This document shows, piece by piece, positions 1 to 64,000 of a stretch of 64,000 bases of DNA. How positions within the stretch are numbered: position 1 is the stretch's first letter; every line of letters starts with the position of its first letter. Both the position numbers and the translations under genes were made by a program. The DNA lies in the NCBI RefSeq assembly GCF_024666615.1, contig NZ_CP088297.1, positions 496,001-560,000 on the forward strand, written 5' to 3'. Below the pieces are notes generated by a model. The model worked only from the letters and a program-made list of their open reading frames with translations, did no database searches and was not told the origin of the DNA. This stretch comes from Aquabacterium sp. J223 (lineage in GTDB: Bacteria > Pseudomonadota > Gammaproteobacteria > Burkholderiales > Burkholderiaceae_C).

Positions 1-45
1 CGCCGATAGCATCGGTCATCGTTTGCGACCGCCAAGGAGCCCTGC

Positions 46-615
46 ATGACCGACGACACCGACCGCCTGCCGCCGCTGCCCCTGGACCGGCTCGACGCCG
101 ACCAGCGGGTCGCGGCCGACGAACTGCTCAACGGTCCGCGCAAGGCGGTCAAGGGCCCCTTCATCGCGCTGCTGCGCAGCCCCGCGGTGATGACGCACGC
201 CCAGCGGCTGGGGGCCGCGCTGCGTTTCGACAGCGTGCTGCCCCAGCGGCTGAACGAGTTCGCCACGCTCATCGTCGCGCGGGCCTACAGCCAGCCGTTC
301 GAATGGTCGGTGCACCGTCCGCTGGCGGTGAAGGCCGGCGTGGCCGAGGCCACGGTGCAGGCGGTGGCGGAGGGCCGCCGTCCGACCACCATGGCCGAGG
401 ACGAGGCGCTGGTGCACGACTACACGATGGAGCTGCTGCGGCACCACGGCGTCGGCGACGCCACCTACGAGGCCGCACGCACGCTGCTCGGCGAGCGCGG
501 CGTGGTGGAGCTCACCACGCTGATCGGCTACTTCGCGATGGTCAACGGCGTGCTCAACGTGGCCCGCACGCCGCCCGAGCCGGGCGTGCCGCCGATGCCC
601 TCGCTGCCGGCCTGA
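46..615 (+). CDS. Carboxymuconolactone decarboxylase family protein
   Basis: The 189-residue product resembles the carboxymuconolactone decarboxylase (CMD)/AhpD-like all-helical family. Residues about 70-100 carry the family core, with Glu86 and His90 in an E-x3-H arrangement. The CxxC pair of AhpD-type disulfide reductases is absent (W and S lie between the Glu and His), so a peroxidase-partner role is unlikely and a decarboxylase-like or unknown role is more fitting. The ATG is preceded by AAGGAG at good spacing, which fixes the start. It stands alone at the left edge, and no aromatic-degradation genes are in view. Family assignment is fairly sure; the substrate is unknown. Confidence 0.8.
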   Translation: MTDDTDRLPPLPLDRLDADQRVAADELLNGPRKAVKGPFIALLRSPAVMTHAQRLGAALRFDSVLPQRLNEFATLIVARAYSQPFEWSVHRPLAVKAGVAEATVQAVAEGRRPTTMAEDEALVHDYTMELLRHHGVGDATYEAARTLLGERGVVELTTLIGYFAMVNGVLNVARTPPEPGVPPMPSLPA

Positions 616-808
616 GGCCGGTTCCGCGGCGGCACCCAGTGAGACCACCGTCAGGCGGCTCTGACATGCGGTTGCGCTGAGCGGGAATTGAATCGTGGGG
701 TCATCACGGCGACCATCCTTCCCACAGTTCCTGCCAAGGGCAGCCCCGTCAAGCGGGTCCGGCGGCAGGTCGTTGGCAGTCGTTAAAGGAATTGGAAGGA
801 GCAACCTC

Positions 809-1078
809 ATGAACTTGATCATCTGGCTCGTCGTCGGCGGTCTCTTGGGCTGGGTCGCCAGCATGCTCATGCGCACCGATGGGCAACAGGGCATCGTGCT
901 CAACGTCGTCGTCGGCATCGTCGGCGCGCTGATCGGTGGTTGGCTGCTGGCCCCGATGCTGGGCACCGGCACCATCAACAGCAACGACTTCAGCATCGGC
1001 TCCCTGGCCGTGTCGTTGCTCGGCGCCGTGATCCTGCTGGCCATCGTCAACCTGGTCCGCAGGGGCTCGGTACGCTGA
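809..1078 (+). CDS. GlsB/YeaQ/YmgE-type small membrane protein
   Basis: An 89-residue, glycine-rich, very hydrophobic protein with three predicted membrane segments (about 2-22, 28-50 and 65-86). It begins MNLIIWLVVGGLLGWVAS, typical of the GlsB/YeaQ/YmgE (transglycosylase-associated) family of small inner-membrane stress proteins; the biochemical role of the family is not known. I chose the ATG at 809 because GGAAGGAG sits just upstream; a longer in-frame reading back to 695 would add a non-hydrophobic 38-residue tail with no ribosome site. A strong hairpin terminator follows directly. Confidence 0.85.
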   Translation: MNLIIWLVVGGLLGWVASMLMRTDGQQGIVLNVVVGIVGALIGGWLLAPMLGTGTINSNDFSIGSLAVSLLGAVILLAIVNLVRRGSVR

Positions 1079-1098
1079 CCTTCGGCAGCCTCTCCGCG

Positions 1099-1131
1099 AA
1101 GGCGGCGGTCCTCAGGGACCGCCGCCTTTTT
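1099..1131 (+). terminator. Rho-independent terminator, shared by convergent genes
   Basis: A perfect 13-bp stem (1099-1111 with 1116-1128) with a 4-base TCAG loop is followed by TTTTT on the plus strand, and AA precedes it for the minus strand. It ends the small membrane-protein gene. The TCA in the loop is the complement of the TGA stop codon of the UdgX gene on the other strand. Confidence 0.85.
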
Positions 1132-1780
1132 CGTTCGTGAGCTTGAGGGCGGCGCCGGTGTCCGGTCGGCCGCCGGCGACGAGCCGGTCGCTGGCCAGCT
1201 TCAGGTCGTCCAGCCACCGGACATAGGCCGGTTCCCGCTCGCCCGCGTGCAAGCGCAACAGGGCCGAGGGGTGCAGCGTCACCAGCACCGGCAGGCCGTC
1301 GGCGGGGCGGGTCGTCCAGCGTCCGCGCAGGCCCGACACGGTGGCCTGCGGGCCGAGCAGCGCCCGGGCGGCGGTGGCGCCGAGCGCGACGATGGCACCC
1401 GGGCGCACCGTGTCGAGTTCGCCCTGCAGCCACTGCGCGCAGATCGCCGCCTCGCGTTGTGCCGGCGTCTTGTGCAGCCGGCGCTGTCCGCGCCACTCGA
1501 ACTTGAAGTGCTTGACCGCGTTGGTGACGTAGAGCCGCTCGCGTGGCCACTGCAGCTGCGCCAGCGCCCGGTCCAGCAGCCGGCCGGCGGGGCCGACGAA
1601 GGGCCGGCCCTGGTGGTCCTCCTGGTCGCCGGGCTGTTCCCCGACCAGCATCAGCGCCGGCCGCAGCGGCCCTTCGCCCCAGACCATGCGGGTGCCGAGC
1701 AGGCCGATCGGGCAGTCGCGGCAGCCTCGGGCCTGCTCGGCCAGCGCGTGCCAGCGCGTCTCGTCGTCCACCGCGTCCAT
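1112..1780 (-). CDS. udgX: UdgX-type uracil-DNA binding protein (stand-alone)
   Basis: A 222-residue member of the family-4-like uracil-DNA glycosylases. It shows Cys20-x2-Cys23 and Cys114 for an iron-sulfur cluster, GEQPGDQED at 47-55 (UdgX-type motif A; family 4 usually has GEAPG), GRPFVGPAG at 58-66, and HPSALLR at 170-176 (motif B). The loop RRLHKTP at 100-106 corresponds to the KRRIH loop of UdgX, whose histidine (here His103) bonds covalently to the deoxyribose after uracil release. These features favour UdgX over an ordinary family-4 enzyme. The stop codon lies in the loop of the terminator at 1099-1131. A second copy of the domain is fused to DUF4130 less than 1 kb away. No SOS-like box is visible before this copy. 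Confidence 0.88.
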   Translation of the reverse strand: MDAVDDETRWHALAEQARGCRDCPIGLLGTRMVWGEGPLRPALMLVGEQPGDQEDHQGRPFVGPAGRLLDRALAQLQWPRERLYVTNAVKHFKFEWRGQRRLHKTPAQREAAICAQWLQGELDTVRPGAIVALGATAARALLGPQATVSGLRGRWTTRPADGLPVLVTLHPSALLRLHAGEREPAYVRWLDDLKLASDRLVAGGRPDTGAALKLTNEKGGGP

Positions 1781-1833
1781 GGCCCGCGGGGGTGCAAGGC
1801 AGGTGCCCGGCCAGCGGCTATCGTCACGGCCCC

Positions 1834-2535
1834 ATGACGCCCATCACGCCCACCCACGACGTTCCCTCCTCCGCCAGCCGGCTGCCCCGGGCCTGGAAGC
1901 GCTGGCTGCTCCTGGCCCTGCTGGTGGCCGGCCTGCTGCGCCTGGGCGTCGGCCTGGGCAGCGACGGCCTGCAGGCGCTGGACGAGCGGCTGATGCTGGC
2001 GCTGCGCTCACCCCATGCCGAGGCCGACCTGCGGGGGCCGTGGTGGTTGCCCGGCATGGTGCGCGACGTCTCGGCCCTGGGCAGCACCGTGGTGCTGACG
2101 CTGGTGACCGTCGGCGCGCTCGGGCAATTGCTGCTGATGGGGAGGCGGGCGGCGGCGCTGCGCGTGCTGCTGGCGGTGCTCGGCGGCCTGGTGATCAGCC
2201 ACGGTCTGAAGGGGCTGATCGAACGGCCGCGGCCGCGGCTGGTGCCGCACCTGGACGCGGTGGTCAACGCCAGCTTCCCCAGCGGCCATGCGCTGATGTC
2301 GGCGGTGGTCTACCTCACCCTCGGCGTGCTGCTGGCCGCGCAGGCGACGCGGCGCCGCGAACGCGCCTACGTGCTCGGCCTGGCGCTGCTGATGACGGTG
2401 GCCGTGGGCAGCAGCCGGGTCTACCTGGGCGTTCACTGGCCCAGCGACGTGCTCGGCGGCTGGGCGCTGGGGCTGGCCTGGGCGCTGCTGTGCGCGCGCT
2501 GGCTGCCGGTGCGCACCGCCGGCGACGCGCCCTGA
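1834..2535 (+). CDS. PAP2 family phosphatase (membrane)
   Basis: A 233-residue integral membrane phosphatase of the PAP2/acid phosphatase superfamily, probably acting on lipid or undecaprenyl-type phosphates. The three catalytic motifs are all present: K126-x4-RPRPR, PSGH at 149-152, and SRVYLGVHWPSD near 194-205 with His201 and Asp205. Hydrophobic segments run from about 24-42 and then repeatedly to 225. The start is the ATG at 1834, since upstream in-frame sequence is antisense to the UdgX gene and looks non-coding. The 3' end overlaps the convergent DUF4130-UdgX gene by about 100 bp. Substrate cannot be told from the sequence. Confidence 0.88.
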   Translation: MTPITPTHDVPSSASRLPRAWKRWLLLALLVAGLLRLGVGLGSDGLQALDERLMLALRSPHAEADLRGPWWLPGMVRDVSALGSTVVLTLVTVGALGQLLLMGRRAAALRVLLAVLGGLVISHGLKGLIERPRPRLVPHLDAVVNASFPSGHALMSAVVYLTLGVLLAAQATRRRERAYVLGLALLMTVAVGSSRVYLGVHWPSDVLGGWALGLAWALLCARWLPVRTAGDAP

Positions 2536-3986
2536 CCGACCTGTGCCGGCAGCGAGCGCAGGTCGTCGAGCCACTGCTCGAAGGCCGCGGCCTGCTCCCC
2601 GGCGGGCAGCCGCAGCAGCGCCGCCGGGTGCAGGGTGACCAGCACGCGGCGGCCGTCGGTGCGCGTGAGCCACTGCCCGCGCTCGCGCAGCACCGCCACC
2701 GGCCGGCCCAGCAGCGCCCTCGCCGCCGTGCCGCCCAGGGCCACCAGCGGCCGGTCGGCCGGCAGGGCGGCCAGTTCCTGCTGCAGCCAGCCCTGGCAGG
2801 CCAGCAGCTCGCGCTGGCCGGGCGTCTTGTGGATGCGCCGCTGGCCGCGCAGCTCATGACCGAAGTGCTTGACCGCGTTGGTGAGGTACAGCCGCTCGCG
2901 CGGCAGGCCCAGCTCGGCCAGCACCCGGTCGAGCAGCCGGCCGGCGGGGCCGACGAACGGGCGGCCCTGCAGGTCCTCCTGGTCGCCGGGCTGCTCGCCG
3001 ACCAGCACCGCCAGCGCGTCGGCGCTGCCCTCGCTGAACACCGTCTGCGTCGCCCGCGCGCCCAGCGGGCAGGCGGTGCAGCCGGCGGCCTGGCGGCGCA
3101 GCGCGTCCAGACCCGCCACCGGCGCGGCCGGGGCGGTCGCCGCCATCGCGGGCAGCCGGCGGCGGGTGACGGTGGGCGGCTGGTCGATCATCGTCTGCAT
3201 GCGGCGCGTGGCCTCGGCGGCCAGCGGTGCGATCAGCCGGGCCTCGGGCAGCAGCGGCCAGTAGCGGCGCGGCATCTCGCGTTGCATCGCCTGCAGCTTC
3301 AGCCGGGCGGGGTTGAAGATGCTGGCGTAGTAGGTGCGCCACAGGGCGTGCTGCGCGTCCTCGGCCGGCGCGTCCTCCCGCCGTGCACCGGCGCCGAAGG
3401 CCAGGCGCTCGCCGTCCCAGGCGACGCTGCGCAGCGGCGTGAGGATGGCCCAGCGCATCGACGCGAAGCGCCGCGCGAAGAAGGGCGCGTTGGCCTCGAC
3501 GATGTGGTGCTGCGGCTCGAACCAGGCCACGAAGCGGGACGGCTCGCCCGGCCCGTCGCCGGGTTGTTCATGGAAGCGCAGGAAGGCGCGCATCTTGTGG
3601 AGGTCCCGGCGCACGGCCTTGGCCAGCGCTTCGGCGGCGACCCAGTCGGCGTCCAGCGGGTCGTGGCGCAGGCCGGGCTCGCGCTGCAGGCGCCAGGCCA
3701 GGCGGTAGAGCAGGGCGTGGCGCCGCGGGTCGGCGTGCAGCAGGGCGTGCGGCGCCAGGTCGAGGAAGCGCGGCGGCACGGCGACGGCGGCCGTCGGGCC
3801 GTCGAGGGGCGATGGCTCGGCCGCCGCCGCTCCGTCGTCGAAGAGCCCGGCCTCGGCCTCGCCCTCGACCGCCCAGCGCAGGTCCTGCGGCGGCACCTGG
3901 TCGCGCAGCAGCGCGCGGCTGGCGCGCCCCCAGCCGGCGGCGTCGGCCGGTCCGCCGAGTCGGATGACGCGGGGCCCGGCCGCCAT
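2433..3986 (-). CDS. DUF4130 (TIGR03915) - UdgX fusion, putative DNA repair protein
   Basis: A 517-residue two-domain protein. Residues about 5-260 form the DUF4130/TIGR03915 domain (KMRAFLRFHE near 131-140; ASIFNPARLKLQAMQREMPR near 221-240). Residues about 295-480 form a UdgX domain: Cys303-x2-Cys306, Cys397, GEQPGDQED at 330-338, RRIHKTP at 383-389 with the covalent-type His386, and HPAALLR at 453-459. The ATG at 3986 lies 8 bases past the stop of the upstream radical SAM gene, so the two are one operon. In many genomes TIGR03915 proteins travel with this radical SAM family and are called putative DNA modification/repair proteins; the reaction is unknown. The last 34 residues are low complexity and overlap the opposite-strand PAP2 gene. 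LexA control is inferred from the box at 5260-5275. Confidence 0.88.
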   Translation of the reverse strand: MAAGPRVIRLGGPADAAGWGRASRALLRDQVPPQDLRWAVEGEAEAGLFDDGAAAAEPSPLDGPTAAVAVPPRFLDLAPHALLHADPRRHALLYRLAWRLQREPGLRHDPLDADWVAAEALAKAVRRDLHKMRAFLRFHEQPGDGPGEPSRFVAWFEPQHHIVEANAPFFARRFASMRWAILTPLRSVAWDGERLAFGAGARREDAPAEDAQHALWRTYYASIFNPARLKLQAMQREMPRRYWPLLPEARLIAPLAAEATRRMQTMIDQPPTVTRRRLPAMAATAPAAPVAGLDALRRQAAGCTACPLGARATQTVFSEGSADALAVLVGEQPGDQEDLQGRPFVGPAGRLLDRVLAELGLPRERLYLTNAVKHFGHELRGQRRIHKTPGQRELLACQGWLQQELAALPADRPLVALGGTAARALLGRPVAVLRERGQWLTRTDGRRVLVTLHPAALLRLPAGEQAAAFEQWLDDLRSLPAQVGQGASPAVRTGSQRAHSSAQASPSAQPPSTSLGQ

Positions 3987-3994
3987 CGCTCGGC

Positions 3995-5234
3995 TCAGAA
4001 CAGCGCCGCCTGCGCCGGCGTCGCCGCGGGCGCCGTCGCCGGTTGCCGCGGCCGGTGGTCGGCCAGCACGACGAAGGGCAGCAGCGTGGCCAGCGGCGCC
4101 TTCAGCCGCTTGAGGTCGTCCAGCCGCAGCAGCCGGTGGCGGCGGCTCATCAGCAGCCGCTCCACCGAACGCGGGCCGAGCCCGGGCACGCGCAGCAGCA
4201 GCTCGCGCGGCGCGCGGTTGAGGTCGACCGGGAAGCGGTCGGCGTGCGCCAGCGCCCACGCGCGCTTCGGGTCGACGGCCAGCGGCAGCAGCCCGTCGCC
4301 GTCGGTGACGATCTCCTGCGGCTCGTAGCCGTAGAAGCGCAGCAGCCAGTCGGCCTGGTAGAGCCGGTGCTCGCGCACCAGCGGCGGCGCCGTTGGCGGC
4401 AGGCGCGAGGAGGCGTCGGGGATGGGGCTGAAGGCGGAGTAGTAGACCGCGCCGCAGGCCATAGGCGGCGTAGGCGGTGCTGCTGACCTCGAGCACGGTG
4501 CGGTCGTCGGTGGCGTCGGCGCCGACGATGAGCTGGGTGCTCTGGCCCGCCGGGGCGAAGCGGGGCGCCACGGCCGGCCGTGGCGCCAGGCCGGGCGCGG
4601 CGCGCGGCGCGACCGGTCGGGCGGCCTCTTTCGCCTCGTCGATGAGCAGCCTCAGCCGGGCCATCGAGCGGCGGATGCCGGTGCCGTCCTTCTCCGGCGC
4701 CAGCGCCTGCAGCGACTGCGGCGTCGGCAACTCGAGGTTGATGCTCAGCCGGTCGGCATGGCGGCCGGCGCGGGCCAGCAGCTCGGGCGAGGCGTCGGGG
4801 ATGGTCTTGAGGTGGATGTAGCCGCGGAAGTCGTGCTCCTCGCGCAGCAGCCGGGCGACCTCGATCACCTGCTCCATCGTGTGGTCCGGGCTCTTGACGA
4901 TGCCGCTGGACAGGAACAGGCCCTCGATGAGGTTGCGGCGGTAGAAGTCCAGCGTCAGCTGCACCACCTCCTGCGGCGTGAAGCGGGCGCGCGGCACGTT
5001 GGACGACACCCGGTTGACGCAGTACAGGCAGTCGTAGGTGCAGAAGTTGGTCAGCAGCACCTTCAGCAGCGAGATGCAGCGTCCGTCGGGCGCGTAGCTG
5101 TGGCAGATGCCCATGCCTTCGGTGGAGCCCAGGCCGCCGTCGCGGGCGTCGCGCTGGGTGGTGCCGCTGGAAGCGCAGGAGGCGTCGTACTTGGCGGCAT
5201 CGGCCAGGACGGCGAGCTTGGCGTGGAGGTCCAT
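3995..5234 (-). pseudogene. Putative DNA modification/repair radical SAM protein, one frameshift
   Basis: The N-terminal part (from ATG 5234) has the radical SAM cluster motif NFCTYDCLYC (Cys65, Cys69, Cys72) plus other conserved cysteines at 20, 44 and 53, as in the TIGR03916 family. The C-terminal part, ending at 3995, is in another frame and holds a helix-hairpin-helix (RVPGLGPRSVERLL) that should bind DNA. The frames join cleanly near 4447-4454: dropping one G from the minus-strand CGGCGCGGTC restores YGLRRVYYSAFSPIPD. Corrected length is about 412 residues, normal for the family. Either a sequencing indel or a recent mutation; I favour the first because the rest is intact. Followed 8 bases later by its usual partner, DUF4130, here fused to UdgX. 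Confidence 0.85.
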
Positions 5235-5259
5235 GGAACAGCGGATCGGACACCAATGA

Positions 5260-5275
5260 CTGGATGGACATACAG
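5260..5275 (-). promoter_or_regulatory. LexA-like SOS box
   Basis: Read on the minus strand the 16-mer is CTGTATGTCCATCCAG. It matches the LexA consensus CTG-N10-CAG, with the left half-site CTGTATG perfect and one mismatch in the right ACAG half. It sits 26-41 bases before the start codon of the radical SAM gene, where it would overlap the promoter. This suggests SOS induction of the radical SAM / DUF4130-UdgX operon. Inference from sequence only. Confidence 0.65.
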
Positions 5276-5438
5276 CATACTGCGACTACCCATCCAGCCG
5301 GCCAAGCCCCTGCCGTTAACCCTTCAAGCGGCGGCCTCCCCCAGGCGGTGTAGTCGGCGGCCGACAGCGCGTCCTGCAAGGGGCTGATGGCGCCGGCCCG
5401 GGAATCGGCACACAGTGAGAGCACATTGGGAGCACGAC

Positions 5439-5618
5439 ATGGCAAACGAAGTGACATGGGCGGCCGAGCCGCCGGGCATGACCGGCGGCAGCGCGGCGAC
5501 GGCCCCATCGGTGGACGAGGAGGGTTGGGGCCTGGGATGCGAGGCCGCCCATCCGGCACTGCTCGGGCTCATCGACGCCGCCGCGGGCGAGCCGCCCGTG
5601 CTGCTGCCCGCGTCCTGA
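5439..5618 (+). CDS. Possible small hypothetical protein
   Basis: A 59-residue frame starting MANEVTWAAEPPG. A GGGAG lies about 7 bases before the ATG, the only support for translation. I recognise no family, and there is no signal peptide or membrane segment. It lies between two minus-strand genes and could equally be non-coding, since long open frames arise by chance at this GC content. Confidence 0.25.
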   Translation: MANEVTWAAEPPGMTGGSAATAPSVDEEGWGLGCEAAHPALLGLIDAAAGEPPVLLPAS

Positions 5619-5649
5619 CGCTCGGAGGCCGCCGCTCCCCGAGAAGGGG

Positions 5650-6769
5650 TCAGCGGCGTCGGATCACCAGGGCGGGCGCCGCCAGCCGCGCCCGCAACCG
5701 GTCTGCCGCACCCTGCGCCTCGCTGCGGCTGCGGTAAGGCCCGGCCTGCACCCGGTGCAGGCGCTCGTCGCTGACCAGGGTCAGCCGCGGCAGCGCGTCG
5801 GATAACTCGGCGGCCAGCCGCTCCAGCAGCCCGCGCGCCGCGTCGGCGTCGCGGAACGCGCCCAGCTGCAGCCAGAAGCCGGCGCTGCCAGCCCCTCCGG
5901 TGGCGTGGCCGGGGGCGGGGCGGGCGGCGAGGTGCGAAGCTCGGTCGGCTCGGCTGCGCCGGGCAACGCGGCGACGGCGAGCTCCGACGGCCCCACCGGC
6001 TGCGCGGCGGCGGCCATCTCGGCCGACGGGGCCGGGGCGGGCGACGCCGCCGTGGGGGGCCGGCCGGCCGCGCGCCGCCGCTGACGCCGCGGGCGCCCCG
6101 CCCGCGGGGATGGCTGGGACAGGCCGCGGCGCCTGTGCCAATGCGGTGTCGGCGTTGCGCCGCCACGCGCCGGTGCGGATGTCTTCGGGGGGTGATGCGC
6201 TCGATCTCCACCGGCCGCACGCCGCGGAGCACGTCCAGCTTCAGGGCGGCGGTGTAGCTGAGGTCGATGATGCGGTCGGGGTGGAAGGGGCCGCGGTCGT
6301 TGACGCGGACGATCACCTCCCGGCCGTTGGCCGGGTTGCGCACCCGCACGTAGCTCGGAATGGGCAGCGTGGTGTGCGCCGCCGTCATGGCGAACATGTC
6401 GTAGGGCTCGCCGCTGGCGGTGGGCCGGCCGTGGAAGCCTCGGCCGTACCAGGAGGCGAGGCCGCTTTCGCGCAGGGGCGCCTCGGCCGGCAGCGGCTGG
6501 TAGACGCGGCCGAAGAGCACGTAGGGCCGGTTCGGCCCGCCGGCGCGGATGGTCTCCAGCCGGGGTTCGGCGTCGGGCACCTGGGCCAGATCGGGCGGCG
6601 GCTGCTCGGGCGGTCCGTCGCGGCCCGGCGGCGGCGGTGGCGCGGCGACACGGGGGCCGGCCGGCGGGGTGGCGGCGCAGCCGGCGAGCAGGGCGGCGAC
6701 CAGGGCCGCCGACAGCCCGACCACTCGACGCGGCGCCCGGGCCGGCTGGGCACGGGGATCGCCCGTCAC
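5650..6769 (-). pseudogene. rlpA: RlpA-like septal ring lytic transglycosylase, one frameshift
   Basis: RlpA is an outer-membrane lipoprotein that cleaves glycan strands lacking stem peptides at the division site. From the GTG at 6769 the product has a short hydrophobic segment ending in the lipobox LLAGC, then a double-psi beta-barrel domain (GLASWYGRGFHGRPTASGE; VRVNDRGPFHPDRIIDLS) with the catalytic-type aspartate. The C-terminal SPOR domain (FWLQLGAFRDADAARGLLE ... VQAGPYRSRSEAQ) is in another frame. The shift is in a run of six G on the plus strand at 6187-6192; with five, the frames join as ERITPEDIRTGAWRRNADT. Since both domains are well preserved I suspect a homopolymer miscall. The corrected protein is about 372 residues. 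GTG start is tentative; no clear ribosome site. Confidence 0.85.
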
Positions 6770-6817
6770 CGGGGGACGGGCGGCGCCGCCGCCCCCTTCG
6801 ACACGAGGACCGATTCC

Positions 6818-7285
6818 ATGGCCAACAGCCCCCTGCTGGGCGGCACCCGCCCCGCCTCCACGCGCCGCGAAGGCACCGGCGTCGACCGCCTGGGCCCGAG
6901 CGACCTTTCCGACAGCGGCAGCGACCTGATGGGCGCCGACGGCGCCGTCGACACCGACGGCATCGGCCTGGACGGCGAGGACATCCGGCGCGAGCGCGGC
7001 GCCGGCGCCGACATCGGCGACGCCAACCTGGACAGCGACAGCGACATGGGCGGCACCGGCGAACGGGCCGAGGCCGGCCGCGACACGGTGCACGACGACG
7101 CGCCCGACATCTCGCCCGATCGGATCGTCGGCGGCGACCCGGCGGAGGACGAGGAGGGCCTGGACGACCTCGACGCCGTGGCCGCGATGGCCGACGACGA
7201 GGACCCGGCGGCGGTCGAGCGCGAGGCCGAGGGCGCGGCCGACCCCGACGACCTCGACGACCTCGACGACGACGCGCGGGCCTGA
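6818..7285 (+). CDS. Acidic, disordered hypothetical protein
   Basis: A 155-residue protein with no hydrophobic core and very high Asp/Glu content, ending in a DDLDDLDDDARA tail. It begins MANSPLLGGTRPASTR and contains LGPSDLSDSGSDLMG. I have the impression of similar acidic disordered proteins in other Burkholderiales, but do not recognise a domain and give no function. A GAGG motif precedes the ATG at 6818, fixing the start. It is divergent from rlpA and convergent with a PAP2 phosphatase gene. Confidence 0.65.
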   Translation: MANSPLLGGTRPASTRREGTGVDRLGPSDLSDSGSDLMGADGAVDTDGIGLDGEDIRRERGAGADIGDANLDSDSDMGGTGERAEAGRDTVHDDAPDISPDRIVGGDPAEDEEGLDDLDAVAAMADDEDPAAVEREAEGAADPDDLDDLDDDARA

Positions 7286-7310
7286 GCGGCCGCCGGCATC
7301 GACGTCGCCG

Positions 7311-7973
7311 TCATGGGGCGTCGACCGCCGCCGCCCGCGCGGCGGCGTCGCGGTGCATCTGCTCGCGGCTGTAGGGCACGTCTCGCCCCGACACCGCCAG
7401 CGACAGCCGCACCACCCAGCCGTGGGTGGGCGATGGCGGCGCGGCGGCCGGCGTGATCGCCATCCAGGCCAGCAGGCCGGCGAGCAGCAGCCGTGGCACG
7501 CGGGCCGACGCCGGTTCGCGGTTCTGCCAGTGCAGCGCCACCGCGGCGGCACCACCGCCGACGGCCAGGCCGGACAGCACCTCGGACATCGAATGGGCGT
7601 TGACCGCCAGTCGCGAGACGCCGATCAGCGCCGCCAGCGCAACGCCGGTCGCCACCGCCAACGGCCGCCCCTGCGGGCCGACGCAGCGGGCCAGCAGCAG
7701 CGGCAGCACGGCGGCGGAAAACATGGCGTGGCCGGAGAGGCCGGTGAAGTCCAGCGCCGGCCAGCCGATGCCGTAGCCGAAGAAGGCGACCTTGGTGGCC
7801 AGCGTCAGCGAGCCGGCGGCGCCCACCGCCAGCAGCGCGGCCACCGCGCTGCGCACCGCCTTGAGCCGCGCCGCGGTCCAGGCGCTGAAGGCGCCGAAGG
7901 CGGGCAGCAGGATCTGCGCTTCGCCGAGGCGGGTGAGGGTGTGCCAGAAATCGGCACGCAGCAGGGCGTCCAT
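7311..7973 (-). CDS. PAP2 family phosphatase, second copy
   Basis: A 220-residue membrane protein of the PAP2 superfamily. The core motifs are diverged but visible: TKVAFFGYGIGW, TGLSGHAMFSA (PSGH equivalent, with Leu-Ser for Pro-Ser) and GVSRLAVNAHSMSEVLSG, which supplies the SR-x5-H-x3-E/D pattern. Note Glu in place of the final Asp (HSMSE). About five membrane segments lie between residues 30 and 190, then a soluble tail of about 40 residues. I chose the ATG at 7973 rather than 8036, because the extra 21 residues look like antisense non-coding sequence. It is not closely similar to the PAP2 at 1834-2535. Substrate unknown. Confidence 0.78.
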   Translation of the reverse strand: MDALLRADFWHTLTRLGEAQILLPAFGAFSAWTAARLKAVRSAVAALLAVGAAGSLTLATKVAFFGYGIGWPALDFTGLSGHAMFSAAVLPLLLARCVGPQGRPLAVATGVALAALIGVSRLAVNAHSMSEVLSGLAVGGGAAAVALHWQNREPASARVPRLLLAGLLAWMAITPAAAPPSPTHGWVVRLSLAVSGRDVPYSREQMHRDAAARAAAVDAP

Positions 7974-8052
7974 CGGGGTGGTGAAAAGGGGTCGGGGGGC
8001 AGCCCTCAGGGTAGCGGCCTTCGGCGGCCGCAACATGGCGGCCGCCGGCCGC

Positions 8053-9750
8053 TCAGAGCATTTCTTCCGGCGCGAACGGTGCGAGCAGCCTCACCGTCAG
8101 GCGCCGCAGCAGCGCGGCGTCGGGCTCGCGGTGGAGCACCACCGGTCCGCCGTCGATGCGGCCTTCCCAGCGCAGCCGGCCCTGGTCGTCGCGCCGCACC
8201 TGCAGGCTGCTGCCGGCCAGCACGCCGTCGACCAGCCGGGTGAGCTCCGCCGCCAGCGGCGGGCTGTTGAGCAGCAGCCCGATCTCGCTGTTGAGGTCCA
8301 TCGACCGCGGGTCGAGGTTCATCGAGCCGATGAGCACATGGCGGCCGTCCACCACCACCGCCTTGGCGTGCAGCCGCGCCTCCGACTGCCCGAAGCTGCC
8401 GAGGCGACGGTCGGGGCCGAGGCGGTTGCGCAGTTCGTGCAGCTCGATGCCGAGGTCGAGCATCGGCGCCCGGTAGCGGCTGTAGCCGATGTGCACCACC
8501 GGCGCGTCGGTGGAGGCCAGCGAACTGGTGAGCACGCGCACGCGCACGCCACGCTCGCGCAGCGACTTGAACAGCGCCATGCCGCGGGTCCCCGGCACGA
8601 GGTAGGGGCTAACGATCAGCACCTCACGCCGCGCCGACTGCAGCAGCGCGGTGACGTCGTCGAACATCTGCGCGTCGGGCTCCGCCCCGTCCACCGCCTG
8701 TTCGATCTTCTGCGGTGAGTCGGCCAGCAGGCGGGCGCTGGCCCATTGCAGGCGCAGCGGGGCGCCGGGCGCCAGGTCGGCGGCGACCGGACTCTGCGCC
8801 TGCGCCTGCGCGCCCAGCGGCGGGGCGCTGCCGTCCAGCGCCACCGGCGGTGCGGCGGTTGGGGCGGAAGGGCGGGCGTCGTCGGACGGCGGCACCGGCG
8901 GCGGCACCGTGGCGGCCGCGTCGTCGGGCCGTTTGGCCTGCGGCACCAGCACCTGCACCGGATAGGCCAGCGGCGAGTTCCAGTAGCGGTCGAACGAGCG
9001 CGACAGCGCCTGCACCGCCGGCCCGGCGACCACCACGTCGAGGTCGACGAAGTTGGCGCTGTCGCTCTGCAGGAAGTAGGCGTCGCCCAGGTTGCGCCCG
9101 CCCATGAAGGCCAGCGCGTTGTCGGCGACGAACATCTTGTTGTGCATGCGCCGGTTGATGCGGTCGACCTCGCGCAGCGATGCCATCACCCGCGTGATGG
9201 TGGAGAAACGGCCGGCGGGCAGCGGGTTGAACAGCCGCACCTCGATCCGCGGGTGTTCGGTGAGGCGGCGGAAGGCCTCGTCGTTGCCGGCGGTGTTGAG
9301 GTCGTCGACCAGCAGCCGGACCCGCACGCCGCGGTCGGCGGCGGCGCGCACGTGCTGCAGCAGGCTGCGCGTGCTCGGTTCGTTGTGGACCAGGTAGTAC
9401 TGCAGGTCCAGCGTGCGCTGGGCCTGGTCGGCCAGCGAGACCAGCACCGCCAGCGCGTCCTGCCCGGACGGCACCAGTCGGAAGCCCGACAGCCCGGGGG
9501 CCGGCTGCGCCGCGGCCACCCGGCGGCCGAGCGTGGTGGAGGGCGGGTCGTCGAGCGCGCGGCTGACGGTGCGCGGTCCGGGGGGCGGCAGGCTGGCGCA
9601 ACCGCCCAGCGGCGCGAGGGCCGACATCAGCAGCGCCCCGGCGGGCAGCACCCGGGCCGCCAGGCGCCAGACCCGGCCGGTGAAGGCGTGGACGACGGAG
9701 GCATCAAGGGGCACGGGCAGGGCGGTCCATGGGATGACCGACCCAGGCAA
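8053..9750 (-). CDS. Phospholipase D family protein, ClsC-like cardiolipin synthase
   Basis: A 565-residue protein with two HKD motifs: HNKMFVAD with His203, Lys205 and Asp210, and HAKAVVVD with His461, Lys463 and Asp468. Spacing and the flanking GGRNLGDAYF and GSMNLDPRS strings fit the ClsC/phosphatidyltransferase-like group, which joins phosphatidyl groups to make cardiolipin. A hydrophobic stretch at about 30-48 ends in LAPLGGCAS, a plausible lipobox, suggesting membrane anchoring; the true start may be a little downstream (for example the GTG at codon 13). A Pro/Ala-rich stretch of about 60 residues separates the two catalytic halves. Adjacent to a PAP2 gene on the same strand, which hints at phospholipid metabolism. 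Confidence 0.85.
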   Translation of the reverse strand: MPGSVIPWTALPVPLDASVVHAFTGRVWRLAARVLPAGALLMSALAPLGGCASLPPPGPRTVSRALDDPPSTTLGRRVAAAQPAPGLSGFRLVPSGQDALAVLVSLADQAQRTLDLQYYLVHNEPSTRSLLQHVRAAADRGVRVRLLVDDLNTAGNDEAFRRLTEHPRIEVRLFNPLPAGRFSTITRVMASLREVDRINRRMHNKMFVADNALAFMGGRNLGDAYFLQSDSANFVDLDVVVAGPAVQALSRSFDRYWNSPLAYPVQVLVPQAKRPDDAAATVPPPVPPSDDARPSAPTAAPPVALDGSAPPLGAQAQAQSPVAADLAPGAPLRLQWASARLLADSPQKIEQAVDGAEPDAQMFDDVTALLQSARREVLIVSPYLVPGTRGMALFKSLRERGVRVRVLTSSLASTDAPVVHIGYSRYRAPMLDLGIELHELRNRLGPDRRLGSFGQSEARLHAKAVVVDGRHVLIGSMNLDPRSMDLNSEIGLLLNSPPLAAELTRLVDGVLAGSSLQVRRDDQGRLRWEGRIDGGPVVLHREPDAALLRRLTVRLLAPFAPEEML

Positions 9751-9824
9751 GCCGCGTGCCCTTTGTTGCAGTCAACGGTCGGCCGGCCCGGTAGGACCGG
9801 TCGCAGAGCGACGGGGGCCCGCGT

Positions 9825-10694
9825 TCAAGCCAGCCGGCCGTCCCGGAAGTCGCGCAGCGCCTCGAAGATCTGCTCCTGCGTGTTCATCACGAAGGGGCCG
9901 TACTGCGCGATCGGCTCGTTGAGCGGCCGGCCGGCGATGAGCAGGGCCCGGGCCGGCGCATCGCCCGCCTTCAGCCGCACGCCGTCGCTGGCCGGGTCGT
10001 TGGCCAGCAGCGCCATGCGCTGCACCGGCACCGCGGTGCCCTCGACCTCGACGGCACCACGGTAGACGTAGACGAAGGCGTTGTGGCCCGCCGGCAGCGC
10101 CTGCTCGAAGGTGGCGCCGGCGTCGAGGTGCAGGTCGAGGTACAGCGGCTCGGTGTCGGACCGCTGCACCGCACCGGCCACGCCATGGCTGTGGCCGGCG
10201 ATCACCCGGGCGGTGACGCCGTCCCCGCGCCACTCGGGAATGTCCGTGCTGGGGATGTCGCGGTACCAGGGGTCGCGCAGCTTGTCCTTGGCGGGCAGGT
10301 TGAGCCAGAGCTGGAAGCCCTCCATGCGGCCTTCCTCCTGCTCGGGCAGTTCGCTGTGGATCACGCCGCGGCCGGCGGTCATCCACTGCACGCCGCCATT
10401 GCCGAGCAGGCCTTCATGGCCGGCCGAATCCCGGTGGCGCATGCGGCCTTCGAGCATGTAGGTCACGGTCTCGAACCCGCGGTGCGGGTGGTCGGGGAAG
10501 CCGGCGATGTAGTCGTCGGCGCGGTCGCTGCCGAAGGCGTCGAGCATCAGGAAGGGGTCCAGCCGGCGCTGCAGCGGCTGCGTCAGCACGCGGGTGAGCT
10601 TGACGCCCGCGCCGTCGCTGGTCGGCTGGCCGGCGACCAGGCGTTCGACGGCGCGGGGCCGGTGGACCAGGGCGGTCGGGGTGTCGAGGCTCAT
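9825..10694 (-). CDS. Pirin family protein
   Basis: A 289-residue bicupin. The N-terminal cupin has PHRGFETVTYMLEGRMRHRD with the metal-binding histidines of pirins, and GVIHSELPEQEEGRMEGFQLW follows; the C-terminal cupin runs from about 170. Bacterial pirins such as YhhW can show quercetinase activity, but the physiological role is usually unclear. I chose the ATG at 10694 (MSLDTPTALVHRPRAVERL) because the in-frame sequence upstream belongs to the azoreductase gene region. The azoreductase gene ends 31 bases upstream on the same strand, so the two probably form an operon under the divergent LysR regulator. Quinone or flavonoid chemistry is a reasonable shared theme, but that is inference. 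Confidence 0.9.
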   Translation of the reverse strand: MSLDTPTALVHRPRAVERLVAGQPTSDGAGVKLTRVLTQPLQRRLDPFLMLDAFGSDRADDYIAGFPDHPHRGFETVTYMLEGRMRHRDSAGHEGLLGNGGVQWMTAGRGVIHSELPEQEEGRMEGFQLWLNLPAKDKLRDPWYRDIPSTDIPEWRGDGVTARVIAGHSHGVAGAVQRSDTEPLYLDLHLDAGATFEQALPAGHNAFVYVYRGAVEVEGTAVPVQRMALLANDPASDGVRLKAGDAPARALLIAGRPLNEPIAQYGPFVMNTQEQIFEALRDFRDGRLA

Positions 10695-10725
10695 GGACGA
10701 ACTCCTTGCGATGAGGGGGAATGGA

Positions 10726-11337
10726 TCAGGCCAGCGCCGCGTCGATCTGGCCTCGGGCATCGGCCAGCGCGCGCGCTTCGGCCTCGGGGCCCATGGCCAG
10801 GCCCTCGGCATAGATGAACTCGATGTCGGTCATGCCGAGGAAGCCGAGCACCGACTGCAGGTAGGGCACCTGGGTGTCCGCCGGGGTGCCGCGGTACAGC
10901 CCGCCGCGCGCCAGCACGACGTAGACCTTCTTGCCGGTGAGCAGGCCTTCGGCGCCTTGCTCGGTGTAGCGGAAGGTGACGCGGGCGCGCGCGATGGCGT
11001 CGATCCAATGCTTGAGCTGGCTGGTCACGCCGAAGTTGTACATCGGCGCGCCGATGACCACGACGTCGGCGGCCTGGATCTCGGCGATCAGTTGGTCGTC
11101 CAGCGCCACGCGCTGTGCCTGCTCGGGGGTGCGCTGCGCTTCGGGCGTGAACAGCGCCTGCAGCGCGGACTCGTCGAGTGCGGGGTGCGGCTGCGCCGCG
11201 AGGTCGCGCACCGTCACGGCGGCCGAGGGGGCGGCGGCCACCAGCCGGGCGACCAGTTCGCCGGCCAGCCGGCTCGAATGCGAGCCCTGGCCGTTGTGCA
11301 GGCTGCGCGCGCTGGAATTGACTTGCAGGATGTTCAT
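10726..11337 (-). CDS. azoR: FMN-dependent NADH-azoreductase / quinone reductase
   Basis: A 203-residue flavodoxin-like protein. The N-terminus [13 protein letters not shown] and [11 protein letters not shown] are the FMN phosphate-binding region of AzoR, and [20 protein letters not shown] is the isoalloxazine-contacting motif. AzoR uses NADH through FMN to reduce azo dyes and, more relevantly, quinones by two electrons. The ATG at 11337 is preceded by CAGGAG. It starts 87 bases from a divergently oriented LysR-type regulator, the usual arrangement for control by that regulator, and the pirin gene follows on the same strand. Confidence 0.92.
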
Positions 11338-11424
11338 GTTGGGCTCCTGAGCGGAAGGGGTTGTCAACACTCTATTGATCGCATGTCGCTGCCGGAAGCC
11401 GCGAACCTGGATAGGATCGTTCCC

Positions 11425-12432
11425 ATGACGGGACAATCCAATGCCGAACCGGTGGCTGGGATCGACGCCAACGACCTGCTGCTCTTTGCCCGGGTGATCG
11501 AACTGGGCAGCTTCAGCCGGGCGGCCGAGCGCCTGGGCTGCCCGAAGTCCACCGTGTCGCGGCGCATCGCCGAACTGGAACGTCGGTTGGGCGAGCGGCT
11601 GCTGCAGCGGACCACGCGCAAGCTGACCATCACCGATTTCGGGCTCGGCGTGCTCGACCACGCGCGCCAAGTGGCGCAGGAAGTTGACGCGGCGATGGCG
11701 CTGGCGCAGCACCGCCAGGCGCGGCCCAGCGGCCGGCTGCGGGTGTCGATGCCGGGCGACTTCGCGAGCGTGGCGCTGCCGGACCTGCTCGCCCGCTTCG
11801 TGCAGGCGCACCCGGCGGTGCAACTGGAGCTGGACCTGTCGCCGCGACAGGTCGACCTGATCGGCGAGGGCTACGACATCGCCATCCGCATGGGGGAGCT
11901 GCCCGCCGATTCGCAGCTCGCGGCCCGCCGGCTGGCGCTGTTCAGCATGAGCCTGTACGCCGCGCCGGACTTCCTGGCGCGCCACGGCGAACCACAGGAG
12001 CCGGAGGTCCTGACCTCGCTGCACGGCCTGATGGTGAGCAACCGGGCCGGTGAGGCCCGGCCCTGGCAGCTGTTCCGCCCGGGGGCGGACGGGCTGCAGG
12101 AATGGCAGGGCCTGCCGGAGCAGCGCACCCTGGCCAATTCGCCCGACGTGCTGATGCGGCTGGCGCTGCGGGGCAGCGGCGTGGTGGCGGTGCCCGACTA
12201 CTTCGCGGAGGCGCTGGTGGCCCGCGGGGACCTGGTGCGGCTGCTGCCGGACTGGTCGCTGGCGCCGGCGGCCTGCTCGGCCGTCTTCCCGGGTCGGCGC
12301 CTGATGCCGGCCAAGACCCGGGCGTTCATCGACCTGCTGGCCGAAGAGCTGCGCACCGCGCCGGAGGTGGAAGCGCGCTGCGCCGAGGTCGAGCGCCAGC
12401 GCCGTGCGGCCGCGCTGGTGCCGGCCGACTGA
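11425..12432 (+). CDS. LysR family transcriptional regulator
   Basis: A 335-residue LysR protein. The winged helix-turn-helix covers about residues 14-72 ([22 protein letters not shown]), followed by the linker helix and a periplasmic-binding-like effector domain ([21 protein letters not shown]) as in the AaeR/DsdC-type branch common in Burkholderiales. It faces the azoR-pirin pair across 87 bases and probably regulates it, likely sensing an aromatic or quinone; this is inferred from context. An ATG at 11383 is in frame and would add 14 residues; 11425 places the helix-turn-helix at a normal distance from the N-terminus. Confidence 0.9.
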
Positions 12433-12437
12433 GCGGC

Positions 12438-13158
12438 ATGGCCCTGGGCCGTGCCCACGACCAGCGGCTGCGCCAGATCTGGCGTTCGGCCGGCTGGCCC
12501 TGCCAGGACCTGCTGGAGGCCGAACTGCTGGCCGCCGGGCTGCTGGAGCGGGTGCGCGACGCGAAGGGGGCGCGAGACCCTGCGCGTGACCGACGCCGGC
12601 GTGCTGCGGCTGGCCGACAGCCTGCAGCGCAACCGGGCCGCGCGCGACGGCCACGAGGCGCTGGTCGCCCGCATCGCACGCGAGATGCAGCAGGCGGGCC
12701 GGCTGGTCTGGCGCGCCTTGAGCCTGCGCGCCCGGGTGGGTGAGGGCTGGGCGGTGGCGATGCCCGATGTCTTTTCGATCCGGCACACCACGGTCGAGGA
12801 CTACCTCGAGCCGGTGGTGCACGAGATCAAGGTGCGGCGGGCCGACCTGCTGGCCGACCTGCGCCGGCCGGCCAAGGGCGAGGCGTACCTGGCGCTGTCC
12901 AGCCAGTGCTGGTACGTGCTGGCCGAGGGCGTGGGCGAGGCGGACGACGTGCCGCCGGCCTTCGGCGTGCTGCAGGCCCGCGACACCGGACTGGCGGTGG
13001 CGCGGCCCGCGCCCCGGCGGCCGATGCGCCTGGGCTTCTCGTCGTGGATGGCGCTGGCGCGGGCCGTGCCGGAGCCGGTGGACGCCGCCGAGGTGCAGCG
13101 CTGGCTCGGCGACCCGGGCGACGCCGATGCCCCAGCCGGCCGCGATCCAGGCGGCTGA
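12438..13158 (+). pseudogene. Winged-helix plus PD-(D/E)XK-like protein (MmcB-like), one frameshift
   Basis: Starting at the ATG 6 bases after the LysR stop, the first part ([20 protein letters not shown]) looks like a small helical DNA-binding segment. The second part, in another frame, reads [15 protein letters not shown], then [17 protein letters not shown] and [15 protein letters not shown]. The Asp followed by E-I-K and a later aromatic strand resembles the PD-(D/E)XK fold of MmcB-type putative repair nucleases. The frames join if one G is removed from GGGGG at 12567-12571 ([14 protein letters not shown]). Corrected length is about 239 residues. The nuclease assignment is by motif only and is tentative; the frameshift is probably a homopolymer error. 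Confidence 0.55.
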
Positions 13159-13166
13159 GACCGCCC

Positions 13167-13778
13167 TCAGTGGGGCAGCAGGCCCTCGGCCTTCAGGGCG
13201 GCCTGCACCGCCGGCCGCTCGGCGACGCGCGTCATGAAGCCGCCCAGGTGCGCCAGGTGCGAGACGTCGATCTTCGTCGGTCGTGTCCAGCCGGCGACGA
13301 CGAAGAGGTAGGCGTCCGCCACGGTGAACGTGTCGCCCAGGAGGAAACGCTGTCCGGCCAGTTCGCCGTCGACCCAGGCCAGCCGCTCGAGCAGCTTCGC
13401 CTGGAACACCGCCTTCACCTCCGCCGGCACGGCGGGATTGAACAGCGGGGAGAAGCCCTTGTGCAGTTCGGCGGTGATGAAGTTCAGCCACTCCATCAGA
13501 CGGTAGCGGGCCAGGGTGCCGGGCGGCGGGGCGAGCTGCTTGTCGGGCACCTGGTCGGCGATCCACTGCACGATGGCCGGGCCTTCGGTCAGGCGTTCGC
13601 CGCCGTCCAGCTCCAGCAGGGGCACATAGCCCTTCGGATTGATGGTGGTGTAGTCGGTGCCGTCGGCCAGCGTCTTGGTCTTCATGGCGACGAGCTTGAG
13701 GTCGAACGGCAGGCCCGCCTCGCGCAGCACGATGTGCGGCGACAGCGAACAGGCGCCGGGGGCGTGGTAGAGCTTCAT
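13167..13778 (-). CDS. gstA: Glutathione S-transferase, beta class
   Basis: A 203-residue protein with the thioredoxin-like N-terminal domain and helical C-terminal domain of bacterial beta-class GSTs. [20 protein letters not shown] carries Cys10, the active-site cysteine of the class, and [21 protein letters not shown] supplies the cis-proline and the glutathione-contacting Glu-Gly. Length matches E. coli GstA (201 residues). It would conjugate glutathione to electrophiles or act as a peroxidase in the cytoplasm. The ATG at 13778 is the only sensible start. It is convergent with the preceding gene, and no specific regulator is evident. Confidence 0.93.
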
Positions 13779-13852
13779 GTGGTGGGTTCTCCTCGAAGGG
13801 GGTGTAGACGGCGCAAACCATAGCGGCTGCCGGCGGACCGCGAGGCGTCACG

Positions 13853-14113
13853 TCATGGCGCGGTGGCGAGCTCCAGCCGGGCCAGCCAGTGCAGGGCGTG
13901 CGTGCGGTCCGCTCCGCACATCTCGGCCGACGGCGCCAGCGAGGCGCACACCGCCGGCCGTTCCGGGCGGCCGAACAGCGCACAGCGGTCGTCGCCGTCG
14001 AGCTGCACGCAGCGCACGCCGGCCGGCTTGCCATGGGGCATGCCGGGGATCGGGCTGCTGATCGAGGGCGCGGTGCAGCAGGCGGCGCAGCGGGGGCGGC
14101 AGGGGTGGGACAT
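13853..14113 (-). CDS. YkgJ-type cysteine cluster protein
   Basis: An 86-residue protein with the cysteine pattern of the CxxCxxCC (YkgJ) family: [10 protein letters not shown] at residues 4-13, Cys35, Cys44, Cys56 and Cys66. The conserved cysteines are thought to bind zinc or an iron-sulfur cluster; the function is unknown. The family consensus includes [15 protein letters not shown], present here near residues 18-32. It lies between the GST gene (same strand, 74 bases away) and mnmG (divergent). Confidence 0.85.
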
Positions 14114-14193
14114 CGCGGGGCAAGGGGGCGCTGGCGTGCATTCTGGCGGCGCCTTGACCGCGTGAGGGAAGGGCCTGCTTCCTACAATTCGGC

Positions 14194-16164
14194 ATGCTCT
14201 ATCCCCAGGAATTCGACGTCATCGTCGTCGGCGGCGGCCACGCCGGCACCGAGGCGGCGCTGGCCGCCGCGCGCATGGGCCGCGCGACGCTGCTGCTGAC
14301 CCACAACATCGAGACGCTGGGCCAGATGAGCTGCAACCCCAGCATCGGTGGCATCGGCAAGGGCCACCTGGTGCGCGAGGTGGACGCGCTGGGCGGTGCG
14401 ATGGCCGCCGCCACGGACGAGTCGGGCATCCAGTTCCGCATCCTCAACTCGTCGAAGGGACCGGCGGTGCGCGCCACCCGGGCGCAGGCCGACCGCATCC
14501 TCTACAAGGCCGCCATCCGCCGCCGGCTGGAGAACCAGCCCAACCTGTGGCTGTTCCAGCAGGCGGTGGACGACCTGCTGGTCGAGGGCGACCGGGTGGT
14601 CGGCGCCGTGACGCAGGTCGGCATCCGCTTCCGGTCGCGCACCGTGGTGCTGACGGCGGGCACCTTCCTCGACGGCCGCATCCACGTCGGCCTGCAGAAC
14701 CACGCCGGTGGCCGCGCCGGCGACCCGCCGGCGGTGACCCTGTCGGCGCGCCTGAAGGAGCTGAAGCTGCCGCAGGGCCGGCTGAAGACGGGCACGCCGC
14801 CACGCATCGACGGCCGCTCGATCGACTTCTCCAGGCTGACCGAACAGCCCGGCGACCTCGACCCGGTGCCGGTGTTCAGCTTCCTCGGCTCCGCCGACCA
14901 GCATCCGCGGCAGGTGCCCTGCTGGATCACCCACACCAACGAGCGCACGCACGAGATCATCCGCTCGGGCTTCGACCGCAGCCCGATGTTCACCGGCGTG
15001 ATCGAGGGCGTGGGGCCGCGTTACTGCCCGAGCATCGAGGACAAGGTCAACCGCTTCGCCGACAAGGGCTCGCACCAGATCTTCCTGGAGCCGGAAGGGC
15101 TGACCACGCACGAGGTGTACCCGAACGGCATCTCGACCTCGTTGCCGTTCGACGTGCAGCTGGCGGCGGTCCGGTCGATGGTGGGCCTGGAGAACGCCCA
15201 CATCCTGCGGCCGGGGTACGCCATCGAGTACGACTACTTCGATCCCCGGGCGCTGAAGGCCAACTTCGAGACCAAGGCCATCGCGGGCCTGTTCTTCGCC
15301 GGCCAAATCAACGGCACCACCGGCTATGAGGAAGCGGCGGCCCAGGGGCTGCACGCCGGCCTGAACGCCGCATTGCAGGCGCGAGGCGAAGCACCCTGGG
15401 TGCCGGGCCGAGACCAGGCGTACCTCGGTGTGCTGGTCGACGACCTGGTGACGGCCGGGGTGAGCGAGCCCTACCGCATGTTCACCAGCCGCGCCGAATT
15501 CCGCCTGCAACTGCGAGAGGACAACGCCGATGCGCGGCTGACCGATGCAGGGCGCCGGCTGGGCTTGGTGGACGACCGCCGCTGGGATGCGTTCTGCCGC
15601 AAGCGCGATGCGGTTTCACGTGAAACACAGCGGCTCGCGTCGACGTGGGTGAATCCGCGCCTCCTGAACGACGAGGCGGCGACCCGGTTGTTGGGCAAGC
15701 GGCTCGAACACGAGGCGAGCCTGCTGGAACTGTTGCGACGGCCAGGGATGGACTTCGACGCCGTCGCGCGGGTGGCGGGCGCCGCCGGCCTGGCCGCCGG
15801 CGCCGAGGCGCGGGAAGCTCTTTCGTCCGAACTGGGCGCTGATGCGGCGCAGGCGGTCATCGAGCAGGTCGAGGTGGCCGTCAAGTACGCGGGCTACATC
15901 GACAAGCAGCAGGACGAGGTGCAGCGGGTGGCCCGCTACGAGCAGCTCGCGCTGCCGCCGGACCTGGACTACGGCGCCATCCGGGCGCTTTCCTTCGAGG
16001 TGCGGCAGAAGCTGAACCAGCACCGGCCGCAGACGCTGGGGCAGGCGTCGCGGGTGCCCGGCGTGACGCCGGCGGCGTTGTCGTTGCTGCTGGTGCACCT
16101 GAAGAAGGGATCGCTGCGGCGGTCCGCCGGCGCGACGGATACGGTCGAGCCCGCGGGTGGCTAA
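14194..16164 (+). CDS. mnmG: tRNA uridine-5-carboxymethylaminomethyl modification enzyme MnmG (GidA)
   Basis: A 656-residue FAD enzyme that, with MnmE, adds the carboxymethylaminomethyl group to the wobble uridine of several tRNAs. The dinucleotide-binding motif [18 protein letters not shown] lies near residues 11-28, [19 protein letters not shown] and the GidA signature [17 protein letters not shown] are intact, and the C-terminal helical MnmE/tRNA-binding domain ends at about 640. Length matches the family. TACAAT just before the gene may be a -10 element. It is followed with an 8-base overlap by rsmG, the classic gidA-gidB pair near the origin. A parS-like site is embedded at 15612-15627, where mRNA still encodes AVSRETQ. 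Confidence 0.97.
15612..15627 (+). promoter_or_regulatory. parS-like centromere site within mnmG
   Basis: GGTTTCACGTGAAACA matches the widely conserved ParB-binding palindrome TGTTTCACGTGAAACA at 15 of 16 positions (only the first base differs). It lies about 1.3 kb before parA and is inside the mnmG coding sequence. Together with the second site in rsmG it should nucleate ParB loading near the origin. Confidence 0.85.
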
Positions 16165-16846
16165 GGCGCCTCACGGCGACCGCCGCCCACGCGCGCCTGG
16201 TGAGCCCGAACGCACGGCGATCGCAGAAGCGCTCCGCGCCCTGTCCCTGCCGGAGGATGCCGCTACCCAGGACCGCCTCTTCGCGCACCTGCGGCTGCTG
16301 TGCCAGTGGAACGGGACCTACAACCTGACCGCCGTGCGCGACCCGGCGGACATGGTGCGGCTGCATCTGGCGGACTGCCTGGCGGCGGTGCCCGCGCTGG
16401 TCCGTTGGACCGGCGGTCGTGCCCTGCGTGTGCTTGACGTCGGCAGTGGCGGCGGACTGCCGGGGGCGGTCATCGCCAGCCTCCGGCCCGAGCTGGAAGT
16501 CGACTGCGTGGACACGGTGGGCAAGAAGGCGGCGTTCATCCGCCAGCTCGCCATGGAATTGCGGTTGCCCAACCTGCGGGCCGTGCACTCGCGGGTCGAG
16601 GCATTACCCGGGCCCTACGACCTGGTCACCTGCCGGGCGTTTGCCAGCCTGTCCGATTTAGTGCGGCTCTCCGCCGGGGCGTTGGCACCGGACGGCGTCT
16701 GGGCGGCGCTCAAGGCCTCATCCGCCGAACAGGAGATCGAGGGGCTGACATCCGCGGCGGTGTTTCACGTGGAACCGTTGGTGGTGCCGGGCTTGGACGC
16801 CGCCCGATGCATCGTCTGGATGCACCGCGCCGCCGATCGGCGTTAG
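16157..16846 (+). CDS. rsmG: 16S rRNA (guanine527-N7)-methyltransferase RsmG (GidB)
   Basis: A 229-residue methyltransferase that methylates N7 of G527 in 16S rRNA using S-adenosylmethionine. The SAM-binding loop [16 protein letters not shown] is near residues 93-108, and [24 protein letters not shown] is the family N-terminal signature. The chosen GTG start overlaps the mnmG stop by 8 bases, giving translational coupling; a later start is possible, since the first 15 residues are basic and poorly conserved in character. It carries an embedded parS-like site near its 3' end and is followed 77 bases later by parA. Confidence 0.95.
16761..16776 (+). promoter_or_regulatory. parS-like centromere site within rsmG
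   Basis: TGTTTCACGTGGAACC matches the parS consensus at 14 of 16 positions, the left half being perfect. It sits inside the 3' end of rsmG, about 150 bases before parA. The site at 15612 is the better match. Confidence 0.75.
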
Positions 16847-16923
16847 CCCGATCTTCTGCGTTACCCTCTGCCGGTCCAGCGTGCGATGGCCCTTGCCGGC
16901 GCGCTGCCGTCTGCCCCTACGCC

Positions 16924-17688
16924 ATGGCCCGAATCTTTTGCATTGCGAACCAGAAAGGTGGCGTCGGCAAGACGACCACCGCGGTGAACCTGGCCGCCGG
17001 CCTGGCGCACCTGGGCCAGCGGGTGCTGCTGGTCGACCTGGACCCGCAGGGCAACGCCACGATGGGGTCGGGCGTCGACAAGCGGCAACTGGCGCTGTCG
17101 GTCTACCAGGTGCTGCTGGAGTCCGCGACCGTCGAGGACGCGCGCCAGCGCTCGCCCAAGGGCGGTTACGACGTGCTGGGCGCCAACCGCGAACTGGCCG
17201 GCGCCGAGGTGGAACTGGTCGAGCTCGAGCGGCGGCATGAGCGGCTGCGCGGGGCGCTGAAGGCGGTGGACGCGGCCTACGACTTCGTCCTCATCGACTG
17301 TCCGCCCAGCCTCAGCCTGCTGACCCTGAACGGTCTCTGCAGCGCCCACGGCGTCATCGTGCCGATGCAGTGCGAGTACTTCGCGCTGGAGGGCTTGAGC
17401 GACCTGGTCAACACCGTCCGCCAGGTGCGCAGCAACCTCAACAAGGACCTGGCGCTGATTGGCCTGCTGCGGGTGATGTTCGACCCGCGCATCACGCTGC
17501 AGCAGCAGGTCAGCGAGCAGCTCAAGTCGCACTTCGGCGACAAGGTGTTCAACGTCGTCATCCCGCGCAACGTGCGGCTGGCGGAAGCGCCCAGCTATGG
17601 CCAGCCGGGCGTGGTGTTCGACCCCGCGTCGAAGGGCGCGGTGGCCTTCGTCGAGTTCGCGCGCGAGATGGTGCAGCGGCTCGGCTAG
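16924..17688 (+). CDS. parA: Chromosome partitioning ATPase ParA
   Basis: A 254-residue Walker-type ATPase of the chromosomal ParA/Soj family. It has the deviant Walker A KGGVGKTTTAVNLA at residues 11-24, VLLVDLDPQGNAT, the Walker B FVLIDCPPSL, and the C-terminal NVVIPRNVRLAEAPSYG typical of chromosomal ParA. It binds DNA nonspecifically as an ATP dimer and drives movement of ParB-parS complexes. The short N-terminus, lacking the extra helix-turn-helix of plasmid ParA, supports a chromosomal role. parB lies 1.07 kb downstream, separated by argC on the opposite strand, so the two are not in a simple operon. Confidence 0.96.
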   Translation: MARIFCIANQKGGVGKTTTAVNLAAGLAHLGQRVLLVDLDPQGNATMGSGVDKRQLALSVYQVLLESATVEDARQRSPKGGYDVLGANRELAGAEVELVELERRHERLRGALKAVDAAYDFVLIDCPPSLSLLTLNGLCSAHGVIVPMQCEYFALEGLSDLVNTVRQVRSNLNKDLALIGLLRVMFDPRITLQQQVSEQLKSHFGDKVFNVVIPRNVRLAEAPSYGQPGVVFDPASKGAVAFVEFAREMVQRLG

Positions 17689-17716
17689 CCGCCGCAACCG
17701 CTGCCGCCCGGACCGG

Positions 17717-18667
17717 TCAGGCGACCAGCCCCAGCCCTTCGTCCACCCCGAGGTGGACGTTCATGCACTGCACCGCCGCACCGCTGGCGCCCTTGCCGAG
17801 GTTGTCCAGCCGGGCGGCCAGCAGCAGCTGGCGCTCGCGGGCGAAGACGAACAGGTCGACCCGGTTGGTGTCGTTGCAGGCCTGCACGTCGAGGAAGCCG
17901 CCGGCCTGCAGCGTCGCCGGGTCGGACAACGGCATCACGCGCACGAAGCGCTCGCCGCGGTAGTGCGCCTCGTAGGCGCGCTGCACGTCCTGCGCCGTCG
18001 CCCCGTCGCGCCACTGTCCGGGCTGCAGGGGCACCGTCACCGCCAGGCCCTTGTAGAAGTTCGCCACCACCGGCATGAAGATCGGCCGGGCGGTGAGCCC
18101 GCCGTGGAAGGCCATCTCGGGCACGTGCTTGTGGGCGAGGCCCAGGCCGTAGGGCCGCGGCGCCTGCAGCACCGGGTCGCCGCCCGCCTCGTACTCGGCG
18201 ATCATCTTCTTGCCGCCGCCGGAGTAGCCGGTGATCGAGGTGGCGGTGACCTGCGCCGTGGGCGCGACCAGCCCGGCGTCCACCAGCGGGCGCAGCAGCA
18301 GGATGAAGGCGGTGGCATGGCAGCCGGGGTTGGCGATGCGCTTGGTGGCCCGCAGCCGGTCGCGCTGGCCCGGCGCCAGCTCCGGCAGGCCGAAGACCCA
18401 GTCCGCCGCCGTGCGGTGCGCCGTGCTGGCGTCGATCAGGCAGGTGCGCGGGTTGTCGACCAGCGCCGCCGCCTCGCGCGCGGCATCGTCGGGCAGGCAG
18501 AGGAAGGCCACGTCGGCGGCGTTGAGCAACCGCTTGCGCTCGGCCGTGTCCTTGCGCCGCCCGGGATCGATGCGCAGCAGTTCGATGTCCGGCCGACCGG
18601 CCAGCACCTCGTGGATGCGCAGGCCCGTCGTGCCCTCCTGGCCATCGACGAACACCGTGTGCTTCAT
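17717..18667 (-). CDS. argC: N-acetyl-gamma-glutamyl-phosphate reductase, type 2
   Basis: A 316-residue short-form (type 2) ArgC, which reduces N-acetyl-glutamyl-phosphate with NADPH in arginine synthesis. The start [18 protein letters not shown] is the nucleotide-binding turn of this type, [16 protein letters not shown] holds the catalytic Cys, and [17 protein letters not shown] and [13 protein letters not shown] are family signatures. It is read from the opposite strand between parA and parB, with 28 bases to parA and a 91-base divergent gap to parB. No other arginine genes are nearby, which makes the location unusual. Confidence 0.94.
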
Positions 18668-18758
18668 GACAGGACCTCTGGCAACGCCACCGGGGACTAA
18701 GGGGCGGCAAGGATACGTCAGGGGTGATGACGGGCATGCTGCGGTGACAATGCCGCGC

Positions 18759-19670
18759 ATGGCGACGAAGAAACCCAAGGGCCTCGGCCTCGGCCTCGAG
18801 GCGCTGCTCGGCCCCCAGGTGAACGACACCCCGGGCCCCGCGGCGGCCCCGGGGGAGCCGACGGTGCTCAAGCTCGACCAGCTGCAGCCCGGGCGCTACC
18901 AGCCGCGCACGCGGATGGACGAGGGCTCGCTCTACGAGCTGGCCGAGAGCATCCGCAGCCAGGGCGTGATGCAGCCCATCCTGGTGCGCCCGTTGGGCGA
19001 GGGCCGCTACGAGATCATCGCCGGCGAGCGCCGGTCACGGGCCGCCAAGCTGGCCGGCCTGGACGAGGTGCCGGTGCTGGTCAAGCCGGTGCCGGACGAG
19101 GCCGCCGCGGTCATGGCGCTGATCGAGAACATCCAGCGCGAGGACCTGAACCCGCTGGAAGAGGCGCAGGGCCTGCAGCGGCTGGTGCAGGAGTTCGGCC
19201 TGACCCACGAGCAGGCCGCCCAGGCGGTGGGCCGCTCGCGCAGCGCGGCCAGCAACCTGCTGCGGCTGCTCAACCTGGCGCCGCCGGTGCAGCAGCTGCT
19301 GATGGCCGGCGACCTGGACATGGGCCATGCCCGGGCCCTGTTGCCGCTCGACAACGCGCAGCAGGTGATGGCGGCGCACGAGATCGTCGCCCGCAAGCTG
19401 ACGGTGCGCGATGCCGAGCGGCTGGTCGCCCGTGGCGGCGCGGCGGCAGGCCGCCAGGCGCCGCTGCTGCGGGTCAAGCAGGAGAAGCCGCGCGACATCG
19501 TGCGGCTGGAGGAGGCCCTGTCCGATGCGCTGGCCGCCGAGGTGGAAATCCGCCTGGCCGCGCGCCGCGGACGGCGATCGGAAGCGGGCGGGGAGCTGTC
19601 CATCCAGTTCGCCTCGCTGGACGAGCTGCAGGGCCTGCTGGCCCGCCTGGGTGTCGAGCAGGACGGTTGA
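18759..19670 (+). CDS. parB: Chromosome partitioning protein ParB
   Basis: A 303-residue CTP-dependent DNA clamp that loads at parS. The N-terminal basic tail ([18 protein letters not shown]) is the usual ParA-interacting segment. Then come [21 protein letters not shown], the box II region [40 protein letters not shown], a helix-turn-helix ([26 protein letters not shown]), and a C-terminal dimerisation domain. An ATG nine bases earlier (MPR) is equally in frame. Because argC lies between it and parA, parB needs its own promoter, likely in the 91 bases before it. Confidence 0.96.
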
Positions 19671-19758
19671 CGCGCGGCCCACGGCAGGGCCGATTCGCAA
19701 CGCAAGTCCAGCCGGCCAAGCCCTTGCGCCGCGGTTGGTTAGCCACCGTGTGGGAATC

Positions 19759-19793
19759 GGTGCAAGCACCATCGGCGTACAACGGGGTGGTGC
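19759..19793 (+). promoter_or_regulatory. Inverted repeats, possible enhancer-binding site
   Basis: GGTGCAAGCACC at 19759-19770 is a perfect 5-bp inverted repeat with a 2-base gap, and GCACCA (19766-19771) is mirrored by TGGTGC (19788-19793). The half-sites resemble those of NtrC (GCACCA / TGGTGC), but the spacer of 16 is longer than the usual short one. They lie 40-75 bases before the sigma-54-like promoter, the right place for an activator. Confidence 0.45.
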
Positions 19794-19832
19794 GTTGATC
19801 AAGGCATTCCGCTTGACGCGCGCCCCGCTTAA

Positions 19833-19848
19833 GGGCACGGTCCTTGCT
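19833..19848 (+). promoter_or_regulatory. Sigma-54-type promoter
   Basis: GGGCACGGTCCTTGCT matches the RpoN consensus TGGCACG-N4-TTGCW at every defined base but the first, with GG and GC at the correct -24/-12 spacing. It reads toward prkA, about 250 bases downstream. In E. coli the homologous yeaGH genes are known to be under NtrC/RpoN control in nitrogen starvation, which agrees. Confidence 0.7.
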
Positions 19849-20095
19849 GAGTTTTGGGCATCGGGAGGGGCGGGGCGAAGAGGGTGCCAATGGCTGTTCT
19901 TTTTGGGGTCTCGCGCCTTCCCCGGCGACCCGAAGCTCTGGGCTCCCGTCGCCTCCGCGACCACGTCACTGAAGACCGGAAAGCTCTGATGGCGCCCGGG
20001 CCGTGCAATGCAACGGCCGGGACTTCATCAGAACTTCCCAGGCACCGGTGGGGCACCGTCACAACCCACCGGGCCGTCCCAGACAGGAGGTCCGC

Positions 20096-22021
20096 ATGGA
20101 CGACGTGATCAGCAGCTTTACGGCCCGCTACGAGCGCACGCGCGAGGAGGAGTTGTCGCTCGAGGACTACCTCGCCGAGTGCAAGCGCAACCCGGTGGCC
20201 TACGCCACCGCCGCCGAGCGCATGCTCAAGGCCATCGGCGAGCCGCAGATGATCGACACCCGCAACGACCCGCGGCTGTCGCGCATCTTCGCCAACAAGG
20301 TCATCAAGGTGTACCCGGCCTTCGCCGAGTTCTTCGGCATGGAGGAGCCCATCGAGCAGGTGGTGAGCTACTTCCGCCATGCCGCGCAGGGGCTGGAGGA
20401 GAAGAAGCAGATCCTCTACCTGTTGGGCCCGGTGGGCGGCGGCAAGAGCTCCATCGCGGAGCGGCTGAAGCAGCTGATGCAGGACGTGCCGTTCTACGCC
20501 ATCAAGGGCTCGCCGGTGAACGAGTCGCCGCTGGGGCTGTTCGATCCCGACGAGGACGGCGCCATCCTGGAGAAGAACTACGGCATCCCGCGCCGCTACC
20601 TCAACCGCATCCTCAGCCCCTGGGCGGTCAAGCGGCTGGAGGAGTACGGCGGCGACATCCGCAAGTTCAAGGTGGTCAAGCGCTACCCGTCCATCCTCAA
20701 GCAGATGGGCATCGCCAAGACCGAGCCGGGCGACGAGAACAACCAGGACATCAGCTCGCTGGTGGGCAAGGTCGACATCCGCAAGCTGGAGACCTACGCG
20801 CAGGACGACCCCGACGCCTACAGCTACTCCGGCGGCCTGTGCCTGGCCAACCAGGGCCTGCTCGAGTTCGTCGAGATGTTCAAGGCGCCGATCAAGGTGC
20901 TGCACCCGCTGCTGACGGCCACGCAGGAGGGCAACTTCAAGGGCACCGAGGGCTTCGGCGCCATTCCCTTCGACGGCATCGTGCTGGCGCACAGCAACGA
21001 AAGCGAGTGGAAGGCCTTCCGCAACAACAAGAACAACGAGGCCTTCCTCGACCGCATCTACATCGTCAAGGTGCCGTACTGCCTTCGGGTGTCGGAAGAG
21101 ATCCGCATCTACGAGAAGCTGATCCGCGGCTCCTCGCTGGCCAAGGCGGTGTGTGCGCCGGGCACGTTGAAGATGATGGCGCAGTTCGCCATCCTCACCC
21201 GGCTGAAGGAGCCGGAGAACTCGTCGCTGTTCAGCAAGATGCTGGTCTACGACGGCGAGAACCTGAAGGACACCGACCCGCGCGCGAAGAGCTACCAGGA
21301 GTACCGCGACTACGCCGGTGTCGACGAGGGCATGAGCGGGGTGTCCACCCGCTTCGCCTACAAGATCCTGTCCAAGGTCTTCAACTTCGACAGCCAGGAG
21401 GTGGCCGCCAACCCGGTGCACCTGATGTACGTGCTCGAGCAGCAGATCGAGCGCGAGCAGTTCCCGGCCGAGGTCGAGCAGAAGTACCTGGCGTACATCA
21501 AGGAGCACCTGGCCACCCGCTACGCCGAGTTCATCGGCAAGGAGATCCAGACCGCCTACCTGGAGAGCTACAGCGAGTACGGCCAGAACATCTTCGACCG
21601 CTACGTCACCTACGCCGACTACTGGATCCAGGATCACGAGTACCGCGACACCGACACCGGAGAGGTGTTCGACCGCGCGGCCCTGAACGCGGAACTGGAG
21701 AAGATCGAGAAGCCCGCCGGCATCAGCAACCCGAAGGACTTCCGCAACGAGATCGTCAACTTCGTGCTGCGGGCCCGCGCCAACAACCAGGGCAAGAACC
21801 CGGCGTGGACCAGCTACGAGAAGCTGCGCACGGTGATCGAGAAGAAGATGTTCTCGAACACCGAGGAACTGCTGCCCGTCATCAGCTTCAACGCCAAGGC
21901 CAGCGCCGAGGACGCGAAGAAGCACGAAGACTTCGTCACCCGCATGGTGCACAAGGGCTACACGCCCAAGCAGGTCCGGCTGCTGTGCGAGTGGTACCTG
22001 CGCGTGCGCAAGAGTTCATGA
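20096..22021 (+). CDS. prkA: PrkA family serine protein kinase (YeaG)
   Basis: A 641-residue protein, close to E. coli YeaG (644). The N-terminal AAA domain has Walker A LGPVGGGKSS near residues 109-118, and the C-terminal domain is the PrkA kinase-like part. The stretches SPVNESPLGLFDPDEDGA and PFDGIVLAHSNESEWKAF are characteristic. The family phosphorylates its own and other proteins and acts in starvation and stress responses, together with YeaH and SpoVR. The ATG is preceded by ACAGGAGG. It is first of three genes in one direction, with the sigma-54-like promoter ahead. Confidence 0.96.
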   Translation: MDDVISSFTARYERTREEELSLEDYLAECKRNPVAYATAAERMLKAIGEPQMIDTRNDPRLSRIFANKVIKVYPAFAEFFGMEEPIEQVVSYFRHAAQGLEEKKQILYLLGPVGGGKSSIAERLKQLMQDVPFYAIKGSPVNESPLGLFDPDEDGAILEKNYGIPRRYLNRILSPWAVKRLEEYGGDIRKFKVVKRYPSILKQMGIAKTEPGDENNQDISSLVGKVDIRKLETYAQDDPDAYSYSGGLCLANQGLLEFVEMFKAPIKVLHPLLTATQEGNFKGTEGFGAIPFDGIVLAHSNESEWKAFRNNKNNEAFLDRIYIVKVPYCLRVSEEIRIYEKLIRGSSLAKAVCAPGTLKMMAQFAILTRLKEPENSSLFSKMLVYDGENLKDTDPRAKSYQEYRDYAGVDEGMSGVSTRFAYKILSKVFNFDSQEVAANPVHLMYVLEQQIEREQFPAEVEQKYLAYIKEHLATRYAEFIGKEIQTAYLESYSEYGQNIFDRYVTYADYWIQDHEYRDTDTGEVFDRAALNAELEKIEKPAGISNPKDFRNEIVNFVLRARANNQGKNPAWTSYEKLRTVIEKKMFSNTEELLPVISFNAKASAEDAKKHEDFVTRMVHKGYTPKQVRLLCEWYLRVRKSS

Positions 22022-22133
22022 CAGCCCCTCGTCCGCTGAGTACATCGACCGGTCTCCCGAGGGGACACGCGGGCCGGCTCGGGGCGGCCCGGCGCTCGAC
22101 CGGCGGCGCGGCCACCACCATCTGAAGGCTTGC

Positions 22134-23417
22134 ATGACGGTTCAATCCATCATTGATCGGCGGCTGGCAGGCAAGAACAAGTCGATCGGCAACCGCGAGC
22201 GTTTCCTTCGTCGCTACAAGGGCCAGATCCGCGAGGCGGTGCGCCGCGCGGTGGACGGCCGCGGCATCCGCGACCTGGAGCGCGGGGAGGACATCCACAT
22301 CCCGAAGCGCGACATCAGCGAGCCGGTGTTCGGCCATGGCCAGGGGGGCAGCCGCGAGATGGTGCATCCCGGCAACACCGACTACCTGAAGGGCGACCGC
22401 ATCGCACGGCCGAAGGGCGGTGGGGGCGGCGGCTCGGGCAAGGGGCAGGCGAGCGACCAGGGCGAGGGAGAGGACGACTTCGTCTTCCACCTGTCCAAGG
22501 AAGAGTTCATGCAGGTCTTCTTCGAGGACCTGGCGCTGCCCAACCTGGTGCGCACGCAGCTGGCCGAGACACCGGAGTGGAAGAGCCAGCGCGCCGGCTT
22601 CACCAGCGACGGCACGCAGAACAACCTGCACGTGCTGCGCTCGATGCGCGGCGCCATCGGCCGGCGCATCGCACTGGGCGCGGGCGCGCGCGGCGAGCTG
22701 AAGCGGCTGCAGGCCGAGCTGGAGGCGTTGGAGCGCACGCAGGCCGAGGCACCGGACCTGGCGTCGCTGGAGGCGCTGCGCGAGCAGGTCAAGGTGCTGC
22801 GCGAGCGCATCAAGCGCATCCCCTACCTGGACCCGATCGACCTGCGCTTCCGCAGCCGGGTGCGGGTGCCGGTGCCCACCTCGAAGGCGGTGATGTTCTG
22901 CCTGATGGACGTGTCGGGCTCGATGGACGAGTCGCGCAAGGACCTGGCCAAGCGCTTCTTCATCCTGCTGTACCTGTTCCTCACCAAGCACTACGAGAAG
23001 ATCGACATCGTCTTCATTCGCCACCACACCCAGGCGCAGGAGGTGGACGAGCACAACTTCTTCCACGCCACCGAGACCGGCGGCACGGTGGTCTCGTCGG
23101 CGCTGGTGCTGATGGAGGAGATCGTGCGGGCGCGCTACCCCAGCGGCGAATGGAACATCTACGGCGCGCAGGCCAGCGACGGCGACAACTGGCACCACGA
23201 CAGCGGCCGCTGCCGCGAACTGCTGGCCGCCAAGCTGCTGCCGCTGTGCCGCTACTACGCCTACGTGCAGGTGGCGGAGGAGGAGCAGAACCTGTGGGAG
23301 GAGTACACCCAGCTGGTCGGCACCGTGCCGCAGTTCGCCATGCGCAAGGTCACCGAGGCGTCGCAGATCTACCCGGTCTTCCGAGACCTGTTCAAGAAGG
23401 AAGGGGCGCCCGCGTGA
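22134..23417 (+). CDS. yeaH: YeaH/YhbH family protein (DUF444)
   Basis: A 427-residue DUF444 protein. It starts MTVQSIIDRRLAGKNKSIGN with the typical FLRRYKGQIREAVRRAV. A low-complexity Gly/Ser/Lys-rich linker follows near residues 95-110, and a von Willebrand A-like domain has the MIDAS string MDVSGSMDES around residue 260. Its role is unknown, but it is nearly always beside prkA and spoVR and is co-expressed with them. It follows prkA by 112 bases with no terminator visible, and precedes spoVR by 108. Confidence 0.94.
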   Translation: MTVQSIIDRRLAGKNKSIGNRERFLRRYKGQIREAVRRAVDGRGIRDLERGEDIHIPKRDISEPVFGHGQGGSREMVHPGNTDYLKGDRIARPKGGGGGGSGKGQASDQGEGEDDFVFHLSKEEFMQVFFEDLALPNLVRTQLAETPEWKSQRAGFTSDGTQNNLHVLRSMRGAIGRRIALGAGARGELKRLQAELEALERTQAEAPDLASLEALREQVKVLRERIKRIPYLDPIDLRFRSRVRVPVPTSKAVMFCLMDVSGSMDESRKDLAKRFFILLYLFLTKHYEKIDIVFIRHHTQAQEVDEHNFFHATETGGTVVSSALVLMEEIVRARYPSGEWNIYGAQASDGDNWHHDSGRCRELLAAKLLPLCRYYAYVQVAEEEQNLWEEYTQLVGTVPQFAMRKVTEASQIYPVFRDLFKKEGAPA

Positions 23418-23525
23418 CGCATCCGATGCCAACGCGCCTGCGCGGGCCGAGCGCCGGGCCGCTCCCAAGCCGGCTCGCGATCTCCTCGGGGATCGGCCGA
23501 CGTACCCGTCGGACAAGGGGCGGAC

Positions 23526-25121
23526 ATGAGCGCCGACAACCCGATCGACATCCTTGCGACGCCGGGCAGCAAGCCGCCCCGGCACCTGCGCCAGCCACTG
23601 CCACCCGGCCCGCGCCCCGAGCGTCCGCTGCCGGCGCCCAGCGACTGGACCTTCGAGCTCATCCACGACTACCACGACGTCATCCGCCGGACGGCGCAGC
23701 GCTTCGGGCTGGACACCTACCCGAACCAGCTGGAGGTCATCACCGCCGAGCAGATGATGGACGCCTACGCCAGCGTCGGCATGCCGGTGAACTACCGGCA
23801 CTGGAGCTATGGCAAGGAGTTCATCTCGACGGAGAAGAACTACCGCCGCGGCCACATGGGCCTGGCCTACGAGATCGTCATCAACTCCAACCCCTGCATC
23901 AGCTACCTGATGGAGGAGAACTCGCTGGCCATGCAGGCGCTGGTGATCGCGCATGCGGCCTACGGCCACAACAGCTTCTTCAAGGGCAACTACCTCTTCC
24001 GCATGTGGACGGACGCGTCGTCCATCATCGACTACCTGGTCTATGCGAAGAACTACGTCGCCGAATGCGAGGAGCGTTATGGCATCGACGCGGTGGAAGA
24101 GGTGCTCGACAGCTGCCATGCGCTGGCCAACCACGGCGTCGACCGCTACCGCCGGCCGCAGAAGCTGAGCCTGGCCGCCGAGCAGGCGCGCCGTGCCGAC
24201 CGGGTGGCCTACGCGCAGCTGCAGGTCAACGAGCTGTGGCGCACCCTGCCGCGCAAGGCGGAGAAGCTGGACGGCAGCGCGCCGGAGAAGCGCTTCCCCT
24301 CCGAGCCGCAGGAGAACCTGCTGTACTTCATCGAGAAGAACGCGCCGCTGCTGGAGCCCTGGCAGCGCGAGATCGTGCGCATCGTGCGCAAGGTGGCGCA
24401 GTACTTCTACCCGCAGCGGCAGACGCAGGTGATGAACGAGGGCTGGGCCACCTTCTGGCACCACCACCTGCTCAACACCATGTACGACGACGGCCACCTG
24501 ACCGACGGCGTGATGATCGAGTGGCTGAAGTCGCACACCAACGTGGTGTTCCAGCCAACCCCCGGACACCCGGGCTACAGCGGCCTGAACCCCTATGCGC
24601 TGGGTTTCGCGATGTACACCGACATCAAGCGCATCTGCGAGGCGCCCACCGACGAGGACCGGCAGTGGTTCCCCGACCTGGCCGGCAGCGACTGGCTGCC
24701 GGCGCTCGACCACGCCATGCGCAACTTCAAGGACGAGAGCTTCGTCGGCCAGTACCTCAGCCCGAAGCTGATGCGCGACTTCCGGTTCTTCGCGGTGCTC
24801 GACGACGAGAAGCAGAGCGAGCTGGAGATCGCCGCCATCCACGACGACTCGGGCTACCGCCGGCTGCGCGAGGCGTTGTCACGGCAGTACGACCTGGGCT
24901 CGCGCGAGCCCAACATCCAGGTGTGGAACGTCAACCTGCGCGGTGACCGGTCGCTGACGCTGCGCCACACGCAGCACAACGACCGGCCGCTGGCCGACAG
25001 CGCGCAGGAGGTGCTCAAGCACGTGGCCCGGCTCTGGGGTTTCGGCGTGCACCTGGAAAGCGTCAACGGCAAGGGCGACGTCGGCCGCCGCTGGTCGGTG
25101 CCGGCACCGGCGCAGAGCTGA
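23526..25121 (+). CDS. SpoVR family protein (YcgB)
   Basis: A 531-residue SpoVR/YcgB protein. After a proline-rich N-terminus of about 35 residues come the family hallmarks HWSYGKEFISTEKNYRRGH, YEIVINSNPCISYLMEEN, and VMNEGWATFWHHHLLNTMYD. The conserved histidines and glutamates suggest metal binding; the molecular function is unknown. The name comes from a B. subtilis sporulation-cortex gene, but in proteobacteria it travels with prkA and yeaH. The 3' end overlaps the convergent FAD oxidase gene by about 59 bases. Confidence 0.94.
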   Translation: MSADNPIDILATPGSKPPRHLRQPLPPGPRPERPLPAPSDWTFELIHDYHDVIRRTAQRFGLDTYPNQLEVITAEQMMDAYASVGMPVNYRHWSYGKEFISTEKNYRRGHMGLAYEIVINSNPCISYLMEENSLAMQALVIAHAAYGHNSFFKGNYLFRMWTDASSIIDYLVYAKNYVAECEERYGIDAVEEVLDSCHALANHGVDRYRRPQKLSLAAEQARRADRVAYAQLQVNELWRTLPRKAEKLDGSAPEKRFPSEPQENLLYFIEKNAPLLEPWQREIVRIVRKVAQYFYPQRQTQVMNEGWATFWHHHLLNTMYDDGHLTDGVMIEWLKSHTNVVFQPTPGHPGYSGLNPYALGFAMYTDIKRICEAPTDEDRQWFPDLAGSDWLPALDHAMRNFKDESFVGQYLSPKLMRDFRFFAVLDDEKQSELEIAAIHDDSGYRRLREALSRQYDLGSREPNIQVWNVNLRGDRSLTLRHTQHNDRPLADSAQEVLKHVARLWGFGVHLESVNGKGDVGRRWSVPAPAQS

Positions 25122-26541
25122 AGACCTTCCCGGGGTTCATCAGCCCCAGCGGGTCGAGGCTGCGCTTGATGCCGCGCATCAGGTCGAGCGCCGCGTCGCC
25201 GGCTTCCTCGCGAAGGAAGCCCATCTTGTGCAGCCCGATGCCGTGCTCGCCGCTGCAGGTGCCCTCCAGCGCCAGCGCGCGCCGCACCAGCGCGGTGTTC
25301 AGCGCTTCGGCACGCTCGCGCTCCTCGGGCCGGTCGGGGTCGATCAGGTAGCCGACGTGGAAGTTGCCGTCGCCGACGTGGCCGACGATGAAGTAGGGCA
25401 GGCCGCTGGCGTCCGCCTCCTGCACCGTTTGGCCGATGCAGTCGGCCAGACGCGAGATCGGCACGCAGGCGTCGGTGGTGACCGCGCGGCAGCCCGGGCG
25501 CATCTGCAGCGCGGCGAAGTAGGCGTGGTGCCGGGCCGTCCACAGGCGGGTGCGGTCCTCCGGCGTGGTCGCCCAGTCGAAGTCCTCGCCGCCCTCGTCC
25601 ATGGCCAGCGCCTGCACCGCCGCCGCCTGCTCCTGAACGCCGGCCGGGCTGCCGTGGAACTCCATCAGCAGCAGCGGCGTCTCGCGCAGCGCCAGCTTGT
25701 CGTGCCGGTTGACGGCGCGCACCGCGTGCGCGTCCAGCAGTTCGCAGCGGGCGATGGGGATGCCGTGCTGGATGATGCGGATGGTGGTCTGCACCGCCTG
25801 GTCGACGGTGGCGAAGTGGCAGACCGCGGCCGACACCGCCTCCGGCAACGGGTGCAGCTTCAACGTCACCTCGGTCACCACGCCCAGCGTGCCCTCGCTG
25901 CCGACGAACAGCCGCGTCAGGTCGTAGCCGGCCGACGACTTGCGTGCGCGGGTGCCGGTGCGCAGCACCCGCGCGCCGTCGGCCTCGTGCGGCACCACCA
26001 CCTCCAGCGCCAGCACGTTCTCGCGCATGGTCCCGTAGCGCACCGCATTGGTCCCGCTGGCGCGGGTGGCCGTCATGCCGCCCAGCGTGGCGTCGGCGCC
26101 CGGGTCGATGGGGAAGAACAGGCCGCTGTGGCGGATCTCGTCGTTCAGCCGCCGGCGGGTGACGCCCGGCTGCACGGTCACGGTGAGGTCCTCCGCGTCC
26201 AGCCGCAGGATGCGGTCCATGCGCGTGAGGTCCAGGCACAGGCCGCCCTGCAGCGCCAGGGTGTGGCCCTCCAGCGAGGAGCCGACGCCGTACGGGATCA
26301 CCGGCACCCGGTGCGCCACCGCCTGCGCCACCGCGAAGGCCACCTCGTCGGTGCTCTCGCAGTACAACACCGCGTCGGGCGGCATGACGGGGTAGGGCGA
26401 CTCGTCGCGGCCATGATGCGCCAGCACCGCGGTGGCGGTGCTGCAGCGCTCGCCGAAGCGCTGGCGCAGCGCGGCCAGCAGGTCGGCCGGCAGGTCCCTT
26501 CGTTCGGCGGGCAGCACGTGACCGGGCAGGGCGGCGTTCAT
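25063..26541 (-). CDS. FAD-linked oxidase (GlcD/D-lactate dehydrogenase type)
   Basis: A 492-residue flavoprotein of the vanillyl-alcohol oxidase superfamily. The FAD-binding domain contains VPVIPYGVGSSLEGHTLAL near 85-103 and PGADATLGGMTATRASGTNA, and the C-terminal cap has VGHVGDGNFHVGYLIDPD and CSGEHGIGLHKMGFL, which are the substrate and metal residues of D-lactate/glycolate dehydrogenases. It would oxidise a D-2-hydroxyacid such as D-lactate or glycolate. The lack of adjoining glcE/glcF genes points to a single-subunit D-lactate dehydrogenase-like enzyme. The ATG at 26541 is preceded by GGAGA. The extreme C-terminus overlaps spoVR. Confidence 0.9.
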   Translation of the reverse strand: MNAALPGHVLPAERRDLPADLLAALRQRFGERCSTATAVLAHHGRDESPYPVMPPDAVLYCESTDEVAFAVAQAVAHRVPVIPYGVGSSLEGHTLALQGGLCLDLTRMDRILRLDAEDLTVTVQPGVTRRRLNDEIRHSGLFFPIDPGADATLGGMTATRASGTNAVRYGTMRENVLALEVVVPHEADGARVLRTGTRARKSSAGYDLTRLFVGSEGTLGVVTEVTLKLHPLPEAVSAAVCHFATVDQAVQTTIRIIQHGIPIARCELLDAHAVRAVNRHDKLALRETPLLLMEFHGSPAGVQEQAAAVQALAMDEGGEDFDWATTPEDRTRLWTARHHAYFAALQMRPGCRAVTTDACVPISRLADCIGQTVQEADASGLPYFIVGHVGDGNFHVGYLIDPDRPEERERAEALNTALVRRALALEGTCSGEHGIGLHKMGFLREEAGDAALDLMRGIKRSLDPLGLMNPGKVFSSAPVPAPTSGGRRRPCR

Positions 26542-26624
26542 GGCGGGTCTCCTTGGCGGCTCATGGGGCGGAGGACCCCACGGGCATTCTAGGAAGCGGG
26601 CCGCCGCCACCCGGCCCGATGCCC

Positions 26625-27746
26625 TCAGCCGCGCCGGGCCTTCACCGCGGCGCTCAGCACCGACAGCACCTCCGTGGAATCGTCCCAGCCCAGGCAGGCG
26701 TCGGTGATGCTGGTGCCGTAGGCCAGCTTCGCGGGGTCGTCGCGGCCCGGGGTGAACTTCTGCGCGCCGGCGTGCAGGTGGCCCTCCACCATCACGCCGA
26801 AGATGCTGCGGCCGCCGTGCGCCACCTGGCCGGCGATGTCGCGCGCCACGTCGAGCTGGCGCTGGTGCTGCTTGCTGCTGTTGGCGTGCGAGCAGTCGAC
26901 CATCAGCGACGGCTTGAGCCCCGCGCCCTGCAGCGCCTCGCAGGCCGCCTGCACGCTGGCCTGGTCGTAGTTCGGCGTCTTGCCGCCGCGCAGGATGACG
27001 TGGCAGTCGGCGTTGCCCGCCGTCTCGACGATGGCCACCTGGCCGTTCTTGTGCACCGACAGGAAGTGGTGCGGCCGGGCGGCGGCCTGGATGGCGTCGG
27101 TGGCGATGCGGATGTTGCCGTCGGTGCCGTTCTTGAAGCCGATCGGCGCCGAGATGCCGGAGGCCAGCTCGCGGTGGACCTGGCTTTCCGTGGTGCGCGC
27201 GCCGATGGCGCCCCAGCTGATGAGGTCGCCGATGTACTGCGGCGAGATCACGTCGAGGAACTCGCTGCCCGCCGGCATGCCGAGGCGGTTGATGTCCAGC
27301 AGCAGGTGGCGCGCGATGCGCAGGCCTTCGTCGATGCGGAAGCTCTCGTCCAGGTACGGGTCGTTGATCAGGCCCTTCCAGCCGACGGTGGTGCGCGGCT
27401 TCTCGAAGTAGACGCGCATCACGATCTCCAGCGTGTCCGCATGGCGCTCGCGCTCGGCCTTCAGCCGGCGCGCGTATTCCAGTGCGGCCTGCGGGTCGTG
27501 GATGGAACACGGTCCGATGATCACCAGCAGCCGGTCGTCGGCGCCGTTCATGATCCGGCGGATGCGCTGGCGCGTCTCGCTGACCAGCGCCTCCACCGGC
27601 GTGCCGCGCACCGGGAAGAAGCGGATCAGGTGCTCGGGCGGCGGCAGCGGCGTCACGTCGACGATCCTCTCGTCGTCGGTCTGGCTGGTCTTGTCGGGCG
27701 CATGCCAGCCCTCCACGGCGTTGGAAGAAGCGGACTTGGGCGTCAT
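26625..27746 (-). CDS. aroG: 3-deoxy-7-phosphoheptulonate (DAHP) synthase, class I
   Basis: A 373-residue DAHP synthase, the first step of aromatic amino acid synthesis, joining phosphoenolpyruvate and erythrose-4-phosphate. Signatures include LLVIIGPCSIHDPQAALEYA, RVYFEKPRTTVGWKGLINDP, GARTTESQVHRELASG, LMVDCSHANSSKQ and SIFGVMVEGHLHAG, all of the AroF/G/H (class I-alpha) kind. The start at 27746 has CAGGAG 9 bases upstream; a long untranslated leader with an aromatic-rich leader peptide and terminator lies before it, so control by aromatic aminoacyl-tRNA supply is likely. Which of Phe, Tyr or Trp feeds back on the enzyme cannot be told by eye. Confidence 0.95.
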   Translation of the reverse strand: MTPKSASSNAVEGWHAPDKTSQTDDERIVDVTPLPPPEHLIRFFPVRGTPVEALVSETRQRIRRIMNGADDRLLVIIGPCSIHDPQAALEYARRLKAERERHADTLEIVMRVYFEKPRTTVGWKGLINDPYLDESFRIDEGLRIARHLLLDINRLGMPAGSEFLDVISPQYIGDLISWGAIGARTTESQVHRELASGISAPIGFKNGTDGNIRIATDAIQAAARPHHFLSVHKNGQVAIVETAGNADCHVILRGGKTPNYDQASVQAACEALQGAGLKPSLMVDCSHANSSKQHQRQLDVARDIAGQVAHGGRSIFGVMVEGHLHAGAQKFTPGRDDPAKLAYGTSITDACLGWDDSTEVLSVLSAAVKARRG

Positions 27747-27781
27747 CGTTCGAGCTCCTGCAGATCGGTGGAAGGCGGACG

Positions 27782-27811
27782 AAAAAAAACCGCCGGAGGG
27801 CATCCGGCGGT
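27782..27811 (-). terminator. Attenuator hairpin upstream of aroG
   Basis: On the minus strand an 8-bp perfect stem (ACCGCCGG, loop ATGCCCT, CCGGCGGT) is followed by eight T (27782-27789). It lies between the leader peptide and aroG, so it would stop transcription before the gene unless disrupted. The leader peptide segment CCGGCGG (27858-27864) equals the 3' arm and can pair with the 5' arm as an antiterminator. Confidence 0.88.
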
Positions 27812-27838
27812 CTTGAGGAGGTGGGCTTGGCGCTTTGT

Positions 27839-27910
27839 CTACGCTCGGGCCTCTCCGCCGCCGGTGCGGTGCGAGAACCAAAAGTAGCCAAAGAAAAAGG
27901 CGAAGCGCAT
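27839..27910 (-). CDS. Aromatic amino acid leader peptide of aroG
   Basis: A 23-residue frame, MRFAFFFGYFWFSHRTGGGE and three more residues, ends in TAG. Eight of residues 3-12 are aromatic (six Phe, one Tyr, one Trp). It precedes a strong terminator and DAHP synthase. That is the layout of a ribosome-stalling attenuator: starvation for Phe, Tyr or Trp would stall the ribosome in the first 12 codons and let the downstream CCGGCGG pair with the terminator's 5' arm. No ribosome site precedes the ATG. TGCTACATT (extended -10 like, near 27918-27926) ends 7 bases before the ATG, so the leader might be translated as a leaderless transcript. Confidence 0.85.
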   Translation of the reverse strand: MRFAFFFGYFWFSHRTGGGEARA

Positions 27911-27956
27911 GGCCGCGAATGTAGCACGCGGGTTCTGCCCGGTGCTCACCCCCGCT

Positions 27957-29420
27957 TCAGGCGGTGCCGCCCACCGTCATGCGGTCGATGCGCAGCGTCG
28001 GCTGGCCGACGCCCACCGGCACGCTCTGGCCTTCCTTGCCGCAGGTGCCGACGCCGGTGTCGAGCTTCATGTCGTTGCCGATCATCGACACCCGGGTCAG
28101 CGCGTCCGGCCCGTTGCCGATGATGGTCGCGCCCTTGACCGGGTAGAGCACCTTGCCCTTCTCGACCCAGAACGCCTCGCTGGCCGAGAAGACGAACTTG
28201 CCGCTGGTGATGTCGACCTGGCCGCCGCCGAAGTTGGTGGCGTACAGGCCGCGGTCGATGCTGGCCACGATCTCGTCGGGCGTGCGGTCGCCGGCCAGCA
28301 TGTAGGTGTTGGTCATGCGCGGCATCGGCACATGGGCGTAGCTTTCGCGGCGGCCGTTGCCGGTGGGCTTGACCTTCATCAGCCGCGCGTTCATCGCATC
28401 CTGGATGTAGCCGCGCAGGATGCCGTCTTCGATCAGGACGTTGCGCTGCGAGGGGCAGCCTTCGTCGTCGACGTTGAGCGAGCCGCGGCGGTCCGGCAGC
28501 GTGCCGTCGTCCAGCACCGTCACGCCCTTGGCCGCCACCCGCTGGCCGATCATGCCGCTGAAGGCGCTCGAGCCCTTGCGGTTGAAGTCGCCTTCCAGGC
28601 CGTGGCCGATGGCCTCGTGCAGCAGCACGCCGGGCCAGCCGGGGCCGAGCACGACGGTCATCTCGCCCGCCGGGGCCGGGCGCGACTCCAGGTTGGTCAG
28701 CGCGGCGTTCACCGCCTGCTCGACGTAGGCGTCGATGCGCTCGTCGGTGAAGTAGTTGAGGCCGAAGCGCCCGCCGCCGCCGCCCGAGCCCACTTCGCGC
28801 CGGCCGTTCGATTCGGCGATCACGGTGATGGACAGGCGCACCAGCGGCCGTACGTCGGCGGCGCGGGTGCCGTCGGCGCGCGCCACCAGCACCACGTCGT
28901 GCTCGGCGGCCAGGCCCGCCATCACCTGCACCACCCGCGGATCGCGAGCGCGGGCGCGCTTTTCGGCCTTCTCCAGCAGCGCCACCTTCTGCGTGCTGTC
29001 CAGCGTGCCGATCGGGTCGGTGGGCGCGTACAACACCCGGCTGCCGGCGGCCTGGCCATGGGCCGGCACCTTGATGCGGCGCGTCTGGCCGGCCGCCGCG
29101 ATGCTGCGCACCGTGCGCGCGGCGTCGAGCAGCGCCGCTTCCGAGATGTCGTCCGAATAGGCGAAGGCGGTCTTCTCGCCGGCCACCGCACGCACCCCCA
29201 CGCCCTGGTCGATGCTGAAGCTGCCGCTCTTGACGATGCCCTCCTCCAGGCTCCAGCCCTCGTGGCGGGTGGCCTGGAAGTACAGGTCGGCGTCGTCCAC
29301 CTGGTGGCGGGCGATGGCGCGCAGCGCGGCGGTCAGGTGCGCGTCGGTCAGGCCGTAGGGCGCCAGCAGCGCCGCCTCGGCCACGGCCAGGCGTTCCAGG
29401 GTGGGTTCGCGGGAAATCAT
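27957..29420 (-). CDS. tldD: Metalloprotease TldD
   Basis: A 487-residue TldD subunit. With TldE (PmbA) it forms a zinc protease that trims peptides such as microcin precursors and degrades unfolded peptides. The metal site HEAIGHGLEGD is present near residues 265-275, and GRFGLNYFTDERID and VGTCGKEGQSVPVGVGQPT are family signatures. The ATG at 29420 is the natural start; upstream in-frame sequence is divergent intergenic DNA. tldE/pmbA is not in this window, as is common. The aroG leader begins just after the stop. Confidence 0.95.
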   Translation of the reverse strand: MISREPTLERLAVAEAALLAPYGLTDAHLTAALRAIARHQVDDADLYFQATRHEGWSLEEGIVKSGSFSIDQGVGVRAVAGEKTAFAYSDDISEAALLDAARTVRSIAAAGQTRRIKVPAHGQAAGSRVLYAPTDPIGTLDSTQKVALLEKAEKRARARDPRVVQVMAGLAAEHDVVLVARADGTRAADVRPLVRLSITVIAESNGRREVGSGGGGGRFGLNYFTDERIDAYVEQAVNAALTNLESRPAPAGEMTVVLGPGWPGVLLHEAIGHGLEGDFNRKGSSAFSGMIGQRVAAKGVTVLDDGTLPDRRGSLNVDDEGCPSQRNVLIEDGILRGYIQDAMNARLMKVKPTGNGRRESYAHVPMPRMTNTYMLAGDRTPDEIVASIDRGLYATNFGGGQVDITSGKFVFSASEAFWVEKGKVLYPVKGATIIGNGPDALTRVSMIGNDMKLDTGVGTCGKEGQSVPVGVGQPTLRIDRMTVGGTA

Positions 29421-29592
29421 CGGCGGTCCTTCGCAGGCGGCACGCGCAGCACGGGCCGAGGCCATTCTAGGAGCCGGCGCCAGGGGCCGTCCTTCACAGA
29501 TCTTTACCTTCAACCGCGTCGCTGTCCGACGGTGCCGCGGCGTTGAGCAGGGGCCGGCCGCGTTCACTTCCTCCATCACCGAAGGACATCCC

Positions 29593-29973
29593 ATGAAGCG
29601 CCACGCCACCCCTTCCACCCTCCCCCTCCTGCTGGCACTGGCCGGCGCCGCCCTGGTCTTCTCAGGCTCGGTCGCGGCGCAGTCGACCACGGCGCCGCCC
29701 ACAGCGCCCGGCACTGCAACGCCGGGCGTCGACAAGCGCCAGGAACTGCAGCAGCAGCGCACCGACCAGGGCGCGGCCAAAGGGCAGTTGACGCCGCAGG
29801 AACAGCAACGGCTCGAGCGCCGCCAGGGCGTCGTCGACAAGGCCGAGACCCGGGCCCAGGCGGACGGCAGCGTGACGGCGCAGGAACGTCGTCAACTGCA
29901 CCGCATGCAGGACCGCAGCAGCCGCGCCATCCATCGTCAGCGCCACGACGGCCAGAAGGCCGGCGGCGGCTGA
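29593..29973 (+). CDS. Small exported hypothetical protein
   Basis: A 126-residue protein with a clear Sec signal peptide (MKRHATPSTLPLLLALAGAA through about residue 29, ending in VAAQ). The mature part is polar, with two similar stretches: GQLTPQEQQRLERRQ and GSVTAQERRQLHRMQ, separated by a helical KAETRAQAD segment, then a basic His-rich tail. I recognise no named domain. It stands between tldD (divergent) and rsmI (convergent), with no partner genes evident. The ATG at 29593 follows a GAAGGA. Confidence 0.75.
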   Translation: MKRHATPSTLPLLLALAGAALVFSGSVAAQSTTAPPTAPGTATPGVDKRQELQQQRTDQGAAKGQLTPQEQQRLERRQGVVDKAETRAQADGSVTAQERRQLHRMQDRSSRAIHRQRHDGQKAGGG

Positions 29974-29990
29974 CCCGAACCGGAGCGGTC

Positions 29991-30971
29991 TCAGCCCTCG
30001 ACCGGCGGCTCGTCCCCGGCCGCGTCCCGTCGCAGCGCCAGCGCCCGCGCGTAGAGCGGCTTTCGGGGCCGGCCCGACAGGGCCGCCGCCAGATCCACCG
30101 CCTGCTTGAGCGGCAGGGCCTGCAGCAGGTCCGCCAGCGCCCGCTCGACGGCCGGCGGCAGCGCGGCGAGGGCCGTCGGCCCTTCGTCCGCCTGGCCATG
30201 CAGCACGAGCACGAACTCGCCGCGCGCGTTGTCGCGCGATTCGGCCAGCCAGCCCGGCATGTCCGCACAGGGCCGGGTGACGAAGGCCTCGAACTGCTTG
30301 GTCAGCTCGCGGCCGACGGTCAGGGGCCGGGACGGGCACAGCCTGGCCAGCGCCTGCAGCGCCTCGGCGATGCGGTGTGGCGCCTCGAACAGCACCACCG
30401 CGTCCATGTCGGCGGCCACCCGGGCCAGCGCCTGCTCCCGGTCCGCGCCCTTCGACGGCAGGAAACCGGCGAAGCGGAAGCCGCGCGCGGCCGCATCACC
30501 GGCGGCGCTGAGGGCGGTGACCACGCTGCTCGCGCCGGGCAGCGGCAGCACCCGGTGGCCGGCCTCCCGCGCCAGCGCGACCAGCCGGGCGCCGGGGTCG
30601 CTGATGGCGGGCGTGCCGGCGTCGCTGACGCAGGCCACCCGTTCGCCGGCGGCCAGCCGCGCCAGCACCGCCTGCGCGGCGGCGGCCTCGTTGTGCGCGT
30701 GCAGGGCGATCAGGGGCTTGTGCAGCCCAAGGTGGCGCAGCAGAGTGGCCGTCACCCGCGTGTCCTCGCAGGCGATGGCGTCGACCAGGCCGAGCGCGTG
30801 GATGGCGCGCAGGCTCAGGTCGGCCAGGTTGCCGATCGGCGTGGCCACCACGTACAGCGCGCAGGGCCAGTCCTGCTGGCCGCAGGCCGCGGCGGCGGCC
30901 TCGCGCAGCCGGCCGGGCAAGGAGGAATCGGTGTTCAAGACGCTGTGGAGGATGACGGCACGCCAGCGCAC
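29991..30971 (-). CDS. rsmI: 16S rRNA (cytidine1402-2'-O)-methyltransferase RsmI
   Basis: A 326-residue protein that 2'-O-methylates C1402 of 16S rRNA. The tetrapyrrole-methylase-like fold is shown by LYVVATPIGNLADLSLRAI near 39-57, ACVSDAGTPAISDPGARLV, and LPLPGASSVVTALSAAG. The start is unsure: the GTG at 30971 makes it overlap the divergent yraN start by 41 bases, and the conserved part begins only at about residue 37, so a later start such as a TTG near 30939 is possible. In E. coli the same neighbours (rsmI, then yraM-yraN-diaA-dolP) are divergent. Confidence 0.9.
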   Translation of the reverse strand: MRWRAVILHSVLNTDSSLPGRLREAAAAACGQQDWPCALYVVATPIGNLADLSLRAIHALGLVDAIACEDTRVTATLLRHLGLHKPLIALHAHNEAAAAQAVLARLAAGERVACVSDAGTPAISDPGARLVALAREAGHRVLPLPGASSVVTALSAAGDAAARGFRFAGFLPSKGADREQALARVAADMDAVVLFEAPHRIAEALQALARLCPSRPLTVGRELTKQFEAFVTRPCADMPGWLAESRDNARGEFVLVLHGQADEGPTALAALPPAVERALADLLQALPLKQAVDLAAALSGRPRKPLYARALALRRDAAGDEPPVEG

Positions 30972-31320
30972 CGGGCAGGACGCCGAGCGGCGGGCCGAGG
31001 CGCACCTGAAGGCGCAGGGCCTGCGGCTGCTGGCGCGGAATTATCGGGTGGCCCGCGGCCCCAGCCGCCGCGGCGGCGAGATCGACCTGGTGATGCAGGC
31101 GCCCGACGGCACCGTGGTCTTCGTCGAGGTGCGGGCCCGGCGCGACGGTCGTGCCGGCGGCTCGGCGGCCAGCGTCACCGCCGCCAAGCGGCGCAGCCTG
31201 GTGCTGGCGGCGCAGCACTACCTGCTGCGCCACGCGTCGCCGCCGCCGTGCCGCTTCGACGTGGTGGCCATCGACGGCGAGCAGTTGCAGTGGCTGCCGG
31301 CGGCCTTCGACGGCGGCTGA
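30931..31320 (+). CDS. yraN: YraN family endonuclease-like protein (UPF0102)
   Basis: A 129-residue UPF0102 protein with a Holliday-junction-resolvase-like fold. GEIDLVMQAPDGTVVFVEVRAR holds the conserved Asp and Glu-x-Arg/Lys residues (GEIDL ... FVEV), and QDAERRAEAHLKAQGLRLLARNY is the family N-terminus. The function is not established. I prefer the GTG at 30931 (129 residues) because AAGGAGGA precedes it at good spacing; the ATG at 30952 (122 residues) has GGAG only two bases away. It heads a same-strand run with diaA and dolP, as in E. coli yraN-yraO-yraP. Confidence 0.9.
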   Translation: MFKTLWRMTARQRTGQDAERRAEAHLKAQGLRLLARNYRVARGPSRRGGEIDLVMQAPDGTVVFVEVRARRDGRAGGSAASVTAAKRRSLVLAAQHYLLRHASPPPCRFDVVAIDGEQLQWLPAAFDGG

Positions 31321-31372
31321 GGCGCCTTCATGGCCAGGGGCGCCGAGGCACTGATTTATCATCCAGTGCACC

Positions 31373-31963
31373 ATGCTTGAGCAGCGCATCCAGCAGCAGT
31401 TCTTCGACAGCGCGGACCTGATGGTGCGGGCGGCCGAGGCGCTGTCGCGGCCGCTGGCCGACGCGGTGCAGGCGGTGCTGGGCGCCATCACCGGCGGCGG
31501 CAAGCTGCTGGTGTGCGGCGGCGGCGGCTCGGCGGCGCTGGGGCACCAGTTCGTGGCCCAGCTCGTCGGCCGCTTCGAGCGCGAGCGCCCCGGCCTGCCG
31601 GCCATCGCGCTCGGCGCCGAGGCCACGCTGGCGGCCGCCGGCACCCCGCTGCCGGACGACCGCTATGCGCGCGCCCTGCAGGCCCTCGGCCAGCCCGGCG
31701 ACGTGCTGCTGCTGCTGTGCGACGAGGCGCCGAGCGATCCGCTGCTGGCCGCGCTCGATGCCGCCCACGGCCAGGACATGACGGTCATCGCCCTGACGCC
31801 GGCCGCCGCGCCGGGCCTGGCGGAGCGCCTGTCCGAGACCGACGTGCGGCTGGCCGTCCCGCACGAACGCCCGGCGCGTGTGCGCGAGGTGCAGGCGGTG
31901 GTGCTGAACTGCCTGTGCGACGGCGTGGACCTGCAACTGCTTGGAGAACAAGACCCCTCATGA
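31373..31963 (+). CDS. SIS-domain protein, DiaA / phosphoheptose isomerase-like
   Basis: A 196-residue SIS-fold protein. LLVCGGGGSAALGHQFVAQLVGRF at about 44-67 is the sugar-phosphate-binding P-loop-like motif of the GmhA/DiaA family, with GlyGlyGlyGlySer intact. In E. coli the equivalent position between yraN and yraP is DiaA, a DnaA-binding initiation factor, so DiaA is favoured over phosphoheptose isomerase by position. No heptose genes are nearby. The stop overlaps the dolP start (ATGA). Confidence 0.82.
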   Translation: MLEQRIQQQFFDSADLMVRAAEALSRPLADAVQAVLGAITGGGKLLVCGGGGSAALGHQFVAQLVGRFERERPGLPAIALGAEATLAAAGTPLPDDRYARALQALGQPGDVLLLLCDEAPSDPLLAALDAAHGQDMTVIALTPAAAPGLAERLSETDVRLAVPHERPARVREVQAVVLNCLCDGVDLQLLGEQDPS

Positions 31964-32637
31964 CGCCCACCACCTTCCGATCCGTCGCCCGCCGCGCGCG
32001 CGCCCTTCCCTTGCTGGCGCTGCTGATCGCGGGCAGCGGGCTGCTGTCGGGCTGTGCGCCGCTGCTGCTCGGCGGTGCCGCCGTCGGCGGGGCGCTGATG
32101 GCCACCGACCGCCGCACCTCCGGCGTGCAGGTGGAGGACCAGGCGATCGAGCTGAAGGCGGTCAACCGCCTCAACGCCGCGCTCGGCGACCGGGCGCATG
32201 TCAGCGTCGTCAGCTACAACCTGCTGGTGCTGGCCACCGGCGAGGTGCCCACCGAGGCCGACCGCGCCACCGTCGAGCGCGTGCTGCGCGGCATCGAGAA
32301 CGTGCGCAACGTGATCAACGAGACCGCGGTGATGGGCGCCAGCTCGCTGACCTCGCGCACCAACGACGCGGTGCTGACCAGCAAGGTCAAGGCGACGCTG
32401 GTCGACGCCAAGGACGTGCAGGCCAACGCCTTCAAGGTGACCACCGAACGCGGCACGGTGTACCTGATGGGCCGCGTCACCGAGCGCGAGGCCAGCCGCG
32501 CGGTCGAACTCACGCGCAGCGTCGGCGGCGTGCAGAGGGTGGTGCGGGTGGTGGAGCTGCTCACCGAGGCCGAGCTGGCCAACCTGGCACCGCCCAACCC
32601 GCGGCCGGCGCCGGCCACGGGCACCGCGCCGCGGTAA
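31960..32637 (+). CDS. dolP: BON-domain outer-membrane lipoprotein DolP (YraP)
   Basis: A 225-residue lipoprotein. The signal ends in the lipobox GLLSGC near residues 24-29, followed by a hydrophobic Gly/Ala patch (LLLGGAAVGGALMATDRRT). Two BON domains follow, about 45-120 (with VSYNLLVLATGEVP) and 125-200 (VKATLVDAKDVQANAFKVTTE, VYLMGRVTE). DolP supports outer-membrane integrity. It is translationally coupled to diaA (ATGA overlap) and convergent with the next gene, 6 bases away. Confidence 0.93.
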   Translation: MTPTTFRSVARRARALPLLALLIAGSGLLSGCAPLLLGGAAVGGALMATDRRTSGVQVEDQAIELKAVNRLNAALGDRAHVSVVSYNLLVLATGEVPTEADRATVERVLRGIENVRNVINETAVMGASSLTSRTNDAVLTSKVKATLVDAKDVQANAFKVTTERGTVYLMGRVTEREASRAVELTRSVGGVQRVVRVVELLTEAELANLAPPNPRPAPATGTAPR

Positions 32638-32643
32638 GCGGCG

Positions 32644-33546
32644 TCAAGCGGCCGGGTCGAGCCGGCGGATCAGGCTGGACGTGTCCCAGCGCCCGCCGCC
32701 CATCTGCTGCACGTCGCCGTAGAACTGGTCCACCAGCGCCGTCACCGGCAGGCGGGCGCCGTTGCGCTGGGCTTCGGCCAGCACCAGGCCGAGGTCCTTG
32801 CGCATCCAGTCCACCGCGAAGCCGAAGTCGAACTTGCGATCGACCATGGTCGGGCCGCGGTTGTCCATCTGCCAGCTCTGCGCCGCGCCCTTGCCGATGA
32901 CCTGCAGCACCTGCTGCATGTCCAGCCCGGCGCGCTGGCCGAAGGCGATGGCCTCCGACAGGCCCTGCAGCAGACCGGCGATGCAGACCTGGTTGACCAT
33001 CTTGGCCAGCTGACCCGCGCCCGGCCCGCCGAGCAGCGTGATGGCACGGCTGTAGGCCATCGCCACCGGCTTCATCGCCTCGAAGGGGGCGGCGTCGCCG
33101 CCGCACATCACCGTGAGCACGCCGTTGACAGCGCCGCCCTGGCCGCCGGACACCGGCGCGTCGACGAACTGCAGCCCACGGGCCACGGCCTGGCCGTGCA
33201 GCTCGCGCGCCACCAGCGCCGACGCGGTGGTGTGGTCGACGAAGAGGGCGCCGGGCTGCATGCCGGCGAAGGCGCCGTCGTCGCCCAGCACCACCGAGCG
33301 CAGGTCGTCGTCGTTGCCGACGCAGGCGAAGACGATCTCGGCACCGGCCGACGCCTCGCGCGGCGTCGGTGCCGACCGGCCGCCGTGTTCCTTCACCCAG
33401 GCCTCGGCCTTGGCCGGGCTGCGGTTGTAGACCGTCACCTGGTGCCCGGCGCGGGCCAGGTGCCCGGCCATCGGGTGGCCCATCACCCCGAGGCCGAGGA
33501 AGGCGACGCGGCGGGACGGAACGGGGTCGTAGGTCTTGGTGGTCAT
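32644..33546 (-). CDS. NAD(P)-dependent oxidoreductase, 3-hydroxyisobutyrate dehydrogenase family
   Basis: A 300-residue member of the beta-hydroxyacid dehydrogenase family. The dinucleotide fold is VAFLGLGVMGHPMAGHLARAG near 14-34, the substrate loop is FVDAPVSGGQGGA, and GAGQLAKMVNQVCIAGLLQG contains the catalytic Lys and Asn. Close relatives are 3-hydroxyisobutyrate, tartronate-semialdehyde and glyoxylate reductases, and which of these is meant cannot be said. It is convergent with dolP and ends a minus-strand run that begins with pilT. Confidence 0.9.
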   Translation of the reverse strand: MTTKTYDPVPSRRVAFLGLGVMGHPMAGHLARAGHQVTVYNRSPAKAEAWVKEHGGRSAPTPREASAGAEIVFACVGNDDDLRSVVLGDDGAFAGMQPGALFVDHTTASALVARELHGQAVARGLQFVDAPVSGGQGGAVNGVLTVMCGGDAAPFEAMKPVAMAYSRAITLLGGPGAGQLAKMVNQVCIAGLLQGLSEAIAFGQRAGLDMQQVLQVIGKGAAQSWQMDNRGPTMVDRKFDFGFAVDWMRKDLGLVLAEAQRNGARLPVTALVDQFYGDVQQMGGGRWDTSSLIRRLDPAA

Positions 33547-33585
33547 GCGCGCTCCGGATGCTGAACGCGCGCAGTTTAGGTCGGC

Positions 33586-34722
33586 CTACACGATCTGCAG
33601 GTGCTCGGTCCCGGAGGCCAGGTCCTTGTTGCGGGCCCGCTGGCTGTGCAGCTTGACCTGCAGGCGCAGGTCGTTGACCGAGTCGGCGTTGCGCAGGGCG
33701 TCCTCGTAGGTCACGCGGCCGGCCTCGTAGAGGTCGAACAGCGCCTGGTCGAAGGTCTGCATGCCGACCTCGCGCGAGCGCTTCATCAGTTCCTTGATCT
33801 CGCCCACCTCGCCCTTGAAGATCATGTCGCTGACCAGCGGCGTGTTGAGCAGGATCTCCACCGCCGCGATGCGGCCCTTCCCCTCCTCCCGCGGCAGCAG
33901 GCGCTGCGACACCAGCGCCTTCAGGTTGAGCGACAGGTCCATCAGCAGCTGGGCCCGCCGCTCCTCGGGGAAGAAGTTGATGATGCGGTCGAGCGCCTGG
34001 TTGGCGCTGTTGGCGTGCAGGGTGGCCATGCACAGGTGGCCCGTCTCGGCAAAGGCCACGGCATGCTCCATCGTCTCGCGGTCGCGGATCTCGCCCATCA
34101 GGATGACGTCCGGCGCCTGGCGCAGCGTGTTCTTCAGCGCCGCCTCCCAGCTCTCGGTGTCGATGCCGATCTCGCGCTGGGTGACGATGCAGTTCTTGTG
34201 CGGATGCACGAACTCCACCGGGTCCTCCACGGTGATGATGTGGCCGTAGGAGTTCTCGTTGCGCCAGTCGACCATGGCCGCCAGCGAGGTGCTCTTGCCC
34301 GAGCCGGTGGCGCCGACGAAGATGACCAGCCCGCGCTTGGTCATCGCCACGTCCTTCAGCACCGGCGGCAGGTTGAGGCCCTCCAGCGTCGGCAGCGTCG
34401 CGGGGATGGTGCGCAGCACCAGGCCGACGTGGCCCATCTGCAGGAAGGCATTGACGCGGAAGCGGCCGATGCCCTGCGGGCTGATGGCGAAGTTGCACTC
34501 CTTGGTGCGCTCGAATTCCGCCGCCTGCTTGTCGTTCATGATGGCCCGCGCCAGCGCCATCGTGTGGCCGCCGGCCAGCGGCTGCGGCGAGACCTTGTGG
34601 ATGCGGCCGTCGACCTTGATCGCCGGCGGGAATTCGGCGGTGAGGAAGAGGTCCGATCCGTTGCGCGACACCATCAGGCGCAGCAGGTCGTGGATGAACT
34701 TGGAGGCCTGGTCACGTTCCAT
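33586..34722 (-). CDS. pilU: Twitching motility ATPase PilU
   Basis: A 378-residue PilT-like ATPase. Walker A is VGATGSGKSTSLAAMVDWRN, the Asp box ITVEDPVEFVH, Walker B APDVILMGEIRDRETMEHA, and the His box MATLHANSANQALDRI. The sequence FPPAIKVDGRIHKVSPQPLAG and the absence of the PilT AIRNLIRE motif fit PilU. It forms a hexamer with PilT that helps pull back type IV pili under load. It is third in the pilT / cNMP-domain / pilU set. Confidence 0.95.
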   Translation of the reverse strand: MERDQASKFIHDLLRLMVSRNGSDLFLTAEFPPAIKVDGRIHKVSPQPLAGGHTMALARAIMNDKQAAEFERTKECNFAISPQGIGRFRVNAFLQMGHVGLVLRTIPATLPTLEGLNLPPVLKDVAMTKRGLVIFVGATGSGKSTSLAAMVDWRNENSYGHIITVEDPVEFVHPHKNCIVTQREIGIDTESWEAALKNTLRQAPDVILMGEIRDRETMEHAVAFAETGHLCMATLHANSANQALDRIINFFPEERRAQLLMDLSLNLKALVSQRLLPREEGKGRIAAVEILLNTPLVSDMIFKGEVGEIKELMKRSREVGMQTFDQALFDLYEAGRVTYEDALRNADSVNDLRLQVKLHSQRARNKDLASGTEHLQIV

Positions 34723-34778
34723 GGCGGTTTCGTCTCGGGTTCGCTTCGGGCGGCAGGCCGGCGGGGTGCGGGGTGCGG

Positions 34779-35375
34779 TCAGCCCGGCTCGCGGGAGAGC
34801 AGGGCGCCCAGGCGGGCGCTGGTCTGGCGCAGCCGCAGCGACAGCCGGCGCGCGACCATCGCCATCACCGCCAGCGCCAGCCGCGGGTCCTCGCCGACCA
34901 TGCGGGCCAGGCTGTATTGATCCAGCACGGCCACCAGGCAACGCTGCAGGCTGACGCAGGCGCTGGCGCGCGTGCCGGCGTCGAGCAGGCTCATCTCGCC
35001 GAGCACGTCGCCCGGGCGGGCCTCGGCCAGCCGCACGCCGGCGCCCCAGGGCTGCACCCGCTCGACGGCGATGCTGCCTTCCAGCAGCACGAGCAGGAAA
35101 TCGCCGAACTCGTCCTGCTCGATCAGCCGCAGCCCGGGCTGGACATGCGCGAACTGCAGGTAGTGGCGCAGCCGGCGCAGCGCCTCCTCGGGCAGCGCGG
35201 CGGCGTGGCGGTCGCTGCCCCACAGACGCAGCAGCCGATCCATCGCATCGTCGGCGTCGTGCGGTTCGGCGCGCAGCGCGATCGCGCGCACCGTCCAGCG
35301 CGCGCTGTCGTGCGCACCACGCGCCGCGTCGGTGGCAGCCGGCTGCGGCTGCGCGAGGTCGGGGGCCGGCTGCAT
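34779..35375 (-). CDS. Cyclic nucleotide-binding domain protein between pilT and pilU
   Basis: A 198-residue protein. After a polar N-terminus of about 60 residues comes a Crp-type cNMP-binding fold (PGLRLIEQDEFGDFLLVLLEG, GDVLGEMSLLDAGTRASACV). GEMSLLDAGTRAS corresponds to the phosphate-binding cassette; the family usually has GE-x4-G-x3-R, largely kept here. There is no helix-turn-helix, so it is not a Crp-like transcription factor. Its position, 12 bases after pilT and 56 before pilU, suggests ligand control of pilus retraction, but that is inference from context. Confidence 0.85.
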   Translation of the reverse strand: MQPAPDLAQPQPAATDAARGAHDSARWTVRAIALRAEPHDADDAMDRLLRLWGSDRHAAALPEEALRRLRHYLQFAHVQPGLRLIEQDEFGDFLLVLLEGSIAVERVQPWGAGVRLAEARPGDVLGEMSLLDAGTRASACVSLQRCLVAVLDQYSLARMVGEDPRLALAVMAMVARRLSLRLRQTSARLGALLSREPG

Positions 35376-35387
35376 GGGACCGCGGCC

Positions 35388-36431
35388 TCAGCCCGGGAAG
35401 TTCTCGGGGAACTTGGCCTTGCCGCGGGCTTCCGCGGGGCTGACGATGTTCCGGCGGACGAGGTCGGACAGGTTCTGGTCCAGCGTCTGCATGCCCAGGC
35501 TCTGGCCGGTCTGGATCGACGAGTACATCTGTGCGATCTTGGCCTCGCGGATCAGGTTCTTGATGGCCGAGGTGGCGATCATGATCTCGTGCGCGGCGAC
35601 CCGGCCGGAGCCGTCCTTCAACTTGCACAGCGTCTGCGAGATCACCGCCACCAGCGATTCGGACAGCATGGCGCGCACCATGTCCTTCTCGGCGGCGGGA
35701 AAGACGTCGACGATGCGGTCGATGGTCTTGGCGGCGCTGGACGTGTGCAGGGTGCCGAACACCAGGTGGCCGGTCTCCGCCGCGGTCAGCGCCAGGCGGA
35801 TGGTTTCCAGGTCGCGCATCTCGCCGACGAGGATGGCGTCGGGATCCTCGCGCAGCGCGGCACGCAGCGCGTTGGAGAACGACAGCGTGTGCGGTCCCAC
35901 CTCGCGCTGGTTGACCAGGCACTTCTTGCTCTCGTGGACGAACTCGATCGGGTCCTCGACGGTGAGCACGTGGCCGTACTCGTTCTCGTTGAGGTGGTTG
36001 ACCATCGCCGCCAGCGTCGTCGACTTGCCGGAGCCGGTGGGCCCGGTCACCAGCACCAGGCCGCGGGGCTTGAGCGCCAGGTCGGCGAACACCTTGGGCG
36101 CGTTCAGCTGCTCCAGCGTGAGGATTTTGCTCGGGATGGTGCGGAACACCGCGCCCGCACCGCGGTTCTGGTTGAAGGCGTTGACGCGGAAGCGCGCCAG
36201 GCCCTGGATCTCGAAGGAGAAGTCGCACTCCAGCGTGTCCTCGTAGACCTTGCGCTGGGCGTCGTTCATGATGTCGTACACCATGTCGTGGACCTGCTTG
36301 TGGTCCAGCGGCTCGACGTTGATGCGGCGCACATCCCCATGCACCCGGATCATCGGCGGCAGGCCGGATGACAGGTGCAGGTCGGAGGCCTTGTTCTTGA
36401 CCGAAAAGGCCAGCAGTTGGGTGATGTCCAT
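35388..36431 (-). CDS. pilT: Twitching motility ATPase PilT
   Basis: A 347-residue pilus-retraction ATPase. Walker A is VTGPTGSGKSTTLAAMV near 132-147, followed by the Asp box LTVEDPIEFVH, Walker B EDPDAILVGEMRDLETI, and HTSSAAKTIDRIVDVFP. The C-terminal signature AIKNLIREAK matches the AIRNLIRE helix that defines PilT. The ATG at 36431 faces the PLP-homeostasis gene across only 29 bases, so the divergent promoters must overlap. Confidence 0.96.
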   Translation of the reverse strand: MDITQLLAFSVKNKASDLHLSSGLPPMIRVHGDVRRINVEPLDHKQVHDMVYDIMNDAQRKVYEDTLECDFSFEIQGLARFRVNAFNQNRGAGAVFRTIPSKILTLEQLNAPKVFADLALKPRGLVLVTGPTGSGKSTTLAAMVNHLNENEYGHVLTVEDPIEFVHESKKCLVNQREVGPHTLSFSNALRAALREDPDAILVGEMRDLETIRLALTAAETGHLVFGTLHTSSAAKTIDRIVDVFPAAEKDMVRAMLSESLVAVISQTLCKLKDGSGRVAAHEIMIATSAIKNLIREAKIAQMYSSIQTGQSLGMQTLDQNLSDLVRRNIVSPAEARGKAKFPENFPG

Positions 36432-36460
36432 CGACGAACCAAAGAGGAGCCCGGGCCATT

Positions 36461-37162
36461 ATGGCCAGCGTCCCCGCCAACTTACATCAGGTCCGTGAGC
36501 GGATCGCGGCGGCCTGCCGCGACAGCGACCGTGCCGTGGAAACGGTCACGCTGCTGGCCGTGAGCAAGACCTTCGGCGCCGACGCGGTGCGCGCCGCCCA
36601 TGCCGCCGGCCAGCATGCCTTCGGCGAGAACTATGTCCAGGAGGCGCTGGACAAGATGGCCGAACTGGCCGACCTGCGGTCGCGGACCGAGTGGCACCTG
36701 ATCGGGCCGCTGCAGAGCAACAAGACCCGCCCGGTGGCCGAGGCCTTCGACTGGGTGCACAGCGTCGACCGGCTCAAGCTGGCCGAGCGCCTGGCGGCGC
36801 AGCGGCCCGACGGCCTGCCGCCGCTGCAGGTCTGCCTGCAGGTCAACACCAGCGGTGAGGCGAGCAAGAGCGGCCTGGCGCCGGAGGCGGTGGCCGCGGT
36901 CGCCCGCGCGGTGGCCGCGCTGCCGCGGCTGCGCCTGCGCGGGCTGATGGCCATCCCCGCGCCGGCCGAGGGCTTCGAGGCGCAGCGGGCCCCGCACCGC
37001 CGGCTGCGCGAACTGCTGCTGGCGTTGAACGGGCAGGGCCTGGCGCTGGACACGCTGTCGATGGGCATGAGCGCCGACCTGGAGGCGGCGATCGCCGAGG
37101 GCGCGACGATGGTGCGGGTCGGCACCGCCGTCTTCGGCCACCGCCCCGCCGCGGCGGGTTGA
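36461..37162 (+). CDS. Pyridoxal phosphate homeostasis protein (YggS/PLPBP)
   Basis: A 233-residue fold-type III PLP-binding protein without known enzyme activity, involved in B6 and amino acid balance. LLAVSKTFGADAVRAAHAAG contains the PLP lysine near residue 36, and FGENYVQEALDKM, WHLIGPLQSNKTRPV, LQVNTSGEASKSG and SMGMSADLEAAIAEGATMVR are family signatures. It is divergent from pilT, the common arrangement in beta- and gammaproteobacteria. Confidence 0.95.
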   Translation: MASVPANLHQVRERIAAACRDSDRAVETVTLLAVSKTFGADAVRAAHAAGQHAFGENYVQEALDKMAELADLRSRTEWHLIGPLQSNKTRPVAEAFDWVHSVDRLKLAERLAAQRPDGLPPLQVCLQVNTSGEASKSGLAPEAVAAVARAVAALPRLRLRGLMAIPAPAEGFEAQRAPHRRLRELLLALNGQGLALDTLSMGMSADLEAAIAEGATMVRVGTAVFGHRPAAAG

Positions 37163-37177
37163 CCGGCTCGGCCGGCC

Positions 37178-37735
37178 TCAACCGGCGTCGGCCGTCTGCT
37201 CGTCGCCGCGGGCCAGCGCCAGCACGGTGCGCTGCAGCACCTTGGCGTCGCTGCTGGCGCGGTGGCGGTCCAGGTTGCTGGCCGCCATCACCTCGGCCTT
37301 CACCGCATGCCAGCGCTCGCAGGCCGCGGGCTCCAGCAGGGTGGCGATGCTTTCCAGCCGGAAGCTGGGCACCGCGCCGGCGGCGTCGTACAGCGTGTGC
37401 AGCCACGCGAAGTCGTGGCCCCAGCCGTCGCAGTAGACGGTCTGCCCGGCCAGCAGCTCGTTGAGCCAGCGGGTGACGACGGCCGGCGCGCGGCCATGGG
37501 CGTGCAGCGCCGCGCGCGGGATGCGGTGCACCGCCTCCGCCGCCGGGTCCCACGCCTGCCACTGCGGCTCCGGCCGCACCAGCGTGCAGAAGGCCCGGCC
37601 GTCGGCCAGCACGAAGCCGACCTCGATCGGGTAGCTGCCCGCGCCGAAGCCGGAGGCCTCGATGTCGAGCACCGCGGGCGGTGGCGCCGACAGCGCCGCG
37701 GCGACGCCCGGCATGGGCTGGTGAAGGCCGCTCAT
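37178..37735 (-). CDS. DEDD-type 3'-5' exonuclease-like protein
   Basis: A 185-residue protein of the RNase T/DNA polymerase epsilon-subunit fold. AVLDIEASGFGAGSYPIEVGF supplies the first Asp-x-Glu near residues 23-25, DGWGHDFAWLHTL the second aspartate, and HRASSDAKVLQRT the HxAxxD motif, so all DEDDh residues are visible. It is shorter than polymerase epsilon, and its substrate is unknown. Its ATG overlaps the stop of the upstream Bug-receptor gene (ATGA), so the two are co-translated. Confidence 0.8.
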   Translation of the reverse strand: MSGLHQPMPGVAAALSAPPPAVLDIEASGFGAGSYPIEVGFVLADGRAFCTLVRPEPQWQAWDPAAEAVHRIPRAALHAHGRAPAVVTRWLNELLAGQTVYCDGWGHDFAWLHTLYDAAGAVPSFRLESIATLLEPAACERWHAVKAEVMAASNLDRHRASSDAKVLQRTVLALARGDEQTADAG

Positions 37736-38706
37736 GGATCGATCTTCAGGCCGAGGCGCTCGATGACCGCGCCCCACCGCTTGGTGTCGGCCGCCACCTG
37801 CTGGCGGAACTCCGCCACGCTGCCGCCGCCGGGCTGCAGGCCCTGCGTGTCGAACTGCGCCTTCACGGCGGGGTCGGCCAGCACGGCGTTGACGTCGGCG
37901 TTGAGCTTCTGCACCACGGCGTCCGGCGTGCCGGCGGCGACGAAGAGGCCGTTCCAGATCAGGCCCTCGACGTTGGGCAGGCCGCTTTCGACCAGCGTGG
38001 GCAGCTCCTTCAGCGACTCCATGCGCTGGCGGCCGGTGGTGGCGATGAGCCGCAGCTTGCCGCCGCGTGCCAGCGGCAGCAGGGCCGGTGCCGCGGCGAC
38101 CAGCGCGTCGGTCTCGCCCGCGCCCACCGACATGGCCGCCGGCGGCGAGCCGTTGTACGGCACGTGGGTGCCTTGCGCGCCGGCCTCGGCCAGCAGCAGC
38201 TCCATCGTCAGGTGCGAGGACGAGCCCAGGCCCACCGACGCGAAGTTCAGCTTGCCGGCGCGTTCCTTGGCGAAGGCGACGAACTCGCGCGGCGTCTTCA
38301 CCGGCAGGTTGGCGTTGACCGCCAGCACGTTGGACTGCAGCGTGGTCATGACCACCGGCAGCAGGTCCTTCGCCGGGTCGTAGGGCAGCTTGCGGTAGAG
38401 GAAGGGTGCGAACGCGATCGGCCCGTTGAAGCCGACCGCGATGACATGGCCGTCGGGCGGCGCCTTGGCCGCCACGTCCACGCCGAGCAGGCCGCCGGCG
38501 CCCGGCTTGTTCTCCACCACCACCGGCTGGCCCCAGCGGTCCTTGAGCTTGTCGGCCAGCAGGCGGGCGATGACGTCGAGCGAGCTGCCGGGGGGCGCGG
38601 GCACGACGATGCGGACGGGCTTCGATGGCCAGGCCGGCTGGGCCCAGGCCGCGGGCGCGGCGATGCCGGCGGCGAGCAGGCTGACGAGGGTCGTTCTTCG
38701 TTTCAT
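37732..38706 (-). CDS. Bug-family tripartite tricarboxylate transporter binding protein
   Basis: A 324-residue periplasmic protein with a signal peptide (MKRRTTLVSLLAAGIAAPAA, cleavage after AWA near 22). The mature start [20 protein letters not shown] and NKPGAGGLLGVDVAAKAPPDGH, PYDPAKDLLPV and TLVESGLPNVEG are TctC/Bug signatures. Such proteins are greatly expanded in Bordetella- and Comamonadaceae-like bacteria and bind carboxylates or nicotinate. The tctA/tctB membrane genes are not here, so it is an orphan receptor. Confidence 0.93.
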   Translation of the reverse strand: MKRRTTLVSLLAAGIAAPAAWAQPAWPSKPVRIVVPAPPGSSLDVIARLLADKLKDRWGQPVVVENKPGAGGLLGVDVAAKAPPDGHVIAVGFNGPIAFAPFLYRKLPYDPAKDLLPVVMTTLQSNVLAVNANLPVKTPREFVAFAKERAGKLNFASVGLGSSSHLTMELLLAEAGAQGTHVPYNGSPPAAMSVGAGETDALVAAAPALLPLARGGKLRLIATTGRQRMESLKELPTLVESGLPNVEGLIWNGLFVAAGTPDAVVQKLNADVNAVLADPAVKAQFDTQGLQPGGGSVAEFRQQVAADTKRWGAVIERLGLKIDP

Positions 38707-38767
38707 GGGGCCATGCTAGCGGCTGCGGTGGGTGGCCTGAACAAGGGCGCACCCGGCCCGCCCCGGC

Positions 38768-40041
38768 TCACGGGTACAGGCCCCGCTCCTGCCGGGCCAT
38801 GAGGATGCGCTCGCAGGCCACCGCGAAGGTGGCCGTGCGCAGGCTGATCTTGTGCCGGTCGGCGGTGGCCCAGATGTGGCGCAGCGCCTCGACCATGATC
38901 TTGTCCAGCCGCACGTTGATCTCGTCCTCGGTCCAGAAGAAGCTGGAGAAGTCCTGCACCCATTCGAAGTAGGACACGGTGACGCCGCCGGCGTTGCAGA
39001 TCACGTCCGGCACCACCAGCACGCCGCGGTCGGTGAGCACGTCGTCGGCTTCGGGATGGGTCGGGCCGTTGGCGCCTTCGAGCACCAGCCGGGCCTTGGT
39101 GCGGCGGGCGCGGTCCTCGGTCAGCACGCCTTCCAGGGCCGCCGGGATGAGGATGTCGCAGTCCACGTCCCAGAAGGCCTCGTCGGGCAGCGTCTCGGCC
39201 TTGGCGAAGCCCGCCACCTGGCGCTCGCGCGCCACGTGCGGCATCAGCTCGGCCATGTCCAGCCCGGCGGGGTGGACGATCGTGCCGCTGTGGTCCTGCA
39301 CGGCGACGATCTTCGCGCCCGCGCCGGTGAACAGTTCGGCCGCCGACGAGCCGACGTTGCCGAAGCCCTGCACCGCCACCCGCGCGCCGTCCAGGTTCAG
39401 CCCGATGCGCCGGGCGGCCTCGCGGCCGCAGACGAAGACGCCGCGGCCGGTGGCCTTGACCCGGCCCAGCGACCCCCCAGGTGCACCGGCTTGCCGGTGA
39501 CCACGCCGGTCGCCGTGGCGCCGACGTTCATCGAGTAGGTGTCCATCATCCAGGCCATGATCTGGCCGTTGGTGTTGACGTCCGGCGCGGGGATGTCCTG
39601 CTGCGGGCCGATGATCAGCCCGATCTCGCTGGTGTAGCGGCGCGTCAGCCGCTCCAATTCCTTCAGCGACAGCTGCCGCGGGTCGACGCGCACGCCGCCC
39701 TTGGCGCCGCCGAAGGGCAGGTTGACGGCGGCGTTCTTGATCGTCATCCAGCCGGCCAGCGCCATCACCTCGTCCAGCGTCACCTGCGGGTGGTAGCGGA
39801 TGCCGCCCTTGCCGGGTCCGCGTGACAGGTTGTGCTGCACTCGGTAGCCCTCGAAGTGGGCCACCGTGCCGTTGTCCAGCTCGATCGGGATGTCGACAAT
39901 CAGGGCCCGCTTGGGCCGCTGCAGCGTGTCCGCCCAGCGGGCGAGCGGACCCAGGTAGGGCAGCACCCGGTCGATCTGCGACAGGTAGGTGGCCCAGGGC
40001 CCGTGCGCATCCTGGCTGACGTAGGACAAGGGGTTCGGCAT
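38768..40041 (-). pseudogene. gdhA: Glu/Leu/Phe/Val dehydrogenase (glutamate dehydrogenase), one frameshift
   Basis: The N-terminal part, from ATG 40041, has [18 protein letters not shown] and [17 protein letters not shown] with the catalytic lysines, and the C-terminal part has [17 protein letters not shown] (NAD-binding). It oxidatively deaminates glutamate to 2-oxoglutarate. The frames meet near 39473-39478, a run of six C: with seven, the text reads [19 protein letters not shown], the family consensus. So one base seems missing from this run. Corrected length is 424 residues, normal for the NAD-type enzyme. I favour a sequencing deletion over decay. Confidence 0.88.
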
Positions 40042-40138
40042 GGCGCCTCCTGGGGCAAAGTGGATGGGCCTATTTCAACAGCCCGGCGACCTTCGCACAT
40101 GCCCGGGCGGCATCGCCCCATGCCCCTAAACTGACGCC

Positions 40139-40960
40139 ATGAACGCACCCACCCTGGCCTTCGTCGGCGGCGGCAACATGGCCGGCGCCATCCTGGGTGG
40201 CCTGCTGCAGGACGGCCGGCCGGCGAATGGCGTGCTGGTGGTGGAGCCGCACGCGCCGGCGCGGGAGGCGCTCACCACCCGCTGGCCCGGGCTGCAGGTG
40301 CTGGCACAGGCCGATGCCCGGCTCGCGGACGCGGCGCTGGTGGTGTGGGCCGTCAAGCCGCAGCTCTTCCAGGCCGCGGCGGCGCCCTGCCGGCCCTTCG
40401 TCGGCCAGGCGCTGCAGCTCAGCGTGATGGCCGGCCTGCGCAGCGACGCCATCGCCGCGGCCACCGGCAGCGCGCGGGTGGTGCGCTGCATGCCCAACAC
40501 CCCGGCGCTGATCGGCCAGGGCATGACCGGTCTCTTCGCCCGCGATGCCGTGAGCGACGACGAACGCGGCCAGGTCGAGCAGGTGCTGTCGCCCACCGGG
40601 CAGCTGCTGTGGGTGCGTCGCGAGGCGGACCTGGACGCGGTGACCGCGCTCTCCGGCTCCGGCCCGGCCTATGTCTTCTACTTCGTCGAGGCCATGGTGC
40701 AGGCGGCCGAGGCGATGGGCCTGACGGCCGACGAAGGCCGCCGCCTCGCGCTGGCCACCTTCGCCGGCGCCGCCGCCCTGGCGCAGCGGTCGGCCGAGCC
40801 GCCGGCGGTGCTGCGCGAGCGCGTCACCTCCAAGGGCGGTACCACGCACGCCGCGCTGACGCTGCTCGAATCGCGCGCCGTGAAGCAGCACTTCATCGAC
40901 GCGCTGCAGGCCGCCCGGCAGCGGGCGGTGGAACTGGGCGACGAGTTCGGCCGCGCCTGA
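40139..40960 (+). CDS. proC: Pyrroline-5-carboxylate reductase
   Basis: A 273-residue ProC, the last step of proline synthesis. LAFVGGGNMAGAILGGLLQDG is the NADPH fold, RVVRCMPNTPALIGQGMTG the substrate region, and ALSGSGPAYVFYFVEAMVQAA with VTSKGGTTHAALTLLES the dimer and catalytic region. The ATG at 40139 lies 97 bases from the divergent glutamate dehydrogenase gene. Its stop codon lies in a small 11-bp tandem repeat. Confidence 0.96.
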   Translation: MNAPTLAFVGGGNMAGAILGGLLQDGRPANGVLVVEPHAPAREALTTRWPGLQVLAQADARLADAALVVWAVKPQLFQAAAAPCRPFVGQALQLSVMAGLRSDAIAAATGSARVVRCMPNTPALIGQGMTGLFARDAVSDDERGQVEQVLSPTGQLLWVRREADLDAVTALSGSGPAYVFYFVEAMVQAAEAMGLTADEGRRLALATFAGAAALAQRSAEPPAVLRERVTSKGGTTHAALTLLESRAVKQHFIDALQAARQRAVELGDEFGRA

Positions 40961-40980
40961 GCCGCGCCTGAGCCGCGCCG
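40950..40980 (+). repeat. 11-bp tandem repeat at the proC stop codon
   Basis: GCCGCGCCTGA is repeated twice exactly (40950-40960, 40961-40971), then partly as GCCGCGCCG (40972-40980). It duplicates the last codons and TGA stop of proC, giving 2.8 units in the narrow space before the convergent ubiA gene. Probably slippage. Confidence 0.8.
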
Positions 40981-41865
40981 TCAGCGCAGCGCGTGGTCGA
41001 GCGCCACGCCGGCGAACACGGCGAAGCCCAGCCAGTGGTTGAGCCGGAAGGCCTTGAAGCAACCCTCGCGGCTGCGCTCGCGGATGAGGCGGAAGTGCCA
41101 GGCGGCCTGCGCCGCCGCGGCCGCGACGCCGAGCAGGAACCCCTTGCCCAGGCCCTGGCCGAGGCCCAGCCAGGCCCAGCCGGCCAGCGACACCGCGTAG
41201 AAGGCCATCACCGCCGCCACGTCGAAGCGGCCCAGCGTCAGCGCCGACGTCTGGATGCCGATGCGGACGTCGTCGTCGCGGTCGACCATGGCGTACTCGG
41301 TGTCGTAGGCCAGCACCCAGAACAGGTTGGCCGCCAGCAGCCACCAGGCGAGCGCCGGCACCTCGCCGCGCACCGCGGCGAAGGCCATCGGGATGCCGAA
41401 GCTGAAGGCCACGCCCAGCACCGCCTGCGGCATCGACACCCAGCGCTTGGCGAAGGGATAGGCGACGGCCACCGCCAGCGCGGCGAAGCTCCAGGCGATG
41501 GTGGCGGCGTTGGTGGTCAGCACCAGGCCGAAGGCCAGCAGCGCCAGCACCGCGCCGAGCGCCAGCGCCTCGCGCGGCGCCAGCGCGCCGCGGGTCACCG
41601 GCCGCTGTGCGGTGCGCTTGACGTGCCGGTCGAAGTCGCGGTCGGCGACGTCGTTGACGCAGCAGCCGGCGCTGCGCATCAGCACGGTGCCCAGCGTGAA
41701 CACCGCCAGCAGGTGCCAGCCGGGAAAGCCGTCGGCGGCGATCCACAGCGCCGACAGCGTCGGCCACAGCAGCAGCAGCCAGCCGGCCGGGCGGTCCCAG
41801 CGGACGAGGTCGAGGTACAGCGCCGCGCGGCTGGCCACCGGGGAGGGATGCGAGGCGGAGGTCAC
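40981..41865 (-). CDS. ubiA: 4-hydroxybenzoate octaprenyltransferase UbiA
   Basis: A 294-residue membrane prenyltransferase that attaches the polyprenyl chain to 4-hydroxybenzoate for ubiquinone. The two aspartate-rich motifs are [15 protein letters not shown] near 67-81 and [17 protein letters not shown] near 190-206, and [19 protein letters not shown] marks the N-terminus. About eight membrane segments follow the family pattern. The start is a GTG at 41865. It lies between proC (convergent) and prfC (same strand, 35 bases upstream). Confidence 0.95.
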
Positions 41866-41900
41866 CCGGCGATTATCGAAGCGCCGGCCTGGCGCGCCGC

Positions 41901-43538
<1,638 letters not shown>

Positions 43539-43631
43539 GGGGCGGGCCCGCGTCGGCGGGCGCGTGAAGCTCCCGCGGGGCCCGCGGGACGAAGCCCGGG
43601 ATTATCGGCGGCGGCGCGGCGCCGCCGGTCT

Positions 43632-44321
43632 TCAGGCCTTGCCGTTCAGGAACGGCTGCACCGCGTCCATCACGCGGTCGGCCCAGGCGCCGCCCTCGCC
43701 GACCGGGGCCAGGCCCTGCAGCTGGCGGCGGGCCACCGCCTCGCCGCCGCGCTGGGCGATCAGCCAGGTGGCGGCGTACAGCGAGGCCAGCGGTCCCGCG
43801 GCGGTGGCCACCGGGCCGCGGGCGTGGAAGGGCTCGTCGACGACGAGCACACCGTTCTCGATCAGGAAGGGCTTGAGGCTGGCGTCGGCGCAGGCCGGCA
43901 TCTCGCCCATCAGGCCCAGCCGGGCCATGAGGAGGGCGCCGCCGCCCAGGCCGACGATGGTCTGGCGGGTGGGGTCCAGCCGCAGGCGGTCGACGATCTC
44001 CGGGGTCTCCGCCACCGCGCGGGAGTACAGCGTGTGGCCGATCACCACCGCCTCGGCCTCGAGCGCGAACTCCAGCGGCTGCTGCGCCGTGACCGTGACG
44101 CCGTCGCGCGAGGTGACGCGGTCGGTGGGGGCGGCGATCACCGCCTGCCAGCCTTCGGCCCGCAGGCGGTTCACCAGCCCGAAGACGAGGAAGGTGTCCG
44201 GCTCGCTGAACCCGTCGAAGGTCAGGATCGCGACCCGCACCGCCGCCGGCGGCAGCGCCTGCGCCACCGCCTGCTCGGCCGCCTGCGGCGGCACCTGCGC
44301 GTCGGCATCGGCGGCCGCCAT
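43632..44321 (-). CDS. DJ-1/PfpI family protein lacking the nucleophile Cys
   Basis: A 229-residue protein with the class I glutamine-amidotransferase-like fold, starting about residue 28 ([21 protein letters not shown]). The nucleophile elbow expected as a Cys-containing turn reads [15 protein letters not shown] here, so the usual catalytic cysteine is Gly. It may therefore bind a ligand rather than act as protease, deglycase or hydratase. It follows dps by 8 bases in the same direction, next to katG and oxyR. Family is fairly sure, function unknown. Confidence 0.75.
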
Positions 44322-44329
44322 GGCCGGCC

Positions 44330-44878
44330 TCAGCCTTCCAGCAGGGAGCGCAGCATCCAGGCGGTCTTCTCGTGAATGTCCATGCGCTGGGTCATCAGGT
44401 CCGCGGTCGGCTGGTCGTTGGCGGCGTCGGCCGCCTTGAACACGGTGCGCGCGGTCTTGGCGACCGTCTCATGGCCCTTCACCAGGATGCGGACCATCTC
44501 CATGGCCGGCGGCGACGCCTCGGGCGGGTCGCCCACCGCGTTCAGGCGACCGAACTGGGCGTACGAGCCCGGCGCGTGGTGGCCGAGGGAGCGGATGCGC
44601 TCGGCCACGTCGTCGATGGCGTTCCACAGCTCGGTGTACTGCTCCATGAACATGGTGTGCAGCGAGGTGAACATCGGCCCGGTGACGTTCCAGTGGAAGT
44701 TGTGCGTCGTCAGGTACAGCGTGAAGGTGTCGGCCAGCAGCTTGGACAGGCCTTCGGCGATCTCGCTGCGGTCGCCGGCGCTGATGCCGATGTCGATCGA
44801 CGAGGTGGTCGCGGGGGCGGCCCCTCCGGCCACGGCGATGCCGCTCTCGGCGGCGTGCTTGTGCTTGTGCTTGCCCAT
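44330..44878 (-). CDS. dps: Dps family DNA-binding ferritin
   Basis: A 182-residue Dps/ferritin-like protein that stores iron using hydrogen peroxide and shields [23 protein letters not shown] near 70-89 and [21 protein letters not shown] hold the ferroxidase His, Asp and Glu residues. The N-terminus MGKHKHKH is an unusual alternating His-Lys tail that could bind DNA or metal. The ATG at 44878 was chosen over one 36 codons upstream because of this tail and family length. It follows katG by about 130 bases, with a GC-rich hairpin between. Confidence 0.93.
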
Positions 44879-44936
44879 GCGGAATCCTTCAGATGGCGAT
44901 GGTGAACCGGCCAACTGTAGTGCCTCGGACGTGAAA

Positions 44937-44971
44937 TGCCCGCCGCCGGCCGGCGGGCCGGACGGCGGGCA
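44937..44971 (-). terminator. GC-rich hairpin between katG and dps
   Basis: Arms TGCCCGCCG (44937-44945) and CGGCGGGCA (44963-44971) form a perfect 9-bp stem with a GC-rich loop; on the minus strand only three T follow. It could attenuate readthrough from katG into dps or act as a processing stem. Termination strength is doubtful because of the short T-run. Confidence 0.4.
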
Positions 44972-45007
44972 ATGCCGCGCCCGCGTGTCAGCGGATGCTG
45001 ACGGCGC

Positions 45008-47290
<2,283 letters not shown>

Positions 47291-47337
47291 TCAAACCGTG
47301 GCAATCGGCCCGATAGCCGCCGGGGGCGGCGGCCACC

Positions 47338-48267
47338 TCAACCGGTCAGGCGTTTGACCCCGTCCAGCTGGCAGGCGTAGATGGCGTTGCGCAGGGCCGC
47401 GATCGCCTCGTAGCGGGTGAAGGTGCGGCGCCAGGCCAGCACCACCCGGCGGGTGGGCACCGGCGGCTCGAACGGCACGTAGCGCACCAGCGGCGCGGCG
47501 CCGCCATCCCGCGCCACCGACAGCTGCGGCACCACCGTCACGCCCATGCCCGAGGCCACCATGTGCTTGATGGTCTCCAGCGACGAGCCCTCGAAGCTCT
47601 TGCGGATGCCCTCGGCGTCGCTGGAGAAGCGGGCGAACTCGGGGCACACCTCCAGCACATGGTCGCGGAAGCAGTGGCCGGTGCCGAGCAGCAGCATCGT
47701 CTCCTTCTTCAGCACCTCGGCGCTGATGCTCGTGCGCTTGGCCAGCGGGTGCTGGGCCGGCACGGCGACGACGAAGGGCTCGTCGTACAGCGGCGCGATG
47801 GCCAGGCCGGTGTCCGGGAAGGGCTCGGCCATCACCGCGCAGTCGAGCTCGCCGGTGCGCAGCATCTCCAGCAGCTTGACGGTGAAGTTCTCCTGCAGGA
47901 TGAGCGGCATCTGCGGCACGCGCTCGATCGCGTTCCTCACCAGCTCGGGCAGCAGGTAGGGCCCGATGGTGTAGATGATGCCCAGCCGCAGCGGCCCGGC
48001 CAGCGGGTCCTTGCCGCGCTTGGCGATCTCCTTGATCGCCTGCGCCTGCTCGATGACCTGCTGGGCCTGGCGCACGATCTCCTCGCCCAGCGGCGTGGCG
48101 CTGACCTCGCTGGCGCCGCGCTCGAAGATCTTGACGTCGAGCTCCTCTTCCAGCTTCTTGATCGCCACGCTCAGCGTCGGCTGCGAGACGAAGCAGGCCT
48201 CGGCCGCACGCCCGAAGTGCTTCTCGCGGGCCACGGCGACGATGTAGCGGAGTTCGGTGAGCGTCAT
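47338..48267 (-). CDS. oxyR: Peroxide-sensing LysR regulator OxyR
   Basis: A 309-residue OxyR. The helix-turn-helix is TLTELRYIVAVAREKHFGRA and SQPTLSVAIKKLEEEL. The redox cysteines are in LGTGHCFRDHVLEVCPEF, at the same spacing as E. coli Cys199 and Cys208, so it should switch by disulfide formation. LGIIYTIGPYLLPELV and ASGMGVTVVPQLSV are typical. katG and dps follow downstream in the same direction, so the regulator sits beside its expected targets. A short GC hairpin lies past the stop without a T-run. Confidence 0.95.
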   Translation of the reverse strand: MTLTELRYIVAVAREKHFGRAAEACFVSQPTLSVAIKKLEEELDVKIFERGASEVSATPLGEEIVRQAQQVIEQAQAIKEIAKRGKDPLAGPLRLGIIYTIGPYLLPELVRNAIERVPQMPLILQENFTVKLLEMLRTGELDCAVMAEPFPDTGLAIAPLYDEPFVVAVPAQHPLAKRTSISAEVLKKETMLLLGTGHCFRDHVLEVCPEFARFSSDAEGIRKSFEGSSLETIKHMVASGMGVTVVPQLSVARDGGAAPLVRYVPFEPPVPTRRVVLAWRRTFTRYEAIAALRNAIYACQLDGVKRLTG

Positions 48268-48298
48268 GTCACCGCATTCTCGAACAGCCGCCCGTGGC

Positions 48299-48661
48299 TC
48301 AGGCGCGGGCGCCGAACAGCAGCGCCAGCCCGATGGCGGCCGGCACGGTCTGCACGAACAGGATCTTGCGCGCCGCGGTGGCGGCCCCGTAGAGGCCGGC
48401 GACGGCCACGCAGGCGAGGAAGAACACCTTCACGCCGAAGCCGGCCGGCCCGAGCCACAGGCCCCACAGCAGGCCGGCGGCGAGGAAGCCGTTGTACAGC
48501 CCCTGGTTGGCGGCCAGCACCTTGGAGGCACGCGCGGCGTCGAGGCTCTGTCCGAAGGCACGCAGCCCGGCCGGCCTGTCCCAGAGGAACATTTCCAGCA
48601 CCAGGATGTAGACGTGCAGCAGCGCGACCAGCGCCACCACCGCGTCGGCCAGCCAGGCCAC
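48299..48661 (-). CDS. DUF1304 membrane protein
   Basis: A 120-residue, four-helix membrane protein (VAWLADAVVALVALLHVYIL; ANQGLYNGFLAAGLLWGLWL; KVFFLACVAVAGLYGAATAA; FVQTVPAAIGLALLFGARA). NQGLYNGFLA and the WDRPAGLRAFG segment are DUF1304 signatures. The function is unknown. The start is a GTG at 48661 with no strong ribosome site; nothing better is available in frame. It lies just upstream of oxyR on the same strand, 31 bases away. Confidence 0.8.
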   Translation of the reverse strand: MAWLADAVVALVALLHVYILVLEMFLWDRPAGLRAFGQSLDAARASKVLAANQGLYNGFLAAGLLWGLWLGPAGFGVKVFFLACVAVAGLYGAATAARKILFVQTVPAAIGLALLFGARA

Positions 48662-48668
48662 GGGGAGC

Positions 48669-48848
48669 TCAGGCGTCGGGGGTCGGTGTGGCGCCGGACC
48701 CGGGGGCGGGCGGCTCGGCGGGCGCCTCGGCGTTGGTCGCCGGGCCCTGGGCCTTGCGCGCGGCCTTCTCCGCTTCCTTGTCGGCCTTCTTGCGTTTCTT
48801 CTCCTGCTCGCGCTGCCGCTTCTCGAAGGAATAGTTGGGTTTTGCCAT
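48669..48848 (-). CDS. Small Lys/Arg-rich hypothetical protein
   Basis: A 59-residue frame starting MAKPNYSFEKRQREQEKKRK. The first 35 residues are highly basic and helical, and the rest is Pro/Ala-rich. I recall comparable short MAKPNYxFEKRQRE proteins elsewhere in proteobacteria, but know no function. The coding frame, clear ATG and tight fit between DUF1304 (7 bases away) and recG favour a real gene. Confidence 0.65.
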   Translation of the reverse strand: MAKPNYSFEKRQREQEKKRKKADKEAEKAARKAQGPATNAEAPAEPPAPGSGATPTPDA

Positions 48849-48924
48849 GGCACGCAGCTTCGTGGGGGGATGGGGGCCCGACCATACGCCATGGCGGCGG
48901 CGGCACCGGCCGCTGCGACCCGGG

Positions 48925-51006
48925 TCAGGCCTTCAGGAACTCGGCCCCGGCGCCGTGCCAGCGCTCGACGTGCGCGCGCGCCGCGGCCGGGTGGTGCTCC
49001 AGCAGGCGGGGGGCGGTCTGCTGGGCCCAGGCCAGCAGCGCATGGTCGGTCGCCGGGTCGGCGAAACGCAGCAGCGGCGCGCCGGACTGGCGTGCGCCCA
49101 TGAACTCGCCGGGGCCACGGATGTCGAGGTCGCGGCGGGCGATCTCGAAGCCGTCCTGCGTCTCGGCCATGGCACGCAGCCGCTCCTTGCCGGCGGCCGA
49201 CAGCGGCGTCGCGTACAGCAGCACGCAGACGCTGGCCACCGCGCCGCGACCGACGCGGCCGCGCAGCTGGTGCAGCTGCGACAGGCCGAAGCGCTCGGCG
49301 TGCTCGATCACCATCAGGCTGGCGGCGGGCACGTCGACGCCGACCTCGATGACGGTGGTCGCCACCAACAGCGCCATGCGGCCGGCGGCGAAGTCGTCCA
49401 TCACCGCGCTCTTCTCGGCCGGCGCCATGCGGCCGTGCAGCAGGCCGACCGCGTGGCCCGGCAGCGCCTCGGTCAGCCGCTGGTGCGTCTCGGTCGCGTT
49501 GCGCAGGTCGACGTGCTCGCTCTCCTCCACCAGCGGGCACACCCAGTAGACCTGCCGGCCGCGCGCCACCTCCTCGCGCACCCGCTGCACCACGCGCTCG
49601 CGCTTGTCGTCGGCGAAGAGCTTGGTCACCACCGGCGTTCGGCCGGGCGGCAGCTCGTCGATGGTCGACAGCTGCAGGTCGGCGTAGTACGCCATCGCCA
49701 GCGTGCGCGGGATGGGCGTGGCCGACATCATCAGCAGGTGGGGTTCCGGCCGTCCGGCCTCGCCCTGGCCGAGCTTGCGGCGCAGCGCCAGCCGCTGCTC
49801 GACGCCGAAGCGGTGCTGCTCGTCGACGATGGCCAGCCCCAGCCGGGCGAACTGCACGTCGTCCTGGATGACGGCGTGGGTGCCGACCACCAGCTGGGCC
49901 TGGCCGTCGGCGATGCGGGCCACGCCGTCTCGCCGTGCCCGGCCCTTGCGGCTGCCGGTCAGCCAGGCGGTCTGCACGCCCAGCGGCTCCAGCCACTGCA
50001 CCAGCTTGCGGAAGTGCTGCTCGGCCAGCAGCTCGGTGGGCGCCATCAGCGCGCATTGCCAGCCGGCGCCGATGGTGATGGCCGCGGCCAGCGCGGCGAC
50101 CACCGTCTTGCCGGAGCCGACGTCGCCCTGCAGCAGCCGGTGCATCGGCTGGCCGCGCGCCAGGTCGGCGGCGATCTCCTCCACCACGCGGCCCTGGGCC
50201 GACGTGAGCACGAACGGCAGCGCCGCCAGCAGCCTGTCGTGCAGGCCGTCCGGTGCGCGCTGCAGCGGCGGTGCCCGCAGCGCCGCACGCTCGCGACGCG
50301 CCTGCCACTGCGACAGCTGCTGGGCCAGCAGCTCCTCGGCCTTCAACCGCTGCCAGGCCGGGTGGCCGCGGTCCTCCAGCGCTTCGGCCGCACTGCCCGG
50401 CGGCGGCTGGTGCAGCCGCTGCAGCGCTTCGCGCAGCGTCGGCAGGCCGGCGGGCAGCACGCCGGGCGGCAGCAGTTCCTGCAGCGGCGCGCGCTGCAGC
50501 GCGGCGGCGATCGCCTTGCGCAGGTAGGCCTGCGGCAGGCTGGCGCTGGTGGGGTAGACCGGCGTCAACGACTCGGGCAGCGGCGCGCCCTCGTCCACCG
50601 CCTTGCAGGCGGGGTGGACCATCTCGCGGCCGAAGAAGCCAAGCCGCACCTCGCCGCGCACGCGCAGCCGGGTGCCCACAGCCCAGGCCTTCTGCTGGGA
50701 GGCATAGAAGTGGAGGAAGCGCAGCGTGAGGCTGCCGCTGCCGTCGCGCAGCCGCAGCACCAGCTGGCGCCGGCCGCGCAGCTCGACCTGGGCCGAATCG
50801 ACCACGCCTTCGACCTGCGCCACCTGGCCCTCGTGGGCGGCGGCGATGGGCACGACCCGGGTCTCGTCCTCCCAGCGCAGCGGCAGGTGCAGCGCCAGGT
50901 CGATGTCGCGCTTGAGGCCGAGCTTCTCCATCGCCTTCTGCGGCGCCGACTTCTCGGCCGGTGCCACCGCGCGCCGGGCGGTGGACGGTGCCGATGCTGA
51001 TGACAC
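48925..51006 (-). CDS. recG: ATP-dependent DNA helicase RecG
   Basis: A 693-residue helicase for stalled forks and Holliday junctions. An N-terminal wedge/OB domain ([38 protein letters not shown]) is followed by helicase motifs: Walker [72 protein letters not shown], and [19 protein letters not shown]. The C-terminus [19 protein letters not shown] is the RecG TRG motif. The GTG at 51006 is the best in-frame start; a TTG at 51045 is possible. It is divergent from queA. Confidence 0.95.
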
Positions 51007-51088
51007 GGGGGCGCGTCGGAGGCGGTCGGGCCGGGCATGGAACAATTCTGCCCCCCGCACCCGATCAGGCCGGTACAGCCTGCATCCC

Positions 51089-52153
51089 ATGAACCTGCCC
51101 GCCGCCCCCCGCGACGGTCGCGCCCTCACCCTCGCCGACTTCGACTTCCACCTGCCGCCCGAGCTCATCGCGCAGCAGCCCGCGCCGCAGCGCAGCGGCT
51201 CACGCCTGCTCGACGGCCGGGCGCTGCCGCCGGTGGACCGCGTCTTCCGCGACCTGCCGTCGCTGCTGTCGCCGGACGACCTGCTGGTCTTCAACGACAC
51301 CCGGGTCATCAAGGCGCGGCTGTTCGGTCGCAAGGCCTCGGGCGGCGCGGTGGAACTCCTGGTCGAGCGGCTGCTGCCGGACGGCGAGGTGCTGGCGCAC
51401 CTGCGCGCCAGCAAGAGCCCGAAGGCCGGTGCCGTGCTGCGCCTGGCCGACGCCTTCGACGCCGAGGTGCTCGGCCGTGCCGGCCCGGACGACGCGCTGT
51501 TCCGTTTGCGCTTCCCCGGCGATCCGCTGGCGCTGCTGGAGGCGCACGGCCACGTGCCGCTGCCGCCGTACATCACCCATGCCGACGGCGCGGAGGATGC
51601 CGAGCGCTACCAGACCGTCTTCGCCGACAAGCCCGGCGCGGTGGCCGCGCCCACCGCAGCGCTGCACTTCGACGAGGGCGTGCTGGCGGCGCTGTCGGCG
51701 CGCGGCGTGCCGCGCGCGGCGGTGACGCTGCACGTCGGCGCCGGCACCTTCCAGCCGGTGCGGGCGGAGCACATCGCCGAGCACCGCATGCACAGCGAAT
51801 GGTTCGAGGTGCCGGCGGCCACCGTGCAGGCCATCGAGGCCTGCCGCGCCCGCGGCGGCCGCGTCACCGCGGTGGGCACCACCACCCTGCGCGCGCTGGA
51901 GTCGGCGGCGGCCGGCGGCACGCTGCAGGCCGGCGCCCGCGACACCGACATCTTCATCACCCCGGGCCACCGCTTCCGCGTCGTCGAGCGGCTGCTGACC
52001 AACTTCCACCTCCCCAAGAGCACGCTGATGATGCTGGTGTCGGCCTTTACCGGCCATGCGCACATCCGCGCGCTCTACGACCATGCGGTGCGCCAGCGCT
52101 ACCGCTTCTTCAGCTATGGCGACGCCATGCTGCTGGACCGCCAGGACCCCTGA
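51089..52153 (+). CDS. queA: S-adenosylmethionine:tRNA ribosyltransferase-isomerase QueA
   Basis: A 354-residue enzyme of queuosine synthesis that transfers and isomerises ribose from SAM onto 7-aminomethyl-7-deazaguanine in t[74 protein letters not shown] and [18 protein letters not shown] are QueA signatures. It lies 12 bases before tgt, so the two queuosine genes form an operon, diverging from recG. Confidence 0.96.
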
Positions 52154-53675
<1,522 letters not shown>

Positions 53676-53705
53676 AACCTCCTTGCGGGGGCTCTGGCGA
53701 GCAAG

Positions 53706-53750
53706 CTGTTCGCTATGCGAACAGTGGGCTTGACTTTCTTACAGTGGGCT
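53706..53750 (+). promoter_or_regulatory. Palindrome and direct repeat before the MarR gene
   Basis: CTGTTCGC-TAT-GCGAACAG (53706-53724) is a perfect 8-bp inverted repeat, and ACAGTGGGCT occurs twice (53721-53730 and 53741-53750), 20 bases apart. They lie just before the MarR-family gene, a likely autoregulatory operator overlapping its promoter. Confidence 0.6.
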
Positions 53751-53754
53751 GACG

Positions 53755-54345
53755 ATGCTGGGCGCTCGATTCCCCACCCATGGTGACCGCGTGCCAGCCC
53801 CAACCCCCGCCTCCACGCCCCTTGACGAAGACCTCTACGACCAGCCCGGCCACTTGGTGCGCCGCGCGCAGCAGATCGCCGTGTCGATGTTCCACGAGCG
53901 GGTGAGCGCGCAGGTCACGCCCATCCAGTACGCGGTGCTGCGCGCCCTGCACTTCGCACCGGGGTTGGACCAGGTGACCCTGGCCCGGCGGGTGGCGCTG
54001 GACACGTCCACCACCGCCGAGCTGTGCGCCCGGCTGGAGGCCAAGGGCTGGATCGTGCGCGAGTTGCTGCCGCGGCGGCAGCGCCGCCTGCTGATCACCG
54101 CCGAAGGCGAGCGCATCTTGCTGAACCTGCTGCCGCGGGTGCACCAGATGCGCGACGACCTGCTGTCCCCGCTCGAGCCCGAGGAGCGTCAGGAGTTCAT
54201 GCGCCTGCTGGTCAAGTTCGTGCAGGTCAACAACGAGCAGAGCCGCGCACCGCTGCGGCGCAGCGATGCCGACGATGCGGCGGTGCGGTCATCGGTGGCG
54301 CTGCCGCACCCGGCGGTCCACGACGGCCAGAACGTCGCCGCCTGA
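53755..54345 (+). CDS. MarR family transcriptional regulator
   Basis: A 196-residue winged helix protein. The core runs from about 30-160: VTPIQYAVLRALHFAPG, LARRVALDTSTTAELCARLE (recognition helix) and LLPRRQRRLLITAEGERILLNLLP (wing). It looks like the MarR branch that senses aromatic acids in Burkholderiales, but no catabolic genes are nearby. The ATG at 53755 has no clear ribosome site, and the GTG at 53791 is another possible start. A 19-bp palindrome upstream suggests self-regulation. Confidence 0.85.
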   Translation: MLGARFPTHGDRVPAPTPASTPLDEDLYDQPGHLVRRAQQIAVSMFHERVSAQVTPIQYAVLRALHFAPGLDQVTLARRVALDTSTTAELCARLEAKGWIVRELLPRRQRRLLITAEGERILLNLLPRVHQMRDDLLSPLEPEERQEFMRLLVKFVQVNNEQSRAPLRRSDADDAAVRSSVALPHPAVHDGQNVAA

Positions 54346-54448
54346 GCGGCGGGCGACCGCGGCGTTGCCCTTCATCCCCGGGGCGCGCCGTGGGTAGCCG
54401 CTGGTTACACTGCCGGCCGATGTTGCGCGTCCGCATCGTTGCCGTCCC

Positions 54449-54532
54449 ATGAACGTCCCCGCCTGGCCGTCGCGCCGCGGCGTGGGCCTTCCCCATCGAC
54501 AGCCGCAGGCGGACCACGGGATGCGGCGGTGA
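54449..54532 (+). CDS. Possible upstream ORF overlapping the kinase start
   Basis: A 27-residue frame (MNVPAWPSRRGVGLPHRQPQ and seven more) ends in a TGA that overlaps the proposed GTG start of the histidine kinase (GTGA). It could couple translation, or be the true kinase N-terminus if a base is missing here. No good ribosome site; listed because of the exact overlap. Confidence 0.25.
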   Translation: MNVPAWPSRRGVGLPHRQPQADHGMRR

Positions 54533-56535
54533 CCCGTCCCGAGGCCGATACCGGCTGGCGCGACACCCTGCTGCGTTGCCGCGCCGTGTGGGCGGTGGTC
54601 GCCGACCTGGCCCTGCAGCCTCGCCCCCGGTGGGTCATCGGCGCGGTGCTGCTGCTGGCCAGTGCGGGCCTCGTCGCCGCGAGCGTGCGCCAGGGCCTGC
54701 TGATCGCCATGGCCGTGGCGCTGGTGCTGGGACTGCTGTGGACGGCGTTGCTGCTGTCGCTGTCTCGGCTGGCGCAGGAACGGCGCGCGGCCGTCGGTTC
54801 GGTGGAGCAGCTGACGCGCTCCCTCACCCCCTCCGGCCGGTCCTCGCGGCAGGCCTTCCAGCGCTCGGTCCATGCCAGCACCCAGCCGGCCACCGCGCTG
54901 CTCACCGAACTCAGCCAGGAAGTGGCGCAGGTGCTGTCGGACAGCGAGCGCCGCTGGCACGCGCGGGCCCGCTTGTCGGCCGACTGGTACTGGGAAACGG
55001 ACGACGCGCTGCGGGTGGTTTGGGTGTCCGAGGACCTCAAGTCCCATGTCAAGCTGGGGCTGCAACCCGCCGACCTGCTGGGACGCCGCCTGGACGAGGT
55101 GCCGTTCTACCAGCCGCCAGAGGGTGGCTGGGCGGCGCTCGCCGAGCGCATGGCGCAACGCAAGTCCTTCCGCAACGTCGAGATCGAGGTGCTGCGGCCC
55201 GGCCGCTCGGTGGTGTGGACCTCGATCAGCGGACGGGCCCGCCACGATGCCGCCGGCCGCTTCCTGGGCTACGACGGCATCGGCCGCGACGTGACCGAGC
55301 AGCGCCTCGCCTTCAAGCGGCTGCGTGACAGCGAGCGGCGCTTCGCGCTGATCGCCGAGCTGTCGCTCGACTGGTACTGGGAGACCGATGCCGAGCACCG
55401 CATCGTCAGCTTCGGCGCCCGCGCCCGCGAGCTGCTCGGCGAGCGCGCGCTCGCGGCCATCGGCAAGCCCCGCTGGGAGGCGTACGCCGAGGGCGCGCTG
55501 CCCGAAGCCTGGGCGGCGCACCGCGCCGACCTGCAGTCCCGGCGAGCCTTCCGCGAGCTGGAGTTTCGCGTGCGCACGGCCGGCGGCACGGTGTGGCTGT
55601 CGGTGAGCGGCGAGCCGCGGCTGGACGGCGAGGGCCGCTTCACCGGCTACCACGGCATGGCGCGCGACATCACGCTCTACAAGCGCGCCGAGCGGCTGTT
55701 GATCAACCGCAACGCCGAGCTGGAGCGGCTGGTGGCGCAGCGCACCGCCGAGCTGGCGCAGAACAACCGCGACCTGGAGGCGTTCTCCCGCCAGCTGGCG
55801 CACGAGCTGCGCACGCCGATCGGCCACATCGTCGGGCTGGCCGACCTGCTGCGCGCACGCGCCTGGGAGCGGCTGGGCCAGGAAGAGCGGGAATGGCTGA
55901 CGCTGCAGGGACAGTCGGCGCGCGCGATGTCGTTCACCGTCACCTCGCTGCTGGAGCTGGCGCGTTCGGGCACGATGCCGGTGGAGCGAGAGCGGGTCGA
56001 CCTGAGCGCGCTGGCCTGCGCCGTCATCGCCGAGCTGCCCTGGCTGGAGCGGCGGTCGCCGGTGCAGTGGCACATCGAGCCCGGCGTGCTGGCCGACTGC
56101 AGCGGTTCGCTGATGCGGGTGGTGCTGTTGAACCTGCTGGCCAACGCCGCCAAGTTCACCCGCGACGTCGAGCGGCCGGAGGTCGGCTTCGGCGTCCGCG
56201 GCGAGGGCGACCGCCGCGTCTTCTACGTCCAGGACAACGGGGCGGGGTTCGACGAGGCGCAGGCGGGGGCGCTGTTCCAGCCCTTCGTGCGGCTGCACGA
56301 CCCCGGCGAGTTCCATGGCACCGGACTCGGCCTGTCCATCGTGCGCCGCGTGGTGGAGCGGCATGGCGGCACCGTGCGCGCGCATGGCCAGCCGGGGGTC
56401 GGCGCCTGCTTCGAGTTCAGCCTGGCCGCCGCGGCCGCCCCCGACATCGCCGCCGCCAACACCGTGACGGACCGCTTGGCGCCGGCGCCACAGAGCGGGG
56501 TTAGCCCCGATGCCGCCAGCCGTTCCGCTGCCTAA
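54529..56535 (+). CDS. PAS domain sensor histidine kinase
   Basis: A 668-residue membrane kinase. Two hydrophobic segments lie near residues 35-80, then a PAS domain with DWYWETDDALRVVW, a second with DWYWETDAEHRIVS, each followed by a PAC-like block (GYDGIGRDVTEQR; GYHGMARDITLYK). Then come a coiled coil, the H-box RQLAHELRTPIGHIVGLADL, N-box NLLANAAKFTRD, G1 DNGAGFDEAQAG, and G2 GTGLGLSIVRRVVERHGG. All ATP-site motifs are intact. No response regulator adjoins it, so its partner is elsewhere. The GTG at 54529 overlaps a short upstream frame; the true start is uncertain. Confidence 0.88.
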   Translation: MTRPEADTGWRDTLLRCRAVWAVVADLALQPRPRWVIGAVLLLASAGLVAASVRQGLLIAMAVALVLGLLWTALLLSLSRLAQERRAAVGSVEQLTRSLTPSGRSSRQAFQRSVHASTQPATALLTELSQEVAQVLSDSERRWHARARLSADWYWETDDALRVVWVSEDLKSHVKLGLQPADLLGRRLDEVPFYQPPEGGWAALAERMAQRKSFRNVEIEVLRPGRSVVWTSISGRARHDAAGRFLGYDGIGRDVTEQRLAFKRLRDSERRFALIAELSLDWYWETDAEHRIVSFGARARELLGERALAAIGKPRWEAYAEGALPEAWAAHRADLQSRRAFRELEFRVRTAGGTVWLSVSGEPRLDGEGRFTGYHGMARDITLYKRAERLLINRNAELERLVAQRTAELAQNNRDLEAFSRQLAHELRTPIGHIVGLADLLRARAWERLGQEEREWLTLQGQSARAMSFTVTSLLELARSGTMPVERERVDLSALACAVIAELPWLERRSPVQWHIEPGVLADCSGSLMRVVLLNLLANAAKFTRDVERPEVGFGVRGEGDRRVFYVQDNGAGFDEAQAGALFQPFVRLHDPGEFHGTGLGLSIVRRVVERHGGTVRAHGQPGVGACFEFSLAAAAAPDIAAANTVTDRLAPAPQSGVSPDAASRSAA

Positions 56536-56845
56536 AGTTCGCGCACTCGCGGTGCGGCCGGCGATGGGGTGAGCCCCGACGCGACGCCGCTGCCCCGGGG
56601 GCCGAGGAGACAAACGGCTCGCCCGATGACCTGACAAGGGCGCGGGCGGTGGTGAGACCAAGCAGCACGACGAACCAGCAGAAGAAGCGTTCCGCCCGAC
56701 GCAGCGCCCGCCCGACCGGGCCGCCGTCGGCCAGCGAAAGCAGACAAGTTGAAACAGCGCCCGTGACCCGGGCGCTTTTTTTGGCATGGCCGCCGGCCCG
56801 CATCTGCCACGATCCGTCCGTTCCTCCGCCTTCGAAAGTCCGCCC
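56536..56845 (+). other. Intergenic region with terminator; possible small RNA
   Basis: About 310 bases without a convincing gene. It ends in a strong terminator at 56756-56782, about 220 bases after the kinase stop, longer than a usual 3' tail. I saw no match to known RNA families (tmRNA, RNase P, SRP RNA or 6S). A hydrophobic minus-strand frame across it has no ribosome site. Confidence 0.4.
56756..56782 (+). terminator. Rho-independent terminator
   Basis: AGCGCCCG (56756-56763) and CGGGCGCT (56769-56776) form a perfect 8-bp stem with a five-base loop TGACC, followed by seven T. It ends transcription from the kinase gene or from a small RNA upstream of the HDOD gene. Confidence 0.88.
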
Positions 56846-57655
56846 ATGCCGGTCGACCCGCAACTGCGCCAGCTCGAGATCGACATCCCCGCCCAGCCCG
56901 ACGCGCTGGTCAGGCTGTCGCTGCTGCTGGCCGAGGACGACATCGACCTCATGGCCGCCTCCACGCTCATCGAGTCCGACATGGCGCTGGCCGCGGCGGT
57001 GATGAAGGCGGTCAACTCCTCGCTCTACGGCCTAAAAGGCCGGGTGCAGACGGTGCAGCAGGCGCTCACCTACCTTGGCATGCGGGAGGTCGCGGCCATC
57101 ACCTTCGAGATGGGGCTGCGCGCGGCCTTTCCGCCGGCGCCCGAACTCGAGCCGCTGTGGCAGCGCGCCTCGCGGCGCGGCCTGCTGATGGGCCGCATGG
57201 CGCAGCAGCTGGGCGTCGACGCCTGGGCCGCCCATTCGGCCGGCCTGTTCGAGGAGTGCGGCAAGGCGGTGCTCTTTCGCCATTCGCCGCAGCACTACCG
57301 GCCGATGCTGCGCGCCGCCACCGACGACATGGAGCTGGTGACGCTGGAGCACGCCGGCTTCGGCGTCAGCCACGACGCGCTGGGCGCCGCATTGTGCGAA
57401 AGCTGGGGCCTGGCCGCGCCGGCCGCCGCCAGCGTGCGCTGCCACGTCGCCGTGCAGGCCGGCAAGGACCTGCCGGTGACGCTGCAGCGCCGCGGGGTGG
57501 CCGCCCTGTCGGCCATCGTGCACAGCCTGATGAACCGCCCGGACGCGCTGGACGAGACCATCGACCGCATCGCGCCGCAGGTGCCGCTGGACGGCGAACT
57601 GGTGCGCCGCGCCGCGACCCGGGTGCAGGAGCAGCTGGAAACCCAGGCCGGCTGA
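56846..57655 (+). CDS. HDOD domain protein
   Basis: A 269-residue protein made almost wholly of one HDOD domain (about 10-205), a relative of HD phosphohydrolases lacking some metal residues. IPAQPDALVRLSLLLAEDDI, LAAAVMKAVNSSLYGLKGRV and ALTYLGMREVAAITFEMGL are typical. Such proteins serve as signalling scaffolds, often tied to two-component or c-di-GMP pathways; the adjacent PAS kinase is suggestive but unproven. No output domain is attached. The start is ATG 56846. Confidence 0.88.
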   Translation: MPVDPQLRQLEIDIPAQPDALVRLSLLLAEDDIDLMAASTLIESDMALAAAVMKAVNSSLYGLKGRVQTVQQALTYLGMREVAAITFEMGLRAAFPPAPELEPLWQRASRRGLLMGRMAQQLGVDAWAAHSAGLFEECGKAVLFRHSPQHYRPMLRAATDDMELVTLEHAGFGVSHDALGAALCESWGLAAPAAASVRCHVAVQAGKDLPVTLQRRGVAALSAIVHSLMNRPDALDETIDRIAPQVPLDGELVRRAATRVQEQLETQAG

Positions 57656-57672
57656 GCGGCGGCCCCGGCGGA

Positions 57673-58671
57673 TCAGTCGACCTTCGCGCCCGACACCTTC
57701 ACCACCTGGGCCCATTTGGCGGTCTCGGCGGCGATGAAGCGGGCGAAGTCGGCGCTCGGCATGCCGCTGGGAATGGCGCCCTGCGACAGCAGCCGCTCCT
57801 TGAGGGCGGGCGCCGCCATCGCCCTGGCCGTTTCCTGCTGCAGGCGCTGCACCGTCTCCGCCGGCATGGCCGCCGGCGCCAGCAGGCCGAACCAGGAGCT
57901 GGCCTCGTAGGTGGCCAGCATCGGGCCGCCGGCCTCGGCCACGGTGGGCAGCTCGGGCAGGGCCTGTGAGCGCTGGGCGCTCGTCACCGCCAGCGCCTTC
58001 AGCCGGCCGCTGCGGATGTGCGGCATCGCCGACGGCAGGTTGTCGAACATGAGGTCGACGTTGCCGCCCATCAGGTCCAGCAGCGCCGGACCCGACCCCC
58101 GGTAGGGAAAGTGGACCATGAAGGTCCCGGTCTGGCTCTTGAACAGTTCGCCGGCCAAATGGATGGAGGTGCCGTTGCCGCTGGACGCCATGTTCAGCCG
58201 CCCGGGGTTGGCCTTGGCATGGCGCACCAGGTCGGCCACCGACTCGATCTTGGCCGCCTGCGCCTTGGCCGGGTTGAGCACCAGCACGTTGGGCACCGCG
58301 GCGACCAGGGTGACGGGCGCGAAGTCCTTGATCGGGTCGTAGGGCAGGCGCGGGTACAGCGCCGCGTTGATGCCGTGGGTGCCGACCGTGCCCATCAGCA
58401 GGCTGTGGCCGTCGGTCGACTTGGCGACCTCGGCGCTGCCCACATTGCCGCCGGCGCCCGGCTTGTTCTCGACGAGGAAGGGCTGGCCGAACACCCGCTG
58501 CAGTTCCGGTGCCAGCGCGCGCGCCAGGATGTCGGTGGTGCCGCCGGCGGCGAAGGGCACCACGATGCGCACCGGCTTGGTCGGCCAGGGCTCGGTGCCC
58601 CGCGCCGGCACGCAGGCCAGCGCGGCCGCCGACACCAGCCACTGCCGCCGCCCGAAGGTGAATGAGGCCAT
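57673..58671 (-). CDS. Bug-family tripartite tricarboxylate transporter binding protein
   Basis: A 332-residue periplasmic receptor. The signal ([20 protein letters not shown]) ends near residue 24, and the mature protein has [40 protein letters not shown] and [20 protein letters not shown] as in TctC/Bug proteins. It is distinct from the copy at 37732-38706. It is downstream of the NCS2 permease gene by 88 bases. The ATG at 58671 is supported by the start of the signal peptide. Ligand unknown. Confidence 0.92.
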
Positions 58672-58759
58672 GCCCGTCTCCTGAATCGTTGTGATGGCAG
58701 GAGTGTGCACAACCGCACCGGGCGCCGCCGTCGCCGACGGGACCCGTGCCGGACTTGAC

Positions 58760-60052
58760 TCAGCGCCGCCGCCGCAGCAGCGCGTGCAGCGCGATGGCGC
58801 CGAAGGTCGCGGTGCCGATGCCGCCCAGCGCGAAGGCGGCCTCGCCGCTGCCGAAGCGCAGGGTGAAGTCGCCGGTGCCCAGCACCAGCGTGATGGCGAC
58901 CACCAGCAGGTTCGCGGGCTGGGAGAAGTCGACGCGGTGGTCGACCCAGATCTTCGCCCCGGCCACGGCGATGAGGCCGAAGACGACGATCGACACGCCG
59001 CCCATCACCGGCAGTGGCAGCGCCTGCAGCAGCGCGCCGAACTTGGGGCTGAAGCCGAGCACCACGGCCACCGCGGCGGCGACGACGAACATCGCGGTCG
59101 AGTAGATGCGGGTGGCGGCCATGACGCCGATGTTCTCGGCATAGGTGGTGACGCCGGTGCCGCCCACCGCGCCGGAGACCATCGTCGCCAGCCCGTCGCC
59201 GACGAAGGCGCGGCCGATGTCGCGGTCCATCGAGCGGCCGGTCATCGCGGCCACCGCCTTCAGGTGGCCGAGGTTCTCCGCCACCAGGATCACGGCCACC
59301 GGCACGATCAGGCCCAGCGCGCGCGGCTCGAACACCGGCGCGGTGAAGGCGGGCAGGCCGAACCACGCGGCGGCGGCCACGCCGGACAGGTCCACCGGCT
59401 TGCCCAGCCCGAGGCCGTTGGTCAGCAGCGCGTAGATCAGGGTCGCCACCAGCAGGCCGACCAGGATCAGCAGCCGCTGCACCAGGCCCCGGCTGACCAC
59501 CGCCACCAGCGCGACGCTCACGAAGGTCAGCGCCTGCACCCAGGCGTCGAAGGGCGTCGGCGCCATCGTCTTGATCGGGATGCCGGCCAGGTTCAGGCCG
59601 ATCACCGCCACCACCGCGCCGGTGACCACCGGCGGCATCAGCGTGTCGATCCAGCGGGTGCCCACGGCGCCGACGAGCGCCCCGATCAGCGCGTAGACCA
59701 CGCCGCAGGCCACGATGCCGCCCAGCGCGACGGGCAGGTTCGGGTTGGGCCCGCTGCCCGGGTGCCCGGTGGCGGCGATGACCACGCCGATGAAGGCGAA
59801 GCTGGAGCCCAGGTAGCTCGGCACCCGCCCGCCGGTGCAGGCGAAGAAGATGAGCGTGCCGATGCCGCTCATCAAGATGGCGAGGTTGGGGTCGAAGCCC
59901 ATCAGCAGCGGCGCCAGCACGGTGGCGCCGAACATCGCGACGACGTGCTGCACGCCCAGGGCCACGGTCTGCGGCCAGGGCAGCCGCTCGTCCGGCGCCA
60001 CGGTGCGGCCCGGCGTGGCGACCACCGGCCGCCAGGAGGGAACCCAGCTCAT
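58760..60052 (-). CDS. NCS2 uracil/pyrimidine permease (UraA/RutG type)
   Basis: A 430-residue, about 14-segment membrane transporter. [21 protein letters not shown] and [21 protein letters not shown] are NCS2 signatures, [21 protein letters not shown] contains the substrate Glu of segment 8, and [21 protein letters not shown] that of segment 10. The pattern is nearer UraA/RutG than xanthine permeases. It takes up uracil or a related pyrimidine with protons. A hairpin with T4 lies in the leader (60084-60108), before a GGAGG ribosome site. Confidence 0.92.
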
Positions 60053-60083
60053 CCGACCTCCGTTCGTGCGTGAAGACGACGTG

Positions 60084-60108
60084 AAAACGGCGCCATGAGC
60101 GGCGCCGT
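60084..60108 (-). terminator. Hairpin in the leader of the NCS2 permease gene
   Basis: On the minus strand ACGGCGCC, six-base loop GCTCAT, GGCGCCGT, then four T. It lies 32 bases before the permease ATG and after the small gene at 60162-60368. It may terminate the latter, or act as an attenuator of the permease; pyrimidine genes elsewhere are often attenuated. Confidence 0.55.
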
Positions 60109-60161
60109 GACGGCAGTGTAGGCCGGTCGGGACTGGCGGCCGCGGTGACGCGGCCCGGGGG

Positions 60162-60368
60162 TCAGCCGCGCTCGAACTTGAAGCTGAGCTGGGCCGGCGT
60201 GCCGCGCGAGGTCAGCACCGACGGCGGGGTGGCCGCGCGGACCGGCGTCAGCCGCTGCACCGGGCGCTGGGTCGAGGGCATCACCCGCCGGGCGGTCGGC
60301 ACACCGGCGGCGGACGGTTCACACACCGGCTGTTGCGGCGGCAGGCGCAGGAGCGAACGCAGGGACAT
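60162..60368 (-). CDS. Small hypothetical protein
   Basis: A 68-residue basic protein starting MSLRSLLRLPPQQ, Pro-rich, without a membrane segment; it ends LSFKFERG. GAGGT precedes the ATG at 60368 at good distance. I recognise no family. It sits between the ABC transporter gene and the permease. Confidence 0.5.
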   Translation of the reverse strand: MSLRSLLRLPPQQPVCEPSAAGVPTARRVMPSTQRPVQRLTPVRAATPPSVLTSRGTPAQLSFKFERG

Positions 60369-60541
60369 CGTGGACCTCGGGTGGCTTGGCGCGCGCGATG
60401 GGTGCATGGGACGTGCCAGCGCGCCGGCCGTGCCCGAGCGTGATCGGCATCACGCCGGCGACGCGAAGGGCGACCTTTCGCGTCACCCGCGACCGCCGGG
60501 GGCGACGCAACGCGTCAACCGCCGGCCACGCGGCGGTGGTC

Positions 60542-62224
<1,683 letters not shown>

Positions 62225-62228
<4 letters not shown>

Positions 62229-63271
62229 TCGAGGCCCCTCAGTTTCGGGTCCAGCGCGTCGCGCAGCGCATCGGTCATCAGCGAGAAGGCGGTGACGAAG
62301 ACGGCCATGAAGGCGGTGGCGGTGGCCAGCTGCCACCACACGCCGAGGATGAGCTCGCTCTGCGCCTCGGCCAGCATGGTGCCCCAGCTCACCTGGTCCA
62401 CCGGCACGCCGAGGCCGAGGTAGGACAGGATCACCTCGGCCTTGATGAAGCCCACCGCCAGGATGGACAGCTGCACCAGGATGACGTGGCTGACGTTGGG
62501 CAGGATGTGGCGGAACATGCGGCTGGCCCGGCTGGCGCCGATGGCCTCGGCCGCGCGCACGTACTCGCGCACCGCGTGCTTGAGGAACTCCGCGCGCACC
62601 AGCCGGTACACGCCCGTCCAGCCGGTGAGGCCGAGGATCAGCACCACGGTGGTGGTGCCGCGGCCCAGCACCGCCGCGAAGGCGAAGATCAGCAGGATGC
62701 CGGGGATGGAGGTGAAGACGTTGTAGACCCACTCCAACAAGTCGCCCACCTTGCCGCCGAGGAAGCCGGCCAGCGCGCCGAGCACGGTGCCGATCAGCGT
62801 GGCCACCACCGCCGCCAGCACGCCGACGAAGATGGAGACCTGGCTGCCCTTGATCGCCTTCTGCAGCACGTCGCGGCCGAGGCGGTCGCCCCCCAGCGGC
62901 AGCGTCTCGGCCTTGGGCGTGTCCTGTTCGCGGTAGTCCTCGGCCTTGGCCGCCCATTCGCGGTAGCGCGGCGCCAGCGGGTCCACCGGCGACAGGTCGA
63001 GCGGCGGCCCGGTGGGCGCGGCGGTGCCACCGGTGGCCTCGGGCTCGGCCGGCCCCATGAAGGTGGGCGGTGCGTTGGACACCCCCACTTCGGCCTGCCA
63101 GTCCGCCGCCACGCCGCCCAGCGCGGCGACCAGGATGAGCAGCCCGAAGGCGATGACCACCACCAGCGAGCCCATGCCCACCCGGTCGGCTGCGAAGCGC
63201 CGCCAGGCGGCGCGCCACACGCCTTCGGAGCGCTGGATCGCCGGCACCGCGGCGGCGGGGAGGGCGCTCAT
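62225..63271 (-). CDS. Peptide ABC transporter permease (OppC/YejE type)
   Basis: A 348-residue inner-membrane permease. One membrane segment at about 35-58, then a periplasmic stretch of about 90 residues containing PPTFMGPAEPEATGGTAAP and LPLGGDRLGRDVLQKAIKGS (OppC signature). Then come five more segments and the cytoplasmic EAA loop EYVRAAEAIGASRASRMFRH. The C-terminal DALDPKLRGLE is typical. It overlaps its neighbours by 4 bases on either side, forming a tight operon with the upstream permease and downstream ATPase. Confidence 0.92.
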
Positions 63272-64000
63272 CGCAACACCACCCGCGGGTCGGCCCAGCG
63301 GTAGAGCAGGTCGGTCAGCACGTTCACCACCATGGTGATGAAGGCCAGGTAGATGGTCACCGCCTGGATGACCGGGTAGTCGCTGCGGTTGACCGCCAGC
63401 AGCACCTCGCGGCCGATGCCGGGGATGGAGAAGAACACCTCGATCAGGAAGCTGCCGACGAAGATGCCGGGCAGGCTCATGCCCAGGTTCGTGAGGATGG
63501 GGATCCAGGCGTTGCGCAGCACGTGCTTGAACAGCACGGTGCTCTCCGACAGGCCCTTGGCCCGCGCGGTGCGCACGTAGTCCTGGCCGATCTCGTCGAG
63601 CAGGAAGCTGCGGTACAGCCGGGTCTGCGGCGCCAGCGACACCAGCGCGGCCAGCAGCACCGGCAGCGGCGCGTAGACCAGCAGGTTCGTCCACACGCTG
63701 TCGCTCCAGCCCTGCACCGGGAACCAGCCCAGGCGGAAGGCGAACAGGTACTGGCCGACGATGACGTAGACCAGGAAGGAGATGGACAGCGCCACCGTGG
63801 TGGCCACCATGATGGCCCGGTCGGTGAGCGAGCCGCGCACCGCCGCCACCGCCAGGGCGAAGGGGATGGCGAGGAAGGTCTCCAGCAGCAGGATGGGCAC
63901 CATCACCGTCAGCGTCGCCGGCAGCCGGTTGAGGAACAGCTCGGCCACCGGCTCGTTGGTCGCCCAGCTCTTGCCCCAGTCGAAGCTGACGATCTGCTTG
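63268..64000 (-). CDS. Peptide ABC transporter permease (OppB/YejB type), partial
   Basis: The 3' end of a permease gene that runs off the window; 244 residues are visible, and the start lies to the right. RLPATLTVMVPILLLETFLA opens the visible permease domain, DYVRTARAKGLSESTVLFKH is the EAA loop, and FVGSFLIEVFFSIPGIGREV with RSDYPVIQAVTIYLAFITMV are OppB signatures. It probably follows a periplasmic peptide-binding protein gene just outside. It is translationally coupled to the next permease (4-base overlap). Confidence 0.9.
   Translation of the reverse strand, partial: KQIVSFDWGKSWATNEPVAELFLNRLPATLTVMVPILLLETFLAIPFALAVAAVRGSLTDRAIMVATTVALSISFLVYVIVGQYLFAFRLGWFPVQGWSDSVWTNLLVYAPLPVLLAALVSLAPQTRLYRSFLLDEIGQDYVRTARAKGLSESTVLFKHVLRNAWIPILTNLGMSLPGIFVGSFLIEVFFSIPGIGREVLLAVNRSDYPVIQAVTIYLAFITMVVNVLTDLLYRWADPRVVLR

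Follow-up and report, generated by a model that had tools for sequence, protein, structure and literature searches.

A predicted ribosome-mediated attenuator with Phe, Tyr and Trp codons upstream of aroG in Aquabacterium sp. J223 and its relatives

The DAHP synthase gene aroG of Aquabacterium sp. J223 is very probably preceded by a ribosome-mediated transcription attenuator of the classical type, as predicted from its sequence. All parts of the element lie on the minus strand of the window, that is, the stretch of 64,000 nucleotides analyzed here (NZ_CP088297.1, positions 496,001 to 560,000). Directly visible in the sequences are these parts, the fact that they are conserved before aroG, and how well the two alternative helices fit each other. 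The same device stands before aroG in nearly all sampled relatives and, therefore, the pathway is probably switched on when phenylalanine, tyrosine or tryptophan is scarce. The first-pass annotation, which had proposed an attenuator at this site, appears to be right, and the case for it is stronger and wider than was stated there. With this prediction, the committed step of aromatic amino acid synthesis in a large bacterial order gains a specific candidate regulator that can be tested. We consider the attenuator moderately interesting because codons of three aromatic kinds precede what is apparently the sole enzyme of the common pathway, and because of the predicted leaderless start.

The gene upstream of the leader is tldD (27957..29420, minus strand, start predicted), encoding the metalloprotease TldD (NCBIfam PRK10735.1, score 666.1 bits, cut-off 513). 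The leader open reading frame (ORF) starts 46 nt past the tldD stop codon (TGA, 27959-27957) on the same strand, and a putative promoter, the extended −10 box TGCTACATT (27918..27926, minus), ends 7 nt before its ATG. The aromatic-rich leader peptide described at first pass, for which no strand had been named, is encoded on the minus strand by the conserved mini-ORF MRFAFFFGYFWFSHRTGGGEARA (27839..27910; ATG at 27910, TAG at 27841-27839), which has 23 codons and specifies 23 amino acids. Codons 3-12 spell FAFFFGYFWF (27875..27904, minus), with six Phe, one Tyr and one Trp codon. Segment 1 (UUCUC, 27873..27877, minus) has the potential to pair with GAGAG. Segment 2 (CCGGCGGCGGAGAGG, 27850..27864, minus), the predicted 5′ strand of the antiterminator, lies within the leader ORF and is used in all three frames among relatives. 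As had been noted, it contains CCGGCGG (27864-27858, minus), identical to the 3′ arm of the terminator, which carries the second copy. Segment 3 (CCACCTCCTCAAGACCGCCGG, 27804..27824, minus) would form the 3′ strand of the antiterminator, and its end is the 5′ arm of the intrinsic terminator. This terminator (segments 3:4, 27782..27814, minus) has a 12-pair stem (27814-27786) and the run of eight T residues already reported (27789-27782). The stem is the only terminator-like site in 27300-28300, where 0.5 would be expected from shuffled sequences. A Shine-Dalgarno-like AGGAG, read from the sequence (27755..27759, minus), is followed by aroG (26625..27746, minus; ATG at 27746), identified, in keeping with the earlier assignment, as a class I DAHP synthase (3-deoxy-7-phosphoheptulonate synthase), its product scoring 526.6 bits with TIGR00034, where the cut-off is 173.2. 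A dispersed repeat was ruled out, TTTGGCTACTTTTGG occurring, with up to two mismatches, once in the genome of 4,656,067 bases.

The aroG gene of the window is the one AroG-type match in the genome, a class II DAHP synthase gave no match, and the one other PF00793 protein is a KDO8P synthase. Apparently, aroG thus encodes the only DAHP synthase of the genome, so that a single switch has to represent three end products.

Conservation of the leader

Loci of aroG were taken from whole genomes (30, including that of the window) and from named contigs (80), with a few genomes in both sets. The genera sampled include Rhizobacter, Roseateles, Rubrivivax, Variovorax, Hydrogenophaga, Burkholderia, Caballeronia and Massilia. 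One locus (L066) was left out for having too little upstream DNA, and 109 homologues had enough. Leaders were recognized by a pattern that combines leader GGCGG with terminator CCG[C/T]C..GCGG-T; loci with fewer than four aromatics in 12 residues were excluded. Of the 109 homologues, 85 are preceded by a mini-ORF rich in aromatic codons, GGCGG within the leader and a CCGCC...GGCGG-Tn terminator that matches it, corresponding to 82 distinct leaders; the invariance of GGCGG and CCGCC in these 85 is partly by construction, as the filter demanded both. Four near variants each have an aromatic leader and a terminator. Three of these (L009, L036 and L106) were missed by the pattern for lack of an exact GGCGG in the leader and one (L070) for an interrupted T run. 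The pattern also left out L075, L083, L091, L092, L102 and L108, which have no matching terminator. By the pattern test, no such leader was found in 20 of the 109, including the Polynucleobacter loci and most Methylotenera loci.

The best short ORF within 400 nt upstream of aroG contains at least six aromatics in 12 residues in 85/109 loci, the window's own included. In two control sets, taken from the final 400 nt of these loci and from shuffled upstream DNA, the maximum was five in 12, reached once per set of 109. Codons for Phe and for Tyr are present in all 85 leaders and Trp codons in 70/85, being absent from the other 15. The presence of all three kinds in one leader, as claimed for the window, thus extends to most relatives, and Phe and Tyr can be regarded as the constant signal, with Trp as the usual third.

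The proposal made at first pass depended on the leader frame being conserved, and an alignment across Burkholderiales, recommended there as a check, bears it out: conservation before aroG covers the frame of the leader and its aromatic codons as well as the antiterminator sequence and the terminator. For each of the 82 leaders, a block of eight codons was taken that closes with the last aromatic codon. Read in frame, 549 of these 656 codons encode Phe, Tyr or Trp, one of every eight being guaranteed by the definition of the block, against 171/574 and 120/574 in the other two frames. As with known attenuators, a short leader ORF rich in end-product codons is therefore conserved in frame. The GGCGG downstream of the aromatic block, on the other hand, falls in the three reading frames in 51, 32 and 2 of the 85 leaders. 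As the aromatic block is bound to its frame while GGCGG is free of it, the first part looks to have been selected as codons and the second as RNA.

To what extent the element is spread was assessed with a covariance model, R1, built from the 82 distinct leaders. It contains only nine base pairs, all belonging to the terminator, and short partial matches are for this reason plain terminators. In the genome of the window, R1 has one strong match (E = 9.3e-22), the next having an E-value of 0.56. Among 200 genomes of the window's family, 194 have an R1 match at E ≤ 1e-5; of the 179 with a completeness of 90% or more and a contamination of 5% or less, 176 do. In a set of 399 genomes, full-length matches at E ≤ 1e-5 number 105, in 104 genomes; the tally of 202/399 at E ≤ 0.01 includes partial matches and was not taken as prevalence. 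Forty-four distinct full-length matches (E ≤ 1.2e-5) were inspected, 43 of which lie before aroG, 41 of these 43 with an aromatic ORF. The exceptions are L154 and L156, located before aroG without an aromatic ORF, and L145, which is not before aroG. No aroG follows five weaker full-length matches (L146-L150) within the stretches of 1.8-1.9 kb examined. In a class-wide sample, 13 of 369 genomes match R1 at E ≤ 1e-4: three from the window's family (the window's genome included), four with the match before aroG in another order, and six without aroG in the stretch examined. L154 and L156 (genomes G325 and G354, family f44) display antiterminator- and terminator-like letters before aroG and an ORF with few aromatic codons, and may represent a decayed leader. 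In family f23, a tandem pair of aroG matches follows a single aromatic leader (L130, G343), and another genome (G057) has two adjacent aroG matches.

Alternative helices and ribosome position

The antiterminator proposed at first pass, CCGGCGG paired with CCGCCGG, turned out to be longer than that: leader CCGGCGG..GAGAGG is complementary to CUC..CCGCCGG, the end of which is the 5′ arm of the terminator, so that the helix gains an inner stem of the GAGAG:CUC type. In the window, the predicted folding energy is −27.6 kcal/mol for the antiterminator (27866-27804), against −19.0 kcal/mol for the terminator. Means over the 82 leaders are −21.8 and −17.6 kcal/mol, respectively; the antiterminator is the stronger helix in 66/82, and it is also stronger than its shuffles (mean z −2.55).

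Pairing was further examined by a swap test, in which the own pairing partner is replaced by that of another locus of the same clade. Leaders were grouped for this by peptide motif, not by a tree, into Comamonad-type (62, including some loci of other families), Burkholderia-type (12) and Oxalobacter-type (8). Within-clade swaps weakened the terminator (n = 77, P = 8.9e-13) as well as the inner stem of the antiterminator (n = 82, P = 3.3e-5), in support of the antiterminator pairing, and did not weaken two control pairings (P = 0.95 and 0.26); since related sequences are not independent, the P-values are guides. For both helices, paired cells, two-sided cells and the covariation score exceed those of all 500 shuffles. 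The number of pairs with two-sided changes, two per helix, is not above the shuffles, being reached by 340/500 for the antiterminator and 224/500 for the terminator. Seven cells are unpaired at three antiterminator pairs because seven rows of alignment A1 have GGCGG one column off. An intrinsic terminator thus lies between the leader ORF and the structural gene in the window and its relatives, and an antiterminator (2:3) that excludes the terminator (3:4) has support from related sequences. For the candidate protector stem 1:2 (UUCUC:GAGAG), 89.0% of cells are paired and four of five pairs have two-sided changes, but the swap test is not significant within clades (P = 0.19), with P = 0.99 across clades. 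Apart from these helices, many relatives in A1 have a conserved GCGTA about 10-15 nt after GAGAG that, with a later ACGC, could fold into a hairpin inside the antiterminator.

The position of the ribosome was modeled with its front edge 12 nt past the first base of the A-site codon, an assumed footprint. The last aromatic codon starts 11-20 nt ahead of GGCGG in 82/82 leaders, with aromatic codons at most 6 nt from GGCGG excluded from the geometry; unfiltered, 3 of 85 leaders have one 1-6 nt before it. On the assumed footprint, a ribosome at the last aromatic codon leaves GGCGG free in 79/82 leaders, while one at the stop codon overlaps segment 2 in 74/82 and does not reach it in 8/82. With this footprint, a stalled ribosome would thus free segment 2, and one at the stop codon would cover it.

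From these parts we infer stalling, control of termination, a response to three amino acids and a start site. The transcript would begin at about the leader AUG, and translation of the leader peptide would use a leaderless mRNA. Scarcity of charged tRNA-Phe, tRNA-Tyr or, in this leader, tRNA-Trp would make the ribosome wait at the aromatic codons with its front edge just short of CCGGCGG. Segment 2 would then pair with segment 3, and the antiterminator so formed would block the terminator and let aroG be transcribed. When all three charged tRNAs are plentiful, the ribosome would reach the stop codon and cover part of segment 2; the terminator would form and transcription would end before aroG.

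Transcript start and alternative readings

A feature not described in the first-pass annotation is the predicted −10 box of the window, whose position is that expected for a leaderless leader peptide. Among the 62 Comamonad-type leaders, 55 have an extended −10 box (consensus GTGCTACATT) that ends 5-9 nt ahead of the ATG of the leader; the remainder of the 200 nt upstream gives an expectation of 0.05. A Shine-Dalgarno-like site before the leader ATG is missing from all 62, as expected of a leaderless peptide, and such a site does precede an in-frame aroG ATG in 49 of the same 62 loci. By eye, a TATCAA- or TATCTA-like box also ends 7-8 nt before the leader start in the four aroG loci of another order. 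The position of the box and the missing Shine-Dalgarno site suggest that the leader is probably leaderless, with the transcription start of the window's group predicted at the leader AUG, give or take a few bases. The close box is absent from 7/62 Comamonad-type leaders and found in 0/12 Burkholderia-type and 0/8 Oxalobacter-type leaders, and the leaderless part is for this reason not general.

That absence from the Burkholderia and Oxalobacter types would be expected if the same attenuator were carried on an ordinary leadered transcript, with a promoter further upstream and TGCTACATT not its −10 box, and a simple promoter scan indeed found no σ70 site in 27300-28300. The scan, however, required a −35 hexamer, which extended −10 promoters can do without, and an ordinary leadered message accounts poorly for a box kept at a fixed distance and for leaders devoid of Shine-Dalgarno-like sites throughout the Comamonad type. 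We therefore regard a leadered transcript as rather unlikely in the window.

Two further explanations dispense with attenuation. The terminator might merely end transcription of tldD, with the aroG promoter downstream of it and the aromatic ORF incidental; the window has tldD as the neighboring upstream gene in the same orientation, and 63 of the 85 loci have a tldD match upstream. Yet the remaining 22 have no upstream tldD match, another 16 have it at a distance of 638-1091 nt, and leader and terminator are found next to aroG all the same. A terminator of tldD was rejected on these grounds; it would also leave the conserved aromatic frame, the spacing and the fit of the antiterminator unexplained, and we consider it very improbable. 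Some nucleotides, e.g., GAGAG and GCGTA in the consensus, are conserved in addition to the peptide, which might instead point to a riboswitch-like leader that binds a ligand or protein and in which translation of the ORF is irrelevant. Against this, Rfam 15 yielded no family at the gathering threshold for the window and six relatives, sub-threshold matches attaining at most 13.8 bits against 58, and identity with an Rfam family was rejected. Since aromatic codons confined to a single frame and the ribosome spacing would again go unexplained, a binding RNA of this kind seems to us hardly credible. A ribosome-mediated attenuator remains the reading we prefer.

Known systems and related elements

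The kind of attenuator is known, and the aroG member of it is without a match in Rfam or NCBIfam. Searches with three query peptides, one of them a composite, returned 0 families among the NCBIfam leader peptide models at E-values up to 10. No report of this aroG leader was among the matches listed for the open PMC literature; an earlier prediction may exist in subscription papers, e.g., Vitreschak et al. 2004. In pheL-pheA and trpL-trpE of Escherichia coli, a leader ORF with end-product codons is followed by mutually exclusive antiterminator and terminator helices, the structural gene being located just downstream. The aroG element shares these traits and has most of the testable defining features of a classical ribosome-mediated attenuator. 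It differs from both in that they read one amino acid each and serve a terminal branch, while the aroG leader combines Phe, Tyr and Trp codons before a common-pathway enzyme, and in that the position of its box suggests a leaderless start. Attenuators with consecutive Phe and Trp codons are described for E. coli pheA and trpE in PMC11878033.

Ahead of another DAHP synthase gene, aroF of Acholeplasma, the description of the uORFC-13-1 motif (PMC8632094) gives a candidate upstream ORF with at least one Phe codon, a ribosome-binding site and a terminator, with 24 representatives known only from Acholeplasma and environmental sequences. Compared by description only, both systems have an ORF with Phe codons and a terminator; unlike uORFC-13-1 with its ribosome-binding site, the Comamonad-type aroG leaders are without a Shine-Dalgarno-like site. 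A parallel in transcript layout is trpL of Sinorhizobium meliloti (PMC7298713), a leader ORF of 14 amino acids before trpE(G) whose transcript starts with its own ATG and which is followed by an attenuator. The terminated RNA and the peptide of trpL are reported to act in trans. The aroG leader ORF is likewise predicted to stand at the transcript start with an attenuator after it, but trpL belongs to an alphaproteobacterium, responds to Trp and has a known 5′ end, while the 5′ end of the aroG leader is a prediction.

In this group, the predicted leaderless leader peptide is widely conserved, and the covariance model could be used to annotate the element. It is conceivable, although quite unlikely as a whole, that in much of the Burkholderiales and at least one other order the first shikimate step has as its standing control one leaderless peptide summing Phe, Tyr and Trp supply; because its message is leaderless, the output of this control would depend on the state of the initiation machinery as well, and terminated RNA and peptide might act in trans.

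At L145/L175 (G152:C20:48230-48373, minus strand), the aromatic ORF MVTFSVVYNVYFYWYRSSGGAKGC, a GGCGG and a similar terminator precede a gene other than aroG, with no function assigned; this element may be a related attenuator at another gene. L148 (G342:C1:274402-274553, minus strand) combines a short ORF beginning MELFIAALLSLLLLSRLKDR with a strong terminator, and has a run of four Tyr codons in another frame. The gene that follows looks acetyltransferase-like by eye, and the element is possibly another attenuator.
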